A stretch of DNA of 32,449 bases from Armatimonadota bacterium (GTDB taxonomy: Bacteria > Armatimonadota > Armatimonadia > Armatimonadales > Capsulimonadaceae), in the NCBI GenBank assembly GCA_025354405.1, contig JANXMY010000002.1:1-32449 (forward strand). The letters run 5' to 3'. A program made the translations under genes and the position numbers. The notes below the pieces were generated by a model. It worked only from the letters and a program-made list of their open reading frames with translations. It had not been told where the DNA came from and did not search any database. Positions 1 to 32,449 of this stretch are shown here, in pieces (position 1 is the first letter of the stretch; each line of letters begins with the position of its first letter).

Positions 1-101
1 CGCACTTTCTGGAACACAGGGAAGAGTATCGCCGCTAAAATTGCGATGATTGCGATGACAACGAGAAGTTCGATGAGCGTAAAGCCCTTTGACTTATTCA
101 T
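1..101 (-). CDS. Type IV prepilin-like protein (DUF1559 type), N-terminus only
   Basis: Only the first 33 codons lie in the window; the gene runs off the left edge. The product starts MNKSKG and continues with FTLIELLVVIAIIAILAA, a textbook class III (prepilin) signal: a short basic leader, Gly before Phe at the peptidase cleavage site, Glu at +5, then a hydrophobic helix. A Shine-Dalgarno AAGGAA sits just upstream of ATG. In Armatimonadota, Planctomycetota and Lentisphaerota such proteins form large families, often ending in an H-X9-DG motif and often placed next to glycan-use genes. It diverges from the regulator at 401 and shares its operator region. The exact subfamily cannot be judged from the N-terminus alone. 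Confidence 0.85.
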   Translation of the reverse strand, partial: MNKSKGFTLIELLVVIAIIAILAAILFPVFQKV

Positions 102-114
102 GGTTTTCCTTCGT

Positions 115-131
115 TTCCAGTGATAATAGAA
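115..131. promoter_or_regulatory. Possible stray copy of the 17-bp metal-island operator motif
   Basis: TTCCAGTGATAATAGAA matches the site at 10693-10709 at 15 of 17 positions. It lies in the 5' leader of the minus-strand prepilin gene. It may be chance: the sequence is AT-rich and no metal gene is adjacent. Confidence 0.25.
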
Positions 132-267
132 TGTAGTTCTAATAAGCGAGCGTGGTATCATACATCGGAGCGAAAAGATGCTTGACACCGTCGCTGAGTA
201 CCGCAACCAACACCCGAGGACTTCAATATCGCCGTTTTGCTGACCCATGGAGGCTGACTGTAAAACG

Positions 268-296
268 AGTATAACACAGGATTCTGTTAATGTCAA
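268..296 (-). promoter_or_regulatory. Promoter for the prepilin gene
   Basis: On the minus strand TTGACA (291-296) and TATACT (268-273) are separated by exactly 17 bases. The -35 lies wholly in the left arm of the palindrome at 285-316. The transcript would have a leader of about 160 nt before the prepilin ATG. Confidence 0.75.
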
Positions 297-316
297 TAGG
301 AATATTGACATTAACA
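285..316. promoter_or_regulatory. Palindromic operator between divergent promoters
   Basis: Two perfect 14-bp arms, TGTTAATGTCAATA and TATTGACATTAACA, flank a 4-base centre GGAA. Each arm contains a consensus TTGACA -35 element pointing outward. A dimer bound here would block both promoters, so the adjacent GntR/LacI-type regulator is the natural candidate for autoregulation and control of the prepilin gene. That assignment is inference. Confidence 0.8.
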
Positions 317-333
317 TATGTTAGTTGTATAAT
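305..333 (+). promoter_or_regulatory. Promoter for the GntR/LacI-type regulator
   Basis: TTGACA (305-310), a 17-base spacer and TATAAT (328-333) form a perfect sigma-70 consensus. The -35 lies in the right arm of the palindrome. The start codon at 401 is about 60 nt beyond the expected transcription start. Confidence 0.8.
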
Positions 334-400
334 AAATTTGAATTGCACTATATCAATTTCAATCGTCATTGTTTTTTGATGCGGAAACGAAACCCTTCTT

Positions 401-1567
401 ATGTCGACGAACATCAATCAAGCCGAGTGCCTTCTCGGTGATGGCCCCCTGTATCGGCGTATCCAGGACGCCCTGCGCGGACGCATCCGAAAGGGTGACT
501 GGATGCCGGGACAGATGCTGCCAACCCGGCGGGTCCTCTGCTCCGAGTTCGGCACGACCCAGGTGACTTTAGACAAAGCCATCGAGGGTTTGGTCCGCGA
601 AGGGCTGCTGCGGGCCGCACGCGGAAGTGGGACTTTCGTCGCCTCCGTCCCTGTCCGCGCCCTGCGGATTGGCGTGGTCATTAAGCGCAGCGGGCCGGAA
701 GAGGCGCTTGAAGAACATTGGGACGACAACTTTTATTTCGGACCGTTGTTTCGGGGCATCCGCGATGGTGTCACCGGGCAGCCGGTTGAGATGCTCTACT
801 CGAACATCCAAAGCGGCGACTACGCAGATTTTTCCCGCGAAATGGCGCTGGATGGAATGATTCTCATCCTGCCAGCCCTGGAAGATGTGCCGAAGCTGCA
901 CGCCCTGTCCGCCGCCGGCGTGGTCTATGTGGCGGCGGGATTTTCGACGGGCGACCCTGCCGATGCTGACCTTCCCTGCGTAGATACCAACAACCGAGAG
1001 GCCGCAAACGAGGCGGTGACGCACCTGCTGGAACTGGGCCATCGCCGTGTCGCGATCATCAACTTGACAACATCCCAGGGAAACCACCACGACCGATTGG
1101 AAGGCTATTTTGACGCACTTGCCTCGGCGGGACTGGCTGTTATTCCCGATGATCTTGTTCTGTATCCTACGCAATGCATGGATCGGTTTGACTCGCATAT
1201 CGAATCCTGGATCCTCCGAGTTAAAGACTCAGTGGGTCTGCCGACCGCGATTTTTGCCTGTGATTACCGGATGGCGCTCGCGACGCTGCGGGTTCTGCGA
1301 CGGCACAAGCTGCGTGTACCGGAGGACATCTCCCTGGTCATATTCGATGATCCTCTGTCCGCGGCGCATCTGACACCGCCCCTGACTGCCGTCCGCCAGC
1401 CTGTCTACCAGATGGGCCTGCTCGCCGCAAAGCAGCTTCTGGCGGCCCTCCAGGTCGAAGACGCCGCTGCCCCCGCAGCGCAGGGTAAGCAGATCCTCAC
1501 CAATACGCTGATCGTCCGCGAGTCAACATGTCCTCCGGGGACAACGGTCCCCACAGAGGCATATTGA
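401..1567 (+). CDS. GntR-family winged-helix regulator with LacI-type sugar-binding domain
   Basis: This 388-residue protein has the AraR-like layout. Residues about 15-82 form a GntR winged helix (PLYRRIQDALRGRIRKGDW, the LPTRR turn, VTLDKAIEGLVREGLL, then GSGTFVAS closing the wing). From about residue 90 to the end it resembles the periplasmic-binding-fold sensor of LacI/GalR regulators, with HLLELGHRRVAII, a TAIFACDYRMA segment and VPEDISLVIFDD. Such proteins repress sugar genes and release DNA when a sugar binds the C-terminal domain. The neighbours are xylan genes, so xylose or a xylo-oligosaccharide is the likely effector (inference). The ATG at 401 precedes the conserved winged helix; no strong ribosome binding site is seen. 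The gene probably binds the palindrome upstream of itself, and the next gene begins 16 nt after its stop. Confidence 0.9.
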   Translation: MSTNINQAECLLGDGPLYRRIQDALRGRIRKGDWMPGQMLPTRRVLCSEFGTTQVTLDKAIEGLVREGLLRAARGSGTFVASVPVRALRIGVVIKRSGPEEALEEHWDDNFYFGPLFRGIRDGVTGQPVEMLYSNIQSGDYADFSREMALDGMILILPALEDVPKLHALSAAGVVYVAAGFSTGDPADADLPCVDTNNREAANEAVTHLLELGHRRVAIINLTTSQGNHHDRLEGYFDALASAGLAVIPDDLVLYPTQCMDRFDSHIESWILRVKDSVGLPTAIFACDYRMALATLRVLRRHKLRVPEDISLVIFDDPLSAAHLTPPLTAVRQPVYQMGLLAAKQLLAALQVEDAAAPAAQGKQILTNTLIVRESTCPPGTTVPTEAY

Positions 1568-1583
1568 CAGAAAGATAACGACA

Positions 1584-2111
1584 ATGAAACATTCCTTGCT
1601 TTTCTCCTCTTCCTTGACTGCCAGTCTGCTTTGCCTATCTGGGAGCCTGCTGCACTTCGCTTACGCTGGCCCTGCCGCCTCAAACCTAGTCACCGGCGCT
1701 CCCTGGACGCTTCTGTCCCTGTCAGGTTCCGCGCGGATGAGCGGAACGCCGGACGGCACGGCCCAGGTCCTGCATGTAACGGTGCTCAAGCCCGCTAATC
1801 CTTACTACCAAATTCAGCTCACGCACGATATTGCTGCCGCCATTCCCGCCGGAACCCGCCTTCGCTACCAGTTTTCGGCCCGGTCCGCCACGCACAGTAT
1901 TGTGCATGCCGTGGTGGAAAAGCGGACTGCACCCTATACACACTTGATAGACCAGCAGATCACGCTCACCCCGGTTTACAAGCAGTATTCGTTCGTGACG
2001 TCCGTCCCCGCAGCGTATGGGCCTCGCGGAATAGCCGCACGGCTGCAGCTCGGGCAGGGGGCTGGGACTTTCGACTTCAAAGATTTGATCGTCACGAGGA
2101 AAGCTCAATGA
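1584..2111 (+). CDS. Secreted CBM-like beta-sandwich protein
   Basis: A 175-residue protein with a clear Sec signal peptide (MKHSLLF, hydrophobic core, cleavage near AYAGPA). The rest is Ser/Thr/Gly-rich with spaced aromatic residues and hydrophobic strands (NPYYQIQLTH, LRYQFSARS, YKQYSFVTSV), and ends in TFDFKDLIV. This pattern is typical of CBM4/9/22-type carbohydrate-binding modules, which normally sit N-terminal to GH10 xylanases in one chain. Here the module is a separate gene whose stop overlaps the GH10 start by four bases (ATGA), so translation is probably coupled. It may bind xylan beside the enzyme. The family assignment rests on strand pattern and context, not on a specific motif. 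Confidence 0.6.
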   Translation: MKHSLLFSSSLTASLLCLSGSLLHFAYAGPAASNLVTGAPWTLLSLSGSARMSGTPDGTAQVLHVTVLKPANPYYQIQLTHDIAAAIPAGTRLRYQFSARSATHSIVHAVVEKRTAPYTHLIDQQITLTPVYKQYSFVTSVPAAYGPRGIAARLQLGQGAGTFDFKDLIVTRKAQ

Positions 2112-3586
2112 GATTTTGCATCAGCAAGACAGCCCGGACATCTGCTGCTTTTTTTGCGCTTATCGCTATCTTGACCGGTCAGGCACTCCGCGCATCGGCG
2201 CAGGCCGGCTTTCCTGACCGCCTGCGTCGGTATTCCGACAGCAGCGCGGTTCCCTTCCGTATTGGCACCGCCGTCACGCTTCAGGGCGGTCCCTCGCTCT
2301 ATCCGCCGAACGGCTACCAGCCCGGCCTGTTATCAGGTGCTCCGCAGGATAGGGCGTACCAGGCAATGATTCGAAGCCAGTTCAATCAGATTGAGGCCGG
2401 GAACGAGACAAAGATGATGAGTCTTTGGACCGGTGGCGCAGCACGTGTCGATGGCCACTATACTGCACTCACCAATCTTTTCGACGCGAAAGGCCCGCTG
2501 TCACAGCTCTGCCTCTGGGCCGGAGCGCAGCGCCCGAGCCTGACCGTGCGGGGCCACTGCATGGTGTACTTCCAGAATTACACGCTGCCGACCTTTCCGC
2601 AAGGACAGCCCTCCTTGTTTGTGCGGAATGCGGGCGGCAAACAGGTCCTGAACACTGCATACACGCCGGAAGACCTGCGCGATATGCTCCGCTCCTATGT
2701 GCAGCAAGTCGTGGATGCGACAATGGCCCAGAACGCAGCATCACGCATCCGGTACGGCCGGCGGGTCGTGACGGCGTGGGACGTCACCAACGAGATCCTC
2801 CAGGAAGATGCCTCGGCGGTCTCTCCGCACCTTGGCTTTGCCTATCGGGCCGACGACGCTTGGCACAGCAGCGGTCCCAGCAACGTAAAGGGCAGTCCCG
2901 GTTACGATTATGTCAGCGACATCTACCGCTGGGCCGCCCAGGAAATGGCGGCGAATGCCGGCAGGACCATCGGCGGCCGCCGGGTGACCGCCGCGGACGG
3001 ATTTCTGCTCTATTACAACGAATATAACCTGGAGTGGAAAGCCTCCAAGATGGCAGATGCTCTTGCCTTAGTCCGGCATATCCGCGCGACCGGTGGGCGG
3101 GTGGATGGCCTCGGCTTCCAGGCGCATGTGGAGGCGGACGGACTCAATACGACGCAGTTTGAGGCGGGTGTCAGCGCCGCGATCAATGCTGGCCTCCGGT
3201 TCAGCCTGACCGAAGCAGACTGTGCAATCCAGCAGAAGCCCGGACCCGGCAAGCCAGCGGTCGCCCAGCAGCAGATTAATCAAGGGAGGGAGTTCGGAGA
3301 AATGGCCGCGCTCTGCCTCCGTCACAAGCAGTCCTGTGATCTGTTCCAACTCTGGGGCGCAACCGACGACGGCTCCTGGCTGCAAAATGCCCAGGCGACC
3401 CCGATCACGCGCTGGGTCAAAGATACCCGGCCTGGCCCGACTCAGGGACAGAGGGGCTACTGGCCGAAACAGGGTCAGTTTGCCCCGGAAACCTTGTACG
3501 ATCCGGCGACGCGGGCACTAGACCCTAAGTCTGGTCAAATTGTCAGCACTGCCTACGACCAGATACTCGCCGTCCTCAGAAAGTAA
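2108..3586 (+). CDS. Secreted GH10 endo-1,4-beta-xylanase
   Basis: A 492-residue protein with a signal peptide ending near RASAQA. The GH10 barrel signatures appear in order: an N-terminal NETKMMSLW strand, RGHCMVYFQN (the RGHTLVW-like strand with the substrate-binding His), TAWDVTNEILQED carrying the acid/base Glu229, FLLYYNEYNLEW, VDGLGFQAHV, and SLTEADCAI carrying the nucleophile Glu369, followed by an LFQLWGATDDGSWL strand. Both catalytic glutamates are present, so it should cleave internal bonds of xylan outside the cytoplasm or in the periplasm. The protein is longer than a minimal GH10 catalytic domain. Its start overlaps the CBM-like gene, and the GH52 xylosidase follows 34 nt downstream, consistent with sequential xylan breakdown. 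Confidence 0.93.
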   Translation: MRFCISKTARTSAAFFALIAILTGQALRASAQAGFPDRLRRYSDSSAVPFRIGTAVTLQGGPSLYPPNGYQPGLLSGAPQDRAYQAMIRSQFNQIEAGNETKMMSLWTGGAARVDGHYTALTNLFDAKGPLSQLCLWAGAQRPSLTVRGHCMVYFQNYTLPTFPQGQPSLFVRNAGGKQVLNTAYTPEDLRDMLRSYVQQVVDATMAQNAASRIRYGRRVVTAWDVTNEILQEDASAVSPHLGFAYRADDAWHSSGPSNVKGSPGYDYVSDIYRWAAQEMAANAGRTIGGRRVTAADGFLLYYNEYNLEWKASKMADALALVRHIRATGGRVDGLGFQAHVEADGLNTTQFEAGVSAAINAGLRFSLTEADCAIQQKPGPGKPAVAQQQINQGREFGEMAALCLRHKQSCDLFQLWGATDDGSWLQNAQATPITRWVKDTRPGPTQGQRGYWPKQGQFAPETLYDPATRALDPKSGQIVSTAYDQILAVLRK

Positions 3587-3612
3587 ATCCAGAAAGTAAA
3601 TCCAGAAAGTAA
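3578..3612 (+). repeat. 13-bp tandem repeat, about 2.7 copies
   Basis: AGAAAGTAAATCC occurs twice in full and a third time in part. The first copy contains the xylanase stop codon and the last copy lies about 8 bases before the GH52 start. The unit is not a multiple of three, so changes in copy number would alter the spacing between the two genes without affecting either product. Confidence 0.9.
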
Positions 3613-3620
3613 CTTGCATC

Positions 3621-5756
3621 ATGCCGATTAGCCCGTTTTTCAATGCGCACCATGCGCCGATTGGCGCTTTCGCCTCCTTTACGCTGGGTGCTCCTGGCGC
3701 TTCCGGCGGTCTTGGCCTGGAACTTGGCAAGCCTGCCGACCAGAATGTTTTCGTCGCCTTAGAAGCGCGCGAAGGCGGTGCGTTTGAGGCGCTGCCCTTC
3801 TTCAAGTCGGACGATGCCGCGGAAGAAGAGCGGCTTCGCTATGAAGTGGAAGATGCCAATCAGGCGCTGCCGGAGTGGCAGGGTGCACCGTTCCGTGCGT
3901 TCCCGGAGGAGGCGGTTTGCCGTGATTTTCATGTCGCGACCGATACCTGGACCGCCGGAGATTTGACATTTACCCTCTATTCTCCGGTGCGCTCGGTCCC
4001 GGACCCGGAGGCAGGCGACAGCGCGGAGTTGATGGCGGCAGTCCTTCCGGCGGTGCTGGCGGAAGTGACGGTCGACAACACCGGCGGCAGCCGCTCCCGC
4101 CGCGCCTGTTTCGGCTACAGCGGCAGTGACCCCTATTCGGCCATGCGCCGATTGGACGAGACCATGCCGGGCTATGTCGGGGTCGGGCAGGGCCGCGTCA
4201 CCGCGATTGTCTGCGCTGACACCGAAGTTCATTCCGGCCAGGCGTTCGGAGTGGAGACCCTGCTGACGAAAACGGCGGAGACGCCCGAGGAAAACTGGGC
4301 GTTCGGCCTCGGCGGCTGCGGGGCGCTTGTCATGGATGTCCCCGCTGGGGAAGCGCGGACGTTCCAGTTTGCCATCTGCTTCTACCGCAGTGGAACCGCG
4401 ACGACGGGCCTGGACGCTGCCTATTACTACACACGCTTTTATCCGAACATTGAGGCGGTCGGCCGCTATGCGCTGGAAAACTTTGATGATTTGAAGGCGG
4501 CCGCCGTTCATGCGAATGCTCTGGTGGACGAGACCACTCTGTCCGGTGACCAGAAGTTCATGCTCGCGCAGGCGGTGCGCTCCTATTACGGCAGCACGCA
4601 GTTTTTAGTCTTCGAAGGCAGGCCGCTCTGGCTGGTCAATGAAGGCGAGTACCGGCTGATGAACACGTTCGACCTGACCGTGGACCAGCTTTTCTTTGAG
4701 ATGAAGATGAACTCGTGGACCGTCCGTAACGAGCTGGATCTGTTCCGGCAGCGCTACAGCTACTACGATAGCGTGCGTCTGCCGAACGATCCGACGGAGT
4801 ACCCCGGCGGGATCAGCTTCACCCATGACATGGGAGTTGCCAATGGCTTTTCGCGGCCACAGTTTTCGTGCTACGAGCAGGCCGGGCTGACCGGATGCTT
4901 CTCTTACATGACGCACGAACAGGTCGTCAACTGGATCTGCTGCGCCGCCGTCTATGTTACGCAAACCGGCGACAGTGGCTGGCTTAGGGCGAACTTCGTT
5001 ACCCTGGAAGCTTGTTTCGAGAGCCTGCTGAACCGCGATCATCCTGACCCGGCTCAGCGCGATGGAATCATGTCCCTCGACAGCAGCCGCACGCGAGGCG
5101 GCGCGGAGATCACGACGTATGACAGCCTGGACGTCTCGCTGGGCCAGGCTCGTCGCAACGTCTATTTAGCGGGCAAGACCTGGGCCTCTTATGTTGCGCT
5201 TGAGCGCCTGTTCCAGGAAAGCGGTCGGGACGAGCAGGCGCAGCTGGCCGGCGATCAAGCCGAGCGGTGCGCGGCCACGCTGACACGCCACATGACGGAC
5301 GAGGGATATATCCCCGCCGTTCTGGAAGCGGGAAACACGTCACGCATCATTCCGGCAATCGAAGGGCTGGTCTACCCCTACTTTACCGCCTGTGGTGAGG
5401 CGCTGGATCCGGAGGGCCGGTTCGGTCCGTATCTTCAGGCGCTGCGCCGCCACTTGACAACGGTGCTGGAGTCCGGCGACTGCCTCTTCAGTGACGGCGG
5501 CTGGCGGCTCAGCTCGACGAGCAGCAACTCCTGGCTGTCCAAAGTGTATCTATGCCAGTTCGTCGCTCGCCGGATTCTGGATGTCAAGGGCGACGCCGTG
5601 ACCGCCCGTGCCGATGCTGCCCATGCGGGCTGGCTGCGTGCCCCTGGCAACGCTTACTGGGCCTGGAGCGATCAGATGGTCTCAGGACGGGCCGCCGGCA
5701 GCCTTTACTATCCACGCGGCGTCACCGCAATCCTTTGGCTTGAAGAACAATTTTAA
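3621..5756 (+). CDS. GH52 beta-xylosidase
   Basis: This 711-residue protein has no signal peptide and is the usual length for GH52, a small family of retaining beta-xylosidases best known from Geobacillus. It opens with the family signature FFNAHHAPIGAFASFTLG, followed by GGLGLELGKPADQNVFVALE. The conserved catalytic blocks are LWLVNEGEYRLMNTFDLTVD, with Glu341 as probable nucleophile, and ITTYDSLDVSLGQAR, with Asp501 as probable acid/base. These sit six residues later than the described Geobacillus pair Glu335/Asp495, a constant offset. It would release xylose from imported xylo-oligosaccharides in the cytoplasm. The ribosome binding site is weak (AGAAAG within the tandem repeat). Stop and next start are 18 nt apart. 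Confidence 0.92.
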   Translation: MPISPFFNAHHAPIGAFASFTLGAPGASGGLGLELGKPADQNVFVALEAREGGAFEALPFFKSDDAAEEERLRYEVEDANQALPEWQGAPFRAFPEEAVCRDFHVATDTWTAGDLTFTLYSPVRSVPDPEAGDSAELMAAVLPAVLAEVTVDNTGGSRSRRACFGYSGSDPYSAMRRLDETMPGYVGVGQGRVTAIVCADTEVHSGQAFGVETLLTKTAETPEENWAFGLGGCGALVMDVPAGEARTFQFAICFYRSGTATTGLDAAYYYTRFYPNIEAVGRYALENFDDLKAAAVHANALVDETTLSGDQKFMLAQAVRSYYGSTQFLVFEGRPLWLVNEGEYRLMNTFDLTVDQLFFEMKMNSWTVRNELDLFRQRYSYYDSVRLPNDPTEYPGGISFTHDMGVANGFSRPQFSCYEQAGLTGCFSYMTHEQVVNWICCAAVYVTQTGDSGWLRANFVTLEACFESLLNRDHPDPAQRDGIMSLDSSRTRGGAEITTYDSLDVSLGQARRNVYLAGKTWASYVALERLFQESGRDEQAQLAGDQAERCAATLTRHMTDEGYIPAVLEAGNTSRIIPAIEGLVYPYFTACGEALDPEGRFGPYLQALRRHLTTVLESGDCLFSDGGWRLSSTSSNSWLSKVYLCQFVARRILDVKGDAVTARADAAHAGWLRAPGNAYWAWSDQMVSGRAAGSLYYPRGVTAILWLEEQF

Positions 5757-5774
5757 CGAATGAGGGGGAGTGGA

Positions 5775-6650
5775 ATGAAACTTAGCGACGATCAGATTCA
5801 AGCGTTTCAAAGCGACGGTTACCTAGTGGCTGAGAACATGGTTACGGACGCGGACATGGCACCCGTCATCGCCGAATATGAGACATGGATCGACAGGCGT
5901 GCCGAAGCGCTGCTGGCGGAAGGGAAGATCACCGATCCTGCCGCAGACCAGCCGTTCGGCCAGCGCTTCGCCGCGCTGTACGCTCAGGCGCCGGACATCG
6001 GGGACGGCATGGACATCATGGCGATGCGCGGACCGGCGATGTTCGCATTTCTGCACAATTCCACCCTATTGGATGCTGTCGAGTCGCTGATTGGACCGGA
6101 GATTACGTGTAACCCGATCCATCACGTTCGCGCCAAGCCTCCGGCGGCCTTTTCTGGGACAGGGGCCGGCTTCTACAACGTGCCGTGGCATCAGGACGCG
6201 GGCGTGACGTGGGCGGAGGCCGATGAATCCGATATCGTGACGTGCTGGCTGGCATTGGTGGACGCGACGGTGGAAAACGGCTGTATGGAAGTGATGCCGC
6301 GCGTACCGCACTTTCTAGAACATGTGGCCGAGGGTGGCACGACGATTCGACCGGATCTGCTGCCGGAGATTTCCCCGCGTCCGGTCCCGGTCCGAAAAGG
6401 CGGGATCGTCTTCATGCATCGCTGGACGCCGCACCGCTCTACGCCAAATTTCAGCGCTGAAGTGCGCTGGAGTCTGGACTTACGGTATCAAAAGACCGGG
6501 ACTCCGACCGGACGCCCCTTCCACCCCGAGTTTGTCGTCCGCAGCCGTTCCCATCCTGAAACTCAGATGAGCGATTACGCTGAGTGGTGCCAGCTCTGGA
6601 CTCAGGCGCTGGAGAGTGCAGGCAAGGTTCAGGCCCACCGCATCAAATGA
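5775..6650 (+). CDS. Phytanoyl-CoA dioxygenase (PhyH) family Fe(II)/2-oxoglutarate oxygenase
   Basis: A 291-residue cytoplasmic protein of the PhyH superfamily. The iron ligands are visible: His139 and Asp141 in VPWHQDAGV and the distal His220 in TPHRSTPN, with Arg in VRWSLDLRYQ likely binding 2-oxoglutarate. The start at 5775 is chosen because AGGGGGAG lies 4 to 5 bases upstream; an in-frame ATG at 5760 lies before that ribosome binding site. It is the last gene before a strong terminator and 18 nt after GH52, so it is probably co-transcribed with the xylan genes. PhyH proteins near glycan genes are common in Armatimonadota and Planctomycetota, but their substrates are mostly unknown. A role on a xylan substituent or a sugar-derived metabolite is only a guess. 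Confidence 0.87.
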   Translation: MKLSDDQIQAFQSDGYLVAENMVTDADMAPVIAEYETWIDRRAEALLAEGKITDPAADQPFGQRFAALYAQAPDIGDGMDIMAMRGPAMFAFLHNSTLLDAVESLIGPEITCNPIHHVRAKPPAAFSGTGAGFYNVPWHQDAGVTWAEADESDIVTCWLALVDATVENGCMEVMPRVPHFLEHVAEGGTTIRPDLLPEISPRPVPVRKGGIVFMHRWTPHRSTPNFSAEVRWSLDLRYQKTGTPTGRPFHPEFVVRSRSHPETQMSDYAEWCQLWTQALESAGKVQAHRIK

Positions 6651-6651
6651 T

Positions 6652-6689
6652 AAAACCGCCCGCTCCTCTACTGTGGAGCGGGCGGTTTT
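6652..6689 (+). terminator. Rho-independent terminator of the xylan operon
   Basis: A perfect 15-bp stem (AAAACCGCCCGCTCC with its complement GGAGCGGGCGGTTTT) around an 8-base loop ends in a T-run immediately after the dioxygenase stop codon. The A-run on the other side would also allow weak function in reverse. Confidence 0.93.
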
Positions 6690-6826
6690 ATGCTGAACTG
6701 TAGGTCGTTACGGTGTCAGCGTCGCCGCAAGTATCTTGACCTTACTGTTATTTGGCAGGTGTCAAGTTCCACAAGATTGTGAACAAGAGTTTCTGTAGCT
6801 GAGAAGCTCGGTAGGCTCCCTGATAA

Positions 6827-7330
6827 ACAAAGTCGGGTCTTTGGAAAACCAGCGTCAATAATACGAACGTGCCTGTCTCATACTCAGAGAATCAGGCCCT
6901 CGCATCATACGGCGGTTTCAGCGGTTCCAATACCTCGGGGTGCCCGCTTTCAGCATTTAATGGACCTGCCTCTACCGTCTTGCTCTTCGAGGCGCCGGGT
7001 GTCACGACAGACGTGACCAGTGCGGCAGAGACAACCAGCACCGTCGGCGTCGGACTCAACCCCGCCGGGCTGCCCGCCGGCATATGTATCACACAGTCAG
7101 CAGGACATGATCAGCCACTCGCGGCGACCCGTCACGAGAGTTCGACTTATGCCGCCAACTATCTTTTGGCCGACGGTCATGTCAAGTCTCTGAAAATGAC
7201 CAGTGTCGGGGACCCCTGCGGCGGCACAAATCCTCAAAACTTAGCTGCTGATGGTGGTGGAGCAAATCAAGGAGCTGGCCCATCAGTCAATAACATCGGT
7301 AACTTCGCGGCTACTTTCCAAGTTCAGTAA
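6827..7330 (+). pseudogene. C-terminal remnant of an H-X9-DG prepilin-like protein
   Basis: The open frame begins after a stop at 6824 without a prepilin leader, helix or proper start (a GTG at 6869 is the first possible one). The sequence reads like the C-terminal half of a DUF1559-type protein: STVLLFEAP, then RHESSTYAANYLLADGHVKSL, then GNFAATFQVQ at the end. The H to DG distance is 12 rather than 9. No N-terminal half is visible between the terminator at 6689 and this frame, so it is probably a truncated relic, possibly of a relative of the gene at the left edge. Confidence 0.7.
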
Positions 7331-7639
7331 ACGTCTCAGCCATTGCCAGCCCGTGGGAAAATTCAGACTATGGGCTGTTCATATGACACTGGATACCTGG
7401 GTAATCCCGCCAATACGACAAGCGTCAATAAGCCGACATGCCGCCACAGTGACCGGTCTAATTTCTCAATGACGGACGGTTATGTCAAATCGATAGTGGG
7501 AACATCGATCTCTCCTGGCTCCAATGCGGGAAATAGCACCTGCGGGCAAAAAGCCGGGGGCGCTTGTCAACCCTACTTAGGGGATAATGCCGTGGGGACA
7601 CAGAACTCCAGCTTCGTGGCGACATTCAGCATCACTTAA
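7331..7639 (+). pseudogene. Second H-X9-DG prepilin tail, in frame after a single stop
   Basis: Directly after the TAA at 7328-7330 the same frame continues for about 100 codons and contains a canonical H-X9-DG signature, RHSDRSNFSMTDGYVKS, and a family-like end SSFVATFSIT. There is no credible start (first candidate is a TTG at 7343). The tail differs from the preceding one, so this is a second gene end or an old diverged duplication, not a simple repeat. Confidence 0.65.
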
Positions 7640-7651
7640 GATTGAGCGAAC

Positions 7652-7693
7652 GCCAAAAAGGGCGCAGGCCAATTGGCCTGCACCCTTTTTGGC
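7652..7693. terminator. Bidirectional hairpin terminator
   Basis: GCCAAAAAGGGCGCAGGCCAA pairs with the later TTGGCCTGCACCCTTTTTGGC with one mismatch. The A-run and T-run at the stem bases allow termination on both strands, between the prepilin relics and the minus-strand material to the right. Confidence 0.85.
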
Positions 7694-7701
7694 ATTCTGG
7701 C

Positions 7702-7949
7702 ACAGATAACTTGTTCCCAGCCGCCAGGCTATTCGTCGTCAAATACGGATCACTCTGGCTCACCGCACTCCACATCTCCGTGCCGCGAGGATCCCGTTCC
7801 ACGCTCAGCCATTGCGAAACGTCGGGGGTCCCCGGCATTCCCGGCTCCGCGCTGCCGGTGCGGCTGCCGGATTTCGGCGGGGGATAAAAACAAGTCTCCA
7901 CTGTGTCATAACTGAGAGCGGCGAGACTTGTGGTAAAGTGCGCCTCTGA
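7702..7949. other. No confident gene; possible unrecognised fragment
   Basis: A minus-strand frame here reads WLSVERDPRGTEMWSAVSQ followed by SDPYLTTN and looks protein-like, but it has no family I recognise, no ribosome binding site, and it runs on through the hairpin terminator. It may be the tail of a lost gene. The space separates the PadR gene from the terminator. Confidence 0.3.
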
Positions 7950-8735
7950 TCAGGGGTTTCCCCCGTTTTCATCGGCTTCCTGGACGCCACCGACATCCGG
8001 TTTTTGGGAGATGCTTAGGGTTACAATTTCCCGAATCTCACTCCGGCAGCGCTCCACGGCTTGACGGATACGCCGGATTGTTTCCGTATCGCCGCGTTCT
8101 GCAAGACCCTTCATTCCGCCCCAGGCTGTCCGCCCCAGGTCATCCAGCTCTTCCCGTAGGAATCCGATTTCTGGCTGACTCGCAGCCGAAACCGTTTGAT
8201 TGGTAAAACGTGACCAGAACGCTTTCAAGTCTTCGGCGCGGGCTTCCAATTCGGCCAAACCCATCTCCGTTATATGGTAAACGCGTCGTTCTGCGTCCTG
8301 ATCACTGCGGACCTGTCCCAGGTCCTGTAGATACTGCATCGTCGGATAGACGGTGCCAGGGCTGGGAGTATATTCTCCCCCCGAGCGATCCTCCAAGAAC
8401 TTGATAATTTCGTAGCCATGTTTGGGGCCGTCGCGAAGCGTATCGAGGAGCACGTAGCGTGCTTCTCCGCGTCTGGCTCGGCCACGAGGTCCTCCGAAAT
8501 GGCCCCCGTGTCCTCCTCGGTGGCCGCCGCCTCGCCCGCCGTATTGAGGTCGCCCGCCTCCGTCGCTAGAATGTTCATCGGTGTGATGTTCCTCGTGGTG
8601 GTGGTGGTGTGAGCCGCCAAGCGGCGAACGAGTGCCGTGAGCTTCATGCCCTGAGTTGTGATGGTGACGGCCCTCGTGGTGACGGTGTACGTGGTGTCCC
8701 CCGGTATTATCATGTCGTCTGTTTTCGTCTCTCAT
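7950..8735 (-). CDS. PadR-family regulator with His-rich N-terminal arm (YqjI-like)
   Basis: A 261-residue protein in two parts. Residues 1 to about 85 are extremely rich in His, Gly and Arg (HHHHHEEHH, GGHRGGHGGHFGG). Residues about 88-170 form a PadR winged helix: GEARYVLLDTLRDGPKHGYE, the EYTPSPGTVYPTMQYLQDLG recognition region, and RRVYHITEMGLAELE. The C-terminal part is helical with SEIREIV. This layout matches E. coli YqjI, where a His-rich arm senses nickel and the protein represses a ferric reductase and itself. Here the arm suggests nickel, cobalt, zinc or copper sensing. It stands alone on the minus strand at the left border of the metal island. The promoter region carries tandem decamers that may be its operator. 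Confidence 0.87.
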   Translation of the reverse strand: MRDENRRHDNTGGHHVHRHHEGRHHHNSGHEAHGTRSPLGGSHHHHHEEHHTDEHSSDGGGRPQYGGRGGGHRGGHGGHFGGPRGRARRGEARYVLLDTLRDGPKHGYEIIKFLEDRSGGEYTPSPGTVYPTMQYLQDLGQVRSDQDAERRVYHITEMGLAELEARAEDLKAFWSRFTNQTVSAASQPEIGFLREELDDLGRTAWGGMKGLAERGDTETIRRIRQAVERCRSEIREIVTLSISQKPDVGGVQEADENGGNP

Positions 8736-8760
8736 GTGTGTCTCTTTTCTTTATAGATAG

Positions 8761-8780
8761 TATCACGATGTATCGCGATG
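8761..8780. promoter_or_regulatory. Candidate PadR operator: tandem decamers
   Basis: TATCACGATG is followed directly by TATCGCGATG, a 9 of 10 repeat with an ATCGCGAT palindrome in the second copy, about 25 bp upstream of the PadR start codon. Position and symmetry suit autoregulation. Confidence 0.5.
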
Positions 8781-8947
8781 TAAATAATATACCTCAGTTT
8801 TAGCACTTTGTCAAGTCTAAACCAATTTTTTTTTAGATCGATCTTTCACATCCTGATATATGCCTCGCAGGCTGACAACAGATTATGCCTCCATCACTAT
8901 TCCTCCCGCCGAGCATATCCTCACTGCCCGTTAGGGAACAAATAGCA

Positions 8948-8964
8948 TTCTATTGACAGTAAAA
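8948..8964. promoter_or_regulatory. Candidate BlaI-type operator at the repressor promoter
   Basis: TTCTATTGACAGTAAAA differs from the ideal palindrome TTCTACTGACAGTAGAA at two positions and covers the -35 element. An additional half site AGTAGAA lies at 8979-8985 over the -10 and expected transcription start. Confidence 0.6.
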
Positions 8965-8981
8965 AGCTTCTCGGATATAGT
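8953..8981 (+). promoter_or_regulatory. Promoter of the BlaI/M56 pair
   Basis: TTGACA (8953-8958), 17 bases, TATAGT (8976-8981). The transcription start would fall near 8988, which excludes the ATG at 8985 as a start codon and supports TTG at 9033. Confidence 0.8.
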
Positions 8982-9032
8982 AGAATGAGAGTGTCGGAAT
9001 CCCTCAAGTTTTTTGATCAGGAAGAATTTGCA

Positions 9033-9527
9033 TTGAACCCACCTATTCGACGTGCTCGGCCAGAAAAGACGGGGATACGCGCTCCGCTCGGGGACCTGGA
9101 AATGGCTGTGATGCAGCATGTCTGGGCCTGCCCCGATGACGGCTGCCTGGCGGTCGATGTGCAGCTGACTTTGGAGCGGGTGCGGCCACTCGCCCTGACC
9201 ACTATCCTCACGACCCTGGATCGCCTCTGTAAAAAAGGCATCCTGCGCCGAGAGCGTGTGGGCAAGGCTTACCGCTACTGGGCCACTGTGAGCGAAGAGA
9301 AATTGCAGCAGCGTATTGTTGAAGGCGTTCTCAGCAACCTGATCGATCAGTTCCCGAAAGCGGTGGCGGCTTACTTCGCACATCGCGAAAACCCTGAGAC
9401 ACCTGGAATCCGTGACGGGGAAAAGCTGGCGGAGCTGGCCCAGCGTGTGGAAGCCATGAAGTCCCTTGCTCACGACGACAAGGACTCGGACTTTGCCGAG
9501 GAGACTCCGTACCAGGAAAGGGGGTAA
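9033..9527 (+). CDS. BlaI/MecI/CopY-family transcriptional repressor
   Basis: A 164-residue winged-helix repressor. The DNA-binding half reads LGDLEMAVMQHVWACPDDGC, then LALTTILTTLDRLCKKGILR and GKAYRYWATVSEE, the hallmark recognition helix and wing of the BlaI family. The second half is helical and should dimerise. The start is taken as TTG at 9033, with AGGAAG eight bases upstream, because the upstream ATG at 8985 lies before the predicted transcript start. The M56 protease gene begins 4 nt after the stop. BlaI proteins are usually inactivated by cleavage or signalling from a partner M56 protease. There is no beta-lactamase or penicillin-binding gene here, so copper-responsive use, as with CopY, is more likely (inference). 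Confidence 0.88.
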   Translation: MNPPIRRARPEKTGIRAPLGDLEMAVMQHVWACPDDGCLAVDVQLTLERVRPLALTTILTTLDRLCKKGILRRERVGKAYRYWATVSEEKLQQRIVEGVLSNLIDQFPKAVAAYFAHRENPETPGIRDGEKLAELAQRVEAMKSLAHDDKDSDFAEETPYQERG

Positions 9528-9530
9528 CCG

Positions 9531-10643
9531 ATGGTAATCAACCCTCCGCTGCTGCTCGTCAGCGGGCTGTTCTTTCTCGCACTCTCCTCATTGCTCTCGG
9601 TCGCGGCTTTTCTGGCTGCGACAGCGATCCTCCGAGTGGGGCGTCGGTGGATCTCTCACACTCGCGCCAAAAAGGTGCTGCTGGCCTCTCTGCTCCTGCC
9701 GCCGATTCTTGCCGCAGTGCCGACATTCCGCGGGGCTACTCTGCACCACAGCCATGCACAGCCTTCTCTGGAGCATCACAGCGCTGCCTGCAGCGAAATT
9801 TTCGCAGGTCTGCTTTCGGCAAATCACGCGGGGAGCAGTGAGATTGTACGGCTGCCAGGGATGTTCGTAAACGGCCTTGCCTGGCTCCTCGTCGCACTCG
9901 GTCTCTTTTTCTTCCTGCGGCTGATAGTCGCCACCGTTCGGCTGGAGCGCGGCTTGACCTCCCATTTGAGCCGCCCCTCCCCCCGGCTGGCACGGGCACT
10001 CGCGCATATCGGACGACGAAGTCAGGTGAATGCCGCGCAGTTTTACGAGTGCCCGATCCCCGCATCCTATTCCAGTGTCCTGGGTGTGACCCGCACTCGC
10101 TGCGTCCTCTCCAAAGAACTCATCGCGGCCGCCACCGACGAAGAGCTCGACGCGATTGTCGCGCATGAGGCGGCTCACCTGCGCCTGCGGGACGTCGAAG
10201 CGACCTTTCTTGTCAGCATTCTGAGCTGCCTGTTTTTTTACCTGCGCCCGGTGCAGCTGCTCGCTCGCCGCTGGCGCGAGGAGACGGAGCTTACCTGTGA
10301 CGCTGACGCCATAACGGTCACCGGCAATCCACTCGCGATGGCGACGGCAATCCTGCGTGTCAGTGGCACTCCCCCAAGCTCGAATTCGAGTCGCCCCCTC
10401 TCCGCCGTATCTCTGGCCTTCGCCGACGAGCCTGCCTGTTTAACGGCGCGGCGCGTCGAAAACTTGATTTCGCAGGCGCAGAAATCGGCGTCACGGGGCC
10501 TGGAGGAGACGCGGCTGCACTCGGTGGGAAGCTGGGCACTCACGCTCGCCCTTGCCGGCTTTGGCGTTTCTTTCCTTCTGTCGGCACAAGTTGTCTGCTG
10601 GGCGCATTGCAGCCTGGAAGCGGTGGCACATTTCCTGCCCTGA
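9531..10643 (+). CDS. M56-family (BlaR1-like) membrane metalloprotease sensor
   Basis: A 370-residue polytopic membrane protein. Hydrophobic segments occur at about residues 8-30, 45-62, 108-135, in the region after the protease motif, and near the C-terminus. The zinc protease motif HEAAH is at residues 212-216, followed by a RDVEATF helix and a downstream EETELTCDADAI that supplies the third ligand. It is much shorter than BlaR1 and lacks the C-terminal penicillin-binding sensor domain. The loop between the second and third hydrophobic segments contains HHSH, HH and a Cys within about 20 residues and could bind a metal outside the membrane. Together with the adjacent BlaI-type repressor it forms a signal pair expected to derepress the nearby oxidase operon. 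Confidence 0.87.
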   Translation: MVINPPLLLVSGLFFLALSSLLSVAAFLAATAILRVGRRWISHTRAKKVLLASLLLPPILAAVPTFRGATLHHSHAQPSLEHHSAACSEIFAGLLSANHAGSSEIVRLPGMFVNGLAWLLVALGLFFFLRLIVATVRLERGLTSHLSRPSPRLARALAHIGRRSQVNAAQFYECPIPASYSSVLGVTRTRCVLSKELIAAATDEELDAIVAHEAAHLRLRDVEATFLVSILSCLFFYLRPVQLLARRWREETELTCDADAITVTGNPLAMATAILRVSGTPPSSNSSRPLSAVSLAFADEPACLTARRVENLISQAQKSASRGLEETRLHSVGSWALTLALAGFGVSFLLSAQVVCWAHCSLEAVAHFLP

Positions 10644-10675
10644 ACTTGCCCGCATGTCGAAATTTAGAGGAACCT

Positions 10676-10705
10676 TTGCCGTCCGAGAAACGTTCTACTG
10701 ATAAT
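10676..10705 (+). promoter_or_regulatory. Promoter of the multicopper oxidase operon
   Basis: TTGCCG (10676-10681), 18 bases, GATAAT (10700-10705). The candidate operator at 10693-10709 covers the -10. About 275 nt of leader follow before the oxidase start; a short frame near 10827-10953 in this leader lacks a ribosome binding site and a recognisable product. Confidence 0.55.
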
Positions 10706-10709
10706 AGAA
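10693..10709. promoter_or_regulatory. Candidate BlaI-type operator at the oxidase promoter
   Basis: TTCTACTGATAATAGAA is a near-perfect palindrome, flanked by G and C that extend the dyad. It differs from TTCTACTGACAGTAGAA at two positions, matches the pattern of the repressor's own site, and overlaps the -10 element. Confidence 0.65.
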
Positions 10710-10980
10710 CAAAAGATTGAGGGATCCATATTTCATGACCAACACAAAGACGATATTGGTCGGCAAATGCTGATTCTCAACACGGACGAGGACCTGACGC
10801 ATAAGTTGCGGTTACGGTGCAGAATATGGCCTTCGAGGGTACGCTACACTCGGTGGGGACTACGTATCTGTCCCGCAAGTCTGTGATCCTTGCCCATACC
10901 AAAGTTTTGACCGTCCGCCTGCCTCTGGCGGGCACTTGTACTGGTTTTCGCTGAGACCGTTTGTTAGGAAGAAAAAGACT

Positions 10981-12246
10981 ATGAAACCACTTCGCAAGAA
11001 AGACAAGCCGCAGGATGTCTCGCGGCGTCAGTTCATGACGGGTGTCGCCGGCGCGGCGGGCGCCGGGCTGCTGCTAGGCCAGGCGGCACTGCCGGCGTGG
11101 GCCGACGGCGGCAGTGCACCGATGGACAGCCCTGCGACACCGTGGCTCGCCTCCTTCGATGCGGACGGCACGGCCCCGGAGTACAATCCCCGCGAGATGC
11201 CCAAGGCCGGTGAGGTCATCCATAAGTTTGAGATGGAAGTCACCATTGGTATCCATGAAATTGTGCCTGGCATCAAGGCCCATATGTTTCTCTTTAATGG
11301 CTCCTATCCCGGCCCGACGATCCGTGTTCAGGAGAACGAGTGGGTGCAGATCGACCTCAAGAACAAATCGCCGGAGAACCACACGATCCACTGGCATGGC
11401 ATGATGCTGCAAAACGAAATGGACGGCGTGCCATTTGGGACCCAGTGGCCGGTCTTCACCGGGCAGGGTTATCGGTACCTCTTCCGCGCTCAGCCTGCCG
11501 GAACGCATTTCTACCACTGCCACGTTATGACCACACTGCATCAGCAGGCGGGATTGGTCGGGGCACTGATCGTGGAAGCCAAAGAGGATATCGTCAAGAA
11601 GACGTTCCCCTACACGCGTGACTATACGCTGCTGCTGTCCGAGATCGACACCAACTGGGTCAACGAAAGCTTGAACGAGATGGTCGGCATGGGCATGACT
11701 ATGAATGCCATGAACAATGACATGAAGTTGATGGGCGAGATGAACGGGCGCATGATGGGCTGGTTCCAGGACAAAGAAGCCTTCTTAAAGTCTATCAAAG
11801 ACGGCTACACCCCCGCTTACATGACGTCGATGGTCGGGCCGAACCGCGTCATCACACCGAACTTCTTTATGATCAACGGCAAGTCCTATCCGATGACTGA
11901 CCCGCTGCTGATTAAGAAAGGTGAGAACATCCGAGTGAGGATGATTGGGGGCGGGATGCAGCCGCACTATTTCCACCTGCACGGTCACGACTTCTGGCAT
12001 GTCTGCCAGGACGGTGCGCCGCTGGCGTCGCCGGTGCGTATGAACACGATCCCGATCTTTCCCGGTACGACCTCGGACATCGTTATTCAGGGGACGAACC
12101 CCGGTTCCTGGCACTTCCATGACCACAGCGATTTGTCGACAACTAACAACGGTATTCATCCCGGCGGCATGATGACGATGCTGATGTACGAAGATGCAGA
12201 AAAATACGGCGTGACGTTCAAAGACGTAATTCAGACGAATTCGTAG
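10981..12246 (+). CDS. Tat-exported multicopper oxidase, type-1 copper in domain 1
   Basis: A 421-residue protein with a twin-arginine signal (SRRQFMTGVAGAAGA, then LPAWADG), so it is exported folded. Start at 10981 is favoured over the in-frame ATG at 10936 because AGGAAG lies nine bases upstream. Copper motifs: HTIHWHG (His134, 137, 139), HFYHCHVMTTLHQQAGL (His179, Cys180, His181, His187, axial Leu192), PHYFHLHGHDFWH (His329-340) and WHFHDHSDLS (His378, 380, 382). The blue-copper Cys is in the first domain, while the equivalent site in the second domain has Phe379. This is the arrangement called type C in two-domain oxidases. A Met-rich stretch (about residues 235-260) recalls CueO and suits Cu(I) oxidation. 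It heads a five-gene operon. Confidence 0.9.
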   Translation: MKPLRKKDKPQDVSRRQFMTGVAGAAGAGLLLGQAALPAWADGGSAPMDSPATPWLASFDADGTAPEYNPREMPKAGEVIHKFEMEVTIGIHEIVPGIKAHMFLFNGSYPGPTIRVQENEWVQIDLKNKSPENHTIHWHGMMLQNEMDGVPFGTQWPVFTGQGYRYLFRAQPAGTHFYHCHVMTTLHQQAGLVGALIVEAKEDIVKKTFPYTRDYTLLLSEIDTNWVNESLNEMVGMGMTMNAMNNDMKLMGEMNGRMMGWFQDKEAFLKSIKDGYTPAYMTSMVGPNRVITPNFFMINGKSYPMTDPLLIKKGENIRVRMIGGGMQPHYFHLHGHDFWHVCQDGAPLASPVRMNTIPIFPGTTSDIVIQGTNPGSWHFHDHSDLSTTNNGIHPGGMMTMLMYEDAEKYGVTFKDVIQTNS

Positions 12247-12273
12247 TTATAAGACCCAGAGGAGACATAGCAT

Positions 12274-13533
12274 TTGAGGACATCACAGGGCAGCAAGAGA
12301 CAAACACTGAGGCAAGGGGTAGCCCTGATGGGCCTTGCGATGATTAGCGCCATCCCCGCGTTTGGGCAGGCCCAGCAGGTCCCTATCCCCGAGCAGCCAA
12401 GCACCGCGCCGCAGATCGAAATCCTGGGGACGGGAGTCGCCACTCTGGATTTGGGGCGCTCGCGCAACTCCACCCCAGATGGCGGCAAGGCCAGCGGCAG
12501 CCAGATCAATATCTCCGACTCGTCGCTGGTCGTCGGCGCCGCCCAGCGGTTATACAAAGGCGGCATCGGCAGCCTGACGGTCGGCGGCCTGGCATTAGAT
12601 CAGACCAACACAGGGCGCGGCACGCAGCTTTTCCTGCACCAGGCCTTTGCTGACTACCAGGCACAGTCTCTGGAAGCTTATATCGGACGCACGGACCAGC
12701 CGACTGCCCAGATCGTGACTTTCCCGACACTGCGCGGCGATGACTTAGTGACGTTCACGAACTTACTGGATCCATTCTCCAGCGGCGAAAACGTCAATGA
12801 GCACCGCTACTCGAACGTTGCGGCGATCACGCTCAACCAGAAGCTGACGACATTCGAGAACTTTCATGTCCAGCACCTGATCGAGAGTGCAGACACCAGC
12901 CGGGGGCCAAGTACGGGCACGGGACTGAACTCCTACGGGGCCAGTATCCAGCACCTCGGGCTTCCAGGACTGGAAGCCGTCGAAAAGTATATCTCCTATG
13001 GGGCCGGATACGAGCATCGGTCCATCGGACGCACCGATGGAGGCTCCTCGGAAGCGCTGTATGCCGGGGGCGTTTTCAACCTTAAACCCAGTCTCGTGAA
13101 TTTGATCGACCTGCGCGTGCTGGACAACTACACGTTCGGCAGCAATCTGCGCAGCTTCCGGGGCACGCCCGATACATTTCGGGCCAACGCAAATGCAATC
13201 ACAGCGGCGGTGCGCTACCTGCACAGCCCTTTCGGGAAACCCGCGTACCAAGTTTCGCTGACGGCAGGCTACAAGAGCTACAGCCGCGTCTCGCAGGCGG
13301 GTTCCATTGGCCTGGCTTTGACGGGAGTGAAGCGCCTGGGAGATGGCTTCGATGTCGTGGCGCAGTATCTCTATCAGCACCGGGGGGATGCACTGGCCAC
13401 TGCGTACGGCGGGGCGCACGAAGAGAACGCAGTGCAGCTAGGCTTCGTGTTCAACTTCGACACATTGTTTAACCGGAGCGTCGGGCCGCGCCGTTCTCTG
13501 CTGAACTTGCAGCACCAGTACATCCCGAATTAA
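12274..13533 (+). CDS. Probable outer-membrane beta-barrel protein of the copper operon
   Basis: A 419-residue protein starting at a TTG with AGAGGAGA eight bases upstream. A signal peptide precedes FGQAQQ. The mature part is made of alternating-hydrophobicity strands with Gly, Tyr and Ser (GIGSLTVGGLALDQ, YISYGAGYEH, YQVSLTAGYKSYSRV, AVQLGFVFNFD) and ends with a short aromatic tail, the style of a porin or outer-membrane barrel. No family motif is recognised. It lies 27 nt after the oxidase and 24 nt before the YtkA-like gene. In proteobacterial copper operons the outer-membrane protein CopB follows the oxidase CopA; this gene holds the analogous position but shows none of the Met/His repeats typical of CopB. 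Function is inferred only from context. Confidence 0.65.
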   Translation: MRTSQGSKRQTLRQGVALMGLAMISAIPAFGQAQQVPIPEQPSTAPQIEILGTGVATLDLGRSRNSTPDGGKASGSQINISDSSLVVGAAQRLYKGGIGSLTVGGLALDQTNTGRGTQLFLHQAFADYQAQSLEAYIGRTDQPTAQIVTFPTLRGDDLVTFTNLLDPFSSGENVNEHRYSNVAAITLNQKLTTFENFHVQHLIESADTSRGPSTGTGLNSYGASIQHLGLPGLEAVEKYISYGAGYEHRSIGRTDGGSSEALYAGGVFNLKPSLVNLIDLRVLDNYTFGSNLRSFRGTPDTFRANANAITAAVRYLHSPFGKPAYQVSLTAGYKSYSRVSQAGSIGLALTGVKRLGDGFDVVAQYLYQHRGDALATAYGGAHEENAVQLGFVFNFDTLFNRSVGPRRSLLNLQHQYIPN

Positions 13534-13535
13534 AG

Positions 13536-13549
13536 CTATTCGCGAATAG
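13536..13549. repeat. Perfect 14-bp palindrome in an intra-operon gap
   Basis: CTATTCGCGAATAG lies between the barrel stop and the next ribosome binding site (AGAGG, which starts inside it). It could be an mRNA hairpin that tunes translation of the next gene or a protein-binding site. Confidence 0.6.
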
Positions 13550-13557
13550 AGGTTTTT

Positions 13558-14682
13558 ATGAACAAGATATTTTTAATGCTTTCCGCAATGACGCTGGGGA
13601 CAGCCGTGCTTGCTCTTCCGTCTGAAGCCCAGCCTTTGTTTGTCACGGCGACAGTCAGTCCCGCCGCGCCTCAAACGGGCGACAACAAGCTTGACTTGCT
13701 GGTCTCTGACGCTGCCGGCAAGCCGGTGATGGGGCTGAAGCTGAATACCAGCGTCGCGATGACAAGCATGGACATGGGTACGACCCATCCTGCTTTCATC
13801 GAGACCGGCAGCGGCCATTATACAACGCAGGTTAACTTTGGAATGAACGGTCCGTGGCGGGTGGTCGTTCGCACTCAAGGCGGCAAGGTCGCGGTTCTGG
13901 ATTTCAATGCGGGGTCCCAAACGCCCTGGAAGTCGCCGCAGATCAAAGCAGCAGGCGCTTTGCCAACTCAGCCTGCCGCTCCAGTTCAGGCTGCCAGTCC
14001 TCTCGCACCCGCTAGTCCTACCGCGAATACGATGCCTGGAATGGACATGGGCGAAATGAAGCCCATGAAAATGACGGGCATTTCAGATATGAAAACTGCC
14101 ACGGTTCCCGAGCTGAAAGAAACCGGTACTTACACCGCGACCGGTACCGAGGACTGGAAAAAGCAGGCAGGTTTTGGCCGCAATGCCCCCATGGTCGGTA
14201 TGATGAACCAGATGATGGTTGGTGGCAGTGGCATGGAAGGCATGAAAATGGCCCCCATGACCATGACGTTTGGCGAGAATAATTATGCCAAGCCAGATGC
14301 TAGTGAGACCGACGATAGCATGGCAGGAATGGACATGAGCGGCAAACCTGGTGACGCCGCCAAGCCCGATGCTTCGGCGGCGGCTGTCCCAGTGCGCATC
14401 ACGGCGGTCATGACCTCTGCGCCAAAATCGGGTGACAATGCGCTGACTGTCAGCATCACAGACGCACAGGGCAAGCCCGTCGCCGGGGCAAAGATTACTG
14501 CCAGTGTCGCAATGACAAGCATGGACATGGGTACGACCCACCCGGCAGTCGCGGGAAAGGGCGCTGGGCAGTACGCAGCCACCGTCAACTTCAGCATGGC
14601 TGGTCCCTGGCGGGTCACGGTAAAAGTGGCCGCGCCGGGTCAAAAGGTACAGACGAAAGCCTTCGATTTCCTGGCGAAATAG
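13558..14682 (+). CDS. Secreted Met-rich protein with two YtkA-like domains
   Basis: A 374-residue protein with a signal peptide ending near LPSEAQP. Residues about 25-120 and 280-374 are two copies of a YtkA/FixH-like beta-sandwich: each has a TGDNKL or SGDNAL strand, SVAMTSMDMGTTHPA, GHYTTQVNF or GQYAATVNF, and GPWRV. The central linker is packed with Met-x-Met motifs (MPGMDMGEMKPMKM, GMMNQMMVGGSGMEGMKM, MAGMDMSG), as seen in periplasmic Cu(I)-binding proteins. The MTSMDMGTTHP loop of each domain is itself a probable thioether/His site. It may buffer copper or pass it to the oxidase (inference). The two domains share a 42-bp segment with only three silent differences, pointing to recent duplication or gene conversion. 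Confidence 0.8.
   Translation: MNKIFLMLSAMTLGTAVLALPSEAQPLFVTATVSPAAPQTGDNKLDLLVSDAAGKPVMGLKLNTSVAMTSMDMGTTHPAFIETGSGHYTTQVNFGMNGPWRVVVRTQGGKVAVLDFNAGSQTPWKSPQIKAAGALPTQPAAPVQAASPLAPASPTANTMPGMDMGEMKPMKMTGISDMKTATVPELKETGTYTATGTEDWKKQAGFGRNAPMVGMMNQMMVGGSGMEGMKMAPMTMTFGENNYAKPDASETDDSMAGMDMSGKPGDAAKPDASAAAVPVRITAVMTSAPKSGDNALTVSITDAQGKPVAGAKITASVAMTSMDMGTTHPAVAGKGAGQYAATVNFSMAGPWRVTVKVAAPGQKVQTKAFDFLAK
13749..13790 (+). repeat. Internal direct repeat, copy 1 (copy 2 at 14502-14543)
   Basis: The two 42-bp copies differ at three third-codon positions and encode the same metal-loop motif SVAMTSMDMGTTHP. Surrounding domain sequence is far more diverged. Confidence 0.85.
14502..14543 (+). repeat. 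Internal direct repeat, copy 2 (copy 1 at 13749-13790)
   Basis: Second copy of the 42-bp segment in the C-terminal YtkA-like domain, with all three differences silent. Confidence 0.85.
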
Positions 14683-14713
14683 GGGGCCGCTGCGCTCCCA
14701 GAAAGAAACAACA

Positions 14714-14992
14714 ATGAAAATAGTACTATTAACCACAGTGGTCCTTTCGCTTATCTCTGGTGCAGCATTTGCTGCCCCAAGCCAGCCCGCCAAGGCGGCT
14801 TCAGCCAAGAAAGTCGTCCTGATCTGTCCGGTCACCGGCACGAAGATCGCCTCGGCGGCCCAAGCCTACAGCCATGAGGCCTACAAGGGTAAGACTTACT
14901 ACTTCTGCTGCCCGGCCTGCAAGCCTGCATTCGACAAGAACCCAGGCAAAGTGATCGCCAGTGCCGCCCGAGGCAAATATCAGCCGATGTAG
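14714..14992 (+). CDS. Secreted YHS-domain metal-binding protein
   Basis: A 92-residue protein with a Sec signal peptide (MKIVLLTTVVLSLISGAAFA). The mature protein is a single YHS-type domain: ICPVTGTKI, then YSHEAYKGKTYYFCCPACKP, then AFDKNPGKVI. Its Cys residues (CP, CCPAC) are placed to bind Cu(I) or another soft metal. YHS domains often appear fused to or beside copper ATPases and oxidases. The gene lies 31 nt after the YtkA-like gene and 34 nt before the next small gene, all in one apparent operon. The ribosome binding site is weak (AGAAAGAA). A periplasmic copper-carrier role is inferred. Confidence 0.83.
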   Translation: MKIVLLTTVVLSLISGAAFAAPSQPAKAASAKKVVLICPVTGTKIASAAQAYSHEAYKGKTYYFCCPACKPAFDKNPGKVIASAARGKYQPM

Positions 14993-15026
14993 TTTCGATT
15001 TCGTCACCTGAAAGGAACGTGCTCTT

Positions 15027-15293
15027 ATGAAAAACCTAATCCTCACGGCAGGCCTTGCCCTGTCGCTCCTTCCTCTCGTCGCAAATGCGGCCCCGACCCA
15101 TCATGCCATGAAGGCGCACGGCAAAACGGCTGCAGCGATGTACCAGTGCCAGAAATGCCACATGAAGTTCTCAGCGGCGACCGCTAAGAAAGACCATTAC
15201 AAAGATCCGATGGACGGCGGCAAGATGGTTCCCATGATGAACGCCCCCGCCAAAGGCACGATGGATAAATCCATGCCCGGCATGAAAATGTAA
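15027..15293 (+). CDS. Small secreted Cys/Met/His-rich protein
   Basis: An 88-residue protein with a signal peptide ending near ANAAP. The mature part holds HHAMKAHGK, a CQKCHMKFSA motif that resembles a zinc-ribbon or heavy-metal-binding knuckle, and a Met-rich tail (GGKMVPMMN, MDKSMPGMKM). No formal family is recognised beyond similarity in style to periplasmic copper-binding peptides. It is the last intact gene of the copper operon, with AAAGGAA upstream of its ATG. Confidence 0.75.
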   Translation: MKNLILTAGLALSLLPLVANAAPTHHAMKAHGKTAAAMYQCQKCHMKFSAATAKKDHYKDPMDGGKMVPMMNAPAKGTMDKSMPGMKM

Positions 15294-15365
15294 TGTCGGT
15301 TTTGATGTCCGGGCTGGTGTCGGTTTGTACCGGCACCGGTCCGGAGAAATCATTTCTCGCAGTTG

Positions 15366-15382
15366 TTCTACTGTCAGCGAAC
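15366..15382. promoter_or_regulatory. Degenerate BlaI-type operator before the decayed end of the island
   Basis: TTCTACTGTCAGCGAAC matches TTCTACTGACAGTAGAA at 13 of 17 positions, with the left half intact. It lies about 20 bp upstream of a ribosome binding site (AGGGAGG) that now leads to a broken gene, so it may be a relic control site. Confidence 0.45.
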
Positions 15383-15400
15383 TGATAGGGAGGAACAGAA

Positions 15401-15699
15401 ATGAATACAGCACACTAATCGACGCGCAGCATCTCGTTTCCGATCAAATCTCAATCATCGGCCGCAACTTCGAAACGCATGAAGATACCCAGGGCTTCTA
15501 CCGCCCCGCAGATGCGGCCCTGGACGGCGCGGGGCAGGGCGCCTGGTTTGGCGGGCTATTCGGACTGATGCTGGGAGCGATGGGCTTCTTCGTGATGCCT
15601 GTGGTCGGGGCGGTTCTGATCATGGGGTCGCTTGCGGATATGATCGCTGGAGCTATCGGCGGAGCAGGGGCGGGGGCATCCTCAAACTGCATTTCATGA
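15401..15699 (+). pseudogene. DUF1269-like membrane stress protein, frameshifted and truncated
   Basis: A good ribosome binding site (AGGGAGGAACAG) precedes ATG at 15401, but that frame stops after MNTAH. The neighbouring frame continues with LIDAQHLVSDQISIIGRNF, then ALDGAGQGAWFGGLFGLMLG, two hydrophobic segments and GAIGGAGAGA. This resembles the N-terminal ferredoxin-like fold and glycine-rich membrane hairpin of DUF1269/general-stress-17M-type proteins. A deletion or frameshift near the start and loss of everything after the second hydrophobic segment mark it as a relic. Confidence 0.6.
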
Positions 15700-16820
15700 C
15701 TTCACTCGATCCCCTCTTTAACGGCCCGCGCGGGGTTCCGAATCTCTTCCAGAACGGATTTACCGTCCACGGCTCTGATGACGGCGACCGGAAAGACCCG
15801 CACAATATTCTGATCAAAGATGCCGCGACTCTCGAAGGCACCTCGCGAATCACGTCTGTCGCCTTCGACAAGACAGGGACGCTGACGGAAGGCAGGCCCT
15901 TGGTCAGTGCCGTGTACGCGGCGGAGGGGATGGACGAGAACGAAGCGATTCGGCGTCTGGCGGCCGCCGAGCAGAACTCCAGCCATCCATTGGCAGTCGC
16001 CATTCTGGCGGAAGCGGCGCAGCGCAAGTTGCCCCAGACGGCCCATGTCAAGGATTTCCAGAACGTCGCGGGCCACGGTCTCCAGGCAACCATAGATGGA
16101 AAGAATGTGCTTGTCGGAAATGCCAGCCTGTTCACGGACAAAAAAGTGGCATTTGCCCCGATCCAGAAGGGGATTGACCAGCAGCTTGCAGCAGGCCAGA
16201 CCATGATCCTGCTGGCGGTGGACGGCAAAGCCGCCGCGGTGGTCGGCGTGACCGACCCCATCAAACCCTCAGCCAAGCGAGCCGTGGCGGAGCTCAAGAA
16301 ACTCGGCATCAAGGCAGCGATGGTCAGCGGCGACAACCAGGCGGTGGCGGAGCGTGTCGGCAGGGAGATCGGGATCGACCGGGTCTTTGCTGAGGTGCTG
16401 CCGGAGAACAAGGCGGATTTCGTCAAGAAGCTCCAAAGTGAAGGTGAGTTCGTGGCGATGGTCGGCGACGGCGTCAACGACGCCCCTGCACTGGCACAGG
16501 CAGACATCGGGATTGCGATCGGGGCCGGCACGGACGTGGCGATTGAGGCGGCAAAGATCGTGCTGATGAAATCGGACCCGCTGGATATCGTCAATGCCAT
16601 TTTGCTCTCGAAGGCCACTGTGCGGAAGATGAAGCAGAATCTGGTCTGGGCCAGCGTTTATAACGTCCTGGCGATTCCCGTGGCCGCCGGTGCATTCTAC
16701 CACTCGCTGGGCTGGTCGCTGCGCCCGGAAGTCTCGGCTCTGCTGATGTCGGCCTCGTCGATCATCGTGGCCGTCAATGCCGTGATGCTGCGCCGATCTG
16801 AGAGGGATCTTATTAAATGA
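15696..16820 (+). pseudogene. C-terminal half of a P1B-type (copper) ATPase
   Basis: From about 15811 the frame reads ILIKDAATLEG, then AFDKTGTLTEGRP (phosphorylated Asp), SSHPLAVAIL (the His-Pro motif of P1B pumps), VGDGVNDAPALAQADIGIAI and the final two membrane helices. The heavy-metal domain, first six helices, actuator domain and the CPC ion-binding motif are all missing; roughly 400 residues are lost. The first about 38 codons (15696-15810) are unrelated to any ATPase and look like joined foreign sequence. The ATG at 15696 overlaps the end of the DUF1269-like relic. Without the ion channel it cannot pump, so a pseudogene is the best reading. Confidence 0.82.
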
Positions 16821-16981
16821 CCTGCACAATAAAAATAAAAATAGCCACTTTCATCCCCCCTCGCTATGAGCGAGTCTACTTTACCCTCGCGGAACTGGGT
16901 AAACTCCGGCGAATAATCGACTACTTGCCTAAATTTCCACGTTCCTCTCCTCCAGAATGAAAAGTTTAACGTGTCGTACTA
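16821..16981. other. Intergenic, no gene seen
   Basis: An AT-rich stretch after the ATPase remnant. I see no coding frame, no T-tailed hairpin and no clear repeat. Confidence 0.6.
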
Positions 16982-17010
16982 TTGACTAGTTCCAGATAAG
17001 CTGCTATAAT
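16982..17010 (+). promoter_or_regulatory. Promoter of the Fur-type repressor and katG
   Basis: TTGACT (16982-16987), 17 bases, TATAAT (17005-17010). The transcript would begin about 3 nt before the ATG at 17020, so the first message may be nearly leaderless. Confidence 0.75.
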
Positions 17011-17019
17011 AGAGTTATA
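17005..17019. promoter_or_regulatory. Candidate Fur/PerR-type box
   Basis: TATAATAGAGTTATA has 5-bp inverted arms around 5 bases. It resembles a PerR box but with two extra central bases. It covers the whole -10 and reaches the start codon, fitting autorepression. Confidence 0.5.
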
Positions 17020-19724
<2,705 letters not shown>

Positions 19725-19765
19725 TGGAATTGCTCTCTCCGTAGAGCTTAACTCAAGCCATTCGA

Positions 19766-19823
19766 GAAAAAGAGGCGGTAACAGTTGAACTGGTAATAGT
19801 TCGATTGTTACCGCCTCTTTTTC
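19766..19823. terminator. Strong bidirectional terminator after katG
   Basis: A perfect 18-bp stem, GAAAAAGAGGCGGTAACA with its complement at 19806-19823, encloses a 22-base loop that can form a small inner stem. The right arm ends in CTTTTTC. Confidence 0.9.
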
Positions 19824-19897
19824 TGTTGTCTCCCCCCTGACCACATTGGATGGCGACGCGCCATTTGGCCCTCGGTTACCCGGTCTTTCTACTTGGC

Positions 19898-19931
19898 ATG
19901 GGTATATGCAGTAGGGACTGCATATACCCAT
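19898..19931. repeat. Perfect 15-bp inverted repeat with AGGG loop
   Basis: ATGGGTATATGCAGT and ACTGCATATACCCAT flank AGGG. There is no T-run, so termination is unlikely. It lies just before the ribosome binding site AGGAAGG of a short frame at 19951, and could be an operator or a translation-controlling hairpin. Confidence 0.8.
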
Positions 19932-19950
19932 CCAGGAAGGACACTCGGGC

Positions 19951-20100
19951 ATGCCCACACTCACCTATCGGACTGATCCGGTCCGGCACAAGCAAAACAT
20001 GATAGATAAGCAGCGCAAAGCTAATCTTGTCGTATCCATAATGCCTGCTCTTTCTCTGGTGTTGCTTGTGAGTAGTAGAAGCTGTATACCCACTGACTAA
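19951..20100 (+). CDS. Small membrane protein candidate, 49 residues
   Basis: ATG at 19951 has AGGAAGG ten bases upstream. The product has a charged first half (RTDPVRHKQNMIDKQRK) and a hydrophobic segment (VVSIMPALSLVLLVS), ending SRSCIPTD. Its hydrophobic segment resembles the start of the next frame at 20130 (LPSLALGLLVSLVRS), so the two may be related beginnings of one gene, one of them a duplicate. No family is recognised. Confidence 0.35.
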   Translation: MPTLTYRTDPVRHKQNMIDKQRKANLVVSIMPALSLVLLVSSRSCIPTD

Positions 20101-20129
20101 ACCGCGCTTGCCCTGATCGGTAAACCCCC

Positions 20130-20825
20130 ATGTTTCAGCCGCAACGACTCAACTCATTCTTGCTTCTGGTAGTTCTCCCATCTTTGGCTCTGGGACTGCT
20201 TGTTTCTCTTGTGCGCTCCCGGCCTCCGAAACCCGCCGCTGCGGGCTCAGCATCCGGGGGTACCCAGGCCTTTTCGCTGCAGCTGGTCTATCCGGGGGCA
20301 AGAACCTCATCACTCAGTTCACACACGTCAGCAGACAAAAAATATCGCTCCTTACGGAAGGGCAAGTGGATAAGTATTGAAAATCCACAAATCCCTGTAG
20401 GCGGAGCATCTCGCTCTTGTTTTAGCACAGGGACGACTAGCCCAGTCAGCGGGGCATGGGAAGTTTGTAACTCGGATGGTAAGACGATTGACACAGGCTG
20501 CAGCCCGGGCGGAAACGGTACAAACAACCTCTTTAACGTCGGCCCTCCCTCCATGTCAGGAGGGCCGGTGAACGTCAAAGCGCTTAGCGGGGCCACGGTT
20601 GCGACAGACTATATTTTCCGCTCCACTTCCACTTCAGGATCATCGTCGGGGTCGTTTGACGTGGTCGCGCGAGTACCTTCCGTCACTCTGATCGCCGGCA
20701 GAACTGAGCGGCTTGGCATTATTTACTCGCCGTCACTTCGCCGCCACTGCTCCTATCCCGTTCCGCGGCCTCCTGCGCATCTCCCTGCGTTTCATAGTGC
20801 AGGTTTTTCTCCGCACGGACAGTAG
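20130..20825 (+). CDS. Hypothetical Ser/Gly-rich membrane-anchored protein
   Basis: A 231-residue frame. An N-terminal hydrophobic segment (LLLVVLPSLALGLLVSLV) follows MFQPQRLNSF and would act as anchor or signal. The remainder is rich in Ser, Gly and Thr with four scattered Cys and no motif I know; STSTSGSSSGSF is a low-complexity stretch. The last 107 nt overlap the convergent RsbW-like gene, and the final residues (RRHCSYPVPRPPAHLP) read like antisense sequence rather than protein. The original gene probably ended or was truncated near 20720. No ribosome binding site is clear. It could be real but damaged. Confidence 0.4.
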   Translation: MFQPQRLNSFLLLVVLPSLALGLLVSLVRSRPPKPAAAGSASGGTQAFSLQLVYPGARTSSLSSHTSADKKYRSLRKGKWISIENPQIPVGGASRSCFSTGTTSPVSGAWEVCNSDGKTIDTGCSPGGNGTNNLFNVGPPSMSGGPVNVKALSGATVATDYIFRSTSTSGSSSGSFDVVARVPSVTLIAGRTERLGIIYSPSLRRHCSYPVPRPPAHLPAFHSAGFSPHGQ

Positions 20826-21213
20826 TCCCGCGCGGGTCGGTCGCAGTGAAATCGAGTTTGTCCGTCAATCCTTCGACCAGTAATAATCCCCAGCCGCCCA
20901 TGCGCTCACCCTCCTTAAAGTCAGCACGTATCGTGCCGACAGGAGCGACATCTTTGGGAGTAAAACCCTCGCCAGCATCTGTCACAGTGATTACGACTCG
21001 CGGCTTGTAGTACTCGAGAGTGACCAGAAAGTGGGTTTCTTTGGACCTGGCGTGTCTGACAACATTGGTGCAAAGCTCTGCGACAATAGTCTCAACATCA
21101 TCGATGTCGTGTTTGTTGACTTTCAAATCTTCTAGAAGAGTACGGCTCAGAAGCCGCGTCGTGCGAACAAAAGTCGCGTCTTCAGGCAGATCCAGCGATA
21201 ATCGAAGTATCAT
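20719..21213 (-). CDS. rsbW: RsbW-like anti-sigma factor serine kinase
   Basis: A 164-residue GHKL ATPase of the RsbW/SpoIIAB type. The N box is ETIVAELCTNVVRHARS, the next block ITVTDAGEGFTP is the G1 box, and MGGWGLLLVEGLTDKLDF is the G2 region with its lid. These proteins bind a stress sigma factor and phosphorylate its anti-anti-sigma partner. The gene follows a decayed PP2C-type gene by about 13 nt, the order seen in general-stress modules. The C-terminal 30 residues are charged and overlap the convergent frame from the left. No sigma factor or STAS-domain partner is visible in the window. Confidence 0.85.
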   Translation of the reverse strand: MILRLSLDLPEDATFVRTTRLLSRTLLEDLKVNKHDIDDVETIVAELCTNVVRHARSKETHFLVTLEYYKPRVVITVTDAGEGFTPKDVAPVGTIRADFKEGERMGGWGLLLVEGLTDKLDFTATDPRGTTVRAEKNLHYETQGDAQEAAERDRSSGGEVTASK

Positions 21214-21226
21214 AATATTTCCTCAT

Positions 21227-21565
21227 TTATCCGTCCCAATGCTTCGGCCCCAATGCTGCGACCCCTTTGTTTCGATCTGGCGGGTTAAGTCGGGCGAAAA
21301 GGAGGCAAACATCGTCGCGCAGGTCCCTGCCTTCGAAGTCGCAAGCACCGCGGTAAATGGCCTGAGGGAGTTTCCGCAGCGAGGCGGCTGGCCCTGCCTT
21401 TTCCGCACGTGCTGTCAAGCCTTTAATACTCAGGAACGCCTGGGCACGCCATGCCTCGGTGATCCCATCAGTCGTCATCATTATAGTATCTCCCGAATAG
21501 TATCCCCCGAAGTCAGCAGCAGAGCATCCGTGATCTTTTCTGCCGAAGCTTGGGCAGCCATTGCC
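21227..21565 (-). pseudogene. C-terminal remnant of an RsbU/SpoIIE-type PP2C phosphatase
   Basis: The minus frame contains ADFGGYYSGDTIMMTTDGIT followed by EAW, then a helical part and RDLRDDVCLLFARL. These are the last conserved blocks of PP2C-like serine phosphatases that activate stress sigma factors (GD plus TDG near the metal site, DD in the final strand). Upstream, the frame from about 21570 to 21706 shows only scrambled sequence, so the metal-binding N-terminal half and the sensor are missing or frameshifted. The last codons run close to the RsbW-like start, as expected of an operon. Confidence 0.7.
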
Positions 21566-21728
21566 GCCTATAAAGCAGGGGAAGGCCCGGAGTCGGAAAT
21601 GTTGGGCATAGCGGAAGTCATTCTGCTTTCTGTCGGTTTTTGTCGACGGGGCTTGTGTTCTTAGCAGCGAGAGGCTTGGTAACGGCTGGAGAAATCGGTC
21701 TATCACTCATCACTAGTATAAATTCGTT

Positions 21729-21753
21729 ATACCCACCGTTTTGAAACAGAAAC
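21729..21753 (-). promoter_or_regulatory. Sigma-B-type promoter candidate before the RsbU/RsbW unit
   Basis: On the minus strand GTTTCT (21748-21753), 13 bases, GGGTAT (21729-21734). The pattern fits the sigma-B consensus GTTT-N13/15-GGGTA and would explain self-amplifying control of a stress module. Confidence 0.5.
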
Positions 21754-21759
21754 CAGGAA

Positions 21760-21931
21760 GAATGCGTGCATGATGAGCGAATCGCTGCTTGCGATCACTC
21801 CCCCCGTAGGTGCCAAGCATTTGAATCCGGCCTCCAAAAGCCGGGCTGTTCGGAGAAAGCCCTTCCGGGGCTGAGGGAAAATTCCAGGTTATCTCTGTAT
21901 ATGTATTAGCAATCGTGTTCAGATTTTCTCC
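21760..21931. other. Intergenic with three short hairpins, no gene seen
   Basis: Consecutive small stems can be drawn at ATCGC/GCGAT, CCGGC/GCCGG and GGGCT/AGCCC (about 21780-21860), all on the plus strand. No known riboswitch consensus matched by eye. Confidence 0.3.
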
Positions 21932-22012
21932 ATGCTGGATGCGCTGGTGAGGGTGGTGGCAGATGCCTTCAGTGCGGTGACTACCGATAGGCCATACCGC
22001 TTTCTTCCTACA
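21932..22012 (+). pseudogene. HD-GYP domain shard
   Basis: The frame MLDALVRVVADAF continuing SAVTTDRPYR matches the conserved segment of HD-GYP phosphodiesterases (R-V-ADAFDA-TSDRPYR); the intact gene at 30138 has the equivalent LFAVVDVWDALRSDRPYRK. It soon hits a stop and has no other part of the domain near it. Confidence 0.55.
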
Positions 22013-22146
22013 GATCTATATTCTAGGCACTGAAATGGCTTTGGGCCTCGCTGCCTTGATTGTGTATAGCTGGCGCTGCCTCGCTGGAATAAGCCGGGAG
22101 AATAACCGCCATGCAAACGGGTACAATACCGCAGGAGATTTTAGCC

Positions 22147-23043
22147 ATGCCCTATGCCGTTAAGCTTGATCAAGAGAAGAAAGTCAAACTGAGTGAGTAC
22201 TCACCTGATGACAAGGGGAAAGAGGACAAAGATGTCAGCGCGGTCATGCTGGCGAAGCTGGGGGCTGAGCTGAACGAGCTTCAGGAATGGATGTACGCTG
22301 CCCAGACGCACAGTGTACTGATCGTGCTGCAGGGTCTGGACACGTCGGGCAAGGACGGTACAATCGCCCATGTAATGGCCAGTATGAACCCGCAGGGATG
22401 CGCTGTTTCGTCATTTAAGGTTCCGACGCCTGAAGAAGCTGCCCATGATTTCCTGTGGCGCATCCATAAGCAGACACCAGGTAAAGGCCTGATGATGATC
22501 TTTAACCGTTCGCACTACGAAGACGTGCTGGTGACGCGTGTCCATAAGCTGGTGACGGACGATGTGGTTAAAGACCGTTATGTGCAGATCAGAGACTTTG
22601 AGAAGCTGCTGGCGGACAACAATACGATTATCCTGAAGTTCTTCCTGCATATCAGCAAAGACGAGCAGAAGGCGCGGCTGGAAGCGCGGGAGCAGGACGA
22701 GCAGAAGGCCTGGAAGTTGTCCGTGGGGGATTGGGAAGAACGTCAGTTCTGGGATGACTACACGGCCGCCTATGAGGATACCCTGGGGGCGACATCCTCC
22801 CAATGTGCTCCGTGGTACATCGTGCCGGCGGACCACAAATGGTTCCGAAACCTGGCTGTTGCGACCGCACTCGTCGAAACCTTGCGTCCGTATAAAGCCG
22901 ACTGGGAAGAAGCCCTGAAGAAACTGGGGGTGGAGCGCAAAGCCGAGCTGGCCGAGGTGCGCCGTACGGAAGGCACCAGCGACAGCGATCGGAAGCGTAA
23001 GACGCCTAAGCATAACACGTCAACGACGCATGTGACATCGTGA
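22147..23043 (+). CDS. ppk2: PPK2-family polyphosphate kinase
   Basis: A 298-residue protein with the PPK2 fold. Walker A is GLDTSGKDGT, the Walker B-like motif is FNRSHYEDVLV, and the lid region includes KARLEAREQDEQKAWKLS. Other family blocks are VSSFKVPTPEEAAHDFLWR, WDDYTAAYEDTL and WYIVPADHKWFRNL. It transfers phosphate between polyphosphate and nucleotides, either way depending on subclass. The start at 22147 has AGGAG nine bases upstream and matches the family N-terminus (MPYAVKLDQEKKVKLS); the ATG at 22111 has no such site. The C-terminal 25 residues are a polar tail (DRKRKTPKHNTSTTH). It is monocistronic, followed by a MITE-like element. Confidence 0.93.
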   Translation: MPYAVKLDQEKKVKLSEYSPDDKGKEDKDVSAVMLAKLGAELNELQEWMYAAQTHSVLIVLQGLDTSGKDGTIAHVMASMNPQGCAVSSFKVPTPEEAAHDFLWRIHKQTPGKGLMMIFNRSHYEDVLVTRVHKLVTDDVVKDRYVQIRDFEKLLADNNTIILKFFLHISKDEQKARLEAREQDEQKAWKLSVGDWEERQFWDDYTAAYEDTLGATSSQCAPWYIVPADHKWFRNLAVATALVETLRPYKADWEEALKKLGVERKAELAEVRRTEGTSDSDRKRKTPKHNTSTTHVTS

Positions 23044-23104
23044 TCTTGTAGGGGCGGGGCTTGCCCCCGCCCTCTGAATAGCCCCCCCCGCCTCCGAGGC
23101 CATT

Positions 23105-23268
23105 GCCGTCACCCGGATTGGAAATCCGGGTCTGTGATAAAGCGATTGTCTACTGCGTAGACATAAGAATGGCCGACGGGGAACTTGTCTTTGTTCATCG
23201 TATTGTCTTTGTCCGCCCGGCGGACACTCGCACTTTTATAGACCCGGATTTCCAATCTGGGTGATGGC
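23105..23268. repeat. 29-bp inverted repeat pair inside the MITE-like element
   Basis: The left arm 23105-23133 contains ACCCGGATTGGAAATCCGGG, itself a dyad. The right arm 23240-23268 is its reverse complement with two substitutions. The two ends could fold into one long stem. Confidence 0.85.
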
Positions 23269-23282
23269 TAAGACAGAAGACA

Positions 23283-23340
23283 AAGATAGGAGGGCGCGTG
23301 CGAAGATAGGAGGGCGCGTGCGAAGATAGAAAGGCGCGGC
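23283..23340. repeat. 20-bp tandem repeat, 2.9 copies
   Basis: AAGATAGGAGGGCGCGTGCG occurs at 23283-23302 and 23303-23322, then in a diverged partial copy to 23340 that runs into the right terminal repeat. Confidence 0.88.
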
Positions 23341-23351
23341 AAGCAGCGCCC

Positions 23352-24443
23352 CTACGGGGTCAGGACCTCGACCACCGGCGGCAATAAAATCGATTGCGGG
23401 TTGGTCGCGGCGGCGATGGCGGGAACGTTGTTCAGGAAGTGATAACAGACGCCGAACTCTGCCGGACCAGTGACAGTTGTGCCCAGACGGAATGTGACTG
23501 TGACGTTTCCCGCATTCGTTAGCCGCACCGTCATTTCCCGGCAGTCATCTGGGAGCTTCGTGATGGCCACGGCCAGGGCCTTGTCGCTGTCGATTAAGTG
23601 GAACCAACGCTGGGGCAGAAATACCTCCGCCGTGTCCGCGCTCCCCAGATAATCCACCCGCCCCGCGGTCGCCACGGACCAGTGGGCGTAAGGCGCATGC
23701 CCGAACTCAGTCCGCCATACAATCTCCGGGGCGTTCGCGTCTAGCTTTCCAAACACGTACCCGCCCACGCCGAAGTCGCAGGTCAGGGTGGGGGATGTGA
23801 CGGCGAGGGGCAGGGTAAAGACGATCTCGTCACCCGGCTTCGGCTGCTCCAAGGTGTGCGTGATAGTCGCCCAGGACTTGCAGGCGGTGATATCGACCTG
23901 AGATCTACATCCACACTTATCTGCAGGGTAGATCCCGGCACTAAGGACACTCTGGGCAAGCTGCTCCTCTGTATCGCCCGTGCTGCTGCCTTCTGTTTTG
24001 ACCACAACCCCATTTCGCGAAATTGCCGAAGGCTGACGTAAGTGCGATAGCCCGTCGTAAGTCACGGCGGAGATTGCGCCGTCCCAGTCCAGGGCGATAG
24101 AAAACTTTTGCTGCGTGCTATTGATCGCATCCGCTGCACTAGAGGTTACCTGCAGAGGATCTCCTATCTGTGCTTTCTCCTTTCCAGCGGCAAGTACATA
24201 TTCCTGGTCGGCGAATGGCTTCAGTGAAACGGCAAAGTCACAGGTGTAATCCTGGCTCCATTGGTCATCACCTAAATAAATGGGCGAAATCTGAAATGGA
24301 ACGGCCTGTCCCTCTTCATCTACCATTCCGAAATCAGAATCGAAAGTATCGTCTGGAAGAAGCAGGGTCGCTCTCAGCGGGTATAAAAACCGCCGAATTC
24401 CGTGCATCTCCTGCACCCGAATACGTGCCAAAACTTCACTCAT
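23352..24443 (-). CDS. Unknown protein coupled to KDO transferase
   Basis: A 363-residue protein with no signal peptide and a beta-rich, glycoside-hydrolase-accessory look: FLYPLRATLLLPDD, IALDWDGAISAVTYDGLSHL, YAHWSVATAGRVDYLG, VFLPQRWFHLIDSD, VTVRLTNAGNVTVTF-like strands. I do not recognise the family. Its ATG overlaps the waaA stop by four bases (ATGA), so it is probably made together with the LPS-core enzyme. The last codons are LTP then a TAG that belongs to the GTAGGGGC end of the MITE-like element, so the native C-terminus may have been altered. The Cys-rich bit ADKCGCRSQVDITACK around residues 175-190 is unusual. Confidence 0.7.
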   Translation of the reverse strand: MSEVLARIRVQEMHGIRRFLYPLRATLLLPDDTFDSDFGMVDEEGQAVPFQISPIYLGDDQWSQDYTCDFAVSLKPFADQEYVLAAGKEKAQIGDPLQVTSSAADAINSTQQKFSIALDWDGAISAVTYDGLSHLRQPSAISRNGVVVKTEGSSTGDTEEQLAQSVLSAGIYPADKCGCRSQVDITACKSWATITHTLEQPKPGDEIVFTLPLAVTSPTLTCDFGVGGYVFGKLDANAPEIVWRTEFGHAPYAHWSVATAGRVDYLGSADTAEVFLPQRWFHLIDSDKALAVAITKLPDDCREMTVRLTNAGNVTVTFRLGTTVTGPAEFGVCYHFLNNVPAIAAATNPQSILLPPVVEVLTP

Positions 24444-25777
24444 TTCGCCATCGCCTCCTCGAAAATTGCGGCCAGATGATCCACTGTGAACTGGGTCGCC
24501 CCTTGGCTGCCCTCGAACACGGAGTAGGCGGCTTTGCCCATCGCCGACCGAGCGTCGGCATCCAGCAAAAGTGTGACGAAGGCCGCCGTGAGCTGGGCCG
24601 TTTGGGCTTCTCGGTCGGTCTCGTCGGCGGAGATCTGGGCGATCCCGCCGCGCTCGATGAAATCGTCGATGATCTGCGGGAAGTTCTTCATCGACGGGCC
24701 GATGACGATGGGTTTGGCGTAGACCGCCGGTTCCATGATGGACTGGCCGCCGTGAGGAATCAATGTGCCGCCGACAAACACGACCGTGGCGAACTGATAA
24801 GCGGTCGCCAGCTCGCCCAGGGTGTCCAGCACCAGGACACCGGCGTCGGGAGTACCCGGAGAGGGATCGGAGCGGCGTTTGACACGCCAGCCGGCCCTCT
24901 CTGCCAGCAAGGCGACGGGAGCAAAGCGCTCCGGGTGACGCGGCACCAGCAGCAGGCGTGTCGCTTCGAGGCCAGGAGTCTGCCGGACACGCTTGAGGAC
25001 GTCCAGCAGCACCGCCTCTTCGCTCTCATGCGTGCTGCCCGCGACGATCAGTGGGGCGTCGGTGGCAGTTAGGGCCAGCGAGTGGTCCATCGCAGACGCC
25101 TGGACTTCGGACACCTCTTTTTCGACCAGATTGCGATCGTATTTGATATTGCCGCTAATCTTGATTTTGGCGGGGCTCGCCCCCATTTGCTGGATACGTT
25201 CGGCGTCTTCGCGAGACTTCATGAGCAGTAAGTTGTAATTCTGGAATACCGGTCCGAGCAGCGGCCGCACCCAGCGGTAGTACTGGAACGACTGAGCAGA
25301 GATGCGTCCGTTGACCATCACCACGGCCGCGCCTCGTTTCTTCGTTTCGTGCAGGACATTCGGCCAGATCTCGGTGTCGATCGTAATCAGCATCTGCGGC
25401 TGGATATGGTCCAGCACTTTGTTGGCGATCGAGGCCAAATCAATGGGGAAGTAAAACGAGTTGCCAGCGCCGTATTTGGCGAACCGTTCCTGGGCGATGG
25501 CCTGCCCGGTTTTGGTGATCGTCGAGAAGACGAGCCGGGCCTCGGGGAACCGCTCTGCGAGAGCGTGGGCCAGCGGCTGAACGCTGAGTGTCTCGCCCAC
25601 CGAGCAGGAGTGTATCCAGATCGTCGGGCGGCCGTCTGCTTTCAGGCTGTCCGGCAGGTTCCCCATCCGCTGCTTCAGAGCAGGCAGGTACTTCTGGTGC
25701 CGCTTAGCACGGTAGAGAAAATAGGGGGTCATGAAGAGGACCCAGGAGCCGAATAGTAGGCTGTAGAGGAAGTACAT
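24440..25777 (-). CDS. waaA: 3-deoxy-D-manno-octulosonic acid (KDO) transferase
   Basis: A 445-residue GT30 enzyme that moves KDO from CMP-KDO to lipid A on the inner face of the membrane. It starts with a membrane anchor (MYFLYSLLFGSWVLFMTPYF). Motifs: IWIHSCSVGE with the catalytic Glu, FSTITKTGQAIA, ITIDTEIWPNVL, VNGRISAQSF, SGNIKYD in the linker, and in the C-terminal domain VAGSTHESEE, LVPRHPERF, VFVGGTLIPHGGQS and EPAVYAKPIVIGPSMKNF for CMP-KDO binding. It begins 2 nt after the kdsB stop and overlaps the next gene by four bases, so it lies in an LPS operon. The gene proves an LPS-type outer membrane. Confidence 0.95.
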   Translation of the reverse strand: MYFLYSLLFGSWVLFMTPYFLYRAKRHQKYLPALKQRMGNLPDSLKADGRPTIWIHSCSVGETLSVQPLAHALAERFPEARLVFSTITKTGQAIAQERFAKYGAGNSFYFPIDLASIANKVLDHIQPQMLITIDTEIWPNVLHETKKRGAAVVMVNGRISAQSFQYYRWVRPLLGPVFQNYNLLLMKSREDAERIQQMGASPAKIKISGNIKYDRNLVEKEVSEVQASAMDHSLALTATDAPLIVAGSTHESEEAVLLDVLKRVRQTPGLEATRLLLVPRHPERFAPVALLAERAGWRVKRRSDPSPGTPDAGVLVLDTLGELATAYQFATVVFVGGTLIPHGGQSIMEPAVYAKPIVIGPSMKNFPQIIDDFIERGGIAQISADETDREAQTAQLTAAFVTLLLDADARSAMGKAAYSVFEGSQGATQFTVDHLAAIFEEAMAK

Positions 25778-25779
25778 AA

Positions 25780-26520
25780 TTAGGGCCGGAATGTCTCGAA
25801 CATTGCAATCACCGTCTGCAAATCCTCTTCCGTATCTACACCGACCGTGTCATGGGGCGTTTCGGCGACGAAGATAGGGATGTCGTTTTGCAGGAAGCGC
25901 AATTGGTCAAGGCTCTCCGATAGCTCCAGGGACGATTGCGGCAGGCGATGATACAGGTCCAAAGCCTCGCGCGTGTAGGCGTACAGGCCAATGTGCTTGA
26001 AATGCTGCACATCTCCCGTACCGGCCCGGTCGTAGGGGAGAGGATAGCGCGAGAAGTAAAGTGCACTGCCGCTGCCTGCCGTCACCACTTTGACATTGTT
26101 CGGGTCGGCGGCCTGGGCGGCGGTGATCGCCACTTTCAGGGTCGTCACCCGGGCTCCGCTGCCGTCGCTGAAAGGTCTAAGCATCAGCTCCAGGTGGTCG
26201 GGACGCAGGGTCGGCTCATCGCCCTGAATATTGACATAAATGTCGGCATCGGTGCTTAGGAGCACTTCGTGAACCCGGTCCGTACCCGAAGGATGCTCGC
26301 GGGTCAGGAATACGGGAATTCCGGCGGCCGCACAGGATGCTTGGATCTCCGGGCTGTCTGTCGCGACGACCAGGTCGGTGAGCAGCGGGGAGCGTTTCGC
26401 ATTGAGGTAGACCCAGTGGATCATCGGCCTCCCCGCGATCTCCCGCAGGGCTTTTCCCGGCAGGCGAGTGGAGTTGAAGCGGGCGGGGATGACGCCTAAA
26501 ATTTTGGGCTGGGTTGACAT
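25780..26520 (-). CDS. kdsB: CMP-KDO synthetase
   Basis: A 246-residue cytidylyltransferase that activates KDO with CTP in the cytoplasm. Motifs: ILGVIPARFNSTRLPGKAL, the MIHWVYLNAKRS block, VVATDSPEIQ, FLTREHPSGTDRVHEVL, YVNIQGDEPTLRPD, FKHIGLYAYTREAL and DTVGVDTEEDLQ near the end. Length is normal. There is no clear ribosome binding site, and the 26 nt upstream end at a 204-bp inverted-repeat element, so its native leader may have been replaced. waaA follows after two bases. Confidence 0.95.
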   Translation of the reverse strand: MSTQPKILGVIPARFNSTRLPGKALREIAGRPMIHWVYLNAKRSPLLTDLVVATDSPEIQASCAAAGIPVFLTREHPSGTDRVHEVLLSTDADIYVNIQGDEPTLRPDHLELMLRPFSDGSGARVTTLKVAITAAQAADPNNVKVVTAGSGSALYFSRYPLPYDRAGTGDVQHFKHIGLYAYTREALDLYHRLPQSSLELSESLDQLRFLQNDIPIFVAETPHDTVGVDTEEDLQTVIAMFETFRP

Positions 26521-26546
26521 AATATTTGGTCAGGTAGACGATGCGG

Positions 26547-26750
26547 CGCAGGGCTTTAGGAACCCACCCCGCAGCAAGTTGCGCCCCTGCCCGAAACGGG
26601 AGGGTGGAGAGGCGGTAGACGGATTGCTTTCTGCTCTGATCGTAGGCTTTTGTCAAGATAAGCAAGACCCAATAATGATCCCCCTCCTCACCCTCCCGTT
26701 TCGGGCAGGGGCGCAATTTGCTGCGGGGTGGGTTCCTAAAGCCCTGCGTC
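26547..26750. mobile_element. 204-bp MITE-like inverted-repeat element
   Basis: Arms 26547-26607 and 26689-26750 are about 60 bp each and near-perfect reverse complements; the outer end is CGCAGGGCTTTAGGAACCCA and the inner end contains CCCGAAACGGGAGGGTG. The 80-bp centre is unique and carries no frame. It lies between the hypothetical gene at 26764 and kdsB inside the minus-strand cluster. An RNA hairpin of this size in the message could stabilise or attenuate kdsB-waaA expression. Confidence 0.85.
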
Positions 26751-26763
26751 TCAATTCGTGCCC

Positions 26764-27606
26764 CTACAAGGCAGTGCTTATCGGCTCTCCCTCGGGTATC
26801 TCTGCCAAATCCACCGGGCGCAGATGGACCAATTGGATGCGCCAGTGGGTTCCAAATCGCTCTTTGATTGCGGCATCATCGTCAATACGCCGTTTCTTCC
26901 CGCCCTGTACCCAATACGTCTCCGGCTGAGGCCAGGAGTAAACCAGCTTGCCTTCCGCCGCTTCGGCCAGGGTCAGTGGGGAGCCTTCGGGCACGATGCT
27001 CAGATCGCCGACAGATGGCAGGGACTGAATCAGTCGCTGCCAGCCGTCCCCGAAGCGCAGGCGACCGGCCATTGGTGAGGTCAATTCGCGCCGGATCCCA
27101 CCTTCGACATACCAGACCCGGCCATCGTCTTCCGAAGGCAGGCGGATCAGGCGGCCTTCCAGCTGGGCCGGGGAAGCGGTCGCCGTGCGGCGCACCGGGG
27201 CAGCGGTCCCGCGGGCACTTTCGGTGGGAACGGAAGTGGAGACGATCTCCACCTGACCGACTTCCGTGAGGAAAGACGGCGGGGCATAGACCGCGACCAG
27301 CTCGGCCTCAAACTGGCCCGCTTCGTCAATTGGAAATAGCCCGCCCCCACCGCCTTTGACGGTGTAAGCATAACGCACGTTCTGGCCGTCCGCCGCTGGA
27401 ATGATCTCACGCGACTCCAGCTGCTTCTCGACAGCGACCCGCTCCAAAACTCGCCACAGAACTAAGCCCGGCTCCGGCGCAGGCAGCTCCCCCGAAGCGG
27501 TCTGGGAAGGCCCGCGCCCGCCGAGCAGGCCGCCCCGCCCGCCTGTGAGGACGATCTGCGCCGAGACGAATACTGCCTGCGGGTGCGAGGGCGTTGTGGT
27601 TTCCAA
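26764..27606 (-). CDS. Hypothetical protein with Trp/Gly beta-repeats
   Basis: A 280-residue protein with no signal peptide. Its N-terminal half (VFVSAQIVLTGGRGG, YAYTVKGGGGGLFPIDEAGQ, FEAELVAVYAPPSFL) is Gly-rich beta. Its C-terminal half has two copies of a repeat: VWYVEGGIRRELTSP followed by a DLSIVPEGSPL-type end, and YWVQGGKKRRIDDD followed by DLAEIPEGEPI. The pattern (aromatic, GG, basic, about 30 residues, then dl-ipeG-pl) occurs in bacterial surface and processing proteins, but no function is known to me. It starts 6 nt after the acyl-CoA dehydrogenase-like stop. Its TAG stop lies in TTGTAGGGGC, resembling the MITE-like ends seen elsewhere. Confidence 0.65.
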   Translation of the reverse strand: METTTPSHPQAVFVSAQIVLTGGRGGLLGGRGPSQTASGELPAPEPGLVLWRVLERVAVEKQLESREIIPAADGQNVRYAYTVKGGGGGLFPIDEAGQFEAELVAVYAPPSFLTEVGQVEIVSTSVPTESARGTAAPVRRTATASPAQLEGRLIRLPSEDDGRVWYVEGGIRRELTSPMAGRLRFGDGWQRLIQSLPSVGDLSIVPEGSPLTLAEAAEGKLVYSWPQPETYWVQGGKKRRIDDDAAIKERFGTHWRIQLVHLRPVDLAEIPEGEPISTAL

Positions 27607-27611
27607 AGCGA

Positions 27612-28778
27612 TTACACTTTGTACAGATGCGATGACCGGTCCGTCTGCCGCAGCGACTCGCCGATACTGCCCAGAATTTGACCGTTGATCGGGGCGGCGA
27701 TGACAATTCCGAGGGCGTCTCGGTGCAGACGCTCCAGGCCGTTCTCCCGCAGGTAGCCGGACTTCCCGGCGATTGCGATGGCATCCGTGGTCATCTGCAG
27801 CGCACTTTCCGAGAGGAACAGCTTCGCCGACATGGTCGCAGCTTCGATGGGCGGGCGGGACTCTGCCGGGAGCGAGGCCATCGCTGCCAGGGCGTAGGCA
27901 TGGGTGCGCATGACGCTCAGGCTGGAGGCAAGCTGGGAGACGCGGACGCGGACGCTTTCGTACTTTTCGAACGAATTATTAGCCTTCACAATATCCAGCA
28001 GCCGCCCGAATGTGCCTAAAGCGATCCCCGTGGCAACGATCCCCGAATGCAGACCCGACTGCATATCCAGATTGATGATCGGGCCGATCTGGCCCGGTTC
28101 GCCGACCCGGTCGGAGTCGGGGACGAGGGCGTTGTCCAGGGACAAGGCCCCGCTGTGCGTCCCCTGCAGGCCCATCGAGTCCATCGGCGCACCGATCCGC
28201 AGGGCGGGGTTATCGTCGGCAACCAGAAAGAAGCCCTTGCCTTCGGTCGTGTCGGTCATCACCATGTAAACTCCGGCGTGGCCCGCGCCGGTACAAAATG
28301 CTTTCTGGCCGCTAAGGTGCCAGACACCGTTTTCCCGGTAAGCCTTGGTGTTGAGGACGCTCTTATCCGCGCCGACGCCGCTTTCCGACCAGGCGGAGGC
28401 TCCCAAAGTTTCGCAGGAGATACGGGGAAGATACTTACGCTTTTGCTCCTCGGTGCCCGCGCCCGCCAGGCGGTTGCAGGTCAGCGTGTGCAGCAGGAGC
28501 ACAAAGGCCGTCGCCGGAGCGACTCGGGCGATCTGCTCGATGGCGTAGGTGACGTTGAGCGTGTCCAGCCCCAGCCCGCCGTACTCCGGCGGCGTCTTCA
28601 TGCCTAGCAGGCCGCAGTCCGCCAGAGCGCGGATATTGGCCTCCGGAAATTCGCCTTCGCGGGAGCGGATTTCGTCGGTGTGTTCGATCAGCTGATCGGA
28701 GACGAGAGAGCGTACACTCTCGCCGATTTTGATTCCGGGGTAAAGCTCGCGCGGGTCCTGATCCCAGGTAAGAACCAT
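27612..28778 (-). CDS. Acyl-CoA dehydrogenase-fold flavoprotein lacking the usual catalytic Glu
   Basis: A 388-residue protein with the full acyl-CoA dehydrogenase fold: an N-terminal helical domain with MKTPPEYGGLGLDTLN, the flavin loop ASAWSESGVGADKS, the WHLSGQKAFCTGAGHAGVY barrel and the C-terminal helices GKSGYLRENGLERLHRDALG. In typical enzymes the base is the Glu of a YEGT motif after the last block; here that place reads INGQ. The alternative site used by isovaleryl-CoA dehydrogenases (LDLER) reads LDMQS, also without Glu. It may be an oxygenase-like or otherwise altered member. The ATG has AAAGGAA upstream and a good promoter (28807-28836). It is the first gene of the minus-strand cluster. 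Confidence 0.88.
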   Translation of the reverse strand: MVLTWDQDPRELYPGIKIGESVRSLVSDQLIEHTDEIRSREGEFPEANIRALADCGLLGMKTPPEYGGLGLDTLNVTYAIEQIARVAPATAFVLLLHTLTCNRLAGAGTEEQKRKYLPRISCETLGASAWSESGVGADKSVLNTKAYRENGVWHLSGQKAFCTGAGHAGVYMVMTDTTEGKGFFLVADDNPALRIGAPMDSMGLQGTHSGALSLDNALVPDSDRVGEPGQIGPIINLDMQSGLHSGIVATGIALGTFGRLLDIVKANNSFEKYESVRVRVSQLASSLSVMRTHAYALAAMASLPAESRPPIEAATMSAKLFLSESALQMTTDAIAIAGKSGYLRENGLERLHRDALGIVIAAPINGQILGSIGESLRQTDRSSHLYKV

Positions 28779-28806
28779 GATGGATTGGTTCCTTTCTACA
28801 GGGTTG

Positions 28807-28836
28807 AGTATAGCCCATCGAGAGGAGCGGTGTCAA
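28807..28836 (-). promoter_or_regulatory. Promoter of the acyl-CoA dehydrogenase-like cluster
   Basis: On the minus strand TTGACA (28831-28836), 18 bases, TATACT (28807-28812), about 28 nt before the start codon at 28778. A diverged copy of this region occurs at 30034-30095. Confidence 0.7.
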
Positions 28837-28917
28837 CGCGCGGCCTGCGGGACTTGCCGCCCGTCTATCGTCAAATCTGCAGTTCTGCGGTACACTGAGT
28901 GTAGAAGACACAAACAC

Positions 28918-29856
28918 ATGAAAATACTTTTTTGCGTCCGGCTTGATGCGCTGCCCCGGCTCTTTGCCTTTTCACTTCTCTGCACGAACATCCTCTGCAA
29001 TGCAGGAACTGCTTTCGGTCAGGCCCTTCCTAGTCAGGCCCTTACGCTGCGGCCGCTCGTGCCCCGCCTGCATACCCGGCTGCCTCAGAACTCCATTCGC
29101 GTTCAGCTTTCTCCAAATCTTTTGCCGGCGGCCGCCGCACTGGCACTGGTGGAGACGGAACGGGATGAATACTGGCTGAATGCCAGGCGCGAAGTCTACA
29201 AAAGCACGCTGGAACTGGTTGCCCAGCGACAGGTGGAACTGGACCGTGGTCTGCTGGGCGACCGAATTCTGCGTGGGAACCCCAATCGGCGGGAAATTGC
29301 GCTGACGATTGATGATGGCCCGCACCCGGTATACACTCCGGCACTGCTGCAAATCCTGGCGCAAAACGGAATCAAGGCGACATTTTTTGTGGTTGGAGAG
29401 CAAGCCGAACGCTACCCGGAACTGGTTCGCGCGGAGTCTGACGCCGGGCATGCTATTGGCAACCACACCTACGATCATGTCAGCTTGATTAAAATCCCAG
29501 AGCAATATATTGACACGGAGATTGAGGCCTGCGGGGAAGTAATCAAGCGCATTACCGGCAAATCGCCGCATCTGTTTCGTCCGCCGGGGGGGGAATATAA
29601 CCGAAGCGTCGCTGAGGCCACCGAAGCGCTTGGCTACAAGCTGGTCTTATACAGCGATGATCCCGGAGATTATGCCGAACCTGGAACGCAGGTCATTGAG
29701 AAGCGCACTCTGGATACGATCAGCAATGGCGGCATTATTCTTCTGCATGATGGCAGCGCTCAGACTCTGACCATTCTCCCGCAGCTGATTCAGCGTCTGA
29801 AGGCTCGAGGATTTCAATTTGTGAGCGTAGACCAACTCCTAAAAACCGAACGATAG
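28918..29856 (+). CDS. Secreted polysaccharide deacetylase (NodB/CE4)
   Basis: A 312-residue protein with a signal peptide after MKILFCVRLDALPRL, cleaved near TAFGQA. Residues about 60-115 are a helical linker. The NodB domain has all five motifs: ALTIDDGPHP (Asp pair), NHTYDHVS (two metal His), RPPGGEYNRSV, the YSDDPGDY motif and IILLHDG. It would remove acetyl groups from peptidoglycan, chitin oligomers or another N-acetyl glycan outside the membrane; acetylated xylan is a further possibility given the neighbouring xylanases, but those lie 23 kb away. ATG at 28918 is preferred over upstream in-frame ATGs because only it gives a signal peptide. Confidence 0.9.
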   Translation: MKILFCVRLDALPRLFAFSLLCTNILCNAGTAFGQALPSQALTLRPLVPRLHTRLPQNSIRVQLSPNLLPAAAALALVETERDEYWLNARREVYKSTLELVAQRQVELDRGLLGDRILRGNPNRREIALTIDDGPHPVYTPALLQILAQNGIKATFFVVGEQAERYPELVRAESDAGHAIGNHTYDHVSLIKIPEQYIDTEIEACGEVIKRITGKSPHLFRPPGGEYNRSVAEATEALGYKLVLYSDDPGDYAEPGTQVIEKRTLDTISNGGIILLHDGSAQTLTILPQLIQRLKARGFQFVSVDQLLKTER

Positions 29857-29978
29857 AATCCATCTTATATCCCTTTCAGCAGCCACTTGACCTCCATAGT
29901 TGTTTTTGCTGCCCTCGATTTCAATCGCCGCACCACTGTACGGTCGGAAGTCAGTGACGAAGTCGTTATCCAGGTTCC

Positions 29979-30095
29979 CAGCAGGCCGCAGTCCGCCAGA
30001 GCGCAGATCTTGGCCTCCGGAAACTCGCCAGTATAATGGCCCCTTTCTACTGGATTTAGTAGAGCCTGTCGGCACTGGCGGTCTCATCGCGCGGC
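29979..30095 (-). pseudogene. Duplicated scrap of the acyl-CoA dehydrogenase gene and its promoter
   Basis: Positions 29979-30029 match 28606-28656 within the dehydrogenase gene at more than 45 of 51 bases (codons for EFPEANIRALADCGLLG). Directly beyond, 30034-30095 resembles the dehydrogenase promoter region 28786-28845 at roughly 70%. The about 30 codons between promoter and scrap are deleted. It is a local partial duplication that has since decayed. Confidence 0.75.
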
Positions 30096-30137
30096 ACACT
30101 GCATATAGCAGCCAAAACTGCCGACATAAGAAATACG

Positions 30138-31601
30138 ATGAAACTGCTCTGGCACGCAAAGACTGAATTTAGTAGACAAACTCACTCCACTCCGCGGGAT
30201 GTCCGCGTCTCGGCAGCCGGCTTTGGTTTCCTTTCAGCGCTGGTCATCTTCTTGATTACCTGCTTATGCGGAGCTGCGCTTTATGTCCGGGCGGTGCGTG
30301 CGTTGAAGGTGGAAGTGCGAGAAAACCTGATCCGTACGGCGCAAATTGCTGCGGCCTTGGTAGACGGGGATGAACATCAGGCCTTCTCCGACCCAAAACA
30401 AGAAAAGACGTCTGCGTATTTTCACGCCCTCAAACCATTGTCGCAGGTACAAAAAGCTAGTGACGACATAAAATACATCTACACCTGTGTGCTAAAACAG
30501 GGCAAAGTATATTTCGTGCTCGATCCCACCCCCGCCGGTACCTTCACGGCGGACGGCGTCGAGAATAAGTCTCATATTATGCAGCTTTATCCTGAAGCGG
30601 ATCGGGAAATCATCCTCGCACTACGGAGCGGGAAAGCTCAAGCGGATACGGAACCGACAAAGGATGCGTGGGGGATGCTGCTAAGCGGCTTTGCTCCGAT
30701 TCAGAATTCCCAGGGCCGTTGCGTGGGTATCGTGGGTGTCGACTTGACGGCAAATCGCTACGTCGCGCATCTTGCCGCCATGCGGCGTGCAGCTCAGGTG
30801 GGAGTGATCTCAGCAGCTATACTCTCATTTCTCACCGGGTGCATCGTCTTCGCCGGGCAGAAGCGCCTTCTGCAGACTGAGAAGGACCGACGGCATACTT
30901 CGATCGCGCTGCAGCATGCCTGCGAAGAGTTGGAAATGCGTGTCGAGGCGCGAACGGAGGAGCTGGCCGAGGCTAACTTCAGGCTCAATCAGGCTTACGA
31001 TGCGACCATCGAAGGCTGGTCCCGCGCTCTTGACCTACGTGACCATGAGACGGAGGGCCACAGCCGCCGTGTCACGGCGATGACTCTGCGGCTCGCCCGT
31101 GAAGTCGGCATTTCAGAGGAGGAATTGGTGCCTGTGCGCCGGGGGGCTTTGCTGCACGACATCGGCAAAATGGGTGTCCCGGACCGGGTTCTGCTTAAAC
31201 CTGGCCCGCTGACAGACGATGAATGGGTCGTCATGCGCCGCCATCCGACACTTGCCTGCGAGATGCTGGAGCCAATCACCTTTCTGCACGCCGCCCTCGA
31301 CATTCCGGGCGGTCACCACGAGAAATGGGACGGCACTGGTTACCCTGATGGTCTGGTGGGAAATGAAATCCCGCTGGCGGCCCGCCTGTTTGCGGTCGTG
31401 GATGTCTGGGATGCGCTTCGCAGCGACCGGCCTTACCGGAAAGCGTGGCCGGAGGAGCGCGTGCTGGATCATCTTTGCAGTCTGTCAGGCAGTCATTTCG
31501 ACCCGCAGATCGTGCGCGTTTTCATGACATTGGTGGCAAGTGAAATGTATGGCAGCACCAGCGGGATTGAAACCGTGACCGAATACGCGAAAGCCGCCTG
31601 A
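30138..31601 (+). CDS. Membrane sensor HD-GYP cyclic-di-GMP phosphodiesterase
   Basis: A 487-residue protein. Two membrane helices (about residues 32-55 and 215-240) bracket an extracytoplasmic sensor with a Cache/PAS-like look (DDIKYIYTCVLKQGKVYFVLDPT). A coiled coil (ALQHACEELEMRVEARTEEL) leads to the HD-GYP domain: ALDLRDHETEGHSRRV, LLHDIGKMGVPD with His340-Asp341, HHEKWDGTGYPDGL with Gly401-Tyr402-Pro403, and LFAVVDVWDALRSDRPYRK. All metal and GYP residues are present, so hydrolysis of cyclic di-GMP is likely. It ends 4 nt before a GTAGGGGC-type repeat end. The scrap of dehydrogenase promoter lies just upstream but points the other way. Confidence 0.9.
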   Translation: MKLLWHAKTEFSRQTHSTPRDVRVSAAGFGFLSALVIFLITCLCGAALYVRAVRALKVEVRENLIRTAQIAAALVDGDEHQAFSDPKQEKTSAYFHALKPLSQVQKASDDIKYIYTCVLKQGKVYFVLDPTPAGTFTADGVENKSHIMQLYPEADREIILALRSGKAQADTEPTKDAWGMLLSGFAPIQNSQGRCVGIVGVDLTANRYVAHLAAMRRAAQVGVISAAILSFLTGCIVFAGQKRLLQTEKDRRHTSIALQHACEELEMRVEARTEELAEANFRLNQAYDATIEGWSRALDLRDHETEGHSRRVTAMTLRLAREVGISEEELVPVRRGALLHDIGKMGVPDRVLLKPGPLTDDEWVVMRRHPTLACEMLEPITFLHAALDIPGGHHEKWDGTGYPDGLVGNEIPLAARLFAVVDVWDALRSDRPYRKAWPEERVLDHLCSLSGSHFDPQIVRVFMTLVASEMYGSTSGIETVTEYAKAA

Positions 31602-31604
31602 ATC

Positions 31605-31621
31605 GCTTGCCCCGCCCCTAC
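31605..31621. repeat. Lone copy of the MITE-like terminus
   Basis: GCTTGCCCCGCCCCTAC is the reverse complement of the left terminus at 23048-23064 except for two bases. It lies immediately after the HD-GYP stop, without a partner inverted repeat. Confidence 0.7.
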
Positions 31622-31637
31622 CGGGTATAATCCCCCC

Positions 31638-31796
31638 ATGCCCATCCCCATCCGCCTCATGCACTTCGGCGATGTCCATTTCTGCGTCGAAAACTATGGC
31701 CGGTCATCTTGTAATACTGTAGATGATGCTTCGTTAGAACTGCAAATATCCGACCGTCGCATCGGTCCGATGGTCTCATCAGGAAATCACACATGA
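31638..31796 (+). pseudogene. SbcD-like exonuclease N-terminal shard in a 52-codon frame
   Basis: The first 22 residues (MPIPIRLMHFGDVHFCVENY, then GR) match the start of SbcD/Mre11-type metallophosphoesterases, including the Asp and His of the first metal motif (GDVH for the usual ADVH). After residue 22 the frame runs into unrelated sequence and stops at a TGA that overlaps the next ATG by four bases. A TATAAT lies at 31626-31631. The shard looks like the 5' end of a gene whose remainder was replaced. Confidence 0.6.
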
Positions 31797-32449
31797 ATAT
31801 CATACAGTTGATGCTTCTGGCACTTGCCTTGCTCTCGCCTATGGCAATCATGCAGGCTGCGTCGATTAGAACGGGGGATACGTCTGAAGAGATTGTCGGT
31901 GCGGTAGGAACGTATCTGCCGCCTGTTGCTCAATCTAAGCAAAATGCATGGGAACTCATCAAAGTCGTATCGGATCAATTTAGTGGATGTGCAACCCCCA
32001 GCGGCCGCGCCAACATTTCCGGCTCTTACACTGTTATTCAGCAATTAGGCGTAGCAACAGCTCATCATAGCGGAACATATTCGTGGTCTCAGCCAAATGC
32101 AATATTCAGGGTCGCATCTGGTGGAAGGCCTGATCCAGAGATGTCCCGTTGGCTTGAATCTGCCTACTTTTCGTATCGATCTGATGGCAGCCTTCCGCAA
32201 AGCGCAACGCGATACTTGATCTGCATTGTGAACGAAAAAGCGACTGGGCAGGATAAGTTTACGGAGGTTCACCTGATCCCGGCCTCTTGGAGGGATTATG
32301 TTGCACCTGCGGTTCTTTATCTTCGCGCTCACCCAAAGCAAAACGACTTGAATGCAGTAGCTTCTATTATGGGAGAGGCGCGAAGTTTGCTTCACAACAC
32401 AAATCCTTGTCTGGTGCTAACGGGACTCCAGTTGCTGGCTGCGGAAAAA
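31793..32449 (+). CDS. Secreted protein of unknown function, right end missing
   Basis: At least 219 residues, open to the window edge. A signal peptide is evident (MNIIQLMLLALALLSPMAIM, cleavage near QAAS). AGGAAA precedes the ATG, which overlaps the stop of the SbcD shard. The mature sequence (SGSYTVIQQLGVATAHHSG, YSWSQPNAIFRVASGG, RYLICIVNEKATGQDKFTEV, VHLIPASWRDYVAPAVLYL) shows mixed strands and helices and no family I recognise. Its codon use is clearly more AT-rich than that of its neighbours, a possible sign of transfer along with the broken junction upstream. Confidence 0.7.
   Translation, partial: MNIIQLMLLALALLSPMAIMQAASIRTGDTSEEIVGAVGTYLPPVAQSKQNAWELIKVVSDQFSGCATPSGRANISGSYTVIQQLGVATAHHSGTYSWSQPNAIFRVASGGRPDPEMSRWLESAYFSYRSDGSLPQSATRYLICIVNEKATGQDKFTEVHLIPASWRDYVAPAVLYLRAHPKQNDLNAVASIMGEARSLLHNTNPCLVLTGLQLLAAEK

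Follow-up and report, generated by a model that had tools for sequence, protein, structure and literature searches.

The window analysed here, a stretch of 32,449 nucleotides at the start of contig JANXMY010000002.1, belongs to the 3.6-Mb genome of a member of the Armatimonadota (Capsulimonadaceae; G000 in the following), and the locus of interest lies on this single contig. It comprises a repressor gene of the BlaI/CopY superfamily (9033-9527) and, in the same operon, a gene for a BlaR1-type membrane metalloprotease of family M56 (9531-10643, 370 amino acids), which starts three bases behind the end of the former; both are on the forward strand, as are the genes and protein features of the window given with coordinates below unless noted otherwise. 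The repressor was assigned to the BlaI family with 75 bits against a cut-off of 22.6 (Pfam Penicillinase_R, 7.7e-21), and its start is probably the TTG behind an SD sequence (AGGAAG, 9019-9024), because the upstream ATG at 8985 coincides with the expected transcription start. A sigma70-type promoter (TTGACA-17-TATAGT, 8953-8981, forward strand) with 11 of 12 matches precedes the operon. Divergently from this blaI gene a PadR-type regulator is encoded (7950-8735, reverse strand), which has a very His-rich N-terminal extension and may be metal-responsive; a second BlaI-family repressor of G000 is located on another contig (L142 3498-3881, G000:C192), where no M56 partner was seen.

The protease is the sole M56 protein encoded in G000 and was recognised by Pfam Peptidase_M56 (4.1e-17; 62.7 bits, cut-off 31) as well as in comparison with its relatives (L003, L004, L005). 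Its zinc and catalytic motif HEAAH (residues 212-216, 10164-10178) is invariant in the alignment of relatives, and the acidic motif EETELTCD further downstream (residues 250-257, 10278-10301), in which E253 and D257 are invariant, likely supplies the third zinc ligand. With HExxH and a putative downstream acidic zinc ligand, the M56 protein of the region 9033-10643 is, judged by its domain and motifs, a member of peptidase family M56. The Pfam domain scan of the protein detected neither a transpeptidase/beta-lactamase nor a penicillin-binding domain, NCBIfam blaR1_generic reached 27 bits against a cut-off of 400, and the chain ends about 20 residues past TM4. A BlaR1-like protein lacking the sensor domain and paired with a BlaI-type repressor had been proposed in a preliminary description of this DNA, and both parts of the proposal were borne out.

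Four helices (residues 5-36, 43-74, 104-146 and 329-349) were predicted in an AlphaFold model of low confidence, which was built from seven sequences (pLDDT 62, outer loop mostly <50). The loop between TM1 and TM2 is basic (RVGRRWISHTRAKK) and fits the positive-inside rule; from this rule and the helix pattern, the protease domain between TM3 and TM4 with its HEAAH motif would be cytoplasmic, and the TM2-TM3 loop and the C-terminal tail would lie outside. With the low-confidence model as query, Foldseek returned no PDB structure at E <= 0.001 and a single-sequence search of the PDB was likewise empty, but a family profile search recovered the BlaR1 structures 8exs/8exp over the protease region (E about 1e-5). 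A plasmid search gave no match.

The two presumably extracytoplasmic parts hold the candidate metal ligands. In the outer loop HHSHAQPSLEHHSAAC (residues 72-87, 9744-9791), flanked by helices and conserved in G000, G001, G015 and G088, the HHSH, HH and Cys singled out earlier were located at residues 72-75, 82-83 and 87 between TM2 and TM3, and the pattern can be written as LHHSH-x6-HH-x3-C (His72, His73, His75, His82, His83, Cys87). These 16 residues are the densest His/Cys window of the protein, and the whole TM2-TM3 loop of 43 residues contains seven of its 22 His and Cys (p = 0.008). A second candidate set, which the preliminary description had not mentioned, is formed by CWAHCSLE in the tail (residues 356-363, 10596-10619), also conserved in relatives, with the pattern CxxHCxxE (C356-x2-H359-C360-x2-E363) among the final residues CWAHCSLEAVAHFLP; it occupies the place of the penicillin sensor of BlaR1. 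Across four sequences, those of the G000 protein and of the three relatives nearest to it that could be aligned, H359, C360 and E363 are invariant, and three of the four have C356. Loop and tail provide a candidate metal site; the model is too weak to show whether the two come together.

That the His and Cys of the loop are more than a chance enrichment is indicated by their retention in relatives of only 45-55% identity, as LHHSH..EHHSAAC in G000 corresponds to LHHSH..EHHSSAC in G001 (55% identical), LHHKH..EHHNDLC in G088 and LRHSH..AHHTMAC in G015. It is likewise indicated by the greater abundance of these residues in sensor-less M56 proteins: before TM3, His and Cys amount on average to 8.6% in 34 short proteins versus 1.9% in 16 long ones (Mann-Whitney p = 6e-6), a test that ignores relatedness and in which some wrongly filed rows among the short proteins reduce the difference. 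More distant members vary in detail, with the loop FHQVPHLC and the tail LHCLVE in G033 and mostly DHCxxHxxHHxHLCxxHP and HHxxE in gammaproteobacteria, in which the tail form H[CH]xxE is thus found again. At the level of sequence, the loop-plus-tail plan persists across relatives though exact ligands vary, and it is missing from M56 proteins with long outer domains. In a tree of the protease domain all long proteins group together on one side (95/79), opposite the short ones; the exception is one distant Gemmatimonadetes short row, which has no loop and stands off the short side. The M56 gene of G088 (L078 5787-6900) is frameshifted, with loop and tail legible in pieces, and represents either a decayed gene or an assembly error.

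Downstream of the pair lie the copper genes that had already been noted as its neighbours. A multicopper oxidase (MCO) with a Tat-like signal, the presumed target (about 10981-12246; Pfam Cu-oxidase_3 2.2e-35, Cu-oxidase_2 1.7e-25), is followed by genes presumed to belong to the same operon, namely for a secreted, Met-rich YtkA-like/FixH-like protein (13558-14682; Pfam YtkA 5.9e-27) and for two small secreted Cys-containing proteins, one with a YHS domain (Pfam YHS 4.3e-10) and one with CxxC (14714-15293). Between the oxidase and the dyad described below, the remnant of a decayed cupredoxin gene was traced (10764-10924; two collinear tblastn pieces, E 0.001), and an intact cupredoxin gene occupies the corresponding place in G001 (L032 5896-6462). 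Further downstream a fragment of a heavy-metal P-type ATPase is encoded (15696-16820, forward strand), from which the metal-binding, A-domain and N-terminal membrane parts are absent; five P-type ATPases bearing an A-domain are found on other contigs of G000.

Both promoter regions of the locus share an operator-like dyad, a feature that had likewise escaped the preliminary description. In a pattern search one copy, TTCTATTGACAGTAAAA (8948-8964), was found to cover the -35 box of the blaI promoter and the other, TTCTACTGATAATAGAA (10693-10709), to lie upstream of the multicopper oxidase operon; neither of the G000 dyads contains the cop box TACAnnTGTA. The 17-bp consensus, TTYTAYTNNYARTARAA, has a window expectation of 0.00 and occurs twice in G000, both times at this locus, and three times in G001, which keeps both dyads at the same operon positions. 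In G001 the third copy is situated about 100 bp upstream from the gene for a secreted His/Met-rich protein (MADHTAAGRHHMAVGRRHMAMARHH...) and adjoins genes for YHS and CxxC proteins that have homologues at the G000 locus. A further copy in G015 is placed after the M56 gene and before a secreted Cys-rich protein, and one with a single mismatch precedes blaI in G088. Since the pattern was drawn from the promoter sites of G000 and G001, independence of it can be claimed solely for the sites in G015 and G088 and for the third one in G001; elsewhere in 291 genomes of the phylum the pattern and its reversed control were similarly rare (about 0.05 per genome). Dyads in genus g15 (G204, G059, G048) were rejected as copper operators and assigned to the background, as the gene downstream of them is a conserved one of the MarR type; these sites (L084, L085 and L086, 1501-1517) show the same pattern and probably represent an unrelated operator.

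The linkage to metal genes extends well beyond the closest relatives. Among M56/BlaI loci of Armatimonadota and Gammaproteobacteria, metal genes were present near 20 of 31 short, sensor-less ones (19 detected by search, L033 by eye) versus none of 17 long ones, all of which are armatimonadotal and most of which have BlaI (Fisher p = 5e-6, with loci that are not independent by descent). When the seven loci that had donated reference proteins were left out, the relation was 13 of 24 to 0 of 17 (p = 1.4e-4). The pair is accompanied by an MCO and a cupredoxin or its relic in G000, G001 and G088, with the cupredoxin itself in the operon of the latter two, and by CusBA, often with TolC, in G033, G014, G024, G051 and most gammaproteobacteria; the five pumps tested were called CusA/CzcA by NCBIfam over the cut-off. 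A CopZ-like HMA protein is encoded beside the short pair in genus g15, and ZnuABC-like genes in G028. About a third of the short pairs, some on short contigs, showed no visible metal neighbour; among short pairs without metal genes visible nearby, L070, L072 and L073 share RPHLC loops.

The suggestion that the protein may be a proteolytic copper sensor gains support from the missing penicillin sensor, the conserved loop and tail, the dyads common to both promoters and the repeated linkage to metal genes. We regard it as probable that the pair acts as a one-step transmembrane metal sensor, in which a metal outside the membrane, most likely copper, activates the protease, the repressor is cut and the copper genes are switched on. 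At low metal a dimer of the BlaI-type repressor would occupy the 17-bp dyads and block its own promoter as well as the copper operon. Periplasmic metal, again most likely copper, would bind to the TM2-TM3 His/Cys loop and the CxxHCxxE tail outside the membrane, and the resulting shift of the helices would render the cytoplasmic HEAAH protease active. The active protease would then cut the repressor near Tyr114-Phe115 (9372-9377), a position aligned in a comparison with BlaI 1sd4 to the N101-F102 bond, at which BlaI of S. aureus is cleaved (PMC3305447); production of the multicopper oxidase and of the secreted proteins accompanying it would follow. Sensing likely resides in the protease, as the repressor has no C-terminal CxC motif in its sequence and Cys only at positions 33, 38 and 66; direct metal sensing by the repressor in the manner of CopY was rejected for the same reason.

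In another part of the G000 genome, CopA has a CsoR-family repressor as its partner. As CsoR is already with CopA, a periplasmic role is left for the BlaI/M56 pair, and a division of labour can be envisaged in which CsoR would respond to cytoplasmic and the pair to periplasmic copper. In well-known systems periplasmic copper is sensed by CusS and cytoplasmic copper by CsoR, and CusRS/CopRS and CsoR control Cus, MCO and CopA genes; these are unrelated proteins, which act by phosphorylation or direct binding instead of the repressor proteolysis proposed here.

The same mechanism could be driven primarily by another metal, such as zinc, silver or cadmium, or by several, with the copper genes as one part of the response. 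CusA/CzcA-family pumps near related pairs may carry various metals, a cation-diffusion-facilitator-like gene is present at L113 and ZnuABC-like genes at L069, and the loop ligands differ between subgroups; however, in the closest set (G000, G001, G088) the multicopper oxidase with cupredoxin or its relic speaks for copper biology, and this explanation is considered unlikely, albeit the most serious of the alternatives. Relatives of the pair may nonetheless use other metals: at L069 (1459-7214) the ZnuABC-like genes adjoin a short M56/BlaI pair whose loop is rich in Cys, and this pair is possibly a zinc- or manganese-sensing cousin.

Less credence still is given to a non-metal signal, be it envelope damage, Cys oxidation or a cell-wall compound, with the copper genes in the neighbourhood since copper stress causes damage. 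Disulfides could form between Cys87, Cys356 and Cys360, a katG-like gene is found downstream together with a PerR/Fur-type regulator, and long M56 relatives carry other outer domains, but the retention of His pairs (HxH, HH) and of H[CH]xxE in the tail speaks against such a signal, and no Cys pattern is universal, gammaproteobacterial tails often being HH without Cys. A BlaR1-like antibiotic sensor of the usual kind, deprived of its C-terminal domain and by now constitutive or in decay, would agree with the absent penicillin-binding domain and the frameshifted G088 copy; yet the catalytic motifs, the loop and the tail have all been retained in widely diverged proteins, and the separate side of the protease-domain tree identifies the sensor-less M56 protein as an old form rather than a recent truncation, so that this origin appears highly improbable. 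A metal-responsive pair, most likely for copper, remains the preferred reading.

With BlaR1/BlaI and MecR1/MecI of staphylococci and B. licheniformis the pair has in common the M56 domain, the four-helix plan, the repressor family, a Phe at the cleavage position and, as the dyad suggests, a self-controlled operon, but it differs in the outer His/Cys loop and tail in place of a penicillin-binding domain, in the dyad, and in that no beta-lactamase neighbour was seen. CopY/TcrY of Firmicutes belong to the same repressor superfamily and also target copper genes, whereas the G000 repressor is without C-terminal CxC ligands, its dyads are without the cop box and it has a dedicated protease partner; CopY_TcrY was its best NCBIfam match, with 40.1 bits far under the cut-off of 121.95. 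The pair is consequently neither BlaR1, as the sensor domain is absent, nor CopY.

The nearest precedent is PetRP of Synechocystis PCC 6803, in which PetR, a BlaI/CopY-family regulator, is degraded in the presence of copper by the BlaR-type protease PetP (PMC7896320, PMC12292863, PMC13421787), and in the literature on M56 or BlaI-family proteins with copper only the PetRP papers were found. The likeness rests on the adjacent BlaI-family regulator and M56 protease in G000 and on the published behaviour of PetRP; the principle was hence already known, and the G000 pair, if copper-responsive, would not be the first of its kind. In contrast to PetRP, which switches plastocyanin (petE) and cytochrome c6 (petJ) within a four-protein regulon, the G000 pair is linked to periplasmic copper detoxification genes (MCO, YtkA-like, YHS) and not to genes of the petE/petJ type, although the operons of G001 and G088 include a cupredoxin. 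New are the candidate metal site, the operator and regulon candidates and the wide association with detoxification of copper and heavy metals. How a BlaR-type protease senses copper is still a question for PetP, whose copper-regulated activity was named as future work (PMC7896320), and what BlaR homologues do in heterotrophs was called unknown in a review (PMC10141476); both questions become directly testable with the residues named here, the operator, the small regulon and the numerous neighbours. On balance, it seems likely that sensor-less M56/BlaI pairs make up a widespread and for the most part undescribed group of proteolytic metal sensors, with PetRP as the sole characterised relative. 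In this group the penicillin-binding domain would have given way to an outer His/Cys loop and an H[CH]xxE tail, and the pairs would control detoxification of the MCO and CusCBA types in both Armatimonadota and Gammaproteobacteria. This suggests proteolytic metal sensing beyond cyanobacteria, for copper and heavy-metal resistance.
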